Shown here piece after piece: positions 1-64,000 of a stretch of DNA of 64,000 nucleotides. Source of the stretch: Saprospiraceae bacterium (GTDB lineage: Bacteria; Bacteroidota; Bacteroidia; Chitinophagales; Saprospiraceae). Both the position numbers and the translations under genes were made by a program. The notes beneath the pieces were generated by a model that made no database searches, had not been told where the DNA came from, and saw only the letters and a list, made by a program, of their open reading frames with translations. The stretch lies in assembly GCA_016787345.1 (NCBI GenBank), contig JAEUUU010000004.1:27351-91350 (forward strand). Reading direction: 5' to 3'. Each line of letters begins with the position of its first letter. Position 1 is the first letter of the stretch.

Positions 1-248
1 GCGGGCGCCACAAAAATCACGGCCGGGCCGCGTTCCTCCGTCGCATCCACCGGGAAACGTTGGAGCAGGGTGATCTCGTAAAACTGCTTACTGAACGGCA
101 ACAAAGCCTGTACGCCGCGATAATCGCTGAACGGGTACCGGGGCAGCAACGCAAAATCCTGCTCCGCCGGAACATCGCCCTGTTGGCTGGCGCGAAGCCA
201 TTCGGCGATGGAAGAGAATGCGTTTGCAGCTGGGGTAAAATTTTTCAC
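1..248 (-). CDS. Probable AraC-type regulator, N-terminal part (runs off window)
   Basis: An open frame on the minus strand runs from a GTG at 248 (or a TTG at 266) to the window edge without a stop. It reads as an N-terminal segment of about 82 residues containing LLPRYPFSDYRG, LLPFSKQFYEITLL and AVIFVAP. This resembles the cupin-like sensor half of the AraC regulators that are common in Bacteroidota, which normally end in a helix-turn-helix pair; that half lies outside the window. No ATG is available in this frame, so the start is uncertain. The frame is divergent from the exported protein that begins at 369. The family call is recognition of a pattern, not of a conserved active site, and is therefore tentative. 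Confidence 0.5.
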   Translation of the reverse strand, partial: MKNFTPAANAFSSIAEWLRASQQGDVPAEQDFALLPRYPFSDYRGVQALLPFSKQFYEITLLQRFPVDATEERGPAVIFVAP

Positions 249-368
249 TACACTGTTTTTTGTCAAATGACAAGGCAAAGGTCAGGCCATTTTGGACAAA
301 AAACGCGGGGAAAAACGTTGATGCACTGTCGAAGCCTTATTTTCCGGCTTAAAATCAATACGTACGGG

Positions 369-1259
369 ATGAAAACTACCTTTTTGGCCTGCTGCTTTTT
401 GGGCGCCGCGGCCCTGTCGGCCCAACAATTACCACATACCGACCTTTTGCTTTTTTCCCTTGTGAAAAACACCGACGGCAACTGGTCGGTTGTCGCGCCG
501 AAGTTTTTGAGCGCCAACAACCCGAGGGGTTACAACAACCAGCCCTGTTTTTTCCCTTCGGGTGAAATTTACCTCACGGTACAGGAAGCAGCGGATACTT
601 CCCAAACCGACATTTTTGCCCTCGATGCGGTGCTGAAAACACGCACACAGGTGACCGCCACGGCAGAATCGGAATTTTCGCCGACGCCCATGCCCGGCGG
701 GCGGCAGTTTTCGGTGGTGCGGGTGGAGCCCGACAATCGTCAGCGGCTCTGGGCGATCCCCATCGACCGCGCCGATGCCGGCCGGCCGGTTTTTCCCGAT
801 ATCGACAATGTGGGCTACCACTGCTGGCTGCGCGACACGTTGTGCGCCTTGTATTTGGTGGGCAAGGGCCCCGCCGATCCCGACCGGCTGGTATTGGCTG
901 GTACGCGCGGAAAAAAGCCGCTCTGGATCGCTTCAGGCATCGGGCGGTGTCTGCTCAAAACCCCCGACGACAAACTGGCTTTTGTCCAAAAAGCTACTGA
1001 ACAAACCTGGCTGCTCAAAACCTACGACCTGCGCACCCAGCACGCCGACGTGGTGGTTAAAACCCTGCCCGGCAGTGAGGATTTTGCGATTCTGCCCGAC
1101 GGCACCTACCTCGCCGGCAGCGGAGCGAAGTTGTACCAATACAAACCGGGGGTGCAAACGGACTGGAAAGAAATCGCCAACTTGAGTAAATACGGGGTAA
1201 AAAACATCACCCGGCTGGCCTATGGCAAAGATAACCGGCTGGCGATCGTGGTGCAGTGA
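369..1259 (+). CDS. Exported WD40/TolB-like propeller protein
   Basis: A 296-residue protein begins at the ATG at 369 with a clear signal peptide (MKTTFLACCFLGAAALSAQ). The open frame extends upstream to 60, but that part overlaps the divergent regulator and lacks a signal, so I reject it. The mature part has repeated short strand motifs of the PD40/TolB propeller type: ESEFSPTPMPGGRQF, LVLAGTRGKKPLWIASG and LKTPDDKLAFV, each a phrase about written or displayed values. No catalytic residues are visible. Such proteins are probably periplasmic or surface-exposed; the substrate or partner is unknown. It converges on uppS with only three bases between stops. Function is not assigned. Confidence 0.75.
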   Translation: MKTTFLACCFLGAAALSAQQLPHTDLLLFSLVKNTDGNWSVVAPKFLSANNPRGYNNQPCFFPSGEIYLTVQEAADTSQTDIFALDAVLKTRTQVTATAESEFSPTPMPGGRQFSVVRVEPDNRQRLWAIPIDRADAGRPVFPDIDNVGYHCWLRDTLCALYLVGKGPADPDRLVLAGTRGKKPLWIASGIGRCLLKTPDDKLAFVQKATEQTWLLKTYDLRTQHADVVVKTLPGSEDFAILPDGTYLAGSGAKLYQYKPGVQTDWKEIANLSKYGVKNITRLAYGKDNRLAIVVQ

Positions 1260-1262
1260 AAT

Positions 1263-2009
1263 TTAGCGGGCCAGTTGTTCGCTGATCATCCCGAAGCGGC
1301 GTTCGCGGCGCTGGTAGCTGAGAATAGCCTCGAACAATTCTTTTTTGCCGAAATCGGGCCAAAAAACGGGCGTGAAATACAGTTCGGCGTAAGCGATCTG
1401 CCAGAGCAGGAAATTGGAAATGCGGGTTTCGCCGCTGGTGCGGATGAGGAGTTCGGGATCGGGAATGCCGCGGGTGCTGAGCGCGTTTTCAAACACGGTT
1501 TCATCGATGTCCTGCGGGAGCAAGCCGCCGGCGGCAGCTTGTTCGGCCAGGATACGGGCGGCGCGCAGAATTTCCCATTTGGCCGAATAGTTGAGCGCCA
1601 GCACGAGTGTAAGGCGGGTGTTGTTTTTGGTTTGCTCCATGCCTTCCAGCAGGGTGCGGTAGCTTTCGGCCGGCAGCGCTTCCAGATCGCCGATGGCCAT
1701 GAGGCGCACGCCGTTTTTGTTGAGTTCGCGTATTTCGCCGCGAATGGTTTCTACCAGAAGGCCCATCAGGGCGGTTACTTCGGCGGGCGGGCGGCTCCAG
1801 TTTTCGGTACTGAACGCGTAAAGTGTGAGGTATTTGACGCCGATTTCGCCGGCGGCTTCGGTTACTTCCCGCACACTTTTTACGCCGCTGCGGTGCCCGA
1901 GTACACGAGGCATGCCTTTTTGTTTGGCCCATCGGCCGTTGCCGTCCATGATGATGGCGATGTGTTGCGGAACTTTATCGGGGATGATTTGCGATTTCAG
2001 GTCGGTCAT
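1263..2009 (-). CDS. uppS: Isoprenyl transferase (undecaprenyl diphosphate synthase)
   Basis: This 248-residue cis-prenyltransferase condenses isopentenyl diphosphate onto farnesyl diphosphate to make the C55 lipid carrier used for peptidoglycan and O-antigen. The family signature MDGNGRWAK lies at residues 21-29, with the essential Asp22, followed by GHRSG near 38-42, STENW at 67-71, and RTSGE plus RISNFLLWQ and AYAELYF in the C-terminal third. Length matches the family (about 245-255). The ATG at 2009 is the only sensible start. A TACTTTTG box on the minus strand at 2061-2068 fits the Bacteroidota -7 element, though no good upstream element is seen. In many relatives the next gene is bamA; here it is not, so uppS stands alone. 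Confidence 0.97.
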   Translation of the reverse strand: MTDLKSQIIPDKVPQHIAIIMDGNGRWAKQKGMPRVLGHRSGVKSVREVTEAAGEIGVKYLTLYAFSTENWSRPPAEVTALMGLLVETIRGEIRELNKNGVRLMAIGDLEALPAESYRTLLEGMEQTKNNTRLTLVLALNYSAKWEILRAARILAEQAAAGGLLPQDIDETVFENALSTRGIPDPELLIRTSGETRISNFLLWQIAYAELYFTPVFWPDFGKKELFEAILSYQRRERRFGMISEQLAR

Positions 2010-2163
2010 GGCCTCGGTGTTTGCTTGAATGCCTTTGGCGGCTCATTTTGACAAAGCCGACAAAAGTACGGCTTAAATGCGGTGCATTTTTTCCCAAATT
2101 ACAAGCAGGAATTACAAAAAATAACCCACTTTCGCCGGGAACAACCGAATCATTGTTTACGCC

Positions 2164-3363
2164 ATGCACAAAGACGTACGCCACCGCTTCAACGCCGCTT
2201 TTACGCCTGAAAAATACGAGGCTTTTTTACATACCGTCAACACAGCCTACGGAGAGCCGGTTACCTTTCGGGTGTGTGAAACACCGGTTTTTGTCCCCAG
2301 AGATTTAAAAAACAAGTTGCTGCAGGGCGTCAACGACATCTGTTCGGTGATTACCCGCCCCGATTTTCGCGAAAAAAGCGCAGCCGCCATTCCACCGCAT
2401 GTTCAGGTGCCCAACGAAGCCGATCACACGGTTTTCCTGCAACTCGATTTTGGTATTTGCCGCGACGCGGAGGGCAATCTGACTCCGCAATTGATCGAAA
2501 TGCAAGGCTTCCCTTCTTTGTATTTTTTTCAGCACCTGCTGGCCGAGGCGTACCGCAAGCACTTCGACATTCCCGCCGATTTTCACCACCTCTTCGGCGG
2601 AATCGATGAAAATGGCTATGTCGAGTTGCTCCGGGAAGTGATTGTGGGCAACAGCCGGCCCGAAAACGTCATCCTGCTGGAAATCGAACCGGAAAAACAA
2701 AACACCCGCATCGATTTTTGGGGCAGTGAAAAACACCTGGGGATCAAAACGCTGTGTCTGAGCAAATTGCGCCGCGAGGGCCGCGACCTGTATTACATCG
2801 ACGAAGCCGGGCGCCGCATCGGGGTGGAGCGCATCTACAACCGGATCATCTTCGACGAGCTGGAAAAACGCGCCGACCTGCCCCGCGAATGGGATATGTT
2901 CAGCGAGGTAAATGCCGAATGGGTGGGGCACCCCAACTGGTTTTTCCGCATTTCCAAACATACCCTGCCTTTCCTGCAGTCGGACTTCGTGCCCCAAACC
3001 CTTTTTGTCAACGAACTGAAAAGTATCCCCGACGACCTAGAAAACTGGGTGCTGAAACCGCTGTTTTCCTTCTCCGGACAGGGCGTGATGGTCAACATCA
3101 CAAGACAGGATGTTGAAAATGTCGACGACCCGTCCAACTTTATCCTCCAGCGCAAAGTGCACTACATCCCCGGCATCGAAACGCCCAACCCCGAGGAGCC
3201 CTCCAAATGCGAAATCCGCATGATGCTGCTCTGGGACAAAGACTGGCCGGCGCCGCGCCTGGTCAACAACCTGATCCGGATCAGCAAAGGCGAAATGGTG
3301 GGCGTGCGCTACAACAAAGGCAAGGACTGGGTCGGGGCCAGTGTTGGATTTTTTGAGCCGTAA
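2164..3363 (+). CDS. ATP-grasp-like protein of unknown function
   Basis: A 399-residue soluble protein with no signal peptide. The C-terminal half has features of an ATP-grasp-like fold: VERIYNRIIFDEL near the middle, then NWVLKPLFSFSGQG, with a lysine followed by a glycine-rich loop, and NFILQRKVHYIPG and KCEIRMMLLW, where acidic and basic residues alternate as in nucleotide/metal sites. The N-terminal half contains LIEMQGFPSLYFFQ, also seen in circularly arranged ATP-grasp relatives. The substrate cannot be read from sequence. rsmE begins three bases after the stop, so the two genes are almost certainly cotranscribed. The ATG at 2164 is preceded by a 155-base divergent region shared with uppS. 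Confidence 0.7.
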   Translation: MHKDVRHRFNAAFTPEKYEAFLHTVNTAYGEPVTFRVCETPVFVPRDLKNKLLQGVNDICSVITRPDFREKSAAAIPPHVQVPNEADHTVFLQLDFGICRDAEGNLTPQLIEMQGFPSLYFFQHLLAEAYRKHFDIPADFHHLFGGIDENGYVELLREVIVGNSRPENVILLEIEPEKQNTRIDFWGSEKHLGIKTLCLSKLRREGRDLYYIDEAGRRIGVERIYNRIIFDELEKRADLPREWDMFSEVNAEWVGHPNWFFRISKHTLPFLQSDFVPQTLFVNELKSIPDDLENWVLKPLFSFSGQGVMVNITRQDVENVDDPSNFILQRKVHYIPGIETPNPEEPSKCEIRMMLLWDKDWPAPRLVNNLIRISKGEMVGVRYNKGKDWVGASVGFFEP

Positions 3364-3366
3364 ACC

Positions 3367-4065
3367 ATGCTTTTTTACTCCACCCGTATCGAAAACGGCC
3401 TCGCCTTCCTCGACGAAGAAGAAAGCCGCCACCTGCTCACCGTACTGCGCCGCCAGCCCGGCGACCGGCTCGAACTGACCGACGGCCAGGGATTTTTTTA
3501 TACCGCCGAACTCGCCGAAGCCGGTAAAAAAAGCGCTGTCGCCCGCATCATCGATACCCGCCCTGCCCTGCCGGAGCGCCCTGCCCGCCTTCACGTCGGC
3601 ATCGCGCCCACCAAACAGATGGAGCGCCTGGAGTGGTTTCTGGAAAAGGCCACGGAAATCGGCGTCGACGAGATCACCCTGCTGCTCTGCAAACGCTCGG
3701 AACGCAATACCGCGCGGCTCGACCGCCTGGAAAAGATCCTGATATCCGCCATGAAACAATCGCTCCGCGCCAGGCTGCCCCGCCTGAACGCCCCGACACC
3801 GATAAAAAAAGTACTGGAGAATGCCCACGAGGCCCAAAAGCGCATCGCATGGTGCGCGCCGGAGCCATTGCCACATTTGAAAAATACACTCGACGCCAGA
3901 CTGGATACCCTGATCCTGATCGGTCCGGAAGGCGACTTTACCCCGGAAGAAGTGACACTGGCGCTGGAAAAAGGCTTTGCCGGGGTAAGCCTCGGCGAAG
4001 CGAGATTGCGCACGGAAACAGCGGGATTGCTCGCCGTGGCAACAGCCAATCTGGGACTGGTTTGA
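3367..4065 (+). CDS. rsmE: 16S rRNA (uracil-1498-N3)-methyltransferase
   Basis: A 232-residue SPOUT methyltransferase that uses S-adenosylmethionine to methylate U1498 of 16S rRNA in the 30S subunit. Family landmarks are present in order: an N-terminal PUA-like part with HLLTVLR near 22-28, KATEIGVDEI at 94-103, QSLRAR at 131-136, the GPEGDFTPEE loop at 186-195, and SLGEARLRTETA at 208-219, which forms part of the cofactor knot. Length is typical. The start codon lies three bases after the stop of the ATP-grasp-like gene, indicating an operon. It is convergent with xerD, with only two bases between the stops. Confidence 0.96.
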   Translation: MLFYSTRIENGLAFLDEEESRHLLTVLRRQPGDRLELTDGQGFFYTAELAEAGKKSAVARIIDTRPALPERPARLHVGIAPTKQMERLEWFLEKATEIGVDEITLLLCKRSERNTARLDRLEKILISAMKQSLRARLPRLNAPTPIKKVLENAHEAQKRIAWCAPEPLPHLKNTLDARLDTLILIGPEGDFTPEEVTLALEKGFAGVSLGEARLRTETAGLLAVATANLGLV

Positions 4066-4067
4066 CA

Positions 4068-4985
4068 TTACTGTTCCCGAAATTTCAACCTCGGATGGTA
4101 CAGGTAGATCGTCTCTTTGAGGTATTCCGTATCGATATGCGTGTAAATTTCGGTCGTCGTAATGCTCTCGTGCCCGAGCATGTCCTGCACGGCTTTCAGG
4201 TCGGCGCCTCCCTCCACGAGGTGGGTGGCGAAAGAATGACGGAAAGTGTGCGGACTGATATTTTTCCGGATGCCGGCGATTTCAGCAAGTTCCTTGATGA
4301 TGAGAAAAACCATGACGCGCGTCAGCTGGCGGCCGTTGCGGTTGAGGAAAACGAAATTTTCGTGGCCGGGCCGGATGTTGTCCTGCCGGTTACGCACGTG
4401 TTCGACGTATTGCCGGATGTATTTCACCGCCGATTCGCCGATAGGAACAATGCGTTCCTTGTCGTTTTTCCCGACAACTTTGACAAAACCGATGTCGAAG
4501 TACAGGTTGGTCAATCGCAGGTTGACCAGTTCGCTCACGCGCAGGCCGCAGGCGTAGAGGGTTTCGACGATAGCACGGTTGCGCACACCCTGGGGCGCTG
4601 AAAGGTCGATTGCGGCGAGCATTTGCTGGATTTCGTAGGTGCTCAGCACTTCTGGAATCTTGCGGCGGAGGCGCGGACTTTCCAGGAGTTCGGTGGGATC
4701 TTCGTCGAGCAAATCTTCCACGAGCAGGTATTTGTAAAAAGCGCGCAACCCGGAGATCAGCCGGGCTTGCGAAGCGGCTTCCAGGCCGAGGCTGTTGACC
4801 CACAGGATAAACTGTTCGAGGTGCTCGCGGCGCACTTGCAGGGGCGAAAGTTCGTGCCCGTGCAGGTCGAGGTATCGGGCAAACTTTTGCACGTCGTCGT
4901 CATAAGCTGCCAGCGTATTGGCGCTGAGCGAACGCTCGAGGGCGAGGTAGGCGCGGAAATTTTGGATGGCGGCGGGCCAGGTCAT
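4068..4985 (-). CDS. xerD: Tyrosine recombinase XerD-like
   Basis: A 305-residue site-specific recombinase. The N-terminal SAM-like DNA-binding part (residues 1-90, ALERSLSANTLAAY) precedes a complete catalytic domain: Arg149 in ACGLRVSEL, Lys173 in VGKNDKERIVPI, His246 and Arg249 in SPHTFRHSFATHL, His272 in MLGHESITTTEIYTHI, and nucleophile Tyr281. Length and order match chromosomal XerC/XerD, which resolve chromosome dimers at dif together with FtsK. I favour XerD because of the overall resemblance and the absence of any nearby integron or phage genes, but XerC cannot be excluded. It lies 17 bases downstream of an exported protein on the same strand and is probably cotranscribed with it. 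Confidence 0.94.
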   Translation of the reverse strand: MTWPAAIQNFRAYLALERSLSANTLAAYDDDVQKFARYLDLHGHELSPLQVRREHLEQFILWVNSLGLEAASQARLISGLRAFYKYLLVEDLLDEDPTELLESPRLRRKIPEVLSTYEIQQMLAAIDLSAPQGVRNRAIVETLYACGLRVSELVNLRLTNLYFDIGFVKVVGKNDKERIVPIGESAVKYIRQYVEHVRNRQDNIRPGHENFVFLNRNGRQLTRVMVFLIIKELAEIAGIRKNISPHTFRHSFATHLVEGGADLKAVQDMLGHESITTTEIYTHIDTEYLKETIYLYHPRLKFREQ

Positions 4986-5002
4986 GTGGCGAAGATACTA
5001 CA

Positions 5003-5830
5003 TCACAACCCCTGCTGCTCGTGTCGCGGCCGGATCAATTCCTTGTACTGGCAATCGTGATAACGCCGCACTTCCATGCCCGCCGGCAGCCCCGGCCAGT
5101 CGACGTAGAAACTGTTGTAGGGCAGTTCGCCGGAAAAGTCCTCCACGGTAATCTCGAAAAAATGCAGCATCCGGTTGGCTGGCGTGGTATTGTCGAGCCA
5201 CTCCATATTGACGAAGCGCCGCACCAGTCCAGTCCGGGCGTCCTGATAAAAAGCGAGATGTTGCACAGTTGCCGTGCTGGTATCCGGTTTCCATTCGGCA
5301 GCCACAGTGTGGCAAGGGTTGCGGCCGATCAGGGTGTCGGCCAGTGTGCAGTACGGCGGTGTGCCCAGAAATTTGTCGGGACCCAAAAAACGCCTGACCT
5401 GGCCGTCGTGCAGAAACAGCGGTACGAAGAAGAAATTTTGCAGGCCGCGAAATACGTACTCTTTGCCGAGTGCGCGGGTGTCGTAGAGCATGGCCAGGGT
5501 GTCGCCCCTGAACTCGCATTTTTCCGTTCCGTCGAATACGATCCGTTGCTGGTGCACGGTTCCGCCGGCATGTCCTTCGATGCTGATGTCGAACCGCATA
5601 CCCTGCGTTTCATTGGCTTGCGGGAAGCGGTAAAAAGCGCAGGTGGCGTAATAGCGACTGGTATCGTTCTGTCCGCGATAATGTTCTTTAATCGTGAGCC
5701 GGAAAGAGCCATAAGGCAGGGCATCGGCCTTGTCGCGCATTTGACGCAAAAGGGGATGAGTGGTTTGGGCCGGCAAAGTGGCGGCGATGCAAACAAGTGC
5801 AAAAGCAATGGCGAACAGTTTATTCTTCAT
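5003..5830 (-). CDS. Exported protein of unknown function
   Basis: A 275-residue protein starting at ATG 5830 (another ATG lies three codons upstream at 5839) with a standard signal peptide ending in LPAQ. The mature part resembles LolA-like half-barrel sensor or carrier domains in general pattern: alternating hydrophobic strands such as FRLTIKEHYRG, QRIVFDGTEKCEFRG and HLAFYQDARTGLVRRFVNMEW, the last being typical of a term describing lipid or protein handling. No cysteine pair, metal site or active site is obvious. It lies 17 bases upstream of xerD on the same strand. A TATTTTTG box on the minus strand at 5854-5861 may be its -7 element. Function unassigned. Confidence 0.75.
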   Translation of the reverse strand: MKNKLFAIAFALVCIAATLPAQTTHPLLRQMRDKADALPYGSFRLTIKEHYRGQNDTSRYYATCAFYRFPQANETQGMRFDISIEGHAGGTVHQQRIVFDGTEKCEFRGDTLAMLYDTRALGKEYVFRGLQNFFFVPLFLHDGQVRRFLGPDKFLGTPPYCTLADTLIGRNPCHTVAAEWKPDTSTATVQHLAFYQDARTGLVRRFVNMEWLDNTTPANRMLHFFEITVEDFSGELPYNSFYVDWPGLPAGMEVRRYHDCQYKELIRPRHEQQGL

Positions 5831-5953
5831 TTGCCCCATGATGTGATTTTGAACAAAAATAATCCGTTTTTGCGTTAAACCGAGGTTAAACAAAGTATGC
5901 GCCTGCGGGCTTGTACCTACTTTTGACGCTTTCTTAAAAAATCAAACCCACTC

Positions 5954-7429
5954 ATGAACGCCCGCCGTATTCGCCTGATCATTGGTCTGATGTCCCTGGC
6001 ATTGATCGGGATCATCAGTCTCCAGATTTACTGGATCGGCTGGAGTATCCGGCTCAACGAAGAACAGTTTGATAAAAACGTTTTTGCGGCGCTCAACCGC
6101 GTGGCCGACAAACTTCATTTTTACGAAGAAGTTGCCGTGCTGGAAGCCCTCGACAGCACTTACAGCCAGTCCAACGAAGCGAACCGCAACATTCGCCGCG
6201 CGGCGCGTTTCCTCGAAAACGGCTATGCCACACGCCGTATCGCCGCCGATTCGGTGCCGGTGGAAGCAAAGGAAAAACCGGGCTTTGAAGACGTGGTTTC
6301 CCGCTGGGAATACATGAAAGTGAGTCAACTGGTCGATTCCAAACCCCTGGCCGAACGCATTCCGCTCGATCTGCTCGCACAATCGCTGCGCGAAGAACTC
6401 ACCAGCCGGGGTATCAATTCGCCATATCAGTCGGGCGTATATTCCAAGGCGCGCAGCAGTTTTGTGGTGATGAACGATTATTACGTGGTGGTCGACAACA
6501 GCCCCCAGATCACCCACGGCGGTGCGGCATCGCTCTACAATTCGCCTTACCGGGTGGCCTTGTTTCAGCAGGCGCTGGAATCACCGGGCTATCTCTCCAT
6601 TTATTTCCCCAACCGCACCACCCTGGTGCTCGAGCCGGTGCTAAAAACCCTGGTGTTGTCGATCGTATTCACCAGTATCGTTCTGTTTTGTTTTTGGTAC
6701 ACGATTCAGGTCATTTTCCGGCAGAAAAAACTGTCGGAGATGAAGAACGACTTCATCAACAACATGACCCACGAATTCAAAACCCCGATTGCAACTATTT
6801 CGCTGGCGGCCGACAGCATCGGCAGCCCTTCGGTCGTCAGCAACCCGGACAAGATCAAGCGCTTCGTCGACATCATCCGGCAGGAAAACCGCCGCATGAA
6901 CAGTCAGGTCGAAAGGGTGCTGCAAATGGCGCTGATTGATAAAAAAGACTTCCAACTCACTCTGGCCGACGTCAATTTGCACGAACTCATCCAGCAGGCA
7001 GTCGACAATTTCAGTCTTCAGGTGGAAAAAAGGGATGGCCGTATTTCAACCGACCTGCGCGCCGACCGACCTGTTGTGGAGGGCGACGCTACCCATATCA
7101 TGAGCATCATCCACAACTTGCTCGACAATGCCAACAAATATAGTCCGGAAAAACCCGAAATCGCCGTGCGCACCCGCACGACGCCCATAGGCGTGGAAAT
7201 CACCGTGCAGGACCATGGTATCGGGATCGGCGCTGCCGCCCGGAAACATATTTTCGACAAATTTTACCGCGTCCATACCGGCAACCTGCATGATGTAAAA
7301 GGCTTCGGCCTCGGGTTGAGCTATGTCAAAGCCATTATGACGGCCCACAAAGGCCTGATCGACGTCAAGAGCGAACCGGGCAAGGGCAGCAGTTTTATCC
7401 TGACTTTCCCGTGGCGGGCAGGAGCCTGA
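5954..7429 (+). CDS. Membrane sensor histidine kinase (RprX-like)
   Basis: A 491-residue sensor kinase. Transmembrane helices lie at about 7-30 and 234-255 and bracket a periplasmic sensor of some 200 residues. The HisKA domain carries the phosphorylated His273 in NNMTHEFKTPIA. The ATP-binding domain shows the N box (HNLLDNANKYSP), G1 (DHGIGIG), F box (HIFDKFYRV) and G2 (KGFGLGLSYV). The ATG at 5954 follows a TACTTTTG -7 box at 5918-5925 by about 28 bases. No response regulator is adjacent. The RprY-like regulator at 23679-24377 is the natural candidate partner by family, which is an inference. Signal sensed is unknown. Confidence 0.93.
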   Translation: MNARRIRLIIGLMSLALIGIISLQIYWIGWSIRLNEEQFDKNVFAALNRVADKLHFYEEVAVLEALDSTYSQSNEANRNIRRAARFLENGYATRRIAADSVPVEAKEKPGFEDVVSRWEYMKVSQLVDSKPLAERIPLDLLAQSLREELTSRGINSPYQSGVYSKARSSFVVMNDYYVVVDNSPQITHGGAASLYNSPYRVALFQQALESPGYLSIYFPNRTTLVLEPVLKTLVLSIVFTSIVLFCFWYTIQVIFRQKKLSEMKNDFINNMTHEFKTPIATISLAADSIGSPSVVSNPDKIKRFVDIIRQENRRMNSQVERVLQMALIDKKDFQLTLADVNLHELIQQAVDNFSLQVEKRDGRISTDLRADRPVVEGDATHIMSIIHNLLDNANKYSPEKPEIAVRTRTTPIGVEITVQDHGIGIGAAARKHIFDKFYRVHTGNLHDVKGFGLGLSYVKAIMTAHKGLIDVKSEPGKGSSFILTFPWRAGA

Positions 7430-7431
7430 AA

Positions 7432-7549
7432 CTTCGATTTACGATTTGCGATTTATTTGATTTACGATTTGCGATTGGATTTTTGAAGGTGGAATTTTGA
7501 TTGATTCAACCTCAAAATCGTCAATCCAATCGCAAATCGTAAATCGAAG
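7432..7549. repeat. Long inverted repeat between convergent genes (likely bidirectional terminator)
   Basis: The 22 bases at 7432-7453 are the exact reverse complement of 7528-7549, and 7459-7481 is the exact reverse complement of 7523-7545, so the left side carries two overlapping copies of a word containing gatttacgatttgcgatt. The element fills the whole gap between the kinase stop and the MoxR stop. A transcript from either strand would fold into a hairpin of more than 20 pairs. It may serve as a shared terminator, but it has no clean U-run. It belongs to a set of word-based hairpins described in the findings. Confidence 0.85.
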
Positions 7550-7550
7550 C

Positions 7551-8516
<966 letters not shown>

Positions 8517-8703
8517 GTCTTGAGATTATGCTTGTGTAGCTTTGTATGGAAAATTTTTGGCGAAAACGCGGATAAAACGGCTACTGGCCGCTATTGTTTT
8601 TCAACGAAGGGGCAAATGTAGTGAAACGGGGCTTGCCGCGCCGAAAAATCGGCGAAGCGGTCGCCCGGCGACTTTATTCACCAGATCGAAGGTGTGTTTC
8701 GGC

Positions 8704-10134
8704 TCAGAGACCGTATTTGTCGAGCAAATAGACCAATGCCGTCATACTGGCGGCCCCGAGTTCGAGTTCGCGTTTATTGACCGTGTCGAATACGTCGGCA
8801 GCAGTGTGGTGCACGTCGAAGTAGCGTTGTGAGTCGGGCGAATAGCCGCTGAGCAATCCTTTCATACCTTTCAGGGGCCCGATATCGGCGCCGCTGCCGC
8901 CCCGGGTGATGCTCAGGCCATAGGGTTCGAGCAGGGGTTCGTAGGTTTCCACTTTTTCAAAAAAACGCCCAAAGACGGCATCATCGCCGTCGAAGGAAAA
9001 ACCGCGAGGAGTGAAGCCGCCGGCGTCGCTTTCGATGGCGCAGAGGTGGAATTCGTTTTTGCGTTTGGCTTCTTTTGCGTACTCGGTACCGCCCCGCAGG
9101 CCGTTTTCCTCATTCATAAACAGTACGCAACGAATCGTGTGCCGGGGTTGGTAGCCGAGCCGGCGCAGGTTGCGCAACACGTCCATGCTTTGCACACAAC
9201 CGGCGCCATCATCGTGCGCGCCATGACCGACGTCCCAGCTGTCGAGGTGGCCGCCGACCAGAATGATATCGCCGGGCTTTTCCCAGCCGCGTATCTCGCC
9301 GATGACGTTGTACGACTGCACATCGGGCAGGGTTTGGCAGTTCATTTTCATAAAAATCTGCACAGGCTTGCCTTTTTCGAGCAAAGCGGAGAGGCGTTCG
9401 GCATCGTTGGTGCTGATGGCAGCGGCCGGAATAAGGGTAAAGGCCGAATCGTAGCGCAGGGTGCCGGTGTGCGGATAATCGTCGAGCCGGAGGCCCATCG
9501 AACGCACCAGCACGCCGACGGCGCCGTATTTCGCGGCGCGGGATGCGCCATATACCCGCTGGTCGACGGCGCCCCCGTACGCTTCAAAGGTGCGGATGCG
9601 GGTGGGGTCCATGGGCCGGTTGTAAAAAACGATTTTGCCGCGAAGATTTCGTTCGCCCAGTTGGTCGAGGGCTTCCCAACTGTTTACCTCCACTACTTCT
9701 GCCTGCAGGCCCTTGGCGGGTGTGCTGACTGATCCGCCGAGTGCCAGGGCGTGCAGACTGAAATTGTCGGCTTTGTTGGCGGCGCCGGCAACGCGCACCT
9801 GTTCGGCTTCTCCGCGCACCCAACGGGGCACCATGACCGGCTGAAGCCAGACGGAGTCGAGGCCCAGGGTATCGAGCATGGCCTCCGTCCAGATTACGGC
9901 TTTTTCGGCGCCAGTGCTGCCACTCAGCCGGTGCCCGATTTGAAGCGAAAGGTACTCGAGCCAGGGATAGCAACGGCCGTCGGTGAGTGATTGGTTGTAA
10001 ATTTTACGGATGTAGGCGGCGTCGGCGTCCCGTTCAGCATTTTGTGCAGTGAGCGGGGCAATGAGTGTAGGGGCTACAATAAGTGCAAAAACAATCAATA
10101 GTTTGAATGTCAATTTTGACCAAAAATTTTCCAT
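8704..10134 (-). CDS. Secreted M28-family metallopeptidase
   Basis: A 476-residue exported peptidase, started at ATG 10134 (upstream codons in frame are TTG only). The signal peptide spans about residues 1-31 and ends in TAQ. The M28 zinc site is complete: HLDSWDVG (His296, Asp298), HDDGAG (Asp308), NEENG (the catalytic Glu342 and metal Glu343), ESDAGG (Asp370) and DVHHTAAD (His442/443). A PA-like insertion (residues 140-270) sits before the catalytic block. It most resembles carboxypeptidase Q-like enzymes that remove residues from peptides. Probably periplasmic or secreted. It stands alone, divergent from the small-RNA locus and the glucan phosphorylase gene. Confidence 0.94.
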   Translation of the reverse strand: MENFWSKLTFKLLIVFALIVAPTLIAPLTAQNAERDADAAYIRKIYNQSLTDGRCYPWLEYLSLQIGHRLSGSTGAEKAVIWTEAMLDTLGLDSVWLQPVMVPRWVRGEAEQVRVAGAANKADNFSLHALALGGSVSTPAKGLQAEVVEVNSWEALDQLGERNLRGKIVFYNRPMDPTRIRTFEAYGGAVDQRVYGASRAAKYGAVGVLVRSMGLRLDDYPHTGTLRYDSAFTLIPAAAISTNDAERLSALLEKGKPVQIFMKMNCQTLPDVQSYNVIGEIRGWEKPGDIILVGGHLDSWDVGHGAHDDGAGCVQSMDVLRNLRRLGYQPRHTIRCVLFMNEENGLRGGTEYAKEAKRKNEFHLCAIESDAGGFTPRGFSFDGDDAVFGRFFEKVETYEPLLEPYGLSITRGGSGADIGPLKGMKGLLSGYSPDSQRYFDVHHTAADVFDTVNKRELELGAASMTALVYLLDKYGL

Positions 10135-10308
10135 TTTCAAAAGCAAATAAAATTATGTTTTATGCGAAGAGACAGAAAAGCGTAATTGAACTGAATGGCG
10201 ATTTTAAAGTTTTTTTGTTAAGCCTCACCCCTCCTGTGCAGATTTTCATTTTTGCAGAGCGGAAAAACCTTGTTTGAAATTTTTTTTTAAAAATTCCTGC
10301 TTTTGTTC

Positions 10309-10340
10309 TTGTATATAATACACAAAGACCACTAATTTTG
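10309..10340 (+). promoter_or_regulatory. Bacteroidota-type promoter, TTG N21 TAATTTTG
   Basis: TTG at 10309-10311 and TAATTTTG at 10333-10340 are separated by 21 bases, matching the -33/-7 pattern described for the primary sigma factor of Bacteroidota (TTTG, 19-21 bases, TAnnTTTG). Expected transcription start is near 10347. It points toward a terminator only about 60-90 bases downstream. Confidence 0.5.
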
Positions 10341-10346
10341 TGTCAT

Positions 10347-10437
10347 CAATTTTTGAAATCGTTTCAACGAAAGAATAATTTGGTTTTATTTGGTTAGGGC
10401 TGAGGTAGTGCTGTGGTGGCACTGCCTCATTTTTTTT
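10347..10437 (+). ncRNA. Predicted orphan small RNA of about 90 nt
   Basis: The 522-base gap between the M28 peptidase start and the phosphorylase start holds a promoter at 10309-10340 and a strong hairpin with a run of eight T at 10401-10437 on the plus strand. No plus-strand gene precedes this terminator, so it must end a short transcript that begins inside the gap. Between them lies AT-rich sequence with a small hairpin (GAAATCGTTTC near 10353-10363) and no open frame of useful size. It could be a free small RNA or a transcription-attenuation leader for the phosphorylase gene 220 bases further on. Only sequence layout supports it. Confidence 0.4.
10401..10437 (+). terminator. Rho-independent terminator
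   Basis: TGAGG/CCTCA and AGTGC/GCACT form a 10-pair stem with one mismatch and a loop of about seven bases, followed by TTTTTTTT at 10430-10437. It is a textbook intrinsic terminator on the plus strand, though the nearest upstream gene is on the minus strand. Confidence 0.7.
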
Positions 10438-10655
10438 CTGCTTCCGGGTAGTATCGATCAAACCCTGCGCCCGTTCTCTTGTTAAAAAGCAACTTGCCCC
10501 CGGCTTATTTGAACGGCGTAAAACTATCCAAAAGATTTTCCCTTCCAATGCCGGTTTTGCACCCAAACCCCTTTTTGTCGTAATTACACGAACCTTCGCG
10601 TAAAATCGCCTTACCTTCGCCACCTCATTTTCCACGAAGTAATTTTTTGAACGAT

Positions 10656-13214
10656 ATGCTCGGTAATCTGACCGAAAACGGCGCAAAACTCAAGCGCATT
10701 TTCATCGAACCCAAACTGCCCGCCGGCCTCGCCCCCCTGAACGAACTGGCCCACAACCTCTGGTGGTCGTGGCAGCACGACGCCATCGATCTGTTCAAAA
10801 GCATCGATGCGCAAAAATTTGAACACCTCAACTTTAACCCCGTTGCCCTGCTCGATGAACTGAGCGTGGAAAGGGCCCAGGCTTTGCTCGACGATGCCGG
10901 TTTTATGGCGCGCCTCGGCAAAGTATACGGCGACTTCAAGCAATATACAGAAAAGGCCCCGGCCCCGGCCGGCCCGCAAATCGCCTATTTCTGCATGGAA
11001 TACGGTCTGCATCAAAGCCTCCGGCTTTATTCGGGCGGACTGGGTGTGCTGGCCGGCGATTACCTCAAGGAGGCCAGCGATTGCAACACCAACCTGGTAT
11101 CTGTCGGCCTTTTGTACCGCTACGGGTATTTCCAGCAGGCTATTTCGCTGCGCGGCGAACAAATCCATCAGCTGGATGCCGCTAAATTCACCCAATTGCC
11201 CCTGCGCCCCGTGCGCGATCAGCGGGGCGAATGGGTAAAAATCCACGTCAATCTGGCCGGACGCACCGTCTGGATCAAAGTCTGGTTGCTCTCGGTGGGC
11301 CGAATCCATCTTTACCTGCTCGATACCGATATCGACGATAACCGCTGGGAAGACCGCTCCATCACACACCAACTGTACGGCGGCGACAACGAAAACCGCC
11401 TGCGCCAGGAACTTGTGCTGGGCATCGGCGGCCTGCGAGCGCTCAAAGCGCTGGGGCTTAACCCCGACCTGTACCACCTCAATGAAGGCCATGCGGCTTT
11501 TCTCGGACTGGAACGCCTTCAAAATTATGTAAAAGACAAAAAGTTGTCGTTTGAAGAGGCGCTTGAAGTCGTCCGCTCCACCCAACTTTTCACGACGCAT
11601 ACGCCTGTCCCGGCCGGCCACGACGCGTTTTCGGAAGCGTTGCTGCGCGACTACATCTTTGAATATACCTATGGCCTCAACATCAGCTGGGAGCAGCTCA
11701 TCGGTATCGGCCGCCTCGTAGCCGCCGACCCCAACGAACTGTTCTCGGTGAGCCACCTGGCCATCCGAACCTCGCAGGAAGTGAACGGTGTAAGCCGCCT
11801 GCACGGCGAAGTGAGCCAGAAAATGTTCAACGACCTTTACCCGGATTACAACTACGCCGAAACCCACATCGGCTACGTCACCAACAGCGTACACTTCCCC
11901 ACCTGGGTAGCCCGGGAATGGCTGGAACTGTATGAAAAATCGTTTGGCAAAGACTTCCTGTCAAACCAGACCGACCACAGCCGCTGGGAAAAAATCCACC
12001 AAGTGCCGTCCGACAAGATTATGGACTTGCGCCGGCTGCTGAAAAAACGCCTGCTCGACTGGGTGCGCAAAACCCTGCAGGAAGATTTTGCCCGACGGGG
12101 CGAAAACCCGAGCGCCACCTTCGAGATCGTCAACGGACTGAACGACGACGCCCTGGTCATCGGTTTCGCCCGGCGCTTTGCCACGTACAAACGCGCTACA
12201 CTGCTGTTTTCCAACGAAAAACGCCTGGCTGAAATCGTCAACAACGCCGACCGGCCAGTTATCTTCCTGTTTGCCGGCAAGGCGCACCCGGCCGACAAAG
12301 GCGGGCAGGAATTTATCCGACTGATCTACAACACCACCAAAAATCCACTTTTCAAAGGCAAGGTGATTTTCCTGGAAAACTATTCCATGGAAATGGCCAA
12401 ACTGCTGGTGCAAGGCGTCGATATCTGGCTGAACAACCCGACCCGGCCCAAAGAAGCCTCCGGCACCTCGGGCATGAAAGCCGTGATGAACGGCGTGATG
12501 AACTTCTCGGTGCTCGACGGTTGGTGGGTGGAGGGCTACAAACCCGGCGCCGGCTGGGCACTGCCCGAACACGATACCTATTCCGATCCGGCGCTGCAAA
12601 ACGAACTCGACGCCGAGACCATCTACAATATCCTGGAAAACGACATCGTACCGACTTATTACGAGCGCGACGAGAAAGGCGTTTCGGAGCGCTGGGTAAG
12701 CCACGTCCGCAATACCATTGCCAAAATCGCACCCGAGTTTGTGATGAAACGTATGCTCGACGACTATCAGGAGCGTTTTTACAGCAAACTCTGGGCCCGC
12801 AGCCAAAAACTAAAAAAGAACCACTACGAGCCGGTTCGCGAGCTGGTGGAGTGGAAAAATTACCTGCGCCAGGGCTGGGAAGCCATAGAACTCAAAGAAC
12901 TCAAAGCACCCGATACCTACAACCATTCCATGCACCTGGGCGACAAATTCGAGGCGGAAGTAACGCTCGAATTGTACGGTCTGGCGCCCGAAGACATCGG
13001 CGTGGAAGTCGTGTTTTTCCGCCGTGTGACGGAAAAACAACTGGAACTGATTTCCGTCCACGAAATGACGCTCGAGCACGGCAAATCAAAGCCGCGTTAT
13101 GCCTGCCACATCGCTTTAGGCACGGCAGGCGTATTTGAATACGGCTTCCGCATCTTCCCCAAACATCCGCTGCTGGCCCACCGACAGGATTTTGGACTGG
13201 TGCGCTGGTTATAG
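10656..13214 (+). CDS. glgP: Alpha-glucan (glycogen) phosphorylase
   Basis: A GT35-family enzyme of 852 residues (ATG at 10656; the frame also allows a TTG three codons earlier). It releases glucose-1-phosphate from glycogen-type glucans using pyridoxal phosphate. It is of the shorter TIGR02094-like subtype with an N-terminal DUF3417-type segment (LPAGLAPLNELAHNLWWSW). The PLP lysine is Lys608 in SGTSGMKAVMNG, and GWALPEHD and the phosphate/glucan-site residues around FVTYKRATLLF-like sequence (FARRFATYKRATLL) are present. Cytoplasmic. A near-consensus TACCTTCG sits at about 10611-10618. No other glycogen gene is nearby. Length is full and uninterrupted. Confidence 0.95.
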   Translation: MLGNLTENGAKLKRIFIEPKLPAGLAPLNELAHNLWWSWQHDAIDLFKSIDAQKFEHLNFNPVALLDELSVERAQALLDDAGFMARLGKVYGDFKQYTEKAPAPAGPQIAYFCMEYGLHQSLRLYSGGLGVLAGDYLKEASDCNTNLVSVGLLYRYGYFQQAISLRGEQIHQLDAAKFTQLPLRPVRDQRGEWVKIHVNLAGRTVWIKVWLLSVGRIHLYLLDTDIDDNRWEDRSITHQLYGGDNENRLRQELVLGIGGLRALKALGLNPDLYHLNEGHAAFLGLERLQNYVKDKKLSFEEALEVVRSTQLFTTHTPVPAGHDAFSEALLRDYIFEYTYGLNISWEQLIGIGRLVAADPNELFSVSHLAIRTSQEVNGVSRLHGEVSQKMFNDLYPDYNYAETHIGYVTNSVHFPTWVAREWLELYEKSFGKDFLSNQTDHSRWEKIHQVPSDKIMDLRRLLKKRLLDWVRKTLQEDFARRGENPSATFEIVNGLNDDALVIGFARRFATYKRATLLFSNEKRLAEIVNNADRPVIFLFAGKAHPADKGGQEFIRLIYNTTKNPLFKGKVIFLENYSMEMAKLLVQGVDIWLNNPTRPKEASGTSGMKAVMNGVMNFSVLDGWWVEGYKPGAGWALPEHDTYSDPALQNELDAETIYNILENDIVPTYYERDEKGVSERWVSHVRNTIAKIAPEFVMKRMLDDYQERFYSKLWARSQKLKKNHYEPVRELVEWKNYLRQGWEAIELKELKAPDTYNHSMHLGDKFEAEVTLELYGLAPEDIGVEVVFFRRVTEKQLELISVHEMTLEHGKSKPRYACHIALGTAGVFEYGFRIFPKHPLLAHRQDFGLVRWL

Positions 13215-13241
13215 CCCTGGCGCATTATACATCGGTGAGTA

Positions 13242-13294
13242 TTGCCACGCGGAGCACAAAAAGGAACAAGATTCCTTCGCGGCTCCGCGTGCAA
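13242..13294. repeat. Hairpin repeat between convergent genes
   Basis: TTGCCACGCGGAGC at 13242-13255 pairs with GCTCCGCGTGCAA at 13282-13294 (one bulged base), and inside it AAGGAA at 13261-13266 pairs with TTCCTT at 13272-13277. It sits between the phosphorylase and Nudix genes, which converge, and could end both transcripts. Its two-tier layout resembles the element at 60198-60278. The flanking bases up to 13345 are also rich in gcgc words of the same kind. Confidence 0.7.
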
Positions 13295-13356
13295 TAATAG
13301 AATGCCGCGCCGCGGCTCGCTCAACTTTGCGCGCTTCGCGGTTTTGTAGGCGCATC

Positions 13357-14007
13357 CTATTGGTCCAAAATCGCAAAAAACTCACTCAAAATCATGGCCG
13401 TCGCCCCCCAAAGCACGTGCCCTTCGACGTCGAAGTACGGTACTTCGCGGATGGTTAGCCCCTGGGCGATGCTGATGTCGGTCATTTTCCGGTTGAGCGG
13501 GTCGTTCAATTGCCGGATCGGAGGGGTCAGAATATTTTCCACTTCACCCGGCTGGGGTTGAAATTCGGGCCGGCCCAGCAGGACCCCGACAAAGGGGTGT
13601 ACCAAAAAATTACTCACCGGAATATACAAATCGGTGAGCCGGCCGATCAGTTCTACTTCCAGGGGCGACACGCCGATTTCTTCATGGGCTTCGCGCAAGG
13701 CAGCGGCAGCCAGGTCGTCGCCGTCGCTTTCTTCCCATCGGCCTCCGGGAAAACTAATCTGTCCGCTGTGCCGGTCGCGCGGGTTGGTCGTGCGTTGGAT
13801 CAAAACCGTGCGCCAATCATCGTGCTCGTGCCGGCGATGCAGCAAATGCAGGACGCAAGCCACCCGCGCGTCCAGCGGAGGAATCGGGGTATCGTCAAGT
13901 TCCTGCAGGCGTCGCATACTGGCCATCCGGTATTGAGCGGCGCGCCCCGGTAAAGGACCGGCCAGTTTTTCCCGCAGTTGCAGAATAAATGGGTCAGTGT
14001 TTGTCAT
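13357..14007 (-). CDS. CoA-pyrophosphatase-type Nudix hydrolase
   Basis: A 216-residue Nudix hydrolase; the open frame continues upstream to 14079 but ATG 14007 gives the expected N-terminus. The motif SGQISFPGG at 81-89 is characteristic of the NudL/PCD1 CoA-diphosphatase branch, followed by the Nudix helix ending in REAHEEIG at 105-112, which binds the divalent metal. Such enzymes cleave CoA and oxidised CoA derivatives to 4-phosphopantetheine and 3',5'-ADP. Cytoplasmic. Monocistronic, converging on the phosphorylase gene. An alternative would be a generic Nudix enzyme on another nucleotide diphosphate. Confidence 0.88.
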   Translation of the reverse strand: MTNTDPFILQLREKLAGPLPGRAAQYRMASMRRLQELDDTPIPPLDARVACVLHLLHRRHEHDDWRTVLIQRTTNPRDRHSGQISFPGGRWEESDGDDLAAAALREAHEEIGVSPLEVELIGRLTDLYIPVSNFLVHPFVGVLLGRPEFQPQPGEVENILTPPIRQLNDPLNRKMTDISIAQGLTIREVPYFDVEGHVLWGATAMILSEFFAILDQ

Positions 14008-14157
14008 CGTTGCTATGTAAACGTCGAAAACGGGTTTTGTTCGCCATTGCCAAAATGAAAATTTTTCCCCGGCTCGCAAACCTAATTTTTACGATTATCC
14101 AATGTTTTGCTTGTTTATTTAAACAATATGTAATAATTTTAATTTTTTAATAAAAAA

Positions 14158-14190
14158 TTTGCAATAAATAAGCGCATACCTTTACCTTTG
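14158..14190 (+). promoter_or_regulatory. Promoter of the thrA leader, TTTG N21 TACCTTTG
   Basis: TTTG at 14158-14161 and TACCTTTG at 14183-14190, spacer 21 bases, fit the Bacteroidota primary promoter exactly. The predicted start near 14197 leaves a leader of about 350 bases before the thrA start codon, which contains the tRNA-like fold and the terminator-like hairpin listed below. Confidence 0.65.
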
Positions 14191-14278
14191 TCACATCACA
14201 AAGCGCGAGAGCGGGTGAAAAAAGGAAAAAAGTTTCCTGCTCAGGACTCCGCTTCGCTCCGCCGCTTTGGATCTATAC

Positions 14279-14394
14279 TGTGAGGTGATGAAATTGGCAG
14301 CCATGCCCTCCTGTCTCGGGGGTGGGGAGCACAAAACAAAGACCGGGTAACCGGCCCTAATTGCCCCTTGGAGGTTCGACTCCTCCCTTCACAG
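14279..14394 (+). ncRNA. tRNA-like structured element in the thrA leader
   Basis: The sequence can be drawn as a cloverleaf. Acceptor stem 14279-14285 with 14387-14393 (seven pairs; 14278 with 14394 adds an eighth); D arm 14288-14290 with 14302-14304, loop containing GG; anticodon-like stem 14306-14310 with 14318-14322 around CTGTCTC; T arm 14370-14374 with 14382-14386 around the canonical loop TTCGACT. The variable region, 14323-14369, is 47 bases, far longer than normal, and includes a CCGG-GTAA-CCGG hairpin. The D arm resembles tRNA-Leu; the formal anticodon would be GUC (Asp), with an unusual T at position 37 and no encoded CCA. A decoding tRNA is therefore unlikely. It is also overlapped by a 20-codon frame (14288-14350). 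Confidence 0.5.
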
Positions 14395-14405
14395 CCTGAA
14401 ACTTC

Positions 14406-14440
14406 CCGGGGTTGTCGCGCCTTTAGCGTGGCAGCCCCGG
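14406..14440 (+). terminator. Terminator-like hairpin in the thrA leader
   Basis: Bases 14406-14420 pair with 14426-14440 in a 15-pair stem (including G-T pairs) around a five-base loop. It is followed by CTTCATTTTT, an imperfect U-run. Placed between the tRNA-like element and the thrA start codon at 14546, it could end a small RNA or act as an attenuator for thrA. Confidence 0.55.
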
Positions 14441-14545
14441 CTTCATTTTTGGCATTTTCGATCAAAAAAGCAGGCCAATAAGGTTCCGGGTTGTTTAGCG
14501 ACAGCAGACCTTTGCACTCCATTTTTTCACCAGAAGCCATCATTC

Positions 14546-17104
14546 ATGAAGGTTCTCAAATTCGGCGGCACCTCGGTCGGAACACCCGACACGATTAAAA
14601 GCCTGATCGACATCCTGAAAACATACTACCGCCGCGGCGACAAATTTGCGGTGGTATTTTCCGCATTTTCAAAAGTCACCGACACCCTGATCGAGATGGC
14701 GCGCCGCGCTGCACAAGGCGATCAAACCTATATTGACCTGCTCGATCAGGTGCGCACCCGTCATTTTGAGACCGCAAAAAACCTGCTCCGGCCAGAGTTG
14801 TACGAAGCAGTCGCTGCACCCATGGCCGAAAAATTTACCGACCTGGCCAATGTGCTGCAAGGTATTTTTCTGCTGCGCGAGGTATCGCCCCGCTCCCTCG
14901 ATTTTGTCGTGAGTTTCGGCGAGCGCAATTCGGCTTTCATCATCGCCCATGCCATGCAACAGGCGGGTATCCCCACGCAATACCTCGATGCGCGGAAGCT
15001 CGTCCGGACGGATGCGCAGTTCGGCAACGCCAAGGTCGATGCCGAGGAAACCAACCGGCTCATCACCGAATATTTTGCCCATCACCCTCAGGTACAGGCC
15101 GTTACGGGTTTTATCGGCAGCACAGCCGATGGCCTCACTACGACGCTGGGGCGCGGCGGCTCCGACTATACCGCGGCCCTGCTGGGCGCCGCACTGGATG
15201 CCGAAGTGATCGAAATCTGGACCGACGTGGATGGTGTGCTGACCGCCGATCCGCGCAGGGTCAAAAAAGCATTTACGTTGCCGACCATGACTTACCGTGA
15301 AGCCATGGAAATGAGTCATTTCGGCGCCAAGGTTATTTACCCGCCCACTATACAGCCGGCTTTGGCCAAAAACATCCCGTTGGCCATAAAAAATACGTTC
15401 AAACCCGATTTTCCCGGCACCTGGATCAGTCGGAAAAGCGACGATGCCGGGCATCCGGTAAAGGGCATTTCCAGCATCAACCAGATTTGCCTGCTCACGG
15501 TACAGGGTAGCGGCCTGTTTGGGGTGCCGGGTATTGCCGCCAGGTTGTTCGGCGCACTGGCGCAGGCGGGGGTCAATATTGTGCTGATTACACAGGGATC
15601 AAGCGAGACGAGCATCACGTTCGCCGTGTCGCCCAACCAGGCCAGCCTGGCTAAAATGGCTGTGGAAAAAGAATTTTCCTACGAATTGCGCACCGGCCTG
15701 GTGGATACGCTTAAAATTGAAGGCGACCTGGCGGTAGTGGCGGTTGTAGGTGAAAACATGCGTTATCGCCCCGGCATTGCAGGCCGCTTGTTTCAGGCGC
15801 TCGGCAAAAACGGGATCAATATCGTGGCCATCGCACAGGGTTCGAGCGAGTTGAATATTTCGATCGTCGTGGCGGCTGCCGACGAGACCAAAGCCCTCAA
15901 TGCCATCCACGAGGCATTTTTCCTTTCTGATACCAAAACTCTCCATCTTTTTATCGTCGGCGTGGGCCTGATCGGCGGTACGCTGCTCGAACAAATCCGT
16001 GCGCAGGCAGCGTACCTGCTTGAGAACCGCAAACTGGAAATCAAGATCGTAGGACTGGCCAATAGCCGGAAAATGCTGTTTGCAGAAGAAGGGATTGCAC
16101 TGGAACAATGGCAAGTGCAGCTCGCCGCATCGGAGCAGCCTTTCTCTATCGCACGGTTTGCTGAAACCATGCAAACCCTCAATTTGCCCAATACAATCTT
16201 TGTAGATAATACCGCCTCCGCCGAAGTAGCCGGTTTTTACGAACAAATACTGGGCGCCAGCATTTCTATCAGCACGCCCAACAAACAAGCCGCCTCATCA
16301 CCCTATCTGCAGTACGAGCGGCTCAAACAACTGGCTGCCCAGCGCGGCGTGCTTTGGCGTTACGAAACCAATGTCGGCGCAGGGCTGCCGATCATCACCA
16401 CTTTGAACGACCTGATTCACTCGGGCGACCGTATCCTGAAAATAGAAGGGGTGCTTTCGGGGACTTTGTCTTACATATTCAACGCGTTTGGCCTCGCCCC
16501 CAGCCCTTCTCCAAAGGAGAGGGGAGCGGATAGTCCAGCAGGAGCCACTCCCCTCTCCTTTGGAGAAGGGTTGGGGGTGAGGCCCGAGGGGTCAGGCGCG
16601 AGACGCTTCTCCGACATCGTTCGCGAAGCACAATCGAGGGGCCTGACCGAGCCTGACCCGCGCGACGACCTCAGCGGGGCCGACGTTCGTCGGAAATTGC
16701 TCATTTTGGCACGGGAGACTGGTCTGGCGCTCGAATCAACCGATATTGAACTTGAACAAATCCTGCCGGCCGACTGCATGACGGCGCCGGACGTCGCGGC
16801 TTTTTTCGACACCTTGCAGCGGCACGACGGACACTTTGAACAAATGCGAATGAACGCAGCGGCAGAGGGCAAGGTGCTGCGTTTTGTAGCCTGCCTGTCG
16901 GAGGGCCGGGCGCAGATCGGCTTGCAGGCCGTCGATCAGCGCCACCCGTTCTATTTCCTCGACGGCTCCGACAACATGGTGGTTTTTACGACCGAACGCT
17001 ACCGCGAAAGGCCGCTGGTGATCCGCGGTCCCGGCGCCGGCGCCGAGGTGACGGCTGCCGGCGTGTTTGCCGAAGTAATCGGCATAGGAAGTTACCTGGG
17101 CTGA
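14546..17104 (+). CDS. thrA: Bifunctional aspartokinase / homoserine dehydrogenase
   Basis: An 852-residue fusion that catalyses the first step (aspartate to aspartyl phosphate) and third step (aspartate semialdehyde to homoserine) of the Thr/Met/Lys branch. Aspartokinase: KFGGTS at 5-10, SFGERNSA, GRGGSDYTAALL and WTDVDGVLTADPR. Two ACT domains lie at roughly 310-460 (GVPGIAARLF; RPGIAGRLFQAL) for feedback control. Homoserine dehydrogenase: the NAD(P) loop GVGLIGG near 472-478, NVGAGLPII, KIEGVLSGTLSYIFN and TEPDPRDDLSG. Between SYIFNAF and FSDIVREAQ about 32 extra residues (649-680) come from a palindromic insertion that keeps the frame. No thrB or thrC follows. The stop is immediately adjacent to the stop of the convergent carbonic anhydrase gene. 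Confidence 0.97.
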   Translation: MKVLKFGGTSVGTPDTIKSLIDILKTYYRRGDKFAVVFSAFSKVTDTLIEMARRAAQGDQTYIDLLDQVRTRHFETAKNLLRPELYEAVAAPMAEKFTDLANVLQGIFLLREVSPRSLDFVVSFGERNSAFIIAHAMQQAGIPTQYLDARKLVRTDAQFGNAKVDAEETNRLITEYFAHHPQVQAVTGFIGSTADGLTTTLGRGGSDYTAALLGAALDAEVIEIWTDVDGVLTADPRRVKKAFTLPTMTYREAMEMSHFGAKVIYPPTIQPALAKNIPLAIKNTFKPDFPGTWISRKSDDAGHPVKGISSINQICLLTVQGSGLFGVPGIAARLFGALAQAGVNIVLITQGSSETSITFAVSPNQASLAKMAVEKEFSYELRTGLVDTLKIEGDLAVVAVVGENMRYRPGIAGRLFQALGKNGINIVAIAQGSSELNISIVVAAADETKALNAIHEAFFLSDTKTLHLFIVGVGLIGGTLLEQIRAQAAYLLENRKLEIKIVGLANSRKMLFAEEGIALEQWQVQLAASEQPFSIARFAETMQTLNLPNTIFVDNTASAEVAGFYEQILGASISISTPNKQAASSPYLQYERLKQLAAQRGVLWRYETNVGAGLPIITTLNDLIHSGDRILKIEGVLSGTLSYIFNAFGLAPSPSPKERGADSPAGATPLSFGEGLGVRPEGSGARRFSDIVREAQSRGLTEPDPRDDLSGADVRRKLLILARETGLALESTDIELEQILPADCMTAPDVAAFFDTLQRHDGHFEQMRMNAAAEGKVLRFVACLSEGRAQIGLQAVDQRHPFYFLDGSDNMVVFTTERYRERPLVIRGPGAGAEVTAAGVFAEVIGIGSYLG
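16490..16584. repeat. 95-bp palindromic element inserted in frame in thrA
   Basis: The 37 bases at 16490-16526 match the reverse complement of 16548-16584 at 35 of 37 positions, and both differences are G-T compatible in RNA; the loop is 21 bases. Each arm also contains a smaller hairpin (TTCTCC-AAA-GGAGA). Translated in the thrA frame it gives PSPSPKERG and PLSFGEGLG; the opposite strand gives almost the same peptide (PNPSPKERG, PLSFGEGLG). Neither ThrA homologues nor the domain structure require it. It behaves like a protein-coding palindromic repeat of the kind known from Rickettsia (RPE). Confidence 0.9.
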
Positions 17105-17872
17105 TTATTGGTGAAAATGCCGAATCACACGGCCGTTCAGCTGTTGCAGTGGCCGGTTGTTGCGTCCCTGTTTGTTGACAAATGCACCGATTTGATTGGC
17201 CGATGCCTCCACAGGGTTTTCCAGAACGATCCAGGTGACATTTTCGGTGCAAGGCGGCGTACTGAGCGAGCCGGTATAAGTGTGGTAACTCAGGTTGGCA
17301 GGCAAGAAAGCGCCGGGATTGATGAATGCCGGGTCGTGATATTCCTGGCCGGAAGAGGGGAGTTGGGGTACGATCTGCGTTAGAAACGGATTGATCGCGC
17401 CTTCTCTGACGAACATGCTGACAACAGCCAACTGGCCGCTCTGTGGCGCTTTGTAATCAAAATGCACCTCGACCGGGTATGAAAACCCGTCGACGGTATG
17501 CTCACCGGGCGTATGGAAATGGAATTGCTCCAATTGATACGTGACGCCGTTGAAGGTCAGTTCTGAGCCGGGGTCCATTGTGAAAGCAACTGTGAGGCCG
17601 TTGTTCAACGCGTGAATTTCCGAATCTGCACTCCGTATGGCCAATGGTTCGAGGCTGTTGTCGTCAACCGCTCCTTCAATATTGACCGGAGACTGGGCTT
17701 CTCCGCCGCAGTCGCCGTAGTTCTGGCAGATGTCTTTCCAAAAACCGGGGCCATCGGTACCCCGGTACCCCCATACGGCGCCGGTGCAATCGGGCAGGAG
17801 TTTTTCGTTGTCGCGGCAGGAGATGCTGAGCAGCAAAGTGCTGACCAAAGCGAGGGTAAAAACTTTACGCAT
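17105..17872 (-). CDS. Alpha-type carbonic anhydrase, probable lipoprotein
   Basis: A 255-residue enzyme interconverting CO2 and bicarbonate. The ATG at 17872 gives a lipoprotein signal with lipobox LSISC (Cys19); the longer frame to 17992 has no signal and is rejected. Zinc ligands are His118 and His120 in QFHFHTPGEH and His137 in EVHFDY; SPVNI (61-65) and the C-terminal TGSLSTPPCTENV are also family marks. Two cysteines (near 49-55 and in TPPCTENV) could form the usual disulfide. Likely anchored in the outer or inner membrane facing the periplasm. Convergent with thrA with no bases between stops. Confidence 0.95.
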   Translation of the reverse strand: MRKVFTLALVSTLLLSISCRDNEKLLPDCTGAVWGYRGTDGPGFWKDICQNYGDCGGEAQSPVNIEGAVDDNSLEPLAIRSADSEIHALNNGLTVAFTMDPGSELTFNGVTYQLEQFHFHTPGEHTVDGFSYPVEVHFDYKAPQSGQLAVVSMFVREGAINPFLTQIVPQLPSSGQEYHDPAFINPGAFLPANLSYHTYTGSLSTPPCTENVTWIVLENPVEASANQIGAFVNKQGRNNRPLQQLNGRVIRHFHQ

Positions 17873-18041
17873 ATTGTTTTTCAAATTGATTGGTAAAAAG
17901 TCGGCAGGCTGCCCCTTTGCAGCCCGTGTAACTACACTGCATTTATCATGCCCAATTGGATATACAGGTGTAGAAAAGCCATCAACCCGCACCGGGCGAT
18001 GCCGGGCGGGCTGCTAAGTCAACAAGGTGTTGAGGTGGAGG

Positions 18042-18782
18042 CTACAGTTCTATTACTTTTCTTTTCAGCTCGAAGTGTTTGCCGAGATACACTTTCCTCA
18101 CCATTTCATCGGCCGCCAGTTCTTCCGCAGTGCCGGCTTTCAAAATGCTGCCTTCGAACATCAGGTAGGCGCGATCGGTGATGCTCAGGGTTTCCTGTAC
18201 GTTGTGGTCGGTGATCAGGATACCGATATTTTTGGTTTTGAGCCGTGCAACGATATACTGAATGTCTTCCACGGCGATCGGGTCGATGCCGGCGAAGGGC
18301 TCGTCGAGCAGGATAAACTTGGGGTCGGAAGCCAGGGCGCGGGCGATTTCCGTTCGCCGTCGTTCGCCGCCCGAAAGGGTATCGCCGTTGCTTTTGCGCA
18401 CCTTGTGCAGGTTAAACTCGTCGATCAGGGCCTCCAGTTTTTCCAGCTGTTCGGCGGCGGGGAGTTTGGTCATTTCGAGCACAGCCTTGATGTTGTCTTC
18501 CACCGACAATTTGCGAAACACGCTGGGCTCCTGCGGCAAATAACCGATCCCCAGCTGCGCGCGCCGGTACATGGGTAGTTCGGTAATTTCCTGGTCTTCG
18601 AGATAGACGTTACCGGCTGTGGGGCGGATGAAGCCGACGGTCATGTAAAACGAGGTGGTTTTCCCCGCGCCGTTCGGCCCCAGCAGCCCCACTATCTCGC
18701 CCTGCTGAACCTCATAAGAGACATCTCGGACGACCGTCCGTTTGCCGTATGTTTTGACCAGATGTTCTGCGCGTAGTACCAT
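18042..18782 (-). CDS. lptB: LPS export ABC transporter ATP-binding protein
   Basis: A 246-residue ABC ATPase that powers extraction of lipopolysaccharide from the inner membrane by LptFG. Walker A is GPNGAGKT at 35-42, the signature is LSGGE at 136-140, and Walker B is [12 protein letters not shown] from 157. [10 protein letters not shown] and the phrase [10 protein letters not shown] are typical LptB. ATG 18782 is chosen over an upstream non-ATG extension. Partners lptF/lptG/lptC are not in the window. It lies about 100 bases downstream of the YqeY-like gene on the same strand. Confidence 0.94.
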
Positions 18783-18885
18783 AATTCTTGTTTGTTGGAG
18801 CAATTTTCAGCAGATGGCGGAGATATGCCTTCACAAAACGCCTCAAATTGCTTTTTGCTGCATGGAGCGACAAAAATAAGCCCGT

Positions 18886-19335
18886 TTATGCGCCCAGCAG
18901 TTTTTTTACGGCTTCCGAAATAGCGCGCCCTTCGGCTTTCCCGGCCAATTGTTTAGAGGCCGCGCCCATCACCTTGCCCATGTCTTTGGGACCGCTGGCG
19001 CCGGTTTCTTCCACGATTTTTTGCAGAATGGCTTCCAGTTCGGCGCCTTCCAGCATGGCGGGCAGGTAACGGCGGATCACTTCAATTTCTTCTCGTTCTT
19101 TTTCCGCCAGCTCGGGACGGTTGTTTTTGACGTAAACATCGAGCGATTCCTGGCGGGTTTTGACCAGTTTTTGCAACATGGCTACCTCGCGGGCTTCGTC
19201 GATGGCCTGGCCCGAGCCGTCGGTTTTAGCCAGCAAAATGGCGCTTTTAATGGCGCGGATACCCCGCAAACTCACCTCGTCTTTTGCTTTCATGGCGACA
19301 ACGAGGTCTTTGTTGATCTTTTCTTCGAGTGTCAT
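18886..19335 (-). CDS. GatB/YqeY domain-containing protein
   Basis: A 149-residue cytosolic protein with the YqeY fold: MTLEEKINKDLVVAMKAKD at the N-terminus, LRGIRAIKSAI, EKEREEIEVIRRYLPAML and GPKDMGKVMGAASKQLAGKAEGR at the C-terminus. The domain also forms the tail of the GatB and GatE amidotransferase subunits, where it contacts tRNA. As a stand-alone protein its exact role is not established. Full length for the family. The ATG at 19335 is unambiguous. Confidence 0.9.
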   Translation of the reverse strand: MTLEEKINKDLVVAMKAKDEVSLRGIRAIKSAILLAKTDGSGQAIDEAREVAMLQKLVKTRQESLDVYVKNNRPELAEKEREEIEVIRRYLPAMLEGAELEAILQKIVEETGASGPKDMGKVMGAASKQLAGKAEGRAISEAVKKLLGA

Positions 19336-19402
19336 TTCTATAATAATTCGATGGTATCAATTTGTGTAAAAAAGTTCTGCCGACTGCGCCTCATAAAGCA
19401 GC

Positions 19403-20836
19403 TTACGCGGCATCCTGTTTCCACCCGAACAATCCTTTTGATTTGATCATGGTGGCTACGGGTTCGGGCACCTGGTGTTCCCAACCGCTCTCTCCGCGCC
19501 GAATCATGCCAATCACTTCTTTGTGGAGAATGGACAACACATCCGGCGTAAAAGAAGCGACATCGACAATCTGGCGGTTTTCGAGCAAATGGGAATAGAG
19601 GTGTCTGATTTCTCCCGGCAGATGTAAACTTTTCGTGGTCAGCAAAGCACCGTCGGGCTCGCGTGCCGGGTACACATAGTAACGAACATTGCGCGGAAAG
19701 AGTTCGCCGAATGCGCCGAGCAGGTTGTCCGGGTTGTCGCGGATGGTTTCTTCCAGGATTGTGCGCAGTTTGCGTACTCCCATGGCCAGACCGATGCGCG
19801 GGGGCTTGTAGTCGGCGAAGTAATTGAGGAGTTTTTTATACGGAATGCAATCCGAGATGATCACCGTCTGGCCCAGTGCACAAAGTATATCGGCCCGGTC
19901 GAGGAAGTCGCGCGTGTCAAGCACACCGTCGCTGCGCAGGTTGTCGAGGGTGATTTCAGTCAAAAAAAACGTTTTTGCCGGATCGACGTCCGGTTCGGCG
20001 CGAAACTGTTCGTAGGCCTGCCGGATCATATCCTGTTGTACCAGGGTAGGGGGGCGATAACTGCCCCGGGCGATGAGCAGCGACTTGCGGTACAGAAATT
20101 CGCCGGCGTGAAGGCTGGTACCGTCGGGGCCAAAAACAGCCACGTGACTAAGGCCATATTGCACCAGCCAAAGGCACACCAGGCGATTGTCGACACCGGC
20201 AAAATCAGGGCCGCTCAGGCGTGCCATATCGATCGCCACGCGGCCATGGAGGTTGTCGAGCAACGATTGCAGTAAAATTTCAGGCTGCCGGGCATACCTG
20301 AAGCATCCATAAATAAGATTGACCCCCAGAATACCCACGGCTTGTTGCTGCAAGCGGTTGTCCTGATCGAGCAGCCTGACGTGCAAGACCAGTTCGTTGG
20401 GCGCCCGGTCGGGTGCAAGCTGAAAACGCAGGCCCAGCCAGCCGTCGCCTTTTATGGTGCGCTGATAATTGATTGCAGAAACCGTATCGGCAAAGGCGAA
20501 GAAGTTTTGGCCCGGGCGCACGGTACGCAGTCGGTCTTCCATGAGCCGGTACTCGTGGTCCAGCATTTTATACAGGCGGGATTCGCACACGTAGCGGCCT
20601 TTGCCCTGCGATTCGGGACCATATATTTCATCGGAAACGATCTTGTCGTAGGCGCTCATGGTTTTGGCGATCGTGCCGGCAGCGGCGCCCACCTGAAAAA
20701 AATGCCGCGCGACTTCCTGCCCCGCCCCGATCTCGGCGAAAGCGCCGTAAATCCGGTCATCCAGATTGATTTCCAGGGCTTTTTGTTCCGTTTCTAAGAT
20801 ACTGCGTGTCACGTCGGGGAATGTATTTGAGGGCAC
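19403..20836 (-). CDS. Conserved uncharacterised protein (often misnamed in databases)
   Basis: A 477-residue cytosolic protein starting at GTG 20836; the next Met is 58 codons in, and the region from LEINLDDRIYGAFAEIGAGQEVARHF onward is already conserved in relatives as I recall them, so the GTG is preferred. Distinct motifs: GAGQEVARHFFQVG, GTIAKTMSAYDK, ESRLYKMLDHEY, FGPDGTSLHAGEFLYRKSLL and TLVIISDCIPYKKL-like (GQTVIISDCIPYKKLLNYF). I recall this family as near-universal in Bacteroidota and annotated variously as TonB-dependent receptor or nicotinamide adenylyltransferase, but neither a barrel nor a nucleotidyltransferase HIGH motif is visible. Function unknown. Confidence 0.8.
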   Translation of the reverse strand: MPSNTFPDVTRSILETEQKALEINLDDRIYGAFAEIGAGQEVARHFFQVGAAAGTIAKTMSAYDKIVSDEIYGPESQGKGRYVCESRLYKMLDHEYRLMEDRLRTVRPGQNFFAFADTVSAINYQRTIKGDGWLGLRFQLAPDRAPNELVLHVRLLDQDNRLQQQAVGILGVNLIYGCFRYARQPEILLQSLLDNLHGRVAIDMARLSGPDFAGVDNRLVCLWLVQYGLSHVAVFGPDGTSLHAGEFLYRKSLLIARGSYRPPTLVQQDMIRQAYEQFRAEPDVDPAKTFFLTEITLDNLRSDGVLDTRDFLDRADILCALGQTVIISDCIPYKKLLNYFADYKPPRIGLAMGVRKLRTILEETIRDNPDNLLGAFGELFPRNVRYYVYPAREPDGALLTTKSLHLPGEIRHLYSHLLENRQIVDVASFTPDVLSILHKEVIGMIRRGESGWEHQVPEPVATMIKSKGLFGWKQDAA

Positions 20837-20855
20837 AAAATACGACGCCGCGGGT

Positions 20856-21422
20856 TCACCGCCAGCGGGTTTTCTCAGCCACAGGCCGGCGCTTGCCGGG
20901 CAATTCCGGCATTTCGTGCCAACCCAGATAAAACAAACCCAGACAGCGCTGGCCTTCGGTCAGGCCGAGAAAAGAACTGGCCTCCAGGGCGCCTTTGGGT
21001 GTGCTCCAGTAGCAGCCCAGGCCCAGTTCGGTGCAGGTAAGCCACATGTTTTGCACCGCCATGGCAACGGCAGCAATCTCCTCAAATTCGGGCACCGCAG
21101 CGGCAGGGTCGCGTTGCATACAAATAGCAATTACGGCGCCGGCCCGAAGCGGGTTTTCACCGGCTTTTTGCATTTTTTCTGCTGAAAATTGCTCTTCAGG
21201 CGTGGTCTGGCGATAATAATCAGCCAGATACTGCCCGAGCTGTTGGCGGCTTTCCCCGGAATGAAACACCACAAAACGCCAGGGCTCCGTGAGGCGGTGC
21301 GTAGGCGCCCAATTGGCATTCTCCAGCAATAACTCGATAACAGAGGTTTCAATTGGTCGTTCGGACAAATAGCTTTTCGGGAAAATGGAACGGCGGCGGC
21401 GGATGAGGTCGGATATGGACAT
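20856..21422 (-). CDS. Nitroreductase-family flavoprotein
   Basis: A 188-residue FMN-dependent nitroreductase. The N-terminal RRRRSIFPKSY contains the arginine pair that binds FMN phosphate, LLENANWAPTHRLTEPWRFVVF is the typical next block, and VAMAVQNMWLTCTELGLGCYWSTP is the dimer/flavin region. The natural substrate is not inferable. Cytoplasmic. It lies 19 bases upstream of the 477-residue gene on the same strand and is probably cotranscribed. Its 5' region begins 15 bases before an octamer repeat tract. Confidence 0.92.
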   Translation of the reverse strand: MSISDLIRRRRSIFPKSYLSERPIETSVIELLLENANWAPTHRLTEPWRFVVFHSGESRQQLGQYLADYYRQTTPEEQFSAEKMQKAGENPLRAGAVIAICMQRDPAAAVPEFEEIAAVAMAVQNMWLTCTELGLGCYWSTPKGALEASSFLGLTEGQRCLGLFYLGWHEMPELPGKRRPVAEKTRWR

Positions 21423-21436
21423 GGAAACGAATTTTA

Positions 21437-21496
21437 TGGTGAACTGGTGAATTGGTGAATTGGTGAATTGGTGAATTGGTGAATTGGTGAATTGGT
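21437..21496. repeat. Octamer tandem repeat (tggtgaat) with inverted mate
   Basis: One degenerate copy (21437-21444) and six perfect copies (21445-21492) of an eight-base word tggtgaat. About 85 bases further on, 21580-21618 contains aaccaattcaccaaataa and a tail of attcatcaattcatcaac, which is a diverged reverse complement. Together they could fold into a long hairpin in the 209-base gap between the nitroreductase start and the T9SS plug gene stop. Unit size and lack of spacers exclude a CRISPR. Confidence 0.85.
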
Positions 21497-21630
21497 TATA
21501 AAAGGGGAGTGGATACTCTCAGTGTTGGTTATAGTGAGTTAATAAATCCCTGAAATGAGAGAAAGTACAACCCTTTTCTAACCAATTCACCAAATAACCG
21601 ATTCATCAATTCATCAACTTTTATCTTTTA

Positions 21631-22896
21631 TTATTTCTGCCCGCTTACGATCGTCACCGAACTCATCAGCCGGTCGTATCGGTCGCCAAAAGGCCGGTAA
21701 TAGACCAGAATAATGTAGTCATTCCGTGTTTCGTACCAGTTTCCTTCAAATTCCGACTCATCTATTTTGCCGCTTTTGCGATCAACGACTACGTATTCGT
21801 AGTTGTAATAGCCTTGTTTCAACAGGGGTTCGACCACATAAGCCTTTGCTTCGGGCAGGTATTCCATTTTAAATTCCGGGCGCAGCCGCCAGTCGCTCAA
21901 TTCGCCAAATACGTACACGTCGGCGTCGTCGAGGGCTTGGTTTTGCGTGAGGGAAAACAGCACGCGGGCATAGTCGCACTCGTCGAGCGTCTGGTTTTGC
22001 TGGCGATTGTCGATGGCATAGCGGCCGTTCAGATCGGCGCGAAACAGGTAGGAAGCTGTGCCCCGGCTCTGGTCGGTGTATAGCGTAACCTCGTAGTAAT
22101 CGTCTTTTTCGCTGATCCTTTTTACACTTTCTCCTCTCGAATCAAAAGCGCGCATATCGAAAAAGCGCCATTCGCGGCCTGCCGGAAAAACGACGCGATC
22201 CTGAAAGTCATACACCAGTTTGGTTTCGCGCTGGGCAAAAGGCGGCAGGGGGCCGATGATGTTATCCCAGCGGAAATTTTGCATCACGTAGGCTTTGACG
22301 TCCTGTTGCGGGTTTTGAATGCGAAAATTGCGGTAGTTGATCGTGAAATCAATTTCGTGGTGTGTGTTGAATTTGTCCACCTTGGCCGGGCGTACAAATT
22401 GCGCATCGATGCCCCAGAGCGACTCCACGACCAGAAAACGCCGTGTCAGCACCAGTCGGCGGTCGTCATCGTTGTCGTAAATTTTCAGCAGGTAATTGCC
22501 CGATTTGGTCCAGCGCATATTCGCATTAGGCAGGCGCAGGGTATAGCGCACATAGGGCGTCAGGGTGTTGAGCGAATTTTGAAATTCGAGGATACGGTCT
22601 TCGTTATACCCATCGATGTACTCGTTATCGACCAGGTCGGAGGGTTGCCAGTCGCTCGTACAATGCTGGATAGTATACAAATAATCCTTGATTTCGCCCC
22701 CAAGGTGGTCGAATTCCAGCACCAGAGCGCCGTTGGAGGGCCGGAGGTCCAGCATGGGATTGGTTTGTGTTGCACCTGCCAGGTGGAACTGTACGGTGGC
22801 GATATCTTCGTCGTAGATGTAATTTTCGTAGCGAATACCTTCGTCCTGGGCCATTAAGGCAAAGGGCAGAAGTGCAAAAAGGAGCAAAAAGCGCAT
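21631..22896 (-). CDS. Type IX secretion system plug-type protein (DUF5103)
   Basis: A 421-residue exported protein, ATG 22896 chosen because it starts a clean signal peptide (MRFLLLFALLPFALMAQ). The body has the DUF5103 pattern now assigned to the T9SS plug: IYDEDIATVQFHLAGATQTNP, LEFDHLGGEIKDYLYTIQHC, NEYIDGYNEDRI, PLPPFAQRETKLVYD and the C-terminal YNYEYVVVDRKSGKIDESEFEGNWYETRNDYIILVYY. In Flavobacterium the plug closes the SprA translocon from the periplasm. Two T9SS cargo proteins occur in this window, consistent with that role. Assignment by recognition of the family, not by search. Confidence 0.86.
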   Translation of the reverse strand: MRFLLLFALLPFALMAQDEGIRYENYIYDEDIATVQFHLAGATQTNPMLDLRPSNGALVLEFDHLGGEIKDYLYTIQHCTSDWQPSDLVDNEYIDGYNEDRILEFQNSLNTLTPYVRYTLRLPNANMRWTKSGNYLLKIYDNDDDRRLVLTRRFLVVESLWGIDAQFVRPAKVDKFNTHHEIDFTINYRNFRIQNPQQDVKAYVMQNFRWDNIIGPLPPFAQRETKLVYDFQDRVVFPAGREWRFFDMRAFDSRGESVKRISEKDDYYEVTLYTDQSRGTASYLFRADLNGRYAIDNRQQNQTLDECDYARVLFSLTQNQALDDADVYVFGELSDWRLRPEFKMEYLPEAKAYVVEPLLKQGYYNYEYVVVDRKSGKIDESEFEGNWYETRNDYIILVYYRPFGDRYDRLMSSVTIVSGQK

Positions 22897-22957
22897 ATTT
22901 TTCAAGGGTAAAAAAGACAGCAAGAACGCGTTATGCCGTAACAAAATTGCCTGCAGA

Positions 22958-22981
22958 GGGCTTCGGCGCGGCGCGAAGCCC
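22958..22981 (-). terminator. Hairpin downstream of the pseudouridine synthase gene
   Basis: GGGCTTCG at 22958-22965 pairs with CGAAGCCC at 22974-22981 around an eight-base loop, 23 bases past the stop at 23005. It has no U-run on the minus strand, only a short run on the plus strand, so termination is possible but unproven. Confidence 0.4.
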
Positions 22982-23004
22982 CCCCGTTTTTATCATGCCC
23001 AACG

Positions 23005-23676
23005 CTACAATTGCCAGCTCGCCGGTATGGGCGCCGACAACTCCAGCGTTTCACCGCTTTTAGGGTGCCGGACGGTCAGTCGGGCGGCGTGCAATTTGAT
23101 TTCGTGTTCCTGCCAGGCGGGTCCGCCATACAAGGTATCGCCGACGATCGGGCAGCCGAGTTGGGCCAATTGGGCGCGTATCTGATGAAAACGTCCGGTT
23201 GCCGGGCGAATTTCCAGCAAGGCGCCGGGGCCGATATTTTGGACGACCGTATAGCTCAATTCGGCGTATTGCCGGCCTTTTTTTTCATTTTTAAACAAAG
23301 TTGCCTTGCGCTGCACCGGATCTTTGGCCAGCCAGTCTTTTAAAATCCCGCTGTCGGCCGGCGGGCGCTTTGCCACGACCGCCATGTAGATTTTTTCAAC
23401 GGCCCGGGACTCGAATTGTTCCATCAGATCCAGCAGGGCTGTTTTGGTTTTTGCCAACAGCAATACTCCGCTCACCGGGCGATCGAGCCGATGCGCTACT
23501 TTGAGGTAAGGCGTTACTTTCAGGCGGGAAGAGGTCGATTTTTCATTCAATACCCGTGTCAGGTAAAACAAAGCCTCGCGTTCGGCCGAAGGGTGGCGTT
23601 GTTCGCCGTTTTCGGCGGAAAGGCCGGCGGGTTTGTTGATCGCCAGCAGGTAATAATCTTCAAAAAGGATGTCCAT
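23005..23676 (-). CDS. RluA-family RNA pseudouridine synthase
   Basis: A 223-residue enzyme that isomerises uridine in rRNA or tRNA. The catalytic aspartate is Asp65 in AHRLDRPVSGVLL, preceded by LLAINKPAGLSAENG and followed by RRPATGRFHQIRAQLAQLGCPIVGD, the family's motif III. No S4 domain is present. ATG 23676 is used; two earlier codons in frame are TTG. The stop of the RprY-like regulator gene lies two bases upstream of this start codon, so they form an operon. A paralogue is at 44544-45203. Confidence 0.93.
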   Translation of the reverse strand: MDILFEDYYLLAINKPAGLSAENGEQRHPSAEREALFYLTRVLNEKSTSSRLKVTPYLKVAHRLDRPVSGVLLLAKTKTALLDLMEQFESRAVEKIYMAVVAKRPPADSGILKDWLAKDPVQRKATLFKNEKKGRQYAELSYTVVQNIGPGALLEIRPATGRFHQIRAQLAQLGCPIVGDTLYGGPAWQEHEIKLHAARLTVRHPKSGETLELSAPIPASWQL

Positions 23677-23678
23677 GT

Positions 23679-24377
23679 TCAAGTTACAAAATGATACCCC
23701 ACGCCTTTAATGGTAATGATCTCGATGGCGGGGTCTTCTCGCAGGTAGTGTCGTAATTTGGTGATGTACACGTCCAGGTTGCGGGAGTTAAAAATATTGT
23801 CGTCGCCCCAGAGCTGTAAAAGGATGTCTTTGCGGGCCACTGTAAAGTTGCGGTGTTCGAGCAGGATTTTGAGCAGGTCGGCTTCCCGGGCGCTAAGTTT
23901 CCGCACTTCGTCGCCGAAGCGCAGTTCGTATTTCAGTGGGAAAAAACGGTATTGGCCGATCGGGACAGCCTCGTTCGCTTGCATCGGGGCAGGGGTTACA
24001 CTTTTACCCTGGGTAAGCGCCAGCAGATTGTGAAGGCGCGCGATGAGTTCTTCGAGGCTGAACGGTTTGCGCAGATAGTCGTTGCCGCCGGCAGCAAATC
24101 CTTTCAGCACATCGTCGGTTTGGGCTTTGGCTGTGAGGAAAATAATGGGGATCGCCGGTTGCCGGCGGCGAATATCCTGTGCCAGGGAAAAACCGTCGCG
24201 GTTTGGGAGCATGACGTCGAGTACGCAGATATCGGGCCGAAACCGCTCAAAAGCTGCCATGACCTCGGCGCCGTCGGCGATCATTATGACCTCGAAACCG
24301 CGGCTCTCCAGACTTTCCTTGACGATTTTGCCCAGAAAAGGTTCGTCTTCGACGTAGAGGAGGCGGGTTGTTTCCAT
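23679..24377 (-). CDS. OmpR-type response regulator (RprY-like)
   Basis: A 232-residue regulator. Receiver domain: acidic pair Glu10-Asp11, phosphorylated Asp54 in CVLDVML, Lys104 in YLRKPFS. The C-terminal winged helix (about 135-232) includes LSAREADLLKILLEHRN, the recognition loop, and KGVGYHFVT. Family resemblance is to RprY of Bacteroides. It lacks an adjacent kinase; the kinase at 5954-7429 is a candidate. A TACCTTTG box on the minus strand at 24385-24392 lies only eight bases from the ATG, implying a very short or absent leader. Cotranscribed with the pseudouridine synthase gene. Confidence 0.93.
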   Translation of the reverse strand: METTRLLYVEDEPFLGKIVKESLESRGFEVIMIADGAEVMAAFERFRPDICVLDVMLPNRDGFSLAQDIRRRQPAIPIIFLTAKAQTDDVLKGFAAGGNDYLRKPFSLEELIARLHNLLALTQGKSVTPAPMQANEAVPIGQYRFFPLKYELRFGDEVRKLSAREADLLKILLEHRNFTVARKDILLQLWGDDNIFNSRNLDVYITKLRHYLREDPAIEIITIKGVGYHFVT

Positions 24378-24482
24378 AACCGCGCAAAGGTAGGGCGATT
24401 GAATGATTGATTCGATTGGCGCGACATAGGACTATTGCACGCCGTCAAAAGCACGGTTTGTTTGCTCAATCAGGGCAATAAA

Positions 24483-24521
24483 AAATCCCGCCCTTCTTCC
24501 CGGGGAAGAAAGGCGGGATTT
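24483..24521 (-). terminator. Strong terminator of the ECF sigma gene
   Basis: AAATCCCGCC at 24483-24492 pairs with GGCGGGATTT at 24512-24521, with further pairing inside (CTTCTTCC with GGAAGAA). On the minus strand the stem ends in a run of T. It lies just past the sigma factor stop at 24546. Confidence 0.85.
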
Positions 24522-24545
24522 GGAGCACACAGCCGCGGCCACTGC

Positions 24546-25121
24546 TTATTGCAGCACCACATCGCGTTCCGCCATCATTTTGCGGATGTTGATGAGGGCG
24601 TAGCGCATACGGCCCAGGGCGGTGTTGATGCTGACGCGGGTCAGCGAAGCGATTTCTTTGAAACTCATATCGGCATAGTGGCGCAGGATGACCACTTCGC
24701 GTTGTTCGGGCGGCAGGGAATCCACCAGCCGACGGATGCGATCGTGGGTTTCGCTGCGCATGATCTGGGTTTCGGGCCCGTCGTCGCTCAGGCGAAGCAC
24801 CTCGAAGATGTCGAATTCTTCGGTCGGATTGATGTGGGCGCGGCGTTTGTTGCGGCGGTGGTAGTCGACGCACATGTTGTAGGCAATGCGCATGGCCCAC
24901 TGCACGAATTTGCCTTCGTGGTTGTATTTGCCCCTACGGAGCGTATCGATAATTTTGATGAAAACCTCCTGAAAGATATCCTCTGCCAGGGCCTGGTCCT
25001 TCACAAAGAGATAAATGGAGGTGTAGATTTTGGACTTGTACCGTTTGAGGAGAAGTTCAAAGGCTTGTTCATCACCGTCAACGTAACGGGCGATCAGTTC
25101 TTGATCGTTAAGCAGGGACAT
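24546..25121 (-). CDS. ECF-type RNA polymerase sigma factor
   Basis: A 191-residue sigma-70 family factor (ATG 25121; ATG 25130 three codons earlier is equally possible). Region 2: DEQAFELLLKRYKSKIY, YLFVKDQALAEDIFQEVFIK and KFVQWAMRIAYNMCVDYHR, which binds the -10 element. Region 4: LPPEQREVVILRHYADMSFKEIA and LTRVSINTALGRMRYALI, a helix-turn-helix for the -35 element. There is no anti-sigma factor gene next to it. Standing alone with a terminator of its own suggests independent control. The target promoter set is not inferable. Confidence 0.93.
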   Translation of the reverse strand: MSLLNDQELIARYVDGDEQAFELLLKRYKSKIYTSIYLFVKDQALAEDIFQEVFIKIIDTLRRGKYNHEGKFVQWAMRIAYNMCVDYHRRNKRRAHINPTEEFDIFEVLRLSDDGPETQIMRSETHDRIRRLVDSLPPEQREVVILRHYADMSFKEIASLTRVSINTALGRMRYALINIRKMMAERDVVLQ

Positions 25122-25365
25122 AACTTGCATGAGCAACAGATTTGCTGTTTTACCAGTTAAATTGATTCAGAATTTAAGTGGTGTACAAGTTATGACCGAT
25201 AAGCAAACTTAATTTTGAGCGATGAACAGTAAGGAGAGTGCCGTTTGGCTAGGTCAAATGTAGGCGCTTATTGTGTTTGTGCAAAAAAAATTTTCTGCTT
25301 TAACATTTTTTAACGCCTTGACAGGCAACCTGGGGCAAACATCCAGATAATTCGCGGCATTGCGC

Positions 25366-25373
25366 TATCTTTG
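25366..25373 (+). promoter_or_regulatory. Possible -7 element in the 376-base gap before the CorC-like gene
   Basis: The gap from 25131 to 25506 separates the divergent sigma factor and CorC-like genes. The only clear signal is TATCTTTG at 25366-25373, a match to TAnnTTTG, without a convincing upstream TTG at the right distance. The rest is AT-rich near the sigma start and shows no open frame or repeat that I can support. Confidence 0.3.
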
Positions 25374-25506
25374 CCGAATCTTTTGCGAAAAAAATTTTCC
25401 GTACCAACTTTTGCCCGCGCTGTACGTCGCCAACAACCCCAATTTGAATACCCGGTCCTGATTGCAAGGGCCAACCCGCAAAAGAAGCGACGATACAATT
25501 TCGCTC

Positions 25507-26811
25507 ATGGAAATTGCCATAATACTCATCCTGATCGTCCTGCACGGTTTTCTCGTGCTGGGTGAAATCGCCTTGATTACCGCGAAACGTTCCCGCCTGG
25601 AAAGTGAAAAACAAAAAGGCAACCGCAACGCTGCCATCGCGGTAGGACTTCTCGACAATATCGACAACTACCTCTCTGCCATGCAGATCGGGATTACCTT
25701 GATCAGTATCGTAGAAGGCGCCTACGGCGGTGTCGCCATCGGCCGGTACCTCACCCCTGTCTTCGAACATATCCCGGCGCTGGCGCTCTATGCCGAGCAA
25801 ATATCCATCTCGGTCGTCGTCACCCTCATCACCTACCTCTCGCTCATCATCGGCGAACTGGCGCCCAAGTACATCGCCATTCAGCACGCCGAATCGCTGG
25901 CGCTTCGCTTTTCGCCGGTGATGGATCTGATCACCCGATTTACCGGACCTATTTCGGCGTTTCTAAGCTGGTCGACCAAGATATTCATGCGCATGTTGTT
26001 TATCAAACCCAACGAACAGCAGAATATCTCGGAGGAAGAAATCAAACTAATGGTCAAAATGGCCAACCAGCAGGGCGTACTCGAAACCAAAGAGAGCGAA
26101 TACATCCAGAACATCCTGCGCTTCGCCGACCGCGACGCCTACACGGTCATGACGCACCGCAACGATCTGGAATGGCTCGACATCAACGCCACGGCCGAAG
26201 AAAACGACCGCATCCTGCTCGAAAGCGGGTTTACCAAGTTTCTGGTCTGCGAAGACTCCATCGACAATATCCTGGGTCTGGTCAAACTCCGCGACTATAT
26301 CGAACAGCGCAACCGGCCCGGGTTCAGCCTGCGCGATATTCTGAGCCAGCCGCTTTACGTGCCCGAAGGCATGAACGCAATCCGCATTCTCGAACGCTTC
26401 CGCAAGGAGCGCAACTATTTCGCCGTGGTGGTCGACGAATACGGCTCTATTCAAGGCATTATCACGCTGCACGACCTCACTGAAAACATCTTCGGCGCTC
26501 TGCCCGACCTCGACGATGCCGAAGAACCCTCCATCATCACCCGCGAAGACGGCAGCTGGCTGGTAGAAGGTCTGATCCCGATCGACGAACTGAAAGAAAC
26601 GGTGTCGCTCAAAGAATTCGACGACGACGATGCCGACTACTCCACCCTGGCAGGTTTTATCCTCTTCAAACTCAGCGAAATACCCAAGGCCGGCGATTAT
26701 TTCGATGCCGAAGGGTATCGTTTTGAAATCGTTGATATGGATAAGAGCAAGATTGACAAGGTGCTGGTTCTGAAACTGGAAAATAACGAGGCCGCGCGTC
26801 ATGAGCACTGA
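25507..26811 (+). CDS. HlyC/CorC-family membrane protein with CBS domains
   Basis: A 434-residue inner-membrane protein (ATG 25507; the longer frame from 25462 has no extra signal). CNNM-type transmembrane part: helices at about 1-20, 60-85, 95-120 and 130-160 with GELAPKYIAIQHAESLALRF between them. Two CBS domains follow (VMTHRNDLEWLD; LYVPEGMNAIRILERFRKERNYFAVVVDEYG), then a CorC_HlyC domain (SWLVEGLIPIDEL; LAGFILFKLSEIPKAGD). Relatives are linked to magnesium or cobalt export and resistance, but the ion is not decided by sequence. Not in an operon with its neighbours. Confidence 0.92.
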   Translation: MEIAIILILIVLHGFLVLGEIALITAKRSRLESEKQKGNRNAAIAVGLLDNIDNYLSAMQIGITLISIVEGAYGGVAIGRYLTPVFEHIPALALYAEQISISVVVTLITYLSLIIGELAPKYIAIQHAESLALRFSPVMDLITRFTGPISAFLSWSTKIFMRMLFIKPNEQQNISEEEIKLMVKMANQQGVLETKESEYIQNILRFADRDAYTVMTHRNDLEWLDINATAEENDRILLESGFTKFLVCEDSIDNILGLVKLRDYIEQRNRPGFSLRDILSQPLYVPEGMNAIRILERFRKERNYFAVVVDEYGSIQGIITLHDLTENIFGALPDLDDAEEPSIITREDGSWLVEGLIPIDELKETVSLKEFDDDDADYSTLAGFILFKLSEIPKAGDYFDAEGYRFEIVDMDKSKIDKVLVLKLENNEAARHEH

Positions 26812-26859
26812 ACGGCGGCCTCGCAGATGGCTATAAGGGAAGGTGGTTAAATAGAGGGG

Positions 26860-27654
26860 TTATTTGATCATCCAACCGATATTAAATCCAATCGTACCGG
26901 CCAGCCCGGACTCCCCGGACGAATAAATGGAGCGGCGGCTGTTGCCCGAGCCATATCCGATACCGGCCGACAGGTCGAGAACAAACGCGTCGTCGAAAAC
27001 CCATTGTTTGCCGATGTTCAGCAAAAGCCCGACAGAAGTATCGTCAACCAGCTTGCGGCCGGTGCCGTTCGGATAGTCAAAAACCATTTCCTCGTACCGC
27101 ATGTGGCCCAGAAAAACCTCGGGCTTGACGTAGGCCCCCTGCAACAGGTGGCTGCGTTTCATGTCGTTGGTGTAGAAGCTGGGTTTTTTGTAAAATTTAT
27201 AGGCAAATGACCCGATGAAGCCCCGCGCATGGTCGTCGAACTGGCGACCCAGTCCCACTATACTGGCCTTCGCCTCCCAACTGCGACCCGGCCGTACGCT
27301 TTGCTCATAGAGTATGTTGGTGTAACCCAGCAAAGGCCCCAGAAAGGACACTTTTACGTTTTTATCGCGCTGCCCGGCAAAAAGCTCGCTTGCGTCCATT
27401 CGGGTCGTGCCGTAAAACTCGGTATGACCGTCCTGAAAAACGATTTTTACAATACTCTCTTTTTCAACAACATAAATGGGGCCGTTTGGCTGATCGAAAA
27501 GCCGGTATTTTATTTCCCCCACGCCCAGCTCGACAACGCTCGCCTGGACGATTTCGCCGCTTTTTTTGTGAATCACATCCTGTGCCGACAGGCCGAAACC
27601 CGTCAGACAGAAAAGCGTCAGCAGACCGATTATTCTGATAAATGCGATTTTCAT
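26860..27654 (-). CDS. Exported outer-membrane barrel-like protein
   Basis: A 264-residue protein with signal peptide ending LSAQ (residues 1-25). A short N-terminal block (IHKKSGEIVQASVVELGVGEIKYRLFD; YVVEKESIVKIVFQDG) is a motif I associate with small Bacteroidota envelope proteins. The remainder alternates hydrophobic strands and aromatic residues (FVLDLSAGIGYGSG, GTIGFNIGWMIK) and ends near an aromatic, as in eight-strand outer-membrane barrels. No function is assigned. A TACCTTTG box lies on the minus strand at 27691-27698. It is not part of an obvious operon. Confidence 0.65.
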   Translation of the reverse strand: MKIAFIRIIGLLTLFCLTGFGLSAQDVIHKKSGEIVQASVVELGVGEIKYRLFDQPNGPIYVVEKESIVKIVFQDGHTEFYGTTRMDASELFAGQRDKNVKVSFLGPLLGYTNILYEQSVRPGRSWEAKASIVGLGRQFDDHARGFIGSFAYKFYKKPSFYTNDMKRSHLLQGAYVKPEVFLGHMRYEEMVFDYPNGTGRKLVDDTSVGLLLNIGKQWVFDDAFVLDLSAGIGYGSGNSRRSIYSSGESGLAGTIGFNIGWMIK

Positions 27655-27912
27655 GGCTGTTCAATTTTTGTGAAAAAATCATGGACAAGGCAAAGGTAGA
27701 GGGGGTGTCCGCGGCCGCGGAACTGATTTGCGACACTCCTTACATTGATTTTTATTCCATATCAGGAATTTCGAAAAAACCTTTGCCTGTTTGACAGCCT
27801 GATTGCGATGCAGGTAGGTTAAAAAGATGTTGCGAAATTGTTTTTATCTGGTTAAACGAGGAAAATGAGCCTTTATCGCGGGTTTCACTACCTCAAATAA
27901 AACTGTACGCAG

Positions 27913-27942
27913 GGGGTCTGCCTCACAATTCAGGCCGACCCC
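27913..27942. terminator. Hairpin in the 457-base gap 27655-28111
   Basis: GGGGTC (27913-27918) pairs with GACCCC (27937-27942), with GCCT/AGGC pairing inside. It stands alone in the gap. Except for this hairpin and the repeat at 27951-28002, I see no gene in the stretch; the region at 27720-27900 is AT-rich and empty of signals that I can support. Confidence 0.4.
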
Positions 27943-27950
27943 ATCATATC

Positions 27951-28002
27951 ACACAAAGCCGCCAAGCGCACAAAGAATTTGCGACTTGGCGGCTTTGCGT
28001 GT
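27951..28002. repeat. Cruciform repeat with cacaaagccgcc core
   Basis: ACACAAAGCCGCCAAG at 27951-27966 pairs with CTTGGCGGCTTTGCGTGT at 27985-28002 (one bulge). The middle contains caaagaatttgcg, an inner weak palindrome. The element sits between two minus-strand genes (26860-27654 and 28112-28735). It is the second member of the cgcaaagg-type hairpin family also seen at 13242, 35103 and 60198. Confidence 0.75.
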
Positions 28003-28111
28003 AACTTTATTCGTCAGGATTACCGGGTAATCAGACTTGTGAAACAGCCTCCTTTGCGTGAGATAAAAACCTTTTGTGGCGCGGCGTGAAAACCGTCGTA
28101 CGCGCCTTATT

Positions 28112-28735
28112 TCATCGTACCGGAGCCTCCTGCACATTTACCCGCCGGCTGCCGAAGCCGCCGAAGCGAAGGGTAAGGCTGTAAATGGGCGCATTCAGGT
28201 CGTTTTTCCCATAAGTACTCCAGCCTTCAAAACCTTCCACCCAGCGGTAACCCACCGTGCCGCTGATGCGAAACCAGCGTGCCACGTTGAGTTCGAGGCC
28301 GGCTTCGGGTACGGCAACGAACACCGCGTCGGGCCAGTCGTTGTGGTCGTCAAAATCCCAGTCGTCGTGAAAGTCGGTCACGCCCGTGGCGCCGCCGCCA
28401 ATTTTAAGGGAAGCGGAAAGGTGTACGAGCTTATGGGTCGGCACGGTGTATCCCAGCCAAAGACCGCCGTAGCCGAGCGCCAGGTGTTCGTTGTCGGTAT
28501 AGATGGGACCGAAGGTTTCTCCCATGCCGAACAGACCGGCATAGAACTGATTGAATACCACGCCGCCACCGCCGCCGGCGCCAAAGCCGGTCTGTCCGTC
28601 GGTATTGCTGAGGGAAAAAATCGGTCCGCCGAAGCCGCCCGTTACGCGGGCGTTGTTGAAGAGGGTTTCCTGTTGTTGAGCAATGAGTGGCGCAGAAAAA
28701 AGAAAGAAGGCGAAAAATAGCAGTTTTGTGTTCAT
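28112..28735 (-). CDS. Exported glycine-rich envelope protein
   Basis: A 207-residue protein from ATG 28735 (an ATG two codons earlier at 28741 is also possible) with signal peptide ending in PLIAQ. The mature protein is rich in glycine and aromatic residues, with alternating strands (GGFGGPIFSLSNTDGQTGFG, LGYGGLWLGYTVP, VHLSASLKIGGGA, RISGTVGYRW and YSLTLRFGGFG), a pattern of small beta-barrels of the outer membrane. No functional motif is visible. Downstream is the repeat at 27951-28002; upstream is the nucleotidyltransferase gene on the same strand. Confidence 0.65.
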   Translation of the reverse strand: MNTKLLFFAFFLFSAPLIAQQQETLFNNARVTGGFGGPIFSLSNTDGQTGFGAGGGGGVVFNQFYAGLFGMGETFGPIYTDNEHLALGYGGLWLGYTVPTHKLVHLSASLKIGGGATGVTDFHDDWDFDDHNDWPDAVFVAVPEAGLELNVARWFRISGTVGYRWVEGFEGWSTYGKNDLNAPIYSLTLRFGGFGSRRVNVQEAPVR

Positions 28736-28820
28736 GAGCATTGTGTTTAGGTTGTCATTTACCCTGAGACACACGAATGCCGTTTTACCCTGACACAAGG
28801 GAAAAGCTTTTTTTCAAAAT

Positions 28821-29720
28821 TTACCATAACGGCTTTTTGTACACGCCTTGTCGGGTCAATTCGGCCAGTGCAGCCTGCACCGTGTCTTTGTCGCCCGGGT
28901 AGGTGACGCCATACCAGGCGCTTTCGCTTGAAAGGGTTTTGACCTTGGCTTTTCCGCTGTGGATCATGGCGCTGACCACGCTGGGGATGTAGAATTCGGC
29001 TTTGGGCTGCTCGGCATTGCGGTCGACAAATTCGCGGAACTGGCGGTCGATTTCTTCCAGGATAGCGGGATGGAAGCCCCAGAAGTTCATAGACACGAGG
29101 GTTTCATCGGGCAAGGCGAGCCGGCTCCCGTCGTCGAACGTATGAAAGATGCCCTCGGCAAAACGCTCAATTTTGGTGCGTTCGGTGACTTCCGAGAGGT
29201 AACCGTCGGGGCTCACCACACACACGCCGCGCGAAACGGAGCCGTTTTCGGACAAGGTATTGGCCAGGCGGTAGGCGACCAGAGCGTATTCGGAGGCGCT
29301 GCAGTCATTTTTCAGAAAATCGGCCAGGGTCTGAAAAGCTTCGGCGCCATAAAAATCGTCGGCATTGATGGCGGCGAAGGGTTCGGTGAGGTATTGGCGG
29401 GCGGAAAGAATGGCGTGACCGGTGCCCCAGGGTTTGACGCGTTGCGGCCTGACGGCCAGCCAGTCAAGCGCCGTGTCCATTTCCTGAAAAGCATATTCGA
29501 CAGGGATATGCGGTTCGATGCGGCTGCCCACTCTCTCTCGGAATTCGGTTTCGATATCGCGGCGGATAACAAAGACGATTTTGCCGAAGCCTGCGCGCAG
29601 GGCGTCGAAGGCCGAATATTCGATGATGGCTTCGCCGCCAGGGCCCATGCCGTCGACTTGTTTGAGGCCGCCGTAGCGGGAGCCGATACCGGCTGCGAGA
29701 ATCAGAAGTGTGGGTTGCAT
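28821..29720 (-). CDS. Sugar-nucleotidyltransferase-family protein
   Basis: A 299-residue nucleotidyltransferase (ATG 29720). The NTP-binding loop is LAAGIGSRYGGLKQ at about 8-21, followed by EAIIEYSAFDALRAGF and AINADDFYGAEAF, whose Asp-Asp pair would hold the metal. The protein has no left-handed hexapeptide tail, so it is unlikely to be GlmU. Similar proteins in Bacteroidota are annotated as NDP-sugar pyrophosphorylases of unknown sugar. Divergent from the FucP-like permease, which suggests a possible sugar link but does not prove it. Length is typical. Confidence 0.82.
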   Translation of the reverse strand: MQPTLLILAAGIGSRYGGLKQVDGMGPGGEAIIEYSAFDALRAGFGKIVFVIRRDIETEFRERVGSRIEPHIPVEYAFQEMDTALDWLAVRPQRVKPWGTGHAILSARQYLTEPFAAINADDFYGAEAFQTLADFLKNDCSASEYALVAYRLANTLSENGSVSRGVCVVSPDGYLSEVTERTKIERFAEGIFHTFDDGSRLALPDETLVSMNFWGFHPAILEEIDRQFREFVDRNAEQPKAEFYIPSVVSAMIHSGKAKVKTLSSESAWYGVTYPGDKDTVQAALAELTRQGVYKKPLW

Positions 29721-29816
29721 ATTAGTTTCAGAACGAAAGTCTACTTTTACCACCGCTGAATACCTGTGAGGGTCAGCGATTTACCTAAACCATATTAACA
29801 AAAGGACGGCAAAAGT

Positions 29817-31103
29817 ATGCAGAATCTCGACGCCCCCACCGTGTCACCCCGTGCAAATTACCTGTACCAAATCGTCATCATCGGCGCGCTGTTTTTCATT
29901 TTCGGGTTTGTGACCTGGCTCAACGGCACCCTGATTCCGTTTTTGCAGCTGGCCTGCGAACTGAGTATCAGTCAGGCCTTTTTTGTCACGTTCGCTTTTT
30001 ACATCAGCTATTTTTTCCTGGCTATTCCTTCATCTCAGATACTGAAAAAGACGGGCTTCAAAAATGGCATGGCACTCGGTCTGCTGGTGATGGCCGTGGG
30101 TTGCCTGGTGTTCATTCCGGCCGCGGAGATGCGCGCCTTCCCGATGTTCCTGACCGGTTTGTTCATTCAGGGCATGGGGTTGTCGTTGTTGCAAACGGCT
30201 TCCAACCCCTATATCAGTATCATCGGCCCGATCGAGAGCGCGGCGCAGCGCATCAGCATCATGGGTATTTGCAATAAAATTGCCGGTATGCTCAGCCCCT
30301 TGATCCTGAGCAGTATCGTGCTTAAAAATGCCACCGAAATAGAAAAGCAGGTGAAAGCGGCAACCGATATGGCTCAGCGCAGCGGCTTGCTCGACGAACT
30401 GGCGGGCCGTGTGGTGATGCCGTACGTGGTGATGGCGGTTGTGCTGGGCGCTCTGGCTTTTATGATCCGGCAGTCATCGTTGCCCGAGATCGATACCGCT
30501 GCTGAAAAACAATCGGGCGACGGCGGCAATTCGTTGTCGGCCGGGCGCACCAGCGTATGGCAATTTCCGCACTTGGTATTGGGCGCACTGGCGATCTTCT
30601 TCTATGTGGGCGCCGAGGTGATGTCGGGCGACGGCATTGGCATTTACGGCCGCGCACTGGGTTTCGAACTGGACCAGACGAAGTATTTTACTTCGTTTAC
30701 CCTGGGCGCGATGTTGCTGGGTTATTTGCTCAATATCATCCTGATTCCCAAATTCATTTCCCAGCAGAACTACCTGAAATACTCGGCCATGCTGGGTATT
30801 GTGCTGACGCTTTTAACCTTTTTCACCACAGGTTCCACAGCAGTCACCTGCATTGCATTGCTCGGCCTGGCCAATGCCATCATGTGGCCGGCTATTTTTC
30901 CGCTGGCGATCAACGGTTTGGGCCGTTTTACCCAGATTGGTTCGGCTCTGTTGGTGATGGGTATTGCCGGCGGGGCTGTGATGCCGCAGTTGTATGGTTT
31001 GCTGGAAAAACCGGTGGGGCATCAGGCTGCGTTCCAGATCGTCATGTTGCCCTGCTATCTGTATATTTTGTACTACGCGGTGTGGGGGTATAAGCCCCGA
31101 TAA
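29817..31103 (+). CDS. Sugar MFS permease (FucP/GluP-like)
   Basis: A 428-residue inner-membrane protein with twelve predicted transmembrane segments. FucP/GluP marks: FGFVTWLNGTLIPFLQLACEL near the N-terminus, GFKNGMALGLLVMAVGCLVFIPAA, QTASNPYISIIGP with SAAQRISIMGICNK, and a second half with GAEVMSGDGIGIYGRALG. It is expected to import a hexose, fucose or galactose with protons; the exact sugar cannot be read. Start ATG 29817. The nucleotidyltransferase gene lies upstream on the opposite strand. Confidence 0.9.
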   Translation: MQNLDAPTVSPRANYLYQIVIIGALFFIFGFVTWLNGTLIPFLQLACELSISQAFFVTFAFYISYFFLAIPSSQILKKTGFKNGMALGLLVMAVGCLVFIPAAEMRAFPMFLTGLFIQGMGLSLLQTASNPYISIIGPIESAAQRISIMGICNKIAGMLSPLILSSIVLKNATEIEKQVKAATDMAQRSGLLDELAGRVVMPYVVMAVVLGALAFMIRQSSLPEIDTAAEKQSGDGGNSLSAGRTSVWQFPHLVLGALAIFFYVGAEVMSGDGIGIYGRALGFELDQTKYFTSFTLGAMLLGYLLNIILIPKFISQQNYLKYSAMLGIVLTLLTFFTTGSTAVTCIALLGLANAIMWPAIFPLAINGLGRFTQIGSALLVMGIAGGAVMPQLYGLLEKPVGHQAAFQIVMLPCYLYILYYAVWGYKPR

Positions 31104-31116
31104 GGTCAGGCCGGCC

Positions 31117-31431
31117 TTACGACTCGTGCGCTATCACCTCCATCACGGTGCGGAAGGCTGCGTATTTGCCGGTGTATCGGTTGCTGTGCTGCCGTTGTAA
31201 TTCGGGGGCAAATTCGGTCATATACCGCCGAAGGGTATCCATATCCTCGACGAGATATTGAACCGTATAAATTTCCGCATCGGGGTGTTCGTGGTCGAGC
31301 AGGCGGTTGAGGCGGTAGGAATGGAAAAGCCCGGTGGCCATCACGTCGGGGATGTGTGTGTGACGCATCCACTGGAGCCAGTCTTCATGCGTGTCGATAT
31401 CGATCGTAACGGTGACGTTGTAGAGGAGCAT
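31117..31431 (-). CDS. DUF4286 family protein
   Basis: A 104-residue cytosolic protein: LLYNVTVTIDIDTHEDWLQW, HIPDVMATGLFHSYRLNRLL, YTVQYLVEDMDTLRRYM and FAPELQRQHSNRYTGKYAAFRTVMEVI. This ferredoxin-like DUF4286 layout is common and compact in Bacteroidota; role unknown. Convergent with the sugar permease, 13 bases between stops. Full length. Confidence 0.85.
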   Translation of the reverse strand: MLLYNVTVTIDIDTHEDWLQWMRHTHIPDVMATGLFHSYRLNRLLDHEHPDAEIYTVQYLVEDMDTLRRYMTEFAPELQRQHSNRYTGKYAAFRTVMEVIAHES

Positions 31432-31471
31432 TGCAGCGATGAAATGTTATGAACGGGCAAATTTGACCATT

Positions 31472-31505
31472 TTTGAACAGCGGAAAGGAAAATAAGTTAA
31501 TCTTG
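31472..31505 (+). promoter_or_regulatory. Promoter of the CHU_C protein gene, TTTG N22 TAATCTTG
   Basis: TTTG at 31472-31475 and TAATCTTG at 31498-31505, one base short of TAnnTTTG, are spaced by 22 bases. Expected start of transcription is near 31512, about 43 bases ahead of the ATG at 31555. Confidence 0.35.
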
Positions 31506-31554
31506 TATCCGTTCGGAACCCGGTTTGTCTGCTCCCAACTTCACACGAATAAAC

Positions 31555-34305
31555 ATGAAATCTGTTCTCTACACCCTTCTTGCCCTCGCGCTGACGGTCA
31601 TTTTGCCGCAAGCCGCTCATGCCACGCACAACCGCGCGGGAGAAATCCACGTCCGGCAAATCGGCACTTTGACCGTCGAAGCCACCATCATTACCTGGAC
31701 GAAGGCGAGCAGCACCAACGCCGACCGCGATACCCTGACCATTTGCTGGGGCGACGGTACCTGCGAAACCGTCTGGCGGGCCAATGGCGGCGGAGAGGGC
31801 CAGGTGCTGCCCAATGATATTAAATACAACATCTACGTTGCCACCCATACCTACGCTGGCCGGGCGACCTATAAAATTTCCATGACCGACCCCAACCGGA
31901 TCGTCGGCATCATCAACGTCAATCCGCCGGCATCGGAGAATATCCCGTTTCATATCGAGACCACCTATACGTTTCTCGACGCGGGTTTTAAAGGCACCAA
32001 CACCACGCCTTATCTGTTACAGCCGCCCATCGACAACGCCTGCGTGGGCAAACCCTTCAAACACAATCCGAATGCTTATGACCCCGACGGCGACAGTTTG
32101 TCGTACCAACTGATTGTTCCGCTGCAAGCCCTGAGTTCTCCGGTGCCCAATTATTCCTACCCCAGTCAACACCCTCCGGGTCCCAATAATTTTTTCCAGA
32201 TCAACAGCGTAACAGGAGATGTTTTATGGCTTACGCCCCAGCAACCCGGAGAGTACAACGTGGCTTTTATCATTGTCTCCTGGCGTAAAGGGCAGCCCAT
32301 CGACACCACCATACGCGACATGCAGATCTTTGTGGATGTGTGCGACAACAATCCGCCAGATGTGCAGACGGCCGACAAGTACTGTGTGGTGGCAGGAACG
32401 CAGCTCAGTTTCACCGTCACTGCAACCGACCCCGATTCCGGCAATCTGGTCAGGCTGACAGCCCTGGGCGGTCCGTTTTCCACGCCTTACAGTCCGGCTA
32501 CCTTCACTGCGCCAGCCGGCTGGGCCGTGCCCCCGGTACTGGCAACTTTCAAATGGAATACGACCTGCGAACACATTTCCAATCAGACCTATACCGTTGT
32601 ATTCAAAGCCAATGACACCACGGGGGTCAATAACGTACCTTCGCTGAGCGACCTGCAAACCGTGTCGATCAAAGTCGTAGGCCCCCCGCCCGAAGGCGTG
32701 CAAGCCAGCGCCCAACTGGGCGCCGTGGAAATCACATGGGACAAACCATATAGTTGCGAAGATGCGGAAGAGGAATATTTCTACGGATTTTCCGTCTGGC
32801 GGCGCGAAGGCAGCAACCCCTTCCCCATCGATACCTGTATGCCCGGACTGGCGGGAAAAGGGTACACCGAACTGACCTTCATCACCCGGGAAGAACTCAA
32901 CGGGCGGTATTATTTTAAAGATACCAATGTGGAACGCGGACGCACCTATTGCTACCGGGTACTGGCCAAATTTGCCAAAAGAACCGCGCTGGGTTATGTG
33001 TACAACCTGGTAGAAAGCCTGCCTTCCGAAGAAGTTTGCGTGCAACTGCCGCGCGACCTGCCGCTCATCACCAATGTTTCTGTACTCGATACCGATCCGG
33101 CCAACGGACGGATGGAAATCCGTTGGTCGAAACCCGTGGCTCCCGACCTCGATACCGTGCTCAACCACGGCCCTTACCGCTACCAGGTGTTGCGCGCGCC
33201 CGACTTTTCGGGCGGCACGCTGGAAGAAGTGCCCGGCGCCTCCTTTGTGGCGCAAAATTTCTGGCAAGCCAATGATACCGTCTTCATCGACAATGGTTTG
33301 AATACCGCCGGACAACCTTATCGCTATCGCATCGCATTTTATGTGCGCGGCGAAGACACCCCCTTGGGATACACCAATATTGCCTCTTCCCCATTCCTCA
33401 GTATCGCCTCCTCCGACAATACCAATACCCTGAGCTGGCGCGCCGACGTACCCTGGAACAACTATGAATACGCTATTTACCGCCTCAACAACAACACGGG
33501 CGTTTTCGACTCCATCGGCAGATCGGCTGTGCCAAGTTATGCAGATACCAAATTGCAAAACGGCGCCGAATACTGTTATTACGTGCGCACCCAGGGCACA
33601 TACAGCATTGGCGGGGTAGCCGATCCCCTGTTCAACCTTTCGCAGCGGAACTGCGGCACCCCGATCGACACCATGCCGCCCTGTGCGCCCGCACTGGAAG
33701 TGGACAACCTTTGCACCACCGGAGAAGCGACGCTGCCCGACCCACCCTACGAAAACTTCCTCAACTGGACGAACCCCAACCTGAGTTGCCCGAACACCGA
33801 CGACGTCGTTCGGTACCATCTCTGGTACGCACCCGGCCCGGATGAGCCGCTGGCTTTGCTGGAAACTTTTGAAGGAGCAGGCAGTACGGCCTACACGCAT
33901 TTGCTCGATCTCGGGCTGGCGGGTTGCTACGCCGTTTCGGCGGTCGATTCATTCAGTAATGAAAGCACCCGCAGTGCCGTCTTGTGCGTCGATAATTGCC
34001 CCGAATATGTACTTCCCAATGCTTTTACGCCCAATGAAGACGGCGCCAACGACCGCTTCCGGCCATTTCCGGGCTGGCGATTTGTAGAGCGGGTCGACAT
34101 GCAGATATTCAACCGCTGGGGCAACCTGGTGTTTTCTACCACTGATCCGGACATCAACTGGGACGGCCGCAACGAATCCGGTCAGGAACTGGCAGAAGGC
34201 ACCTATTTCTATGTTTGTCAGGTATATGAGCAACGCGTGGAAGGCGTGGTTCGGCGCCCGGAGGTGCTGAGCGGGTATATCGAGTTGATCAGGGGCGGGC
34301 GTTAA
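31555..34305 (+). CDS. Large secreted protein with T9SS type B (CHU_C) tail
   Basis: A 916-residue exported protein. The ATG at 31555 opens a signal peptide ending near AAHA; ten codons upstream in the open frame are not part of it. The middle holds several Fn3/Ig-like strands and phrases such as PYRYQVLRAPDFSGGTLEEV and RYRIAFYVRGEDTPLGYT, together about five or six beta domains. The last 90 residues are a gliding-motility-type C-terminal domain (ALPNAFTPNEDGAND-like: LPNAFTPNEDGANDRF, MQIFNRWGNLVF, WDGRNESGQELAEGTYFYV), recognised by the type IX secretion system. Likely surface-attached. Overlaps the convergent DUF6089 gene stop by four bases. Confidence 0.9.
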   Translation: MKSVLYTLLALALTVILPQAAHATHNRAGEIHVRQIGTLTVEATIITWTKASSTNADRDTLTICWGDGTCETVWRANGGGEGQVLPNDIKYNIYVATHTYAGRATYKISMTDPNRIVGIINVNPPASENIPFHIETTYTFLDAGFKGTNTTPYLLQPPIDNACVGKPFKHNPNAYDPDGDSLSYQLIVPLQALSSPVPNYSYPSQHPPGPNNFFQINSVTGDVLWLTPQQPGEYNVAFIIVSWRKGQPIDTTIRDMQIFVDVCDNNPPDVQTADKYCVVAGTQLSFTVTATDPDSGNLVRLTALGGPFSTPYSPATFTAPAGWAVPPVLATFKWNTTCEHISNQTYTVVFKANDTTGVNNVPSLSDLQTVSIKVVGPPPEGVQASAQLGAVEITWDKPYSCEDAEEEYFYGFSVWRREGSNPFPIDTCMPGLAGKGYTELTFITREELNGRYYFKDTNVERGRTYCYRVLAKFAKRTALGYVYNLVESLPSEEVCVQLPRDLPLITNVSVLDTDPANGRMEIRWSKPVAPDLDTVLNHGPYRYQVLRAPDFSGGTLEEVPGASFVAQNFWQANDTVFIDNGLNTAGQPYRYRIAFYVRGEDTPLGYTNIASSPFLSIASSDNTNTLSWRADVPWNNYEYAIYRLNNNTGVFDSIGRSAVPSYADTKLQNGAEYCYYVRTQGTYSIGGVADPLFNLSQRNCGTPIDTMPPCAPALEVDNLCTTGEATLPDPPYENFLNWTNPNLSCPNTDDVVRYHLWYAPGPDEPLALLETFEGAGSTAYTHLLDLGLAGCYAVSAVDSFSNESTRSAVLCVDNCPEYVLPNAFTPNEDGANDRFRPFPGWRFVERVDMQIFNRWGNLVFSTTDPDINWDGRNESGQELAEGTYFYVCQVYEQRVEGVVRRPEVLSGYIELIRGGR

Positions 34306-35033
34306 TACCCGCACTGCCCCGGATTGCCGCTCAAAATATAGGCGATGGTGAAGCCGGCGAAATAATACCAGTCGGCTTTGTCGGGATTGCCGTTGCGTTT
34401 GATGCCGTCGAGGTCGTCGGAAAAGACGGGGCGCCAGCCCAGCTCGGCGCCCAGAATGATGCGGTCGTAAATGTCCATTTCGATGCCGGCGCCCACCGGC
34501 GTACTGAAAAAGTGGTTGCGAAGGCCAGCTTCCGGAAGGGGTGATTTGAGGTAAAAATCGCGCAGGTCTTCCGGCCCGTAGTACTCCGTTTTGGCATCGG
34601 TGACGGCGCCGCCCACGCCGGCAAAGAGGTAGGGCGTAAGGTGGAAGTTGTTGACTCCGCCGCCATTGAGGCGCTCGGGCGTATTGAAGTGGTATTCGGC
34701 AACCACACCGTATTCAAAAATTGATGTGGCAAATTTCAAACTGCGCCGCACCCGTTTGATGTTGGAAGAATTATTGTCGTTGCCCGTGACGTAGCCGGAG
34801 TAGACCTGTCCTTTCACAGCAAAAGCGGGAGAAAAGTGGTACCGCACAAAAGCCCCAAAGCCCGGCCGCGTCTCCGACATTTCCACATGTGATTCGGCCA
34901 GGTCGCCGGAGTAATTGGTCAGGCCGAACAAAAAACCCAACTCGGCATAATGTTCCGCAGCGCCGCGGCGGTATTGAGCGGAAAGCGGAGCGCTCAGGCC
35001 CAGCAACAACAGGAGGAACAGGACTTTGTACAT
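34302..35033 (-). CDS. DUF6089-type outer-membrane barrel protein
   Basis: A 243-residue protein with a signal peptide ending in SAQ and a repetitive strand pattern: YAELGFLFGLTNYSGDLAE, GFGAFVRYHFSPAFAVKGQV, PYLFAGVGGAVTDAKTEYYG and YYFAGFTIAYILSG. This DUF6089 arrangement begins with the N-terminal SGDLA motif and is found in Bacteroidota next to outer-membrane assembly genes. It is thought to be a barrel; function not known. The stop overlaps the CHU_C protein stop by four bases. Expressed from the divergent region shared with tatC. Confidence 0.8.
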   Translation of the reverse strand: MYKVLFLLLLLGLSAPLSAQYRRGAAEHYAELGFLFGLTNYSGDLAESHVEMSETRPGFGAFVRYHFSPAFAVKGQVYSGYVTGNDNNSSNIKRVRRSLKFATSIFEYGVVAEYHFNTPERLNGGGVNNFHLTPYLFAGVGGAVTDAKTEYYGPEDLRDFYLKSPLPEAGLRNHFFSTPVGAGIEMDIYDRIILGAELGWRPVFSDDLDGIKRNGNPDKADWYYFAGFTIAYILSGNPGQCGY

Positions 35034-35067
35034 GACAAGAAGGCGGTCGTCGTTTTGAATAAAAAGA

Positions 35068-35223
35068 GGCTGTCTTACAAGTATTTCAGATTGGCAAGCC
35101 TTGGAACAAAACCTTACGCAGAGACGCAGCGGCGGCAGAGAAGGGTGTTTCTCTGTGCGGATGTGTCTTTGCGTGAAATTATATCTTGAACCGCGGTAAA
35201 TCCAGACGACTTATAAGACAGCC
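35068..35223. mobile_element. MITE-like element with 15-bp terminal inverted repeats
   Basis: GGCTGTCTTACAAGT at 35068-35082 matches the reverse complement of 35209-35223 at 14 of 15 positions. The 156-bp unit carries no open frame and encloses a hairpin core (CAGAGAA with TTCTCTG near 35135-35156, and ACGCAGAGAC with GTCTTTGCGT further out). Size, terminal repeats and no coding capacity are the marks of a miniature transposable element. It lies between the DUF6089 gene start and the tatC promoter. Target-site duplication is not evident. Confidence 0.55.
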
Positions 35224-35288
35224 ACAGGCAATAACTTAGTGTTAACGGGGTGCAAATTCCGGAAATTAACGGAAGTGAAATTGAAATA

Positions 35289-35320
35289 TTGCCGCCCCCC
35301 GGCTTAACCTTTTACCTTTG
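35289..35320 (+). promoter_or_regulatory. tatC promoter, TTG N21 TACCTTTG
   Basis: TTG at 35289-35291 and TACCTTTG at 35313-35320 with a 21-base spacer match the Bacteroidota -33/-7 arrangement. Predicted start is near 35327, 26 bases before the tatC ATG at 35353. Confidence 0.65.
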
Positions 35321-35352
35321 CGCGGTCTAATAGCCAAAACTGCCCTCAACTC

Positions 35353-36222
35353 ATGCCGCTTGATCAACCACAGGAACACGAACGTATTGAGCGCGGCGAA
35401 ATGTCCTTTTTCGACCATGTCGCCGAACTGCGCAAGCATATTTTGCGAAGCATGGCCGCTATTGCCGTGATCGCGGCGGTCTGTTTCGTCAACAAGGAGT
35501 TTGTGTTCAACACCCTGATCTTCGGGCCGCGCAACCCGGATTTCTGGACGTACCGGGCCATTTGCTGGTTTTCCCACTCGGTTGGCGCCGGCGACAGCAT
35601 GTGTGTGCAGCCGACCAATTTTAACCTGATTACACGCCAGTTGGGCGAAGTGCTGATGCAGCACCTGTATATCTCTTTCTGGATCGGGGTAATCGGCGCT
35701 TTTCCCTATATCTTCTGGGAGTTCTGGCGATTCATCAGTCCGGGGCTGTACGAGGCCGAACGCAAGGCGGTGCGCGGCGTAGTGTTGGTTTGTTCCCTGC
35801 TTTTTTTCGTGGGCGTCATGTTCGGATACTACGTGATTGCGCCGTTTTCGATCAATTTTCTCGCCGGATACACCGTGGAAGGCCTCGAAGTTGCGCCGAC
35901 GCTCGACTCTTACGTGACCTACATGACCATGTTTACCATCCCGACCGGGCTGGTTTTCGAGATGCCGGTGGTGGCGTATTTTTTGGCAAAAGTGGGTTTG
36001 ATCGGCAAACAGTTTATGCGCAACTACCGTCGGCACGCGATCGTGGTCATCCTGATCGTAGCGGCCGTCATCACGCCGCCGGATGTCGTATCACAAACCC
36101 TGGTGGCCATTCCGCTGTACGCATTGTACGAGATCAGCATCATCGTCGTGGCGCGGGTGCAGGCCCGGCGCGAGCAGCAGCTGAATTCCAACAACACGCG
36201 CGATCTCGAACCTGCCGAATAA
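35353..36222 (+). CDS. tatC: Twin-arginine translocase subunit TatC
   Basis: A 289-residue inner-membrane protein that binds the twin-arginine signal of folded export substrates. The N-terminal MSFFDHVAELRKHI (17-30) is the conserved cytoplasmic start, six transmembrane helices follow, and the second region (LYISFWIGVIGAFPYIFWEFWRFISPGLYEAERK) matches the family, ending in Glu. The third periplasmic and C-terminal part includes YFLAKVGLIGK and AVITPPDVVSQTLVAIPLYALYEI. No tatA/B gene sits beside it. ATG 35353 is chosen; an internal ATG at 35401 (MSFFDH) is possible. Confidence 0.96.
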   Translation: MPLDQPQEHERIERGEMSFFDHVAELRKHILRSMAAIAVIAAVCFVNKEFVFNTLIFGPRNPDFWTYRAICWFSHSVGAGDSMCVQPTNFNLITRQLGEVLMQHLYISFWIGVIGAFPYIFWEFWRFISPGLYEAERKAVRGVVLVCSLLFFVGVMFGYYVIAPFSINFLAGYTVEGLEVAPTLDSYVTYMTMFTIPTGLVFEMPVVAYFLAKVGLIGKQFMRNYRRHAIVVILIVAAVITPPDVVSQTLVAIPLYALYEISIIVVARVQARREQQLNSNNTRDLEPAE

Positions 36223-36240
36223 GGTAGTTTATCTGCCGGT

Positions 36241-36993
36241 TCAGTGTTCTTTTTGATGCTCGGCAGCATAGGCAGCCGCGCCGATGATACCCGCGTTGTT
36301 GAGCAGGCGGGCCGGAACCACCCGAGCCTGGGTGGTCAACTGGTGTTTGTATTGTTCAAAAAACTTGCTTTCGCCGCCGCCCAGGATAAAAAGGTCGGGC
36401 GAAAAGATGCGCTCCAGGTGGTGCAGGTATTCGTTGAAACGGTCGGCCCATTCGGAGCGGCTGATTTTGAGCCGTTCACGGGCGCCGGAAGAGCAGTAGA
36501 CTTCGGCGACACGGTTGTTTTTAAAAATCAGGTGCCCCAGTTCGGTGCCGGGCAACATATGGCCTTTGTAAAACATGGCCGATCCGATACCTGTACCGAT
36601 AGTGAGCAGGATGACGAGGCCTTTTTCGTCTTTACCCATGCCGAAACGCATTTCCGCCATACCTGCCGCGTCGGCGTCGTTGGTGGCAAAAACCGGGCAT
36701 CCGCAGGCTTCTCCGAAGACGGTTTCGATGTTCGTACCGATCCAGCTTTGGTCGATATTGGCGGCTGAATGACACACGCCGTTTTTGACAATGGAGGGAA
36801 ACCCGCAACCAACCGGCCCCTTGTAGCCGAAAAACTCGACGATCTCTGCAAATGCGGAAGCCATGGCCGCCGGCGTGGAGGGTTGAGGCGTAGGCACCCG
36901 GAAGCGTTCGCCGCTGAGTTTGCCGTTGCGGAGGTCGACCAATGCGCCTTTGATGCCGGAAGCGCCTACATCGATGCCGAGAATGGTTTGCAT
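36241..36993 (-). CDS. ppgK: Polyphosphate-dependent glucokinase
   Basis: A 250-residue ROK-fold kinase expected to phosphorylate glucose with polyphosphate or ATP. The N-terminal phosphate loop is [15 protein letters not shown] at 6-20, with the catalytic region [16 protein letters not shown] (the Asp in this motif is the base), [18 protein letters not shown] and [10 protein letters not shown] with the substrate histidine. The C-terminal ROK zinc cysteines are absent, as in PPGK relatives. It follows pdxA and pepA on the same strand (43 bases after pdxA) and is probably in that operon. Whether ATP or polyphosphate is preferred cannot be read. Confidence 0.87.
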
Positions 36994-37035
36994 GTATTAC
37001 AGAAGGGATAGTTAAAGGGAATGGCGTTGTCGGGT

Positions 37036-38133
37036 TTAATCTTCGGGGAGCGCTTCTTCGAGCACCTCATCTTCGCCGGTTTCGCTTTCAAGGGCTTTTT
37101 GTTTGCGTCTTTCGAGCGAATTGGCGCGGAGATCGAGGTATTCGGAGCGATTGCGCACGATATCGGCGGCCAGAAACAGGGATTTGATCAGGGAAGATTC
37201 GTCTGCTTCTCCTTTTCCGGCTATGTCGTAGGCCGTACCGTGGTCGGGCGAGGTGCGGATGGCGGCGAGGCCGGCGGTATAGTTCACCCCTGCGCCGAAG
37301 GAAAGGGTTTTAAAGGGAATAAGGCCCTGGTCGTGGTACATGGCCAGTATGCCGTCGAATTTGTTGAATTGGCCCGACCCAAAAAAGCCGTCGGCCGGAT
37401 AAGGACCAAAAGCCAGGATGCCCTTTTGTTTGGCCTGTTCGATGGCCGTGCGAACGATCTTGTCGTCTTCATCGCCGATCGCGCCTTCGTCGCCGGCGTG
37501 CGGATTGAGGCCCAATACGGCGATGGTCGGCTTTTCGATACCGAAATCGACCCGCAGGGTTTCCGACATAATCTGGATTTTGCGCAGCACTTTTTCCACC
37601 GTCACAGCTGCCGCTACTTCACGCAGGGGCAAATGGTTGGTCACCACACCGATGCGCAGGGCGTCGCTGACCATCAGCATGAGCGACTCCTTCGCCTTGA
37701 AGGCATCCGTCAGGTATTCCGTGTGGCCGATAAAGGGGAAATTGGCCATTTGCATGGCTTTTTTGTTGATCGGAGCGGTCACGAGCGCATCGATGGCGCC
37801 GTCTTTCAAATCTTTAACTGCCCGCTCGAGCGCTTTGAATGCGCATTGGCCACCCAGGTCGCTGGGTTTTCCCAGGGTGATATTGACGTTGTCCTGCCAG
37901 CAATTGATGACGTTGACCCGGTCGGGCTGTGCTTCTTCGGCTGTTTGGATGGGGAAGAACTGGATATTTTCCTGGGTAATGATGTTTTTATGGTAGGCCA
38001 CCACCTTGGTACTGCCGTACACGATGGTTTTAAACGATTTGCCGGCTTTTTTCAGGGCCAGGGCTTTGAGTATCACTTCAAGCCCGATACCGTTGATGTC
38101 GCCGCACGTGATGCCGATAGTGGTTTGCGTCAT
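37036..38133 (-). CDS. pdxA: 4-hydroxythreonine-4-phosphate dehydrogenase
   Basis: A 365-residue NAD-dependent metalloenzyme of the DXP-dependent pyridoxal-phosphate pathway. The ATG at 38133 is right: the open frame continues to 38814 but overlaps pepA and has no homology. Key family motifs: GITCGDINGIGLEVILKAL, ALVTAPINKKAM, FIGHTEYLTDA, AVLGLNPHAGDEGAIG, ADGFFGSG and AMYHDQGLIPFKTL, plus TSPDHGTAYDIAGKGEAD, the metal-binding histidines being in those. pepA ends two bases upstream. Its C-terminal tail (last 30 residues) is acidic and not conserved. Confidence 0.95.
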   Translation of the reverse strand: MTQTTIGITCGDINGIGLEVILKALALKKAGKSFKTIVYGSTKVVAYHKNIITQENIQFFPIQTAEEAQPDRVNVINCWQDNVNITLGKPSDLGGQCAFKALERAVKDLKDGAIDALVTAPINKKAMQMANFPFIGHTEYLTDAFKAKESLMLMVSDALRIGVVTNHLPLREVAAAVTVEKVLRKIQIMSETLRVDFGIEKPTIAVLGLNPHAGDEGAIGDEDDKIVRTAIEQAKQKGILAFGPYPADGFFGSGQFNKFDGILAMYHDQGLIPFKTLSFGAGVNYTAGLAAIRTSPDHGTAYDIAGKGEADESSLIKSLFLAADIVRNRSEYLDLRANSLERRKQKALESETGEDEVLEEALPED

Positions 38134-38135
38134 GT

Positions 38136-39611
38136 TTATTGGTCGTCTAACGCCTCCGCAGATGGGGAGGTAATGGAGGCGGAATAATTTTTCAAAAAAT
38201 CGTAGAGTAATCGCACGCCGACGCCCGTTCCTTCTTTGGTGCGGTAGCCGTTGGCGTGGCGAAGGTAAGCAGGCCCGGCGATGTCGAGATGCAGCCAGGG
38301 CATATCGCCTGCGAAATGTTGCAGGAATTTTCCGGCGGTGATCATGCCGGCGTTTCCGGCGCCCAAATTGCGCAGGTCGGCGATATTGCTTTTGAGCTCC
38401 TCGCCGTATTCTTTCCAGAGGGGTAGTTCTACCAGGCGTTCGTAGGTATTCCAGCCGCTTTTTTCCAGGGCGCTTTTGACGTTTTGCGGCGCGGTGCCCA
38501 TATAGCAAATAGCCTGGCTGCCCAGGGCACGAACGGCAGCGCCGGTGAGGGTGGCAAAATCGAGCACCAGCGCCGGCTGGTATTGTTTGGCATAATGCAG
38601 CGCGTCGGCAAGAATCAGGCGGCCCTCGGCGTCGGTATTGACCACCTCGACCGTGTCGCCGGAATACATGCGGATTACGTCGCCGGGCGACATGGCGCGC
38701 TCGCCGATCTTGTTGTCGGTCGCCGGAATCAGGCCGATAAGGCGAACCGGCAGTTTGTTTTTGGCCGCCACGGCGATAGCGCCGATCACGGTGGCCGCGC
38801 CCGCCATATCGCATTTCATATAGTCCATGCCATCGGAGGGTTTGAGGCTGAGCCCCCCGGTGTCATACACAACGCCTTTGCCAATCAGGACAATCGGCGC
38901 GGTTTCCCGAGCTGTTTCCGGGCAATAGTGCAATACGATAAATTGCGCCGGCACGTCGCTGGCCTGGTTGACGGCCAGCAGACCGCCCATTTTCAGGTTT
39001 TCCAGCGTTTCCATACCCAGTACTTCCGCTTCAAAACCAAATTGTTGCGCCGATATTTCGGCGGCCCGGGCCAGGTCGGTGGCGGTAAAATGGGAATGCG
39101 GTTCATTCACAAGCGAACGCGTCAGACAAACAGCATCCAGCAAATTGTCCAACTCCGCAACAGCCTCCGGATCGGCGCCGGCCAGACAAATTTCCCGAAG
39201 GGAATGTTCCTTTTTTTCCGGGCGGGTGTAGTACTTCAAAAACTGATAATTACCCAAAGCCATGCCTTCCGCCACTTGAAACATCCGGTTGTCGCGGCAG
39301 TAATTGTGGAGCGTAACCCGTTCGATTTTATACTGTCGTATTTCGCGCAGCAAATCATTACCGGCCAGGCGGGCGTCCTCGGCGTTTGCGGCGGGGTCGG
39401 TTGAAGGCGCAAACAAGCGAACCAGCGCGGCGCCCTGAGCCCGGGGGAAAAAGCAGGTTTTGACCTCGCGCTCCGCGGCAGCATGCAAAAACTGAAGTTC
39501 CGACGGCAACAACAGGTCGGTCAGCCGGTCGAGCGTCTCTTTTTCCGCCAACACGATCTGAACATTATCGGGATGACCGGCGGCTACGGCGGTCAATTGA
39601 GTTTTTTTCAC
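38136..39611 (-). CDS. pepA: Leucyl aminopeptidase, M17 family
   Basis: A 491-residue cytosolic aminopeptidase with two metal ions. Ligands are Lys245, Asp250, Asp268, Asp327 and Glu329, within GKGVVYDTGGLSLKPSD, DYMKCDMAGAATV and NTDAEGR; Arg331 and Lys257 are the catalytic pair. N-terminal macro-like domain occupies 1-160. Translation starts at GTG 39611, since the next Met lies far inside the conserved part (position 110); the first residues (KKTQLTAVAA) look normal. It is the first gene of a three-gene run with pdxA and ppgK. A TATCTTTG box on the minus strand lies at 39676-39683. Confidence 0.94.
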   Translation of the reverse strand: MKKTQLTAVAAGHPDNVQIVLAEKETLDRLTDLLLPSELQFLHAAAEREVKTCFFPRAQGAALVRLFAPSTDPAANAEDARLAGNDLLREIRQYKIERVTLHNYCRDNRMFQVAEGMALGNYQFLKYYTRPEKKEHSLREICLAGADPEAVAELDNLLDAVCLTRSLVNEPHSHFTATDLARAAEISAQQFGFEAEVLGMETLENLKMGGLLAVNQASDVPAQFIVLHYCPETARETAPIVLIGKGVVYDTGGLSLKPSDGMDYMKCDMAGAATVIGAIAVAAKNKLPVRLIGLIPATDNKIGERAMSPGDVIRMYSGDTVEVVNTDAEGRLILADALHYAKQYQPALVLDFATLTGAAVRALGSQAICYMGTAPQNVKSALEKSGWNTYERLVELPLWKEYGEELKSNIADLRNLGAGNAGMITAGKFLQHFAGDMPWLHLDIAGPAYLRHANGYRTKEGTGVGVRLLYDFLKNYSASITSPSAEALDDQ

Positions 39612-39786
39612 TTTGTAAAATTGGCGCTGCGTGCATTCCTGCGCACCATAGGGTTGGTTTCGTAAAAAAAGCCGGCAAAGATAGCCTTTTCAGGCGAAAA
39701 ACACGAGGCCAAGTCCTGTACATTGCAGCCCGATTCGCCTGTGCCGCCCAAGGGCCAACGATCATTACCGGACTACCCGCAACGCT

Positions 39787-42606
39787 ATGAAAAAACTTTT
39801 TCTCCTCGACGGACACGCGCTCATCTATCGCGCTCACTTCGCTTTCATCACCCGTCCGCTTATCAATTCCAAAGGCTGGAACGTATCTGCTATCCAGGGC
39901 TTTATGCGAACGCTCTGGGATCTGATCCAGAGCGAACAACCCACCCACCTCGCCGTGGTATTCGATCCCAAAGGGGGCACCTTCCGTCATGCGGAATACG
40001 AAGCCTACAAGGCCAACCGGGAGGCACAGCCCGAGGATATCACTTTTGCGCTGCCCTGGGTGCGGCGCATCATCGAAGCCATGCGTATTCCGGTACTCGT
40101 GATCGACAACTTTGAAGCCGACGACGTAATCGGAACTTTGGCTAAAAAAGCTGAAAAAGAACAGTATCAGGTCTTTATGGTCACGCCCGACAAAGACTAC
40201 GGCCAATTGGTCGACGACCATATTTTCCTCTACAAACCCGGCCGGCAGGGCAATGAAGTCGAAATACTGGGTCCCAAAGAAGTCTGCGAACGCTGGGGCA
40301 TCAAACGCGTCGATCAGGTGGTCGACATGCTGGCACTGATGGGCGACTCGGTCGACAATATCCCCGGCTTGCCCGGTATCGGCGAAAAAACAGCCGCCAA
40401 ATTGCTCGACGAGTTCGACAACGTCGAAAACCTGCTGGCCAATGCCGACAAACTGAAAGGCAAACAGCAGGAAATCGTCAAAAACCACGGCGACAAAGCC
40501 ACACTCTCCAAGTGGCTGGCGCGGATCGACATCAACGTTCCGGTCGAATTTGATGAAAAATTCCTCGAACTCGAACCTTTCGACCGCGCCGCGTTGATCG
40601 AAATTTTCCGCGAACTGGAATTTCGTTCGCTCGCCGAATCCATCCTCAAACACCCACTGGCCTCTCCGCCGGCCAATGCCCCGGCCCCGGTTGCCGCGGC
40701 TCCTGCCGCCTCCAAACAAGGCAGCCTCTTCGACGACGACCCGGCCGCCGCCCCCCAAAGGCCAGCCGAACGCCTCTCGCATGCCGGTCACAACATCAGC
40801 AACACCGAACATGCGTACCACCTCGCCGATACCGCTGAAAAACGCGCCGAACTGATCGCCTTGCTCGGCAAATCGGCGGCATTCTGCTACGATTCCGAAA
40901 CAACGGCCCTCGAAGCCGCACAGGCCGATCTGGTGGGCATGTCGTTTGCCGTGCGGGCTCGCGAGGCCTGGTACGTTCCCGTGCCGGCCGATGCACAGGC
41001 CGCGCAAAATATCGTGGAGGAGTTCCGGCCGCTTTTTGAAGACGAGGCCATTGAAAAAATCGGGCAAAACCTCAAATACGACGCCATTGTGCTGAAAAAT
41101 TACGGTATCGAACTGCGCGGCCCCTATTTCGATACCATGCTCGCGCATTACCTGCTCGAACCCGATCTCCGCCACAACATGAACTACATGGCGGAAACCC
41201 TGCTCGACTATTCTACAGTCAAAATCGAAGACCTGATTGGCAAAAAGGGCGCCGCGCAAGGCAACATGCGCGACGTGCCCATCGATCTGATCAAAGACTA
41301 CGCCGCCGAGGATGCCGATATCACCATTCAACTCCGCGACGTGCTGGCGCCCAAACTCGAAGCCGGCGGTGAAAACCTCGTCAAATTGTTCCGTGAAGTA
41401 GAAACCCCGCTCGTGAAGGTACTGGCGGCGATCGAACACGCGGGGGTGCGCATCGATCCGGACTTTTTGAAAGAATACTCCAAAGAACTCAGCGTGCAAA
41501 TCGACGCGTTGGAAAAGAAAGTCCTCGAAGAAACCGGTTTTACGTTCAATGTCGCCAGCCCCAAACAAGTCGGGGAAGTTTTGTTCGACCGCATGAAAAT
41601 CCCTTATCCGGGTAAAAAGATGAAAAGCGGCCAGTATTCCACCGACGAGGAAATGCTCAGCAACCTCGCGGCTGAATACCCGGTGTGCGCCGACATTTTG
41701 CAGCACCGCGCCCTGATGAAATTGCGCAGTACCTACATCGACGCCCTGCCCGCGCTGATCAACCCGCGCACCGGCCGTGTGCATTCTTCTTTCAACCAGG
41801 CCCTGGCCGCTACCGGCCGTCTCAGCAGCCAGAACCCCAACCTGCAGAACATTCCGATCCGCACGGCCGAAGGCCGCAAGATACGCGAAGCGTTTATCCC
41901 GCGCGACCAGCACCACGTCCTGCTGTCGGCCGACTATTCCCAGATCGAACTGCGCCTAATCGCCCATATCGCCAACGACGAAGGGATGATCGAAGCCTTC
42001 CAGAAGGGTCTCGACATTCACCTGGCCACGGCCGCCCGCGTGTTCGGCGTGTCGCTCGATCAGGTCACGCCCGAACAGCGCCGCGCTGCCAAAACAGTCA
42101 ATTTCGCTATCATCTACGGCGCCGGCGCCACCAACCTGTCGAGCCAACTCGGCATCAAACGAAGCGAAGCCAAAGAACTGATCGACAACTATTTCCGCGA
42201 ATATTCCGGCCTGAAAAACTACATGACCAGCACGATCGACTTTGCCCGTACCCACGGCTACGTCGAAACCCTGCTCGGCCGCCGGCGCTACTTCCGCCAC
42301 ATCAACGGCAGCGGCCTCGAACGCGCCAACGCCGAACGCGCCGCCATCAACGCCCCCATACAGGGCTCGGCCGCCGACCTGATCAAAATCGCCATGGTCA
42401 ACATCCACCGCGCGATGGAAGAAGGCGGTTTCCGCTCCAAAATGATCCTGCAGGTGCACGACGAATTGGTGTTCGACGTGGAAAAAGCCGAACTGGATCA
42501 CCTCAAAGCGCTGGTGGGCGAACATATGCGCAACGCCCTGCCCAACCTGAAAGTGCCAATCGAAGTGGAAATGGGTGCGGGCGACAATTGGCTGGAGGCA
42601 CATTAA
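39787..42606 (+). CDS. polA: DNA polymerase I
   Basis: A 939-residue enzyme with 5'-nuclease, 3'-exonuclease and polymerase domains. 5'-nuclease (1-290): LLDGHALIYRAHFAF, EADDVIGTLAK, VTPDKDYGQLV and GIGEKTAAKLL. Exonuclease: Asp369 and Glu371 in YDSETTAL, NLKYDA, and YAAEDADITIQL, so proofreading residues are retained. Polymerase: GRLSSQNPNLQNIPIR, Asp716 in SADYSQIELR, the O-helix KTVNFAIIYG (Lys769, Phe773) and the HDE motif (Asp892). A low-complexity Ala/Pro linker (around 295-330) joins the first two domains. It carries no accessory gene beside it. Confidence 0.98.
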   Translation: MKKLFLLDGHALIYRAHFAFITRPLINSKGWNVSAIQGFMRTLWDLIQSEQPTHLAVVFDPKGGTFRHAEYEAYKANREAQPEDITFALPWVRRIIEAMRIPVLVIDNFEADDVIGTLAKKAEKEQYQVFMVTPDKDYGQLVDDHIFLYKPGRQGNEVEILGPKEVCERWGIKRVDQVVDMLALMGDSVDNIPGLPGIGEKTAAKLLDEFDNVENLLANADKLKGKQQEIVKNHGDKATLSKWLARIDINVPVEFDEKFLELEPFDRAALIEIFRELEFRSLAESILKHPLASPPANAPAPVAAAPAASKQGSLFDDDPAAAPQRPAERLSHAGHNISNTEHAYHLADTAEKRAELIALLGKSAAFCYDSETTALEAAQADLVGMSFAVRAREAWYVPVPADAQAAQNIVEEFRPLFEDEAIEKIGQNLKYDAIVLKNYGIELRGPYFDTMLAHYLLEPDLRHNMNYMAETLLDYSTVKIEDLIGKKGAAQGNMRDVPIDLIKDYAAEDADITIQLRDVLAPKLEAGGENLVKLFREVETPLVKVLAAIEHAGVRIDPDFLKEYSKELSVQIDALEKKVLEETGFTFNVASPKQVGEVLFDRMKIPYPGKKMKSGQYSTDEEMLSNLAAEYPVCADILQHRALMKLRSTYIDALPALINPRTGRVHSSFNQALAATGRLSSQNPNLQNIPIRTAEGRKIREAFIPRDQHHVLLSADYSQIELRLIAHIANDEGMIEAFQKGLDIHLATAARVFGVSLDQVTPEQRRAAKTVNFAIIYGAGATNLSSQLGIKRSEAKELIDNYFREYSGLKNYMTSTIDFARTHGYVETLLGRRRYFRHINGSGLERANAERAAINAPIQGSAADLIKIAMVNIHRAMEEGGFRSKMILQVHDELVFDVEKAELDHLKALVGEHMRNALPNLKVPIEVEMGAGDNWLEAH

Positions 42607-42643
42607 GGACTTGATAAATTGAGGCGATTGGTGTAGATTTGTG

Positions 42644-42735
42644 GTGATTAATAGGGTTGATAAAGTTTATAAGGTTGATAAAAGGGTTGTTTACGCGCTC
42701 AACCTTATTAACCCTCATCAACCCTTATCAACCTT
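42644..42735. repeat. Word-based inverted repeat upstream of Uma2 gene
   Basis: Plus-strand words of the ggttgataa type (42644-42689) are answered by ccttatcaacc-type words (42698-42735), forming an imperfect hairpin of about 40 bases per arm with small gaps. It spans most of the space between polA and the Uma2-like gene. It resembles the elements at 7432, 21437 and 51210 in layout, with a different word. Confidence 0.6.
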
Positions 42736-42743
42736 TCACAACA

Positions 42744-43397
42744 ATGACTGCGCAAACACCGGTACAAGCTTCCGAAAAAATCGGCCTTTCCTTTTGGTTC
42801 AATGGCCTGGAATTGAAAAGCAAACTTCCGCCCATGACGGAGGAGGAGTTCCTGGAATTTTGTCTGGACAACCCCGATTTGCGTATCGAGACGGACCCCT
42901 GGGGCAACATCGTGGCGGAGCCGCCGGTGTCGTATGAGTCGGGGGGTAATGAAGGAGAAATTGGTGTAGATCTCGGTCTTTGGAACCGACAAACCAAACT
43001 CGGCAAGACATTCAGTCCCTCCACCATATTCACCTTGCCCGACGGCTCCCGCCGAATGCCCGATGCTGCCTGGGTATCGATGGAAAAGCACCGCCGCCTG
43101 AGTGCGGAAGAGCGCAACAAGTTTGCGCGGGTAGTGCCCGATTTTGTGGTGGAAGTACGCAGTCCGAGCGACGATCTCAAACGCCTGCAAGCCAAAATGA
43201 CCGGGGTCTGGATCGCCAACGGCGTTCGCCTGGCCTGGCTGATCGACCCGATAACGGAAAAAACCTGGATATACCGGCCCGACGGCAGCATCGACGTGGT
43301 GGAAGGCTTTGGCCATCAGCTCAGCGGTGAATCGGTACTGCCCGGATTTGTTTTTGACCTCTCGGTGCTGAAATCGGACGAGGAAGCCGGGGAATAG
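42744..43397 (+). CDS. Uma2-family putative restriction-like endonuclease
   Basis: A 217-residue protein of the Uma2 (DUF820) family with a PD-(D/E)xK core: PDAAWV (Asp107), FVVEVRSPSDD (Glu137 and Arg139 in the E-x-K position) and KRLQAKM-WIANGVRLAWLIDP, which is the usual follow-up. The E-x-K lysine is Arg here, which is often seen in this family. Role is unclear; these genes are frequent in cyanobacteria and spread between genomes. The ATG at 42744 is preferred over 42657, whose upstream part is repeat sequence. Single gene; next gene is unrelated. Confidence 0.85.
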   Translation: MTAQTPVQASEKIGLSFWFNGLELKSKLPPMTEEEFLEFCLDNPDLRIETDPWGNIVAEPPVSYESGGNEGEIGVDLGLWNRQTKLGKTFSPSTIFTLPDGSRRMPDAAWVSMEKHRRLSAEERNKFARVVPDFVVEVRSPSDDLKRLQAKMTGVWIANGVRLAWLIDPITEKTWIYRPDGSIDVVEGFGHQLSGESVLPGFVFDLSVLKSDEEAGE

Positions 43398-43425
43398 CGC
43401 GCGAAGGCCCTACTTTTACGCCGCC

Positions 43426-44340
43426 ATGAGCGACAAACTGCGCGCCTACCTTTACCTGCATTTTTGTGTATTTATCTGGGGATTCACGGCCATCCTGGGC
43501 AAATTGATTACCCTGACAGCCCTGCCGCTGGTGTGGTGGCGGGTGCTGATTTGCTGCACTACGCTCATCATCATCCTGCCCAAAGCGCAACTGCGCGGAC
43601 TCAGCCGCCGGGCTTTTGGCCAGCTGTTTGGCATCGGCGTACTGGTAGGCATTCACTGGATCTGTTTTTACGGCGCGATTAAAATCGCCAACGCCTCGGT
43701 CGCCGTGGCGTCCATGGCGACCACCTCGTTCTTTTCGGCGCTCGTAGAGCCGCTTTTGCTCCGTAAAAAAATGAAATGGTACGAACTTGCCCTGGGTATC
43801 CTGATCCTGCCGGGTATGGCGCTGATTGCCGGCAACATCGACTGGTCGATGCGGCTTGGGTTGGGCGTCGGGATTCTGGGCGCTTTTCTGGCCGCTGTTT
43901 TCACCTCGCTCAACAAACGCGTCATTGAAAATGCCCCTGTGGCGCCCCTGCTGATGAGCCTGACTGAGTTGTTCGGCGGACTGGTTGTTTGTTCCCTGGC
44001 CCTTCCTTTTGTGTGGTATTTTACGCCGCAACAGGCACAAATCGCTCCGAAAGAAATGGATTGGTTCTGGATGCTGGTGTTGGCCTGGGTATGCACCTTG
44101 TTGCCGTATTACCTGACCTTGAAGGCCATGCGGCATATTTCAGCCTTCGCGACCAACCTGACGATCAACCTCGAACCCGTTTACGGCGTTTTACTGGCGG
44201 CAGTGATATTCCGGGAACACGACGATCTGAACCCGAATTTTTATATCGGAATGCTCGTTATACTGGCCGCGGTGTTCAGTCATCCGTTGTTGAAAAAAAT
44301 CTTTGAAAAAAACGAGCCGGCCGGAAAGCCGGCTGCCTGA
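43426..44340 (+). CDS. EamA/DMT-family transporter
   Basis: A 304-residue inner-membrane protein with ten predicted helices in two EamA halves. Markers: FIWGFTAILGKLITL at the N-terminus, WWRVLI, NASVAVASMATTSFFSALVEP and the second half TNLTINLEPVYGVLLAAVIFREHDDLNPNFYIG. DMT exporters of this kind move metabolites or amino acids out of the cell; the substrate is not inferable. The gene ends five bases before a DUF4834 gene, so the three genes to 45203 may be one operon. Confidence 0.9.
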   Translation: MSDKLRAYLYLHFCVFIWGFTAILGKLITLTALPLVWWRVLICCTTLIIILPKAQLRGLSRRAFGQLFGIGVLVGIHWICFYGAIKIANASVAVASMATTSFFSALVEPLLLRKKMKWYELALGILILPGMALIAGNIDWSMRLGLGVGILGAFLAAVFTSLNKRVIENAPVAPLLMSLTELFGGLVVCSLALPFVWYFTPQQAQIAPKEMDWFWMLVLAWVCTLLPYYLTLKAMRHISAFATNLTINLEPVYGVLLAAVIFREHDDLNPNFYIGMLVILAAVFSHPLLKKIFEKNEPAGKPAA

Positions 44341-44343
44341 ACG

Positions 44344-44541
44344 ATGTTACTCAAATGGCTATTTACGGCATTGGCGATCCTGTGGCTGATACAGGCTCTT
44401 CGCCCGTATTTTGCCGTACAGCAACGCCCCCCGCAACCGCCGCCCCCTGCACCACCCCCGCCGCCCCAATACAACAACCAGGCCGGGTTTCAGGCCGCAA
44501 AGGATGATGGAGAATATATTGATTACGAAGAAATTAAGTAA
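44344..44541 (+). CDS. DUF4834 small membrane protein
   Basis: A 65-residue protein with one N-terminal membrane helix (LLKWLFTALAILWLIQALRPY) and a proline-rich tail (PPQPPPPAPPPPPQYNN), ending in GEYIDYEEIK. This helix-then-poly-proline-then-acidic layout is DUF4834 and is normally found in Bacteroidota. It starts three bases after the EamA gene stop and the next gene starts two bases after its own stop. Role unknown; membrane location predicted. The compact spacing makes it more than a chance frame. Confidence 0.8.
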   Translation: MLLKWLFTALAILWLIQALRPYFAVQQRPPQPPPPAPPPPPQYNNQAGFQAAKDDGEYIDYEEIK

Positions 44542-44543
44542 AA

Positions 44544-45257
<714 letters not shown>

Positions 45258-45290
45258 ATAAACCTTATCAACCTTAAAACAAACGGGGAC

Positions 45291-45316
45291 GCTGCTTGCG
45301 CGGCATCCCCGTTTTT
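45291..45316 (+). terminator. Rho-independent terminator between convergent genes
   Basis: AAACGGGGA at 45291-45299 pairs with TCCCCGTTT at 45306-45314 around a six-base loop and ends in a T-run. It stops the DUF4834-RluA operon; the minus-strand reading also has an A-run, so it may act both ways. Confidence 0.75.
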
Positions 45317-45381
45317 ACTGCTGTTGGTTGTTTTGAATAAGGCCAAAGGCCTGTGTGTTGATTTCTGGTTATGTTTTAATC

Positions 45382-46365
45382 TTAGTCCAGCGACTGGTTG
45401 GCGGCATTGGCGCTGTTGACGAGGAATTGATATTCCGAGGGCGTGAGGTTGTCGAGGCAGAAGTTGATCGGGTTGATCGGATTGCCTTTGTAGTGTACCT
45501 CGTAGTGGAGGTGGGGGGCTGTGGAAAGACCGGTATCGCCTACTTCGCCGATTTTGTGTCCCTTTTTGACCTTTTCACCCACCCGGACATTCATGCGGCT
45601 CAGGTGGCCGTAGAGGGTTTCGTAGCCGTAGCCGTGGCTGATTTTGACGCAGTTGCCGTAGCCGTGGTGCCAGCCGGCTTCTACTACGACACCATCGCCC
45701 GAAGCCTGGATGGCGGTTCCGATACGGGCCGGGAAATCGAGGCCTGCGTGAAATTTACGCACTTTATACACCGGGTGAAGGCGGTAGCCGTAGCCCGAGA
45801 GTGTGCCGATGCTTTTTTGCAGTTTGTCTTCGCGAACGGGTTTGATACTGGGAATGGAAGCCAGCATTTTCTGCTGGTTGTTGGCCATTTGCTGAATGGT
45901 ATCGAGCGATTTGCTTTGCAGCGCCAGTTGACGGCTCAACAGGTCGACTTTTTCAATGGTATTGCGAATGGAATTGCCGCCGTATTTGAAGGCGGCCAGT
46001 TCCGGGTGGGCCTCATGGCCACCCACGCCGCCGTTCCAGACGCCCGCATCAATCGGGTCCATGCCAAAAACAGCGCGGTGAACGCCGGCATCGCGTTCCT
46101 GGATATTCTGGAGAACTTTCGTCATGACATCCAGCTGACCGCTGACTTGTCCGAACTTATATTCCATCTGGTCGATCTCGCGCAACAACTCTTTCTCACG
46201 CGGCGAAGGAAACCAGGTGTACAGAAGGGCAAGCAAAATAAAGGAAGTAACAAGTACGACGGAGAAAAATCCGAAGGCCTGCCAGATTCGCGTTTTTAGG
46301 GGAACGACAACTTTCTCGTAGGTAAGGGTGTGAATGTTGTAAACAAACTTCTCTTTTCTGCCCAT
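45382..46365 (-). CDS. M23-family metallopeptidase with membrane anchor
   Basis: A 327-residue protein started at ATG 46365 (the longer frame begins with GTG). A transmembrane segment lies at about 31-51, followed by a coiled-coil-like stretch (KELLREIDQMEYKFGQ to IQQMANNQQ). The LytM domain has the zinc ligands His206 and Asp210 in KFHAGLDF and His285 and His287 in HLHYEVHY, all present, so it should be an active peptidoglycan endopeptidase acting in the periplasm. It is a common Bacteroidota envelope enzyme. Terminated by the hairpin at 45291-45316. A promoter is at 46555-46585. Confidence 0.92.
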   Translation of the reverse strand: MGRKEKFVYNIHTLTYEKVVVPLKTRIWQAFGFFSVVLVTSFILLALLYTWFPSPREKELLREIDQMEYKFGQVSGQLDVMTKVLQNIQERDAGVHRAVFGMDPIDAGVWNGGVGGHEAHPELAAFKYGGNSIRNTIEKVDLLSRQLALQSKSLDTIQQMANNQQKMLASIPSIKPVREDKLQKSIGTLSGYGYRLHPVYKVRKFHAGLDFPARIGTAIQASGDGVVVEAGWHHGYGNCVKISHGYGYETLYGHLSRMNVRVGEKVKKGHKIGEVGDTGLSTAPHLHYEVHYKGNPINPINFCLDNLTPSEYQFLVNSANAANQSLD

Positions 46366-46554
46366 ACTAGGTGGATTTACCAGTTGAATCGAACGTGTGC
46401 TTCGCTTCACTCATGAAGATTGCATAGCCCCGAACAAGCAGGTTGGATTAAACAAAGACGGGTGTTGTTCGGCACTCTTCACGTTGGCTGCTGATTCGCC
46501 TGGTTAGTTAGAGTCGGTGTCCCGGTTTTGGTTGCCGACAAAATCGCCGGCGCA

Positions 46555-46585
46555 CAAATGTAGAAAAGCAAAGGAGCCCGGCAAA
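46555..46585 (-). promoter_or_regulatory. M23 peptidase promoter, TTTG N19 TACATTTG
   Basis: On the minus strand TTTG (46585-46582) precedes TACATTTG (46562-46555) by 19 bases, a clean match. The predicted start is near 46548, leaving a 180-base leader that contains no strong fold that I can show. The 379-base gap 46366-46744 holds nothing else I can identify. Confidence 0.6.
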
Positions 46586-46744
46586 ACTTTTTGACCGCTT
46601 TTTGGCCTTTTGGCGCTTTTTCGGGCAAAAAACGGTTTGTTTCGGCAATTTTTCGGCGCTTTAACAATGCGCCGGCCACATTATTTTTTGTTAATGCGGG
46701 TTTCCCCGATCCGTACTAACCCTGATTTCGAAACCCATCCCCGA

Positions 46745-47512
46745 TCAACGGTCAGCGTCGGTGGCCAGGTCGAGGATCATGATTTTTTGCCAGATTTTAG
46801 CGGCTAATCCCTGCGTTAGCGACTCCTGGTCGTTGACGGCGCCGAGCACAACGGGATCGTCCATGTTCTGGGCAAAGAGCGCGGCGACCTTGCTGTTGAG
46901 CGCCAGCAATTCGGAGCAATAATCGAGGTAGCGGGTAAGCTCGTAGCGGGTTAAAGTCCGTTTGGGCGACGACTGGGTGGCCGTAAAACTGGCCAGCAAG
47001 TGGGCGGGGTCTTTGGTCAGCTGGTGCATATCGACCACGTGGGCAACGCTGCGCAGCCGGTGCAGGGCTTCAAGGGCTGCGCGCCGTTTGATCCGGGTTT
47101 CAAACCCGGTCAGGAATACCAAAGCCAGTCCCAGCAAAATCAGTTCGTTGATGGCCGATTCGGTCACCTGCACCAAACTGCCGCCATCGGTAATGTTGAA
47201 ACGAAATTCCTGTACCAGCACGTTGACGGCGCTCAAAGCCACCAGAATCAGTAAAATACCGAATGCCCAGGAGGCAATACGCACCGGCCAGATCGGCCGG
47301 CTCAGGCGTTGGGCCAGTGTTTCACAATCGCCGGCCAGCCGCCGGAACTCACAACAAACCTGATACAAGCCCGATTCCGGAAACCGCTCTCCGATCCGTT
47401 GTTCCAGTTTTTCGATGGTCGAAAACAGGGGCCCGCTCCGCAGTTCGGTATACCGGTCGCCCTGCCGGGTGATGGGCACCAGGGCGGGAAATATGCGATG
47501 GAACAGAGACAT
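46745..47512 (-). CDS. Membrane protein of unknown function
   Basis: A 255-residue protein with two membrane segments, about 85-105 (ASWAFGILLILVALSAVNVL) and 120-142 (NELILLGLALVFLTGFE), separated by a short loop. N-terminal and C-terminal parts are soluble; the C-terminal half is helical (ALEALHRLRSVAHVVDMHQLTKDPAH, YCSELLALNSKVAALF). No known motif is seen. It follows aspS on the same strand, 38 bases after its stop, and may be cotranscribed. Function not assigned. Confidence 0.75.
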   Translation of the reverse strand: MSLFHRIFPALVPITRQGDRYTELRSGPLFSTIEKLEQRIGERFPESGLYQVCCEFRRLAGDCETLAQRLSRPIWPVRIASWAFGILLILVALSAVNVLVQEFRFNITDGGSLVQVTESAINELILLGLALVFLTGFETRIKRRAALEALHRLRSVAHVVDMHQLTKDPAHLLASFTATQSSPKRTLTRYELTRYLDYCSELLALNSKVAALFAQNMDDPVVLGAVNDQESLTQGLAAKIWQKIMILDLATDADR

Positions 47513-47550
47513 TTTCAGTTTGTTGACCCGTGTTTTTTATGGGACAGGTT

Positions 47551-49311
47551 TTACGACACCACCACGCGGATGCCCAACTCTTCCAGTTGTTTCAGTTTGA
47601 TGGCATCCGGCGCGTCGATCATCATATCGCGGCCCTGGTTGTTTTTGGGGAACGCGATAAAGTCGCGGATCGAGTTGGCGCCGTTCATCACCGCACAGAG
47701 GCGATCGAAGCCGAAAGCGATACCGCCGTGCGGGGGCGCGCCATATTCGAATGCGCCGAGCAGGAAGCCGAACTGTGCTTCCGCCTCTTCGGGTGTGAAG
47801 CCGAGCAGGCGGAAGTTGCGGCTTTGCAGGTCGCGGTCGTGGATACGAATGGAGCCGCCGCCGATCTCGACACCGTTGAGTACCAGGTCGTAGGCATCGG
47901 CGCGGATGCCTTTGAGCGTGGCGCGGTCGTCGGATTCCATTTTTGGAATATCGGCGGGTTTGGGCGAGGTAAAAGGGTGGTGCATGGCAAAAAAGCGGCC
48001 TTCCTCCTCGTCCCATTCGAGCAGCGGGAAATCGACCACCCAAAGCGGCTTGAAGTCGCCGGGTTTGCGCAAGCCGAGGCGGGCGCCCATTTCGAGGCGG
48101 AGTTCGCTGAGTTGCTTGCGTGTTTTTTCGTCGTCGCCGCAGAGCAGCAGCAACATATCGCCAGGCTGGGCGCCGCAGCGGTCGAGCCATCCTTTCAGGT
48201 CGTCGGCGCTGTAAAATTTATCTACCGAAGATTTGACGGAGCCGTCGGCTTCGTACTTGACGTACACCAGGCCTTTTGCGCCGATCTGGGGGCGTTTGAC
48301 CCATTCGGTGAGTTCGTCGATTTGTTTGCGGGAATACTCGGCGCAGCCGGGCGCGCAGATGCCGAGGACCGCCTCGGCGCTGTCGAACACCGGAAAACCC
48401 TTGCCTTTGGCGACGTCGGAGAGATCGGCGAACTCCATGCCGAAGCGCAGGTCGGGTTTGTCGGAACCAAAACGACGCATGGCCTCGTCATAAGTCATGC
48501 GCGGAAATTCGGGCAGCTCGATACCGAAAGTGGTGCGGAACAGGTGTTTGGTCAGACCCTCGAAAGTGCGCAGGATATCTTCCTGGTGCACAAACGACAT
48601 TTCACAGTCGATCTGGGTGAATTCCGGCTGGCGGTCGGCGCGAAGATCTTCGTCGCGGAAACACTTGACGATCTGAAAATATTTATCGAAGCCGGCCACC
48701 ATGAGGATTTGTTTGAAGGTCTGGGGTGACTGCGGCAGGGCGTAAAACTGCCCTTTGTTCATACGGCTGGGCACCACGAAGTCGCGGGCGCCTTCGGGCG
48801 TACTTTTGATCAGGTTGGGGGTTTCCACTTCGAGGAAGCCTTCGCCGGCGAGGTATTTGCGCGTTTCGATGGCCAGGTTGGAGCGGAAAACGAGGTTTTT
48901 CTGCACGGCGTTGCGGCGCAGGTCGAGGTAGCGGTATTTCATGCGCAGGTCGTCGCCGCCGTCGGTTTCATCCTGAATGGTGAATGGCGGGGTTTTGGCC
49001 GTATTGAGCACCTTGAATTCCGTCACGCGGATTTCGATATCGCCGGTATCGCGGTTGGGGTTTTTGGAAGCGCGTTCGCGCACTTCGCCGGTCGCCTGAA
49101 TGACGAATTCGCGGCCCAGACTGCGGGCGCGGGTGCAGAGTTCGGCATTGTCGTCCATGTCGAACACGAGCTGCGTGATGCCGTAGCGGTCGCGCAGGTC
49201 GACGAAAGTGAGGCCGCCAAGGTCGCGGCTGACGGCCACCCAGCCGGCGAGGGTGACGGTTTTATCGATGTCCGAAAGACGGAGTTCGTTGCAGGTATGG
49301 GTTCTGTACAT
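47551..49311 (-). CDS. aspS: Aspartyl-tRNA synthetase
   Basis: A 586-residue class II synthetase. N-terminal OB-fold with [23 protein letters not shown], motif 1-2 region [20 protein letters not shown] and [23 protein letters not shown], the bacterial insertion (about 280-410), and motif 3 [15 protein letters not shown]. The length fits bacterial AspRS. Start ATG 49311. A TACTTTTG box on the minus strand is at 49409-49416, about 90 bases upstream of the ATG. Discriminating versus Asp/Asn type was not determined from sequence. Confidence 0.97.
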
Positions 49312-49314
49312 GAG

Positions 49315-49352
49315 TTAGCTAATGTGCTAATTTATTAATGTGCTAATGTGCC
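49315..49352. repeat. Small taatgtgc repeat near aspS start
   Basis: Four close copies of a (c/t)taatgtg word occupy 49315-49352 next to the aspS start codon, inside the probable 5' leader of aspS. It is a fifth short-word tract in the window with a different word. Confidence 0.6.
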
Positions 49353-49464
49353 TATGGGGGACTATGCCAATGATGGAGCGGGAATATATATGAACGCAAA
49401 AAGCGGCGCAAAAGTAAACTTTGCAGCCCAAACAAGAGCAGTAAGGGAGAAGGTTCCGGTGTAT

Positions 49465-49854
49465 TTAGTGTTCTTCGGACACGTAAAGGATGGTGTCGAT
49501 CTTCGGGCGACCGCTCAGGGAGATGGTCACCGGCAGGCTGCCGTACACGATGGGCGGGTAATACGTATCGTCGTAGGATATGGCAATCAGCCAGTGTTTG
49601 CCCTCCGGCACGGCGGCGATGCAGCCGCGCGCGTCGGTTCCGGAAGTACGCACCGAATCGTCGAAATAAGTGGAAGGTTGCCGGTAACCCGGAAAACTGT
49701 CGGCGTTGAACTTGATGTACACCATGGCATTGGGTACGGGTACGCCGTGGTGCTGGGTGCGCACGCAGATTTCGGTGGGGAGGGGCGCATCTTCAATTTC
49801 ACTGCCGCGACAAGCAGAGAAGAAGAGTAAAATCAGCGGTAAATACTTGATCAT
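49465..49854 (-). CDS. Small lipoprotein of unknown function
   Basis: A 129-residue lipoprotein with lipobox FFSAC (Cys15). After it, short strands (ICVRTQHHGVPVPNAMVYIKFNAD; GKHWLIAISYDDTYYPPIVYGSLPVTISLSG) suggest an Ig-like or carboxypeptidase regulatory-type beta domain. No motif for binding is clear. Upstream, 49855-50136 (282 bases) is an AT-rich divergent region shared with fbp. Confidence 0.75.
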   Translation of the reverse strand: MIKYLPLILLFFSACRGSEIEDAPLPTEICVRTQHHGVPVPNAMVYIKFNADSFPGYRQPSTYFDDSVRTSGTDARGCIAAVPEGKHWLIAISYDDTYYPPIVYGSLPVTISLSGRPKIDTILYVSEEH

Positions 49855-50136
49855 GGATCAACGTGGCTTTTTAGAAAAACAAAGCGGCAACAACTCATCT
49901 TAGAACGTCATTATTAAAACGAATGTTTCCCCGGGCCGCCGCTTTCCCGGCATTTGTCGGCCTGCCGAATATAATTTTACAAGATGGGGTTAAAATTTAA
50001 CAAACCAATTGCAAATATCATTTTTTATCTCACTGACTAAAATTAAATTTTAAATCCTGCGTCAGATTTACCTAATTTTGTCCCGCCAAATCTCACCACC
50101 ACATCACTCGGCTCTAACCAAACATCCACACAGCAA

Positions 50137-51204
50137 ATGGCCACTTCGACGAAAAAGCCCTCTGGCAACGGCGCCACCACCGCCGCATCTATTCCCGGCA
50201 ACCGCATCGTCACGCTCGACGAATTCATCATCCGTTCGGAAAAAGACTTCGAATACGCCACCGGCGAACTGACCGGCCTTTTGCGCGACATCGGCGTAGC
50301 CGCCAAGATTATCAACCGCGAGGTGAATAAAGCCGGCCTGGTCAACATCCTCGGCGCCTCCGACTCGGGTGAAAACACCTCCGGCGACATGCAGCAAAAA
50401 CTCGACGTGTACGCCAATGAAAAACTCATCGAGTGCCTCAAAAACTCCGGCGAATGCTGCGCCGTGGCTTCCGAAGAAAACAAGGATATTATCCTGGTGC
50501 CCCAGGTCGGTTCGAAAAAAAGCCACTACGTCGTCATGTTCGACCCGCTCGACGGCTCCTCCAACATCGACGTTAACGTGAGCGTGGGCACTATTTTCGC
50601 CATTTACCGGCGCAAAAGCGACCCCAACGGCCCGGCTACCATCGAAGACTTTCTGCAACCCGGCACCCGCCAGGTTGCCGCCGGTTACGTGCTCTACGGC
50701 ACTTCCACTATCCTCGTTTACACCACCGGCAACGGTGTCAACGGCTTCACGCTCGACCCCTCCATCGGCGAGTTTTGCCTCAGCCACCGCAACATGCGCA
50801 TCCCCGAAAACGGCCAGACCTACTCGGTCAACCAGGGCTATTATTCCAAATTCGACCTGGAAATGCGCCGCTATATCGACCAGTGCTCCGATATGAACTA
50901 CGGCCTGCGCTACATCGGTTCCATGGTATCCGATGTGCACCGCATCCTGATCCAGGGCGGTATTTTCCTTTACCCCAGCACCCGCAAATACCCGAAAGGC
51001 AAACTTCGCCTGCTGTACGAATGCAACCCGCTGTCGATGATCGTCGAACAAGCCGGCGGTAAAGCTATCAACACACAACTGAAACGTATTCTCGACATGG
51101 TACCGAGCGAGCTGCACCAACGCGGCACCATTGCCATCGGCTCGCCGGCCATGGTCGACGAACTACAGGCGTTCATCGAACGCTATTCGGCGCTGCCGCT
51201 GTGA
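50137..51204 (+). CDS. fbp: Fructose-1,6-bisphosphatase, class I
   Basis: A 355-residue cytosolic phosphatase of gluconeogenesis that removes the 1-phosphate of fructose-1,6-bisphosphate. The metal loop is MFDPLDGSSNIDVNVSVGTIF starting near 133, and LYPSTRKYPKGKLRLLYECNP carries substrate-binding residues. NHEVNKAGL-like sequence (IINREVNKAGLVNILG) is N-terminal. A TAATTTTG box lies at 50073-50080, about 60 bases before the ATG. The 20-residue N-terminal extension is not conserved. Downstream is a nested inverted repeat. Confidence 0.97.
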   Translation: MATSTKKPSGNGATTAASIPGNRIVTLDEFIIRSEKDFEYATGELTGLLRDIGVAAKIINREVNKAGLVNILGASDSGENTSGDMQQKLDVYANEKLIECLKNSGECCAVASEENKDIILVPQVGSKKSHYVVMFDPLDGSSNIDVNVSVGTIFAIYRRKSDPNGPATIEDFLQPGTRQVAAGYVLYGTSTILVYTTGNGVNGFTLDPSIGEFCLSHRNMRIPENGQTYSVNQGYYSKFDLEMRRYIDQCSDMNYGLRYIGSMVSDVHRILIQGGIFLYPSTRKYPKGKLRLLYECNPLSMIVEQAGGKAINTQLKRILDMVPSELHQRGTIAIGSPAMVDELQAFIERYSALPL

Positions 51205-51209
51205 TGAAT

Positions 51210-51426
51210 TGGTGAATGGGTGAGGTGGTGAATTGGTGATAAAAGGGCAACTTTTGCGCTCTTGTCGTGTTTTGGAATTTCGGTCATACCGACGGATGAT
51301 TATTTGTTTCCCGCCGATCGGCGCAGATTGTTTGTTTAAAAAATCTGCCTTTTATCTGCACTAATCTGCGGAAAACACCCCCGAGAGCAGCAACAACCCT
51401 TTTATAACCACCTCACCCATTCACCA
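51210..51426. repeat. Nested inverted repeats between fbp and the DUF2141 gene
   Basis: TGGTGAATGGGTGAGGTGGT at 51210-51229 is the exact reverse complement of 51407-51426, and ATAAAAGGG at 51239-51247 pairs with CCCTTTTAT at 51397-51405. About 150 bases lie between the arms, and inside them is a second set of atctgc words (51324-51370), one of them inverted. The gtgaat word links it to the repeat at 21437-21618. Confidence 0.8.
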
Positions 51427-51440
51427 TCTCACCATTTTCC

Positions 51441-51848
51441 ATGTTCCTTCCCCTTCTTTTCGCGCTGGCAACAACACCCCCTGCCGACTTCCGGATTACG
51501 TTCACCAATCTGACGACGACAAAAGGCCAGTTGTACGTCGCGGTGTACGACCGCGCCGACGGGTTTATGAAGCCCGAACGAGTCGTGTGGAAAACCATCG
51601 TGCCAGTGCAGGGCAGTTCGCTCGAACTCACCATACCGGGGTTTCCGCCGGGCACGTATGCCGTCAGTTGTTTTCACGATATCAACGGAAACGGAAAGCT
51701 TGACACCAATCTGGTCGGCATCCCGACGGAGCCGTATGGCTTCTCCAACAACGTGCGACCCAAATTCAGGGCGCCGACCTGGGACGAAGCCAAATTCGAC
51801 CTGGGCGCCAGCGGACGATCCATTTCTATTCGTCTGGAAAAATGGTAA
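51441..51848 (+). CDS. DUF2141 exported protein
   Basis: A 135-residue protein with a signal peptide (MFLPLLFALATTPPA) and the DUF2141 pattern: TTTKGQLYVAVYDRADGFM, PPGTYAVSCFHDINGNGKLDTNLVGIPTEPYGFSNN and DEAKFDLG. The domain is thought to be a beta-sandwich in the periplasm or outer membrane; role not established. Its start codon is close to the right arm of the repeat. The MlaF-like gene starts 57 bases later. Confidence 0.88.
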   Translation: MFLPLLFALATTPPADFRITFTNLTTTKGQLYVAVYDRADGFMKPERVVWKTIVPVQGSSLELTIPGFPPGTYAVSCFHDINGNGKLDTNLVGIPTEPYGFSNNVRPKFRAPTWDEAKFDLGASGRSISIRLEKW

Positions 51849-51905
51849 GCTCCCCGATATGCCGGCAGCGCGTACCTTTGCCCCCAAGCAACTACCCAGC
51901 AAAGC

Positions 51906-52670
51906 ATGATCAGAGCCGATAACATCGTCAAATCCTTTGGGAATCAGGAGGTACTGAAAGGCATTTCTTTTCTCTTCGAAGCCGGAAAAACCAACCTTAT
52001 CATCGGCCGAAGCGGTTCGGGCAAGACCGTTTTGATGAAAATTCTGGTCGGCTTGTTCCGACCCAGCAGCGGCAGTGTGTGGTACGATGACGTGAATTTC
52101 ACCGCGTTGGAAAAAGAAGACGTCAGGGCGATCCGTATGAAAGTGGGTATGTTGTTCCAGGGCTCGGCCCTTTTCGATTCGCTCACGGTGGAAGAAAATA
52201 TTCGGTTTCCGCTCGACATGTTTACCCATTATACCCCGAAACAAAAACTCGAACGCGTCAATTATTGCCTCGAACGCGTCAATCTGGCCGGAAACAACCA
52301 CAAATACCCCTCCGAACTTTCCGGCGGTATGCAAAAACGCGTGGGTATCGCCCGCGCGATCGTGCTCCAGCCGCAATACCTGTTTTGCGACGAACCCAAC
52401 TCGGGCCTCGACCCGAAAACCTCTATTCTGATCGACGAACTCATCTACGACATCACACAGGAAAACAACATCACCACCATCATGAATACCCACGACATGA
52501 ACTCGGTGATGGAAATCGGCGACAAGATTTGCTTTCTGCACGAGGGCCGGCTCGAATGGTCGGGCGACCGCTCGCAGGTGTTGACCAGCGAAAATGAGAA
52601 CCTTCAGTCGTTCATGTTCGCCTCGCCGTTTTTACAACGTTTGCGCAAGGCCGCGCTGGGCAAAGTTTAG
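51906..52670 (+). CDS. ABC ATPase, MlaF-like
   Basis: A 254-residue ATPase. Walker A GRSGSGKT at 34-41, signature LSGGMQKR near 138-145 and Walker B YLFCDEPNSGLDP near 158-170 all fit MlaF/Mkl-type ATPases that drive retrograde phospholipid transport with the MlaE permease. No mlaE, mlaD or other Mla gene is adjacent, though normally they are. A TACCTTTG box at 51873-51880 lies just upstream. murQ starts two bases after its stop. Confidence 0.88.
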   Translation: MIRADNIVKSFGNQEVLKGISFLFEAGKTNLIIGRSGSGKTVLMKILVGLFRPSSGSVWYDDVNFTALEKEDVRAIRMKVGMLFQGSALFDSLTVEENIRFPLDMFTHYTPKQKLERVNYCLERVNLAGNNHKYPSELSGGMQKRVGIARAIVLQPQYLFCDEPNSGLDPKTSILIDELIYDITQENNITTIMNTHDMNSVMEIGDKICFLHEGRLEWSGDRSQVLTSENENLQSFMFASPFLQRLRKAALGKV

Positions 52671-52672
52671 TT

Positions 52673-53506
52673 ATGGAAAAAATTACGGAAAGCCCTTCCC
52701 GCTACCGGCATCTCGAACAGATGTCGGTACGCGATCTCCTCACGGGCATCAATGCCGAAGACCAAACCGTGCCGCTTGCAGTAGCCCAGGCTATGCCGCA
52801 GATCGAGGCACTGGTAGAAGCGTTGGCGCCCCGAATGCAGGAAGGCGGCCGGCTTTTTTATATCGGAGCAGGTACCAGCGGCCGGCTGGGCGTAGTGGAT
52901 GCCTCCGAAATACCGCCGACCTATGGCGCGCCACCAGGCTGGGTAGTCGGAATCATTGCCGGCGGCGACACGGCCATCCGGAAAGCCGTGGAAGGCGCCG
53001 AAGACAGCACCACGCAGGCCTGGGACGACCTGGCTGCACATCAAATCGACCGGCAGGATTTCGTGATCGGTATTGCTGCCTCGGGCACCACACCCTACGT
53101 GGTGCACGGCCTGCGCGCCTGCCGCCAACGGGGCATTGCCACCGGCTGCATTACCTGCAACCCCGGCGCCCCTGTGCTGGCCGAGGCCGATTACCCGGTG
53201 CTGGCCGTCGTGGGCCCCGAGTTCGTGACCGGCAGCACACGGATGAAGGCCGGCACGGCTCAAAAACTCATCCTCAACATGATCTCCACCGCCGTCATGA
53301 TCCGCCTGGGCCGGGTTCAGGACAACCGCATGGTGGACATGCAACTCAGCAATCAAAAACTCGTGGACCGCGGCGCCCGTATGGTGATGCAATCGACCGG
53401 TCTTGACTACGAGGCCGCGCGTGAACTGTTGCTGAAACACGGCAGTGTGCGCGAAGCGACCGACAAGTATTTTTCCTCCGGACAGGATATTAGCAAGATG
53501 GATTGA
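52673..53506 (+). CDS. murQ: N-acetylmuramic acid 6-phosphate etherase
   Basis: A 277-residue SIS-domain enzyme that cleaves the lactyl ether of MurNAc-6-phosphate in cell-wall recycling. The active Glu79 is in VVDASEIPPTYG and GAGTSGRLG (65-73) is the sugar-phosphate loop; AASGTTPYVVHGL and STRMKAGTAQKLILN complete the family signature. Cytoplasmic. No neighbouring kinase (anmK, murK) or PTS gene, so the source of MurNAc-6-P is elsewhere. Overlaps none of its neighbours; cotranscribed with the MlaF-like gene by spacing. Confidence 0.95.
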   Translation: MEKITESPSRYRHLEQMSVRDLLTGINAEDQTVPLAVAQAMPQIEALVEALAPRMQEGGRLFYIGAGTSGRLGVVDASEIPPTYGAPPGWVVGIIAGGDTAIRKAVEGAEDSTTQAWDDLAAHQIDRQDFVIGIAASGTTPYVVHGLRACRQRGIATGCITCNPGAPVLAEADYPVLAVVGPEFVTGSTRMKAGTAQKLILNMISTAVMIRLGRVQDNRMVDMQLSNQKLVDRGARMVMQSTGLDYEAARELLLKHGSVREATDKYFSSGQDISKMD

Positions 53507-53552
53507 CGGGGAAATGCTTCTTTTATGGTGGATTTTATTCAACGACACCGCC

Positions 53553-55229
53553 ATGAAGCAACGCACGGTTTTTGTACTGATTTTCAGTTTTTGTTCTGTT
53601 CTTCTTTTTTCACAAAGCTGGTCCACCGTAGGGGGCAATAATGCCAAAAACGGTCGAGGCCGGATGCCCGGCCCGACCAGCGCCGCTACTCCGTTGTGGT
53701 CGGTCAACGCCGATTTGTACACCGCCTGGGGCAATGCCGTGTACATCAGCGGCGACCGTTTCGTGCAAACCCGTATTCAGCTGGATCCCGTTTATACCGG
53801 TCAGGTGGAGTGCCGGCAGCTGTCGGACGGCGCGCTTTTATGGACCTACGGCGAAAACGGCGGCATCCCGTACGTCGTGGGATTCAACGAACATGCGGTG
53901 TACGTGCATGATTATGCCACCGCCGATTTTATCGCCCTCGATCCGCAAACCGGCGCCGAACGCTGGCGCCACCCCGAGGCAGTGGATATGTTTGGTGGAA
54001 ATGCCGGTATCGTATTCGCCTGCAACGGCGACCCCGTGGTGTTTGGCAAAAGAATCGACCAATACACGGGCGAAACGGTATGGGCAACCACGTACCTCAT
54101 CCCGATTCTGCCCGACGGCGGATATGCCGTTTACGGCGATACCTACTACCACTGGGAGGGCACCGTACTGACGCCTAAACGGCTCATCGCTATCGATATG
54201 AACAGCGGACAGCTGAAATACAAATCGGACCCCATGCCCGGCGATCCTGACCAGGAAAATCCTTTGACCATAGGCCCCGACGGCGTCATTTACATCTCCC
54301 GCGACGGCGGCCCGCTGATCGCTTACAAAGACAATGGCGCGGGGTTCGATACCCTTTGGATGAGCAATTTCAGCGCGCAGAGCCGCGTCTCGGTGGGGCC
54401 CGACGGCAGTTTGTATTATTTCCGCAACAACCGCCTCCTGAGGGTCGATCCGGCCAACGGTCAGCCGCTCGATACTTCGGTGCAAGCCCTCGCCTCTACT
54501 TCCCCACCCCTGATCGCCATCGACCCCGACGGGCGGGTGTATGCCAGCAACGGCGCTTTTGGCGGGGCAGGCCGGTACTATTGTTACACACCCGATCTGA
54601 GTCAAATTCTCTGGACTTTGCCTACCCCGACCAATTATTATTCGGGTCCGGCTTTCGGGCGCAACGGCGTTTTGATTGCCGTCGGGGAGGGCACTTCGAT
54701 CAGAGCCTATTCCTATGCGGAGCAGCACCAGCCGGTTGCAGATTTTGAAGCGTCGACGTATTCGACGAGTGTTGGAAGCCCGGTAGTTTTTCAGGATTAC
54801 ACCTCGTTTTCGCCATCGTCGTTCGAATGGCATTTTCCGGGCGGCGCCCCCGCCAGTTCAACCGACCCGAATCCGCCGGCCGTCGTGTACGATGCGCCGG
54901 GCTGGTACGACGTGACGCTTATCGTGCAAAACGCGTTGGGTACAGATACCCTGACCAAAGCATGTCTCATTGAAGTAAAAGAGGCTTCATCGACGCCCGG
55001 GCCGGGCGATTTGGATGTGCGTATCTATCCCAATCCGGCCAGCGATTGGGTGCGGGTGGAAGCGCCGGAGGGGAGTTGGGTGCGGGTGTGGGAAACAGGC
55101 AGCGGGCGACTACTGTTGACCTCAAATGCCACAGCATTAATCAATATTGGCGCCTGGCCAGCGGGTATGTATGTGGTGGAGGTGAAAAATGGGAAGAGTG
55201 TTTGGCGGGGGAGGTTGGTAGTGTATTAA
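53553..55229 (+). CDS. Secreted propeller protein with T9SS type A tail
   Basis: A 558-residue exported protein (ATG 53553, signal peptide ending LLFSQ). It has a PQQ-like/beta-propeller body (GNNAKNGRGRMPGPTSAATPLWS; ALLWTYGENGG; GTVLTPKRLIAIDMNSGQL), then a PKD-like domain (PVADFEASTYSTSVGSPVVFQDYTSFSPSSFEWHFPGG), and a last 80 residues of T9SS type A sorting form (VRIYPNPASDWVRVE; ALINIGAWPAGMYVVEVKNGK). Likely secreted and attached to the surface. Probably not functionally linked to murQ. Converges on the lipoprotein gene with a four-base overlap. Confidence 0.88.
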   Translation: MKQRTVFVLIFSFCSVLLFSQSWSTVGGNNAKNGRGRMPGPTSAATPLWSVNADLYTAWGNAVYISGDRFVQTRIQLDPVYTGQVECRQLSDGALLWTYGENGGIPYVVGFNEHAVYVHDYATADFIALDPQTGAERWRHPEAVDMFGGNAGIVFACNGDPVVFGKRIDQYTGETVWATTYLIPILPDGGYAVYGDTYYHWEGTVLTPKRLIAIDMNSGQLKYKSDPMPGDPDQENPLTIGPDGVIYISRDGGPLIAYKDNGAGFDTLWMSNFSAQSRVSVGPDGSLYYFRNNRLLRVDPANGQPLDTSVQALASTSPPLIAIDPDGRVYASNGAFGGAGRYYCYTPDLSQILWTLPTPTNYYSGPAFGRNGVLIAVGEGTSIRAYSYAEQHQPVADFEASTYSTSVGSPVVFQDYTSFSPSSFEWHFPGGAPASSTDPNPPAVVYDAPGWYDVTLIVQNALGTDTLTKACLIEVKEASSTPGPGDLDVRIYPNPASDWVRVEAPEGSWVRVWETGSGRLLLTSNATALINIGAWPAGMYVVEVKNGKSVWRGRLVVY

Positions 55230-56077
55230 TGCACCCAATTCCCCGAAACCAACCGCGCCTCCCTCGGCTCGTACATCCCGTTTGAAAACCGGATTCTGGC
55301 CTCGAAAGTTTTTCCCGATGCATCGCGCATGGGTTTGAATTTACCATTGTTCAGTTCATAGGGTTTCACCGTCAGGTTGATCGTATCCTGTTGCCAGTCG
55401 TCGTATTCCAATGCCAGCCACTCCAGGCGTTTGTCGCCGTCGGTATCGGCCAGCAGGCCAGGTTGGGGAAAATGGTCGAAGAAATAAAAGCCCGGGGTTT
55501 GGTCGTTCAGACAAACGAGCAAGGTGGCGTTGTACATACAGAAACTGCCGTTGCAATCCTTATTGTTGAGGCTGCCTGCGAGCCAGTCTTCGTTACCAAG
55601 TCTGAACTTCCGCCATTCGCCGGTAAAATGCCAGTACAACGAAACACTGTCGCCGCTGATTTGATACCTGTGGGCGTCCGGTTGAAGCGGAATATCGTTG
55701 AATCGAAGTCGCAAAGAACGGATTTCGGAGCCCATACCCGGTTCTGGCGGGCAATCGGGGTAATGGCCGTCAACATGGATTGTCATCCCCGGATATTTCA
55801 AATCTGTGATTAAATGACATTCTCCTTTCACCTGTTTCCGCTGCCAGGCTGCTTCGGGGTTCAGCCGGGTAAATGCAGGGTCGAATGCCAGCCCCGAGCC
55901 AGTCAGTATTTGCAAAATACTGTCCAGACTCCCGTCGGCTTCCAGGTATTCTTCCGTTGTTTCTGCTTCTTTCACCAATGGCTGGTGCACCCCCGCAGGT
56001 TGATGCCTGGCTGACGGACTGCAGGCTGCCAGGAGAACAAGTACAGCAACCAATACAACGGAGCGTGGCACTATCAT
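55226..56077 (-). CDS. Lipoprotein of unknown function
   Basis: A 283-residue lipoprotein with lipobox LLAAC (Cys19). The N-terminal mature part is acidic (KEAETTEEYLEADGSLDSIL), the rest contains strands such as HLITDLKYPGMTIHVDGHYPD and SLYWHFTGEWRKFRLG. A four-base overlap with the T9SS cargo gene stop and 5 bases to hutU are seen, so it may be in an operon with hutU. No motif for function; location likely outer membrane. Confidence 0.75.
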   Translation of the reverse strand: MIVPRSVVLVAVLVLLAACSPSARHQPAGVHQPLVKEAETTEEYLEADGSLDSILQILTGSGLAFDPAFTRLNPEAAWQRKQVKGECHLITDLKYPGMTIHVDGHYPDCPPEPGMGSEIRSLRLRFNDIPLQPDAHRYQISGDSVSLYWHFTGEWRKFRLGNEDWLAGSLNNKDCNGSFCMYNATLLVCLNDQTPGFYFFDHFPQPGLLADTDGDKRLEWLALEYDDWQQDTINLTVKPYELNNGKFKPMRDASGKTFEARIRFSNGMYEPREARLVSGNWVH

Positions 56078-56082
56078 CTCAA

Positions 56083-58161
56083 CTATTTTTTAGTGCCAAA
56101 GGCTGTTTTGACAATCTCTGCATCCGCCAGATACGGCACCGTCACCTGCAAATCGGGATAGGCCGCCATGGCCCGCTCAATAGTGGTCATGGCATGCGGG
56201 TTGCGGCCCCAGGCGCGGCGCGCGATACCGTTGTTGACGTCCCAGAACAGCATACTGTGCAGGCGTCGGTCGGCCTCGGGCGATCCGTCGAGCACCATAC
56301 CGAAGCCGCCGTTGATCACTTCGCCCCAGCCCACGCCGCCACCGTTGTGCAGGCTCACCCAGGTGGCGCCGCGGAACGAATCGCCGATCACATTGTGTAC
56401 GGCCATGTCGGCTGTGTACCGCGAGCCGTCGTACAGGTTGGCGGTTTCGCGGAAAGGCGAATCGGTACCCGATACGTCGTGGTGGTCGCGGCCCAGCACG
56501 ACCGGGCCGCGCAGTTCGCCGCGCGCGATGGCGTCGTTGAACGCTTTGGAAATACGCATCCGGCCTTCTGCATCGGCGTAAAGGATGCGGGAAAACGAGC
56601 CGACCACCGGCAGGTTTTGTTTGGCCGTGCGAATCCAGAGCAGGTTGTCGCGTATCTGGCCCCGGATGTCGTCGGGGGCTTCATCGAGCATGGCTTCCAG
56701 CACGTCGCCCGCGATGGCGTCGCTGCGGTCGAGGTCGGCGGGATCGCCCGAGCAGCACACCCAGCGGAAGGGTCCGAAGCCGTAATCGAAACAAAGCGGA
56801 CCCATGATGTCTTCCACATAGGATGGATAGCGGTAAGGCGACTCGGCCACACTGATTTCGCCGGGTTTCAGGGGGAGGCAGCCGGGTTTGAACACCGCGG
56901 CGCCCACATCGCCGGCTTCTTTCAGGAAGGCGTTGCCGTAGTCCCAGAAATACATGCCGCGCTCGCACAGGACATTGACTGCCGCGGCATGGCGGCGCAG
57001 CGATTCGGCCACGGCGGCCATGAAGCGGGGCTTGTCGCTGATGAGCAGGTCCTTGGCTTCTTTGAACGTATACCCCGCGGGGCAATAGCCCATGTCGTGG
57101 ATGTTGTGGCAGCTCGTCTGGTCGGAGCCCAGTTCAATTTTGACATTATCCCGTACAAAACGCTCCCAAAGATCGACGATGTTGCCGTGGTAGATCAGTG
57201 CCGTGGCTTCGCCGCGCTGACGGCTTTGTTCGATGCGGGAAAGGAGTTGGTCGAGGTCGCTGTAAACATTTTCCCGCAGGATATAACCGTCGGTAATGCG
57301 CTGCTGTACGGCGTCGCCGTCTACTTCGGCGATCACGCCCACGCAGCCGGTAATGACCGCCGCCATGGCCTGCGCGCCCGACATGCCGCCCAGGCCGCTG
57401 GTCACGAACACCTTGCCGCGCAGGTTGTCGCTGCCGAGGCCGAGCCGGCGGCCGGCGTTGAGCAGGGTGATGGTGGTGCCGTGGACGATACCCTGCGGAC
57501 CGATGTACATGAACGAGCCGGCCGTCATCTGTCCGTATTGCGTCACGCCGAGCGCGTTGAAACGATTCCAGTCTTCCTTGCGCGAGTAATTGGGGATCAT
57601 CATACCGTTGGTCACGACCACGCGGGGCGCTTCCAGATGGCTGGGAAACAGTCCAAGCGGGTGGCCGGAATAGAGCACCAGTGTTTGCTGATCGGTCATT
57701 TCGGCCAGGTAGCGCATGGTCAGGCGGTATTGCGCCCAGTTTTGGAACACGGCGCCGTTGCCGCCGTAAGTAATCAGTTCGTGGGGGTGTTTGGCGACCT
57801 TGGGGTCGAGGTTGTTCTGGATCATCAGCATGATCGCGGCTGCCTGTCGGGAGCGGGCGGGGTAATCGGCTACCGGCCGGGCGTGCATGGCGTAGTCGGG
57901 CCGGAAACGGTACATGTAGATGCGGCCGTATTGTTCCAGTTCGGCGGCAAATTCGGCGGCGAGTTCGGCGTGCCATTGGGGCGGGAAATAGCGCAGGGCG
58001 TTTTGTACGGCCAGTACTTTTTCTTCGGCCGACAAGACGCCTTCGATCACCCGGCGGGGCGCGTGGCTGACGCCGGGGTCGAGCGGTTTGGGGGCAGGCA
58101 AGGTGGTGGGAATACCTTCGAGAATTTGGCGTTGGAAGTCGTTGGTCGGGCTGATGGACAT
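56083..58161 (-). CDS. hutU: Urocanate hydratase
   Basis: A 692-residue NAD-dependent enzyme of histidine degradation that hydrates urocanate to imidazolonepropionate. The ATG at 58161 opens it; a TTG upstream is not used. NAD-binding loop GLGGMSGAQAMAAVITGCVGV, the cysteine-containing FRWVCCSGDPADL (active-site Cys), VLGRDHHDVSGTDSPFRE and ATWVSLHNGGGVGWG are visible. It is longer than the usual 550-560 residues, as is common in Bacteroidota. No other hut gene (hutH, hutI, hutG) is in the window. Confidence 0.93.
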   Translation of the reverse strand: MSISPTNDFQRQILEGIPTTLPAPKPLDPGVSHAPRRVIEGVLSAEEKVLAVQNALRYFPPQWHAELAAEFAAELEQYGRIYMYRFRPDYAMHARPVADYPARSRQAAAIMLMIQNNLDPKVAKHPHELITYGGNGAVFQNWAQYRLTMRYLAEMTDQQTLVLYSGHPLGLFPSHLEAPRVVVTNGMMIPNYSRKEDWNRFNALGVTQYGQMTAGSFMYIGPQGIVHGTTITLLNAGRRLGLGSDNLRGKVFVTSGLGGMSGAQAMAAVITGCVGVIAEVDGDAVQQRITDGYILRENVYSDLDQLLSRIEQSRQRGEATALIYHGNIVDLWERFVRDNVKIELGSDQTSCHNIHDMGYCPAGYTFKEAKDLLISDKPRFMAAVAESLRRHAAAVNVLCERGMYFWDYGNAFLKEAGDVGAAVFKPGCLPLKPGEISVAESPYRYPSYVEDIMGPLCFDYGFGPFRWVCCSGDPADLDRSDAIAGDVLEAMLDEAPDDIRGQIRDNLLWIRTAKQNLPVVGSFSRILYADAEGRMRISKAFNDAIARGELRGPVVLGRDHHDVSGTDSPFRETANLYDGSRYTADMAVHNVIGDSFRGATWVSLHNGGGVGWGEVINGGFGMVLDGSPEADRRLHSMLFWDVNNGIARRAWGRNPHAMTTIERAMAAYPDLQVTVPYLADAEIVKTAFGTKK

Positions 58162-58321
58162 GAGGGTCGACTTATTTTTTAACAAGAACTTTGCGTTGCA
58201 TGTTTAGTTGAAATACCTGGTGGTGTAATCGGGTATTCCGTGCGACAAAGGTGCGGTTTTGACGTAAAACCCCCAAAAGGCAAAAATTTTGTAATTTTGA
58301 ATTCTAAACTTGGCCTAACTT

Positions 58322-58540
58322 ATGGGAGAGGAAACTGTAATTTTAAAAAAGTACTTACAACTGCCTGTCAATGATCAAGTTCTTGTGTCAGAGCTAATTG
58401 AGTTTTTACTACACAAACATTCGATTACAACCTTCTCCCAACCCCCTCTAAAACGTCGGTTAGGCCATTTAAAAGGGAAAATCAAACTAAGCCCTGACTT
58501 TGACGAACCATTAGATGATCTTAAGGAATATATGCAATGA
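58322..58540 (+). CDS. Antitoxin-like protein (DUF2281-type)
   Basis: A 72-residue frame with N-terminal LKKYLQLPVNDQVLVSELIEFLL and C-terminal KIKLSPDFDEPLDDLKEYMQ, which is the usual antitoxin layout (DUF2281/AbrB-like) next to a PIN toxin. The last four bases overlap the PIN start (ATGA), as in toxin-antitoxin operons. The DNA is AT-rich, unlike the GC-rich genes around it, suggesting recent transfer. The toxin half is truncated, so the antitoxin is probably now without a partner. Confidence 0.75.
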   Translation: MGEETVILKKYLQLPVNDQVLVSELIEFLLHKHSITTFSQPPLKRRLGHLKGKIKLSPDFDEPLDDLKEYMQ

Positions 58541-58692
58541 GACGAATTTTGCTTGATACTCATGCATTAATCTGGGCATTGGAAAGCCCTGCTCAGTTAC
58601 CCTCTCATGTATTAGAAGTGATTGAAACAACTGAAAATCAGGTTTATGTATGCCCTCCATCTTCCTTTCCGCCGCCTGGCGCCGCCTCCTGA
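58537..58692 (+). pseudogene. Truncated PIN-domain (VapC-type) toxin
   Basis: Read from ATG 58537: MRRILLDTHALIWALE is the PIN start with the first catalytic Asp7, and it continues to about residue 38 (TTENQVYVCP), then runs into the 5' end of the DUF2071 gene and stops at 58692. VapC proteins are normally 125-135 residues with three more acidic residues, so at least two thirds is lost. The fusion point falls near 58645-58650, and the DNA composition changes there. It is a relic, not a working toxin. Confidence 0.85.
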
Positions 58693-59372
58693 TGCTCAAC
58701 TACCGGGTCGACCCGGCCATTTTGCAAACCCATGTGCCTGCCGGTACCGAGCTCGACATCTGGAATGGCGCCTGTTACGTCAGCGTGGTTGGTTTTATGT
58801 TTATGAATACCCGGATCAAGGGCATACGCGTGCCGGGTCACGTCAATTTTGAAGAAATCAACCTGCGGTTTTACGTGCGCCGCCACGACCCGGCGAGGGG
58901 TTGGAAGCGCGGTGTGGTGTTCATCCGGGAGATCGTGCCTCGCCCGGCCATTGCCTGGGTTGCCAATACGATTTACCGCGAACATTACGACTGGCGCCCG
59001 ATGGCGCATCGCTGGCAGGATACGGCAGACGAGATCGAAGTGCTTTATGCCTGGAGGGAAAAAGGGGCCTGGCAATCGTTCGGGGTGCAGGCCGACGCCG
59101 CGGCCATTCCGCTGAAAACCGGCAGCGAAGCCGAATTCATCACCGAACACTACTGGGGATACGCCCAACGGGGACCGGGCTTAACCGTTGAATATCAGGT
59201 AGAGCATCCCAGTTGGCGCATGCACCCGATCCGAAACTGGCATTGCGAAATCGATTTTGAAAAAGCTTACGGGTCGGCTTTCGCGCATTTAAGCAAGGAA
59301 GAGCCTGTCTCGATTTTTCTGGCGGAGGGCTCCGATATCGTGGTGAGAGAAAGAAATCTCCTGAAAATCTGA
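58650..59372 (+). CDS. DUF2071 (YqjF-type) protein
   Basis: A 240-residue cytosolic protein: SAAWRRLLMLNYRVDPAILQ, VPAGTELDIWNGACYVSVVGF, GHVNFEEINLRFYVRR and GVVFIREIVPRPAIAWVANTIYREHY. This is a clear DUF2071 family member, with unknown role (acetoacetate decarboxylase-like fold). The start MPSIFLSAAWRR lies inside the toxin relic; its N-terminus looks intact, so the relic did not truncate it. Promoter may have been replaced by the toxin region. Confidence 0.88.
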   Translation: MPSIFLSAAWRRLLMLNYRVDPAILQTHVPAGTELDIWNGACYVSVVGFMFMNTRIKGIRVPGHVNFEEINLRFYVRRHDPARGWKRGVVFIREIVPRPAIAWVANTIYREHYDWRPMAHRWQDTADEIEVLYAWREKGAWQSFGVQADAAAIPLKTGSEAEFITEHYWGYAQRGPGLTVEYQVEHPSWRMHPIRNWHCEIDFEKAYGSAFAHLSKEEPVSIFLAEGSDIVVRERNLLKI

Positions 59373-59392
59373 TAGCAGAACAAACGCGGTAT

Positions 59393-60067
59393 TCAGCCCT
59401 CTCCCGACGTACGTATTTTTTTTAAAACACACTGCACAAAACCGGCACGGGCGCGGTAGCACCGCCACAGGTGCCAGCTTTCCCCGGCAAGAATAACGAG
59501 CAAGCCGGCTCCCAAAAAACCGTTGTGTACCATCTGTGCGCCGAGGTAATAATCTGGAAAAAAGGGTTTGACGATAAATATCTCCGCTACAATCACGGCC
59601 ACCGATACGAGCAGCAGCACCAGCGCCACAGCGCGAAGGCGGAATAACCACGTGGGGCGCTGGAGCAACATACAGCGCTCAAAAAGCCGGATTGCCAGGC
59701 GGTTTTCCGGCCACAACTTGATCAACTCGCGCAAAATATGCTCCGCTTTGGCATACTCCTGTTGCCGATACAGTGATGCTGCCTTGCGAAACAATATTTT
59801 GGTGTAAATATCCTCCCCGCCCCAATTTTCCACATTTTGCATGATAATGAACTCGAGAAGGTGGTCGCACATCACCAGGTGCCGGCCGTAATCGCCGGTT
59901 TGAAACAGCGCCTCGGTGTAGGTAACGGTACAATCGAGGTACTCCTCCTGATCGAGGCTGCGGATATCATCTTCCAGGCGCTCATAATACCGGATAATGC
60001 CGTAGAAGTCGCTGGCTTCCAGGGCCTTGAAGTTGCGGTATAATTTGAGCCGGTAAGCGGGCAGCAT
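59393..60067 (-). CDS. Membrane protein with TPR-like N-terminus
   Basis: A 224-residue protein. The first 130 residues are helical pairs (DFYGIIRYYERLEDDIRSLDQEEYLDCTVTYTEALFQTGDYGRHL; ILFRKAASLYRQQEYAKAEHILRELIKLWPENRLAIRL), TPR-like; the C-terminal part has two membrane segments, about 142-165 and 180-200. No catalytic motif. Convergent with DUF2071, 20 bases between stops. Unknown function, probably an inner-membrane scaffold. Confidence 0.7.
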   Translation of the reverse strand: MLPAYRLKLYRNFKALEASDFYGIIRYYERLEDDIRSLDQEEYLDCTVTYTEALFQTGDYGRHLVMCDHLLEFIIMQNVENWGGEDIYTKILFRKAASLYRQQEYAKAEHILRELIKLWPENRLAIRLFERCMLLQRPTWLFRLRAVALVLLLVSVAVIVAEIFIVKPFFPDYYLGAQMVHNGFLGAGLLVILAGESWHLWRCYRARAGFVQCVLKKIRTSGEG

Positions 60068-60197
60068 ACAATTTTTTTCAGGAGAACACGGAGCGAAGAT
60101 ATAGGTTCAGGAGAAGGCCGGGAACAGGGAGGGGTGAATTTCTCCTTCCCAAAAACAGGAGGCCGCGGCACAAGTGCGGCCGACCGGGTTTTGTAAT

Positions 60198-60278
60198 AAT
60201 AATATTTCACGCAAAGGCGCAAAGCGCGCAAGGAATTTGATCCTTGGCGGCCTCTGCGCCTTTGTGTGAAATATTATT
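60198..60278. repeat. Cruciform repeat with cgcaaagg core
   Basis: AATAATATTTCAC at 60198-60210 is the exact reverse complement of 60266-60278, with pairing continuing to the cgcaaaggcgca core (one mismatch), and an inner CAAGGA/TCCTTG stem. The 81-bp element sits between the TPR-like gene and the MORN-caspase gene in their common 257-base gap. It is the longest member of this family in the window. Confidence 0.85.
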
Positions 60279-60324
60279 CGCCGGCATTTCTGGCAGGGAG
60301 TCAGACGAATAGGACCTGAGATTC

Positions 60325-62121
60325 CTATTGTCTCCGGACAGCCACGGGCATATTATTATCATACATACCGGTGAGCACAGGCGTTTGAACGCCAGAGGTA
60401 TAATCGCGCACTTTGCCATACACATACGTGTACAATTCGCGGATGGTCACCAGATAGTCGCCGTTGGTGTCGGCATGCCCTTTGAGGCCGCGCAGGAGAT
60501 AGTAGGTAAATACGCCCTGGCGCAGGCCGTGGTCTTCGAGCGAAAGTTCTTCGGCCTTGCTCGACATCAGCAGCGCGATGCCGCCGTCGGAATCTTCGAA
60601 AGCCTGGTAGTAGCGGTCGAGCGTAACCGAAACCGGGCCTTTGGCGGCCAGTCCGTAGTTGAGGGTGCCGCTATGGCAGGCGTCGGCGATGCAGAGTTTG
60701 TGTTTTGCTTTGCTTTGCAGGAAGATTTGTTTGACTTCCTCGTGGCGCAGTTTGTTGTTGTAGCCATCGAAATCGACCGGGAGGAAACAACCTTCGAGGC
60801 CGTGGCCGCTGTAATAAAAGATGACCACGTCGTTGGCGTCGGCTTTGAGAAAAAGGGTGCGCATGGTGCGCAGGATATTTTCACGGGTGGCGTCTTCGTC
60901 GAGCAGCAGGGCCACCTGTTCGTCGGGCAGGGCGCCGCCTTCCGGGCTTTTGAGGAAGGAGTACATCAGGTTGGCGTCGTCGTCGGTGAAACGCAGGGGC
61001 GGCATGGAGGTGTAGCGACCCACTCCGACGATGACGGCCCAGATCTTGACGTTTTTGCTGTTTTGAACCTGCACCGGGGTATTCGGCATTTGTTCCGGCG
61101 CGTCGAGTTCCTTTACGGGCGAACCGTTCATCCAGACGGCGCCGTACACCCGACCGTTGGCGTAGTGCATGACGCCTTCGCCGTAGGGGGCGTTGTTGGC
61201 CCAGGCGCCTTCGTAGCGGTCGCCGTTGGCATAGAAACAAATGCCTTCGCCGTGCGGTACGCCGTTTTTGAATTCGCCGATCCAGCGGGAGCCGTCGGGG
61301 TAGTCGTAGTAGCCTTTTCCGACATTGCAATACACGGCTCCGCAGTTGCGCATGCCGGCGATATTGTTGCGGTCGGGCTTGGTGGCCGCGGGGGTTGCCG
61401 TCGGTTTGTTATTGTTGCCCGCCGGCGGGGTAGTCGTGGTGTTGGAGGGGCGGGCGCCGGAGTTGGCCGTACCTGTATTGGGTTTGTTATTGTTGGCCGC
61501 GGGGGCGGGTGCAGCGGTACCGCCAGGGCGTGTACTGACCGGTTTGTCGGCGGCCCAGGTGCCGATGGTCACTTTGCCGTCGGTGGCCACGAATTTGCCC
61601 TGTCCATCGCGCAGGCTGTTTTTCCAGCGGCCGGTCCAGTAGCTGCGGTCGGGGTAGTACATGGTACCGTTGCCGCTGAACGTGCCGTTATAGAAGTTAC
61701 CTTCGTAGCGTTCGCCCGATTTGAAATAATAGGTACCGTCGCCGTTAGGCGAGTCGTTGAACCAGCTGCCGGTGTACTTGTCGCCATTGGCATACAGCAT
61801 AGTGCCTTCGCCGGCCATGCGGTTGCCTTTAAACTGGCCTTCGTACGTGCGGCCTTCTTTTTTGAAAGTCATTTTACCGCGGCCTTCGCGGGCGCCGTTG
61901 CGCCATTCGCCGGTGTAGCGATTGCCGGAAGGGAAATCCATGGTGCCCTGTCCGTGTGGTTTGCCGTAAGCAAATTGGCCGGTGTATTTGGTGCCGTTTT
62001 CGTAGCGGTAGGTGCCGGAACCATTTTGGCAATTGCCGCTGAGGCACTGGGCGCTGATTTGGGATTGGATGCTTGCCAGCAGCGCGACGAGCAAGAGGAG
62101 GCGGATTGTGAAACCCTTCAT
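60325..62121 (-). CDS. Exported MORN-repeat/caspase-family (C14) protein
   Basis: A 598-residue protein with a signal peptide (1-24). Residues 40-185 hold about six MORN repeats (YTGQFAYGKPHGQGTM, YTGEWRNGAREGRGKM, YEGQFKGNRMAGEGTM, YTGSWFNDSPNGDGTY, YEGNFYNGTFSGNGTM); an Ala/Pro/Asn/Thr-rich linker runs from about 195 to 250; two more MORN units follow at 277-330. The caspase domain begins near 357 (KIWAVIVGVGRY) with catalytic His440 in FYYSGHGLEG and Cys482 in IADACHSG. The dyad is intact, so it may be an active protease outside the cytoplasm. Regulation and substrate unknown. Divergent from the DUF4920 gene. Confidence 0.9.
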   Translation of the reverse strand: MKGFTIRLLLLVALLASIQSQISAQCLSGNCQNGSGTYRYENGTKYTGQFAYGKPHGQGTMDFPSGNRYTGEWRNGAREGRGKMTFKKEGRTYEGQFKGNRMAGEGTMLYANGDKYTGSWFNDSPNGDGTYYFKSGERYEGNFYNGTFSGNGTMYYPDRSYWTGRWKNSLRDGQGKFVATDGKVTIGTWAADKPVSTRPGGTAAPAPAANNNKPNTGTANSGARPSNTTTTPPAGNNNKPTATPAATKPDRNNIAGMRNCGAVYCNVGKGYYDYPDGSRWIGEFKNGVPHGEGICFYANGDRYEGAWANNAPYGEGVMHYANGRVYGAVWMNGSPVKELDAPEQMPNTPVQVQNSKNVKIWAVIVGVGRYTSMPPLRFTDDDANLMYSFLKSPEGGALPDEQVALLLDEDATRENILRTMRTLFLKADANDVVIFYYSGHGLEGCFLPVDFDGYNNKLRHEEVKQIFLQSKAKHKLCIADACHSGTLNYGLAAKGPVSVTLDRYYQAFEDSDGGIALLMSSKAEELSLEDHGLRQGVFTYYLLRGLKGHADTNGDYLVTIRELYTYVYGKVRDYTSGVQTPVLTGMYDNNMPVAVRRQ

Positions 62122-62196
62122 GTTGTAGGATTTTTGTTTGAAAGTAAAAAAATTGAACTACAAGAAGGGTGCAAGTTTTGTATGCACGATTAAAAA

Positions 62197-62278
62197 CCGC
62201 CGATGAAGGCGGCGCAATCGCACGGGGGGTGAAGTATTACTGTGCTGAAGGTCGGCTTCGACGAGCCGGTGCGATTGC
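62197..62278. promoter_or_regulatory. Structured block in the caspase/DUF4920 divergent region
   Basis: GCAATCGCAC at 62214-62223 pairs with GTGCGATTGC at 62269-62278; within it GGCT/AGCC (around 62253-62267) and, on the left, CCGCC/GGCGG (62197-62212) form smaller hairpins. It lies in the 283-base divergent gap. It could be the leader RNA of the caspase gene or an operator-like site. A TAACTTTG box at 62338-62345, with TTTG at 62311-62314 (spacer 23, slightly long), points toward DUF4920. Confidence 0.45.
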
Positions 62279-62404
62279 AAGAACACTTTTAACATCCGAA
62301 TATTGTGCCATTTGAAAGCCGTTCGGTTGAAATTTCATAACTTTGCAGCCCTTTTTTTGTTCTAAAAAATTGACAAACAGTAATTTATAAAAAAATTTAA
62401 AACC

Positions 62405-62893
62405 ATGTTAAAGAACGTTCTCCTTGGGTTCGGGTTGATTCTTTCCTTCATCGCCTGCGGGCAAAGCAACCGTTCTGTTCCGGTCGAAACCCCTGCCGGA
62501 AAAAATATCGGCGCCAACGTGACGCCCGATGGCGCGATCACTTACACCCAACTGATGGGCAAAATGAACAACATCGATTCGCTGGCCGTGAAAGTAACCG
62601 GTACCGTCAGCGAAGTGTGCCAGAAAAAAGGCTGCTGGATGACGATTAAATCCGAACAAGCCGGCCAACCCGATATTCGCGTAACATTTAAAGACTACGC
62701 CCTTTTTATGCCCAACGACATCGTGGGTAAAAAAGTCGTACTCAGCGGTTTCGCTTTCATCGAAGTAACACCGGTCGACGTATTGCGCCACTATGCCGAA
62801 GATGCCGGCAAAACCAAAGAAGAGATCGCCGCTATCACCGAGCCCAAACGCGAATTGAGCTACGAAGCCACCGGCGTGCTGATTCTCAAGTGA
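62405..62893 (+). CDS. DUF4920 lipoprotein
   Basis: A 162-residue lipoprotein with lipobox SFIAC (Cys18). Then a beta-domain: AITYTQLMGKMNNIDSLAVKVTGTVSEVCQKKGCWMTIKSE, the two cysteines (CQKKGC) being a family mark that may bind a metal or form a disulfide, and TFKDYALFMPNDIVGKKVVLSGFAFIE. DUF4920 is typical of Bacteroidota; role not known. It ends in a strong terminator; the promoter box is at 62338-62345. Confidence 0.88.
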   Translation: MLKNVLLGFGLILSFIACGQSNRSVPVETPAGKNIGANVTPDGAITYTQLMGKMNNIDSLAVKVTGTVSEVCQKKGCWMTIKSEQAGQPDIRVTFKDYALFMPNDIVGKKVVLSGFAFIEVTPVDVLRHYAEDAGKTKEEIAAITEPKRELSYEATGVLILK

Positions 62894-62925
62894 TGCACTC
62901 AACGGATCGCCCGTTTTTTTGTTTG

Positions 62926-62998
62926 AGCGCAGGACCATCGGGATTCGTACCGGATAATCATCCGTTCGAATCATCTCCGACGGTCCTGCGCTTTTTTC
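62926..62998 (+). terminator. Terminator of the DUF4920 gene
   Basis: Bases 62926-62941 pair with 62977-62992 (one bulge), and the inner sequence folds again (GATTCG with CGAATC, CGGAT with ATCCG), ending in TTTTTT. A complete hairpin and U-run on the plus strand, between DUF4920 and cinA. Confidence 0.85.
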
Positions 62999-63028
62999 TA
63001 TGACCAAATTCACCACGATCTCCGCACA

Positions 63029-64000
63029 ATGACCGCCCAGCTCCTGACCATAGGCGACGAAATCCTGATTGGACAAATTACCGACTCCAACTCGGCCTGG
63101 ATGGGCCGCGAACTCAATCTGCGGGGTATCCGCGTCACCGGCAAAAGCTCCGTGGCCGACGACCCGGCCGATATCCGCGCCGGACTCGATCATGCCGCAT
63201 CCCTGGCCAACCTGATTATTACCACCGGCGGACTCGGCCCCACCAAAGACGATCGCACCAAAAGCACGCTGGCCGATTATTTTGGCTCCCGACTGGTATT
63301 CCATCAGGAAATATACGACCGCATCGCTGCCTATTTTGCCCGGGTCGAACGGCCCATGCCGCCTTCCATGCGCGAACAATCCATGCAGCCCGACAATGCC
63401 CTGATCCTGAACAACAAGGTGGGCACGGCGCCGGGGCTTTGGTTTGAAAAAGCCGGAAAAGTGTTCGTTTTTCTGCCCGGCGTGCCTTTTGAAATGGAAT
63501 ACCTGATGACCAACGAGGTGCTCCCCCGGCTCGTCGAGCGCTTCCAAACCCGGCCCATTGCTCACCGAACCCTGCTGACGGCCGGAGAGGGCGAAAGCAA
63601 TATCGCCCGCCGTATCGAGCAATTTGAAGAGGCGCTGCCCGACAACATCAAACTGGCCTACCTCCCTTCGCTGGGCCAGGTACGCCTGCGCCTGACGGGC
63701 GTCTGGAATGGCGACGTTACACCCGCTGCACCCGCCGAACTCGATGCCTTGCTCGATGCCAAAAAAGCCGAACTGGAAGCCATTATCCCCGACCTGGTGT
63801 ATGGCTACGAAACCGACTCGCTGGAAAAAGTAGTCGGTAAAATCCTGCTGGCGCAGGGAAAACAATTCGGCACCGCCGAAAGCTGCACCGGGGGCTATGT
63901 CGCCCATCTCGTTACGTCGGTGCCGGGCGCTTCGAACTATTTTCCGGGTTCGGTGGTCACCTATTCGTACGAAATGAAAACCAAACTCTTGGGCGTCAGT
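63029..64000 (+). CDS. cinA: CinA-family nicotinamide-nucleotide amidohydrolase (partial)
   Basis: The frame starts at ATG 63029 and continues to the window end without stop, 324 codons. The N-terminal MoCF-biosynthesis-like part has MTAQLLTIGDEILIGQITDSN, TTGGLGPTKDDRTK and LPGVPFEMEYLM; the C-terminal PncC-type domain begins near GKQFGTAESCTGGYVAHLVTSVPGAS. It hydrolyses nicotinamide mononucleotide and, in CinA relatives, ADP-ribose. The missing part should be about 90 residues. Located after the DUF4920 terminator, so it is its own unit. Confidence 0.93.
   Translation, partial: MTAQLLTIGDEILIGQITDSNSAWMGRELNLRGIRVTGKSSVADDPADIRAGLDHAASLANLIITTGGLGPTKDDRTKSTLADYFGSRLVFHQEIYDRIAAYFARVERPMPPSMREQSMQPDNALILNNKVGTAPGLWFEKAGKVFVFLPGVPFEMEYLMTNEVLPRLVERFQTRPIAHRTLLTAGEGESNIARRIEQFEEALPDNIKLAYLPSLGQVRLRLTGVWNGDVTPAAPAELDALLDAKKAELEAIIPDLVYGYETDSLEKVVGKILLAQGKQFGTAESCTGGYVAHLVTSVPGASNYFPGSVVTYSYEMKTKLLGVS

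Follow-up and report, generated by a model that had tools for sequence, protein, structure and literature searches.

An in-frame palindrome in thrA of a Saprospiraceae bacterium as a likely miniature of a DUF559 nuclease-carrying element

Introduction

Rickettsia palindromic elements (RPEs) are described as palindromes of 105-146 bp that occur in frame in conserved protein genes and also between genes, and their mover is given as unknown (PMC2229807). RPE-4 and RPE-6 have been counted among the CGTC-tagged repeats, a superfamily of the REP sequences (GTAG and CGTC superfamilies), which are short hairpins with a tail that form head-to-head dimers (PMC3733652). According to the same source, intragenic REP cases encode 20-30 amino acids, many of them in DNA repair genes, and the CGTC REPs are said to be without a dedicated transposase. 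The Correia/NEMIS MITEs of Neisseria have a 107-bp open form in genes and a 155-bp closed form between genes (PMC2229807). The PIT elements, or TM motif, are intrastrand triplex repeats (Holder et al. 2015, PMC4666352; Hoyne et al. cited there), with CCCTCTCCC-TGT-GGGAGAGGG-CCGGGGTGAGGG as a published example. In that report, the 23 triplex repeats of E. coli MG1655 are all intergenic and show no tie to any transposon, phage or plasmid, and a stable triplex is demonstrated for the E. coli motif as a single strand, not in double-stranded DNA or in vivo. We set aside the PARCEL coding repeats, which are surface-protein repeat domains and for which the available text (PMC2996958) mentions no nuclease.

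Here, we analyzed a 95-bp palindrome within thrA in a 64-kb stretch of DNA (the window). What is new is that, in sister species, the units that compose this palindrome adjoin an in-frame DUF559 nuclease domain.

Results

The palindrome in thrA

The locus contains the following features.

14546..17104, plus strand: thrA host gene (aspartokinase/homoserine dehydrogenase I), 852 aa, ATG start; open reading frame, Pfam, NCBIfam NF006959.
16490..16606, plus strand: 39 codons (649-687) in place of the 5-8 residue turn of relatives; alignments and residue counts.
16490..16584, no strand assigned: 95-bp palindromic element, an inverted dimer of two triplex-type units, beginning at the first base of codon 649; repeat search, folding, profile model.
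16490..16528, minus strand: left unit, hairpin CCCCTCTCC-TTT-GGAGAAGGG with tail CTGGGGGCGAGGCC (minus-strand reading); model R1, 46.6 bits, E 1.1e-11; third-strand match 7/9.
16530..16544, no strand assigned: 15-nt spacer separating the palindrome arms; repeat search.
16546..16584, plus strand: right unit, hairpin CCCCTCTCC-TTT-GGAGAAGGG with tail TTGGGGGTGAGGCC; model R1, 50.0 bits, E 1.1e-12; third-strand match 8/9.

The frame 14546-17104 is uninterrupted across the element, and its product scored 1035.6 bits with NF006959 (bifunctional aspartokinase/homoserine dehydrogenase I), for which the cut-off is 726. The repeat search gave arms of 40 nt (16490-16529 and 16545-16584) that are 93% complementary and lie 15 nt apart. 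When the element was folded as single-stranded DNA, its outer 37 positions formed a single unbroken stem, with an energy of -47.9 kcal/mol compared with -18.5 kcal/mol in shuffles (z -11.65; none of 200 shuffles was as good), and its two non-Watson-Crick positions read as G-T. A previous reading of this DNA, made from the sequence only, had described a palindrome in frame in thrA, with arms paired at 35 of 37 positions and G-T-compatible exceptions, and these results agree with it on each point. The palindrome is built from a ~39-nt unit that is present twice, in inverted orientation; each copy is a hairpin with a G-rich tail that mirrors the stem. No Rfam family matched at gathering scores within the window.

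The same peptide had also been proposed for both strands. PSPKERG...PLSFGEGLG is indeed encoded on either strand, as GLAPSPSPKERGADSPAGATPLSFGEGLGVRP in the forward frame and as LTPNPSPKERGVAPAGLSAPLSFGEGLGARP in the reverse-strand frame 16471-16872. Openness in either orientation had been taken as a selected trait; both strands are readable, but composition accounts for most of this, since the C-rich strand reads nearly without stop triplets. The phrase PSPKERG was not found among the literature matches listed, and LSFGEG gave one match there, on cyanobacterial desaturases.

We compared this ThrA with those of 20 relatives (L022-L041), the 20 best genomes among 40 searched, of which 17 belong to the same genus. 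Between SYIFNAF and FSDIV, where an interruption had been suggested, there are 39 residues in the window's ThrA and 5-8 in the relatives (n=20; one alignment with all 20, two further comparisons with 19). The insert is absent from all 20 aligned relatives. Its length, previously put at 32 residues, is 39, the last part of which (PEGSGARR) may be native loop. The nearest ThrA match in the relatives' genomes searched was ~77% identical. The alignment to yeast homoserine dehydrogenase (1ebf), a PDB sequence match, is interrupted at the insert, which falls at a short turn between residues 186 and 192. The loop does vary in length among relatives (5-8 residues), as would be expected if the 39 residues were an ordinary lineage-specific loop and the palindrome a chance or regulatory hairpin. 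However, this has next to no probability in view of the fold (z -11.65), the absence of the insert from 20/20 relatives and the copies inside other genes; the copies elsewhere in the genome refute it.

Copies in the genome and the genus

A model search detected 71 units at E<=0.01 in the window's genome (G000), and units are present in 23 of the 41 genomes of the genus, the window's genome counted; copies in this or related genomes had been anticipated. All nine dimers of 92-102 bp lie within long frames (thrA and eight others of 337-1101 aa), and their hosts include murC, nadE and lpxB. Longer dimers, of 135 and ~220 bp, are seldom found in long frames (1/5 at 130-140 bp and 1/13 at 210-230 bp), a division that resembles the short-genic/long-intergenic split of Correia/NEMIS. 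Those elements, however, are described among TA-ended MITEs with target duplications, and the available description mentions no nuclease partner (PMC2229807). Most unit host genes match Pfam/NCBIfam families, conserved genes among them. Twelve host genes of the window's genome, thrA and 11 others, were compared with their orthologues; the inserts were missing from those aligned, G023 excepted.

Three filled/empty pairs, which are single-unit insertions in the sister species G007 and G009 and not the thrA dimer, have gained 24, 30 and 45 nt net, with a few native codons replaced. No target duplication was seen in these pairs, flanking direct repeats of >=5 nt occur at 3/27 dimers versus 6% of controls, and no defined target site was found in the pairs or the dimer flanks. 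A DNA-transposon MITE would be recognized by such a target site duplication. An empty site that was clean apart from a short duplication had been predicted, and these pairs do not support it. The accompanying view of a coding-tolerant mobile element like RPEs holds as an analogy, because there are other copies, in-frame host genes, insert-free orthologues and two readable strands. Like RPEs, the element is an in-frame palindrome with copies elsewhere, and its 95 bp lie slightly below 105-146 bp. It comes from another lineage, and since it was compared with RPEs by description, we claim no membership.

A GGCC/GGGGC end is found in 55/71 units, and the tags GTAG and CGTC, the latter being that of RPE-4/RPE-6, lie near an end in just 6/71 and 7/71. 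Unlike REPs, then, the units are mostly without either tag, they have a third strand that mirrors the stem, and they are accompanied by DUF559 in place of a nearby tyrosine transposase. The inverted pairs of hairpins, with their conserved tail, nevertheless resemble REP dimers, and the window's genome has four PF01797 matches, so that a REP/BIME family has to be considered whose mover would be a REP-associated tyrosine transposase (RAYT) of the IS200/IS605 type. Searches beside PF01797 (four loci by simple pattern, 33 by model) showed no units at the 33 Y1 transposase loci retrieved from a larger number of matches, and G047 and G054, both 96% complete, contain 26 and 39 units without a PF01797 match. 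Together with the scarcity of GTAG, this makes mobilisation by RAYT very improbable, and the search for PF01797 in the window's genome and 40 congeners, with no units adjoining the loci retrieved, largely refutes a tyrosine transposase as the mover.

A triplex-type unit

The sequence-only reading overlooked that the unit is a known intrastrand-triplex repeat and is associated with a DUF559 nuclease. The hairpin was present in 73/73 units examined; as in PIT/TM repeats, it is of the pyrimidine-purine type, and a purine-rich third strand that mirrors the stem follows it. The mean triad fit was 0.927 with their own tails, compared with 0.856 with swapped tails (sd 0.007; maximum of 200 swaps 0.877) and 0.611 with shuffled tails; given that stem and tail co-vary across three subfamilies, these values reflect few independent changes. 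The design is identical to that of the published repeats and the core near-identical; inverted pairs also occur among the latter, and their variants differ in the second loop (PMC4666352). The dimers here differ from the MG1655 repeats in lying within genes, in frame, and units related to them flank a nuclease gene.

Association with DUF559

Sister species carry a Vsr-like nuclease domain (DUF559) as an in-frame insertion in ileS, a helicase gene, mutS or hemD, with units at its borders. Among the 41 genomes searched, all 15 in-frame DUF559 loci have units within ~200 nt, on both sides in nine (one via a partial match) and on one side in six, compared with 0/12 other DUF559 loci, four of which are weak partial matches. 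Pfam confirmed helicase, MutS, IleRS-type synthetase and HemD as hosts in the 7/15 in-frame loci scanned. Strong DUF559 matches occur in 16/23 genomes with units versus 3/18 without (p 0.0013), and in-frame DUF559 in 14/23 versus 0/18 (p 2.9e-5), in Fisher tests that overstate independence because sister genomes are related. The link is tight within lineages: DUF559-adjacent units have a likeness of 0.88 to the dispersed units of the same genome and of 0.75 to those of other genomes (0/2000 permutations).

The two do not always occur together. G010, G016, G022, G040 and G043 have units and no PF04480 match, G009 has units and a weak partial match, and in G005, G012 and G045 units are absent while DUF559 lies outside any host frame. 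In E. coli, 23 triplex repeats are reported from MG1655, all between genes (PMC4666352), and the control genome gave no DUF559 match. The window's genome (94% complete) had no PF04480 match and hence no autonomous copy; at the ileS loop and the helicase site where the sisters hold DUF559, it has units without the nuclease. This genome has probably lost its DUF559 while the palindromes remained.

We also analyzed the best 80 of 577 DUF559 relatives from many phyla, picked by likeness to the in-frame set. In these 80, DUF559 is in frame in 42, a model match lies beside it in 48 (23 of the 48 outside a host frame by the cut used), and unit density <=250 nt from DUF559 is 39x that of the rest of the same loci. 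Ten leuS-type hosts carry DUF559 between IGRS and FTTRPDT. In Pfam scans of 15 hosts (8 + 7), the matches at E<=1e-5 were host domains and DUF559, and none was a splicing domain. The PDB sequence matches in this analysis were 3hrl (E 2e-33) and, for homoserine dehydrogenase, 1ebf. Relatives of one DUF559 domain occur in 43 plasmid records, every one at <60% identity, and therefore no recent vehicle is evident. No link of DUF559 with repeats or in-frame insertion was found among the open-licence literature matches listed, including that on Caulobacter VsrA (PMC12907096).

It might be argued that the repeats spread or turn over alone, via replication or repair errors at triplex or hairpin DNA (template switching), and that DUF559 is merely drawn to them. 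The thrA copy is 84% alike to its own reverse strand over the full length and 72-78% to other copies where matched over >=85 nt (81-85% over shorter stretches of 41-50 nt), published triplex repeats accompany local rearrangement in E. coli (PMC4666352), and the three filled/empty pairs are without target duplication; all of this would fit. However, we regard template switching as unlikely, because it leaves unexplained why, in unrelated genes and across phyla, units enclose an in-frame DUF559, and why units are present at 15/15 in-frame versus 0/12 other DUF559 loci.

The pN/pS of the nuclease was 0.07-0.23 in 13 pairs, with synonymous sites near saturation, and such strong conservation also fits domestication in some hosts. 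DUF559 copies switch host genes on the tree: the ileS label requires at least three changes across the starred branches, and the G020 helicase copy is nested inside an ileS group. Host labels were assigned from simple motifs (L319 is labelled 'othr' yet has leuS motifs), and L293 and L273 have an identical DUF559 sequence. Low pN/pS and recurrence in the same loops, as in the ten leuS-type hosts, would be expected if DUF559 were a passenger or a domesticated, host-useful domain of ileS, leuS, metH and helicase, with the repeats as flexible linkers. Its patchy presence across genomes, its changes of host gene and the same-genome units dispersed elsewhere speak against this, and we consider it quite improbable.

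Discussion

We think it likely that the thrA palindrome is a non-autonomous miniature of a nuclease-carrying, coding-tolerant family of mobile elements. The full element would comprise a Vsr-like DUF559 domain with hairpin-plus-third-strand repeats at one or both ends, placed in frame within a host-protein loop; the host and the nuclease would then be read as one open frame. Movement of the units would be driven by the nuclease, which, acting in trans, may recognise the structured ends or cut a target. Repair would copy the element into the break, with no target duplication and a few native codons lost, and selection would eliminate every insertion that disrupts the frame or fold. Vsr-like homing nucleases exist, and the present elements resemble homing endonucleases and inteins in that the nuclease is read in frame with the host protein in conserved genes. 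What sets them apart is that structured repeats form their ends and that other genes contain scattered miniature copies.

Whether DUF559 with triplex-type ends constitutes an unrecognised class of mobile element, in frame in essential proteins, unspliced, expressed via the host gene and seeding many phyla with miniature palindromes, seems to us an evenly balanced question. The footprints of such an element could include some coding palindromes, and some REP families for which no transposase is known.

The recurrence of a conserved nuclease at the same repeats provides a concrete, testable mover candidate for coding palindromes such as RPEs. If this is true, protein loops would have a route to acquire whole domains in one step, and the 'endonuclease domain' annotations within tRNA synthetases, methionine synthase and repair enzymes would be accounted for. 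Peptides like PSPKERG and LSFGEG would then be footprints of the element, and a warning for annotation.

A palindrome inserted in frame in thrA

The locus contains the following features.

14546-17104, thrA open reading frame, encoding an 852-aa ThrA (NF006959, 1035.6 bits)
16490-16584, palindrome of 95 bp, its first codon being codon 649

The sequence-only reading had placed this palindrome in frame in thrA, with the same peptide readable from both strands, and we confirmed this. The frame is open through the palindrome, the homoserine dehydrogenase part downstream aligns normally, and PSPKERG...PLSFGEGLG is encoded by either strand. A repeat search gave arms of 40 nt, 93% complementary, with a 15-nt gap, and the folded palindrome showed a 37-bp stem at -47.9 kcal/mol (shuffle mean -18.5, z -11.65). 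With its own reverse strand the thrA copy agrees at 84%; with other copies it agrees at 72-78% where the match spans at least 85 nt, and at 81-85% in some stretches of 41-50 nt. A second, imperfect inverted repeat of 12 nt is found in thrA just 3' of the palindrome (16589-16600 and 16648-16659).

We also searched 40 relatives for ThrA, obtained matches in 38, and aligned the best 20, all of which are bifunctional ThrA (17 from the same genus and three from the same order; the other matches are mostly aspartokinase alone). The insert site holds 39 residues in the window's ThrA versus 5 to 8 in the relatives (lengths for 19 of the 20). None of the 20 aligned relatives carries the insert. In addition, the alignment to yeast homoserine dehydrogenase (1ebf) is interrupted precisely at the insert, in a turn between residues 186 and 192. 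Judged from these alignments, the thrA palindrome is an insertion relative to its homologues; the nearest ThrA compared is only 77% identical, and therefore the empty site in thrA is unreadable at base level.

Design of the repeat unit

Each arm of the palindrome is one unit of ~39 nt, the two being inverted. The unit consists of a hairpin, CCCCTCTCC-TTT-GGAGAAGGG, followed by a G-rich tail with a GAGGCC end, and this tail mirrors the hairpin's purine strand. In a third-strand test on 73 units of this genome (69 outside thrA at E<=0.01, two at E 0.05 and 0.15, and the two of thrA), the mean fit was 0.927, compared with 0.856 when tails were swapped between units (0 of 200 swaps as high as 0.927) and 0.611 with shuffled tails. 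Stem and tail letters covary, GGAGGGG with GGGGAGG in 25 units, GGGGAGGGG with GGGGTGGGG in a second subfamily of 19, and GGAGAGGGGG with GGGGGTGAGG in a third of 6; since the covariation amounts to three subfamilies, it represents few independent changes. The unit belongs to an already described type, having the design of potential intrastrand triplex repeats (PIT, TM). Published PIT/TM copies of E. coli have a core in common with these units, and all 23 MG1655 copies are reported to be intergenic (PMC4666352).

Copies in the genome and their host genes

From 24 units, taken from this genome and from relatives within the genus and its order, we derived a covariance model (R1), whose E-values are rough. 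R1 gave 71 matches at E<=0.01 in this genome, so that the thrA element does have other copies, as had been proposed. The 71 units outside thrA merge into 44 elements, including 27 inverted dimers, and the size classes of dimers differ in location. All eight 92-102-bp dimers outside thrA lie inside frames of 337 to 1101 aa (9/9 counting thrA), whereas only one of five 130-140-bp dimers and one of 13 210-230-bp dimers lie inside a frame of at least 300 aa. The single 45-bp pair is inside a long frame. The ~220-bp intergenic dimers that we examined (L147 2075-2294 and L145 2026-2249, both loci of this genome) are flanked by tandem repeats of 9 nt, of the AATCGAAAC type, which in L147 are inverted between the two sides of the element; these dimers represent a distinct kind of element whose ends are the same.

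Among the hosts backed by Pfam or NCBIfam matches are an SF1 helicase, NAD synthase, a planctomycete-type cytochrome protein, MurC, 4-alpha-glucanotransferase, LpxB, a SpoU methylase, IleRS and an SNF2-type protein; the host membrane protein at locus L132 has no Pfam match and a weak NCBIfam match. In alignments of 12 host genes, including thrA, each with 2 to 19 sequences from relatives, the insert was missing from the relatives with three exceptions, all in the sister genome G023: an L132 homologue whose corresponding loop contains a palindrome of its own, a cytochrome protein with a different repeat at the insert site, and a helicase with a nuclease domain there. The loop lengths of the relatives vary, and therefore some native residues may have been replaced.

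Other arrangements were also observed. In nadE (L127:2833-4821, this genome), three units occupy a single site with ~77 residues between the aligned parts, as if insertions had been stacked. Three units with identical spacing (about 963 and 1173 nt) occur at L138 (G000:C33:2554-4731, this genome) and in the relative G007 (G007:C7:51546-53722), and this cluster is perhaps shared and older. Single units or degenerate forms directly precede a WPNP/FPNPS start at L052, L063 (G017), L057 (G009), L179 and L185 (G007), the domain beginning there being, we presume from the motif, a type IX secretion sorting domain.

A DUF559 nuclease beside the units in sister genomes

In the G023 helicase, a unit, a DUF559 domain (PF04480, Vsr-like nuclease) and an inverted unit follow one another in frame, where this genome has the palindrome only. 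A PF04480 search of 41 genomes of the genus gave 27 matches in 21 genomes, and at 15 of the 27 loci the domain is embedded in frame in a host protein: ileS in eight genomes, the helicase in five, mutS in one and hemD in one (flanks read by eye; Pfam agreed in 7/7 scanned of the 15). In mutS the domain lies between MutS domains III and IV, and in hemD a HEM4 match was found on one side only. R1 units occur within about 200 nt of DUF559 at all 15 in-frame loci, on both sides at nine (at one of these, L273, one side by a partial match) and on one side at six, compared with 0/12 other DUF559 loci (four of them weak partial matches) and 0/33 control loci of Y1 transposase. A strong DUF559 match was present in 16/23 genomes with units versus 3/18 without (p 0.0013), and in-frame DUF559 in 14/23 versus 0/18 (p 2.9e-5), these p values being too small because the genomes are related. 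The association is with a cognate nuclease: 20 DUF559-adjoining units, compared with 14 dispersed units, showed a likeness of 0.88 within the same genome and 0.75 between genomes (0/2000 permutations).

What we take, from the motif, to be the catalytic residues (D, E-x-D, H) are invariant in 15/15 domains. In 13 pairs the nuclease has a pN/pS of 0.07-0.23, synonymous sites being close to saturated, and its sole PDB match is the endonuclease-like protein 3hrl. VsrA, a DUF559 protein of Caulobacter, is reported to be Vsr-like and to cause DNA damage in certain mutants (PMC12907096).

PF04480 has no match in this genome. In the ileS loop that holds DUF559 in eight sisters, this genome has a single unit, ASLASPLERGPGGEAADLHRPYID, whose peptide is similar to that at the downstream end of some sister DUF559 insertions (SPLERGPGGE-DLHRPFID). 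The helicase of this genome has the bare palindrome at the sisters' DUF559 site, and leuS of the relative G015 (identified by Pfam) has a palindrome at the junction that holds DUF559 in ten leuS-type hosts of other families. Therefore, the same loops are used by short palindromes and by nuclease-bearing copies.

DUF559 domains across phyla

We scanned GTDB genomes using the DUF559 alignment and obtained at least 577 relatives; among the best 80 of these, 42 are in frame (an open frame of at least 120 aa on both sides). Eight Pfam-scanned hosts, from Bacteroidota, Elusimicrobiota, Pseudomonadota (Rickettsiales) and an archaeal MAG, include leuS-type and another class I tRNA synthetase, hsdR (two), metH, mfd and recJ. 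Inverted repeats across DUF559 exceeded the 99th percentile of 280 control placements at 50/76 scored loci (28/42 in-frame, 22/34 others). Of 111 R1 matches (E<=0.01) in the best 80 loci, 89 are no more than 250 nt from the domain, where matches are 39 times as dense as elsewhere in those loci. A unit adjoins DUF559 at 48 of the 80 (25/42 in-frame, 23/38 others), on both sides at 27; R1 found none beside the domain at the other 32. Four filamentous cyanobacteria (L296, L302, L326, L336) have stand-alone DUF559 genes with the opposite unit order (plus before, minus after).

DUF559 copies have switched host genes. A tree of 95 domains, built on few columns and with many weak forks, required 31 changes of host label, at least three of the ileS label crossing well-supported branches, and the helicase copy of the sister genome G020 groups among ileS copies. 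The labels nevertheless cluster, and therefore inheritance within a site is common.

Probable origin and mode of insertion

The palindrome is probably a miniature of a DUF559-carrying mobile element. Several observations count against this reading. Many of the genomes compared are draft assemblies or MAGs. Six unit-bearing genomes (G000, which is this genome, G010, G016, G022, G040 and G043, some incomplete) have no DUF559 match, and G009 has units and only a weak match. DUF559 occurs outside host frames, with no units, in G005, G012 and G045. The repeats are also present in E. coli (PMC4666352), and our E. coli control genome gave no DUF559 match.

The sequence-only reading had expected a short duplication at the empty site, and this was not borne out. 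Three filled/empty comparisons of G007 with G009, each involving a single unit, gave net gains of 24, 30 and 45 nt, with a few native codons replaced and no target duplication, and direct flank repeats of at least 5 nt accompany 3/27 dimers versus 6% of controls. These comparisons speak for a repair-like insertion rather than a target-duplicating transposase.

Palindromes inserted in frame have been described in Rickettsia (RPE) and among intragenic REPs (PMC2229807, PMC3733652). In one Rickettsiales genome, mfd and a class I tRNA synthetase each contain an in-frame DUF559 (L307, L317), with flanks of the PNPLPKEGEG/PNPPP type, and these loci are a possible bridge to the Rickettsia elements. 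The literature searched contained no report linking triplex-type repeats or in-frame palindromes to DUF559, and no description of in-frame DUF559 elements. There is a fair chance that the DUF559-triplex elements are a class of their own. The nuclease probably acts in trans on structured ends or targets, and the break would then be filled by copying of the element. In essential genes, survival would require an insert whose length is a multiple of three, placed in a tolerant loop. The C-rich strand is open in all frames, which makes survival likelier without special selection on the peptide.
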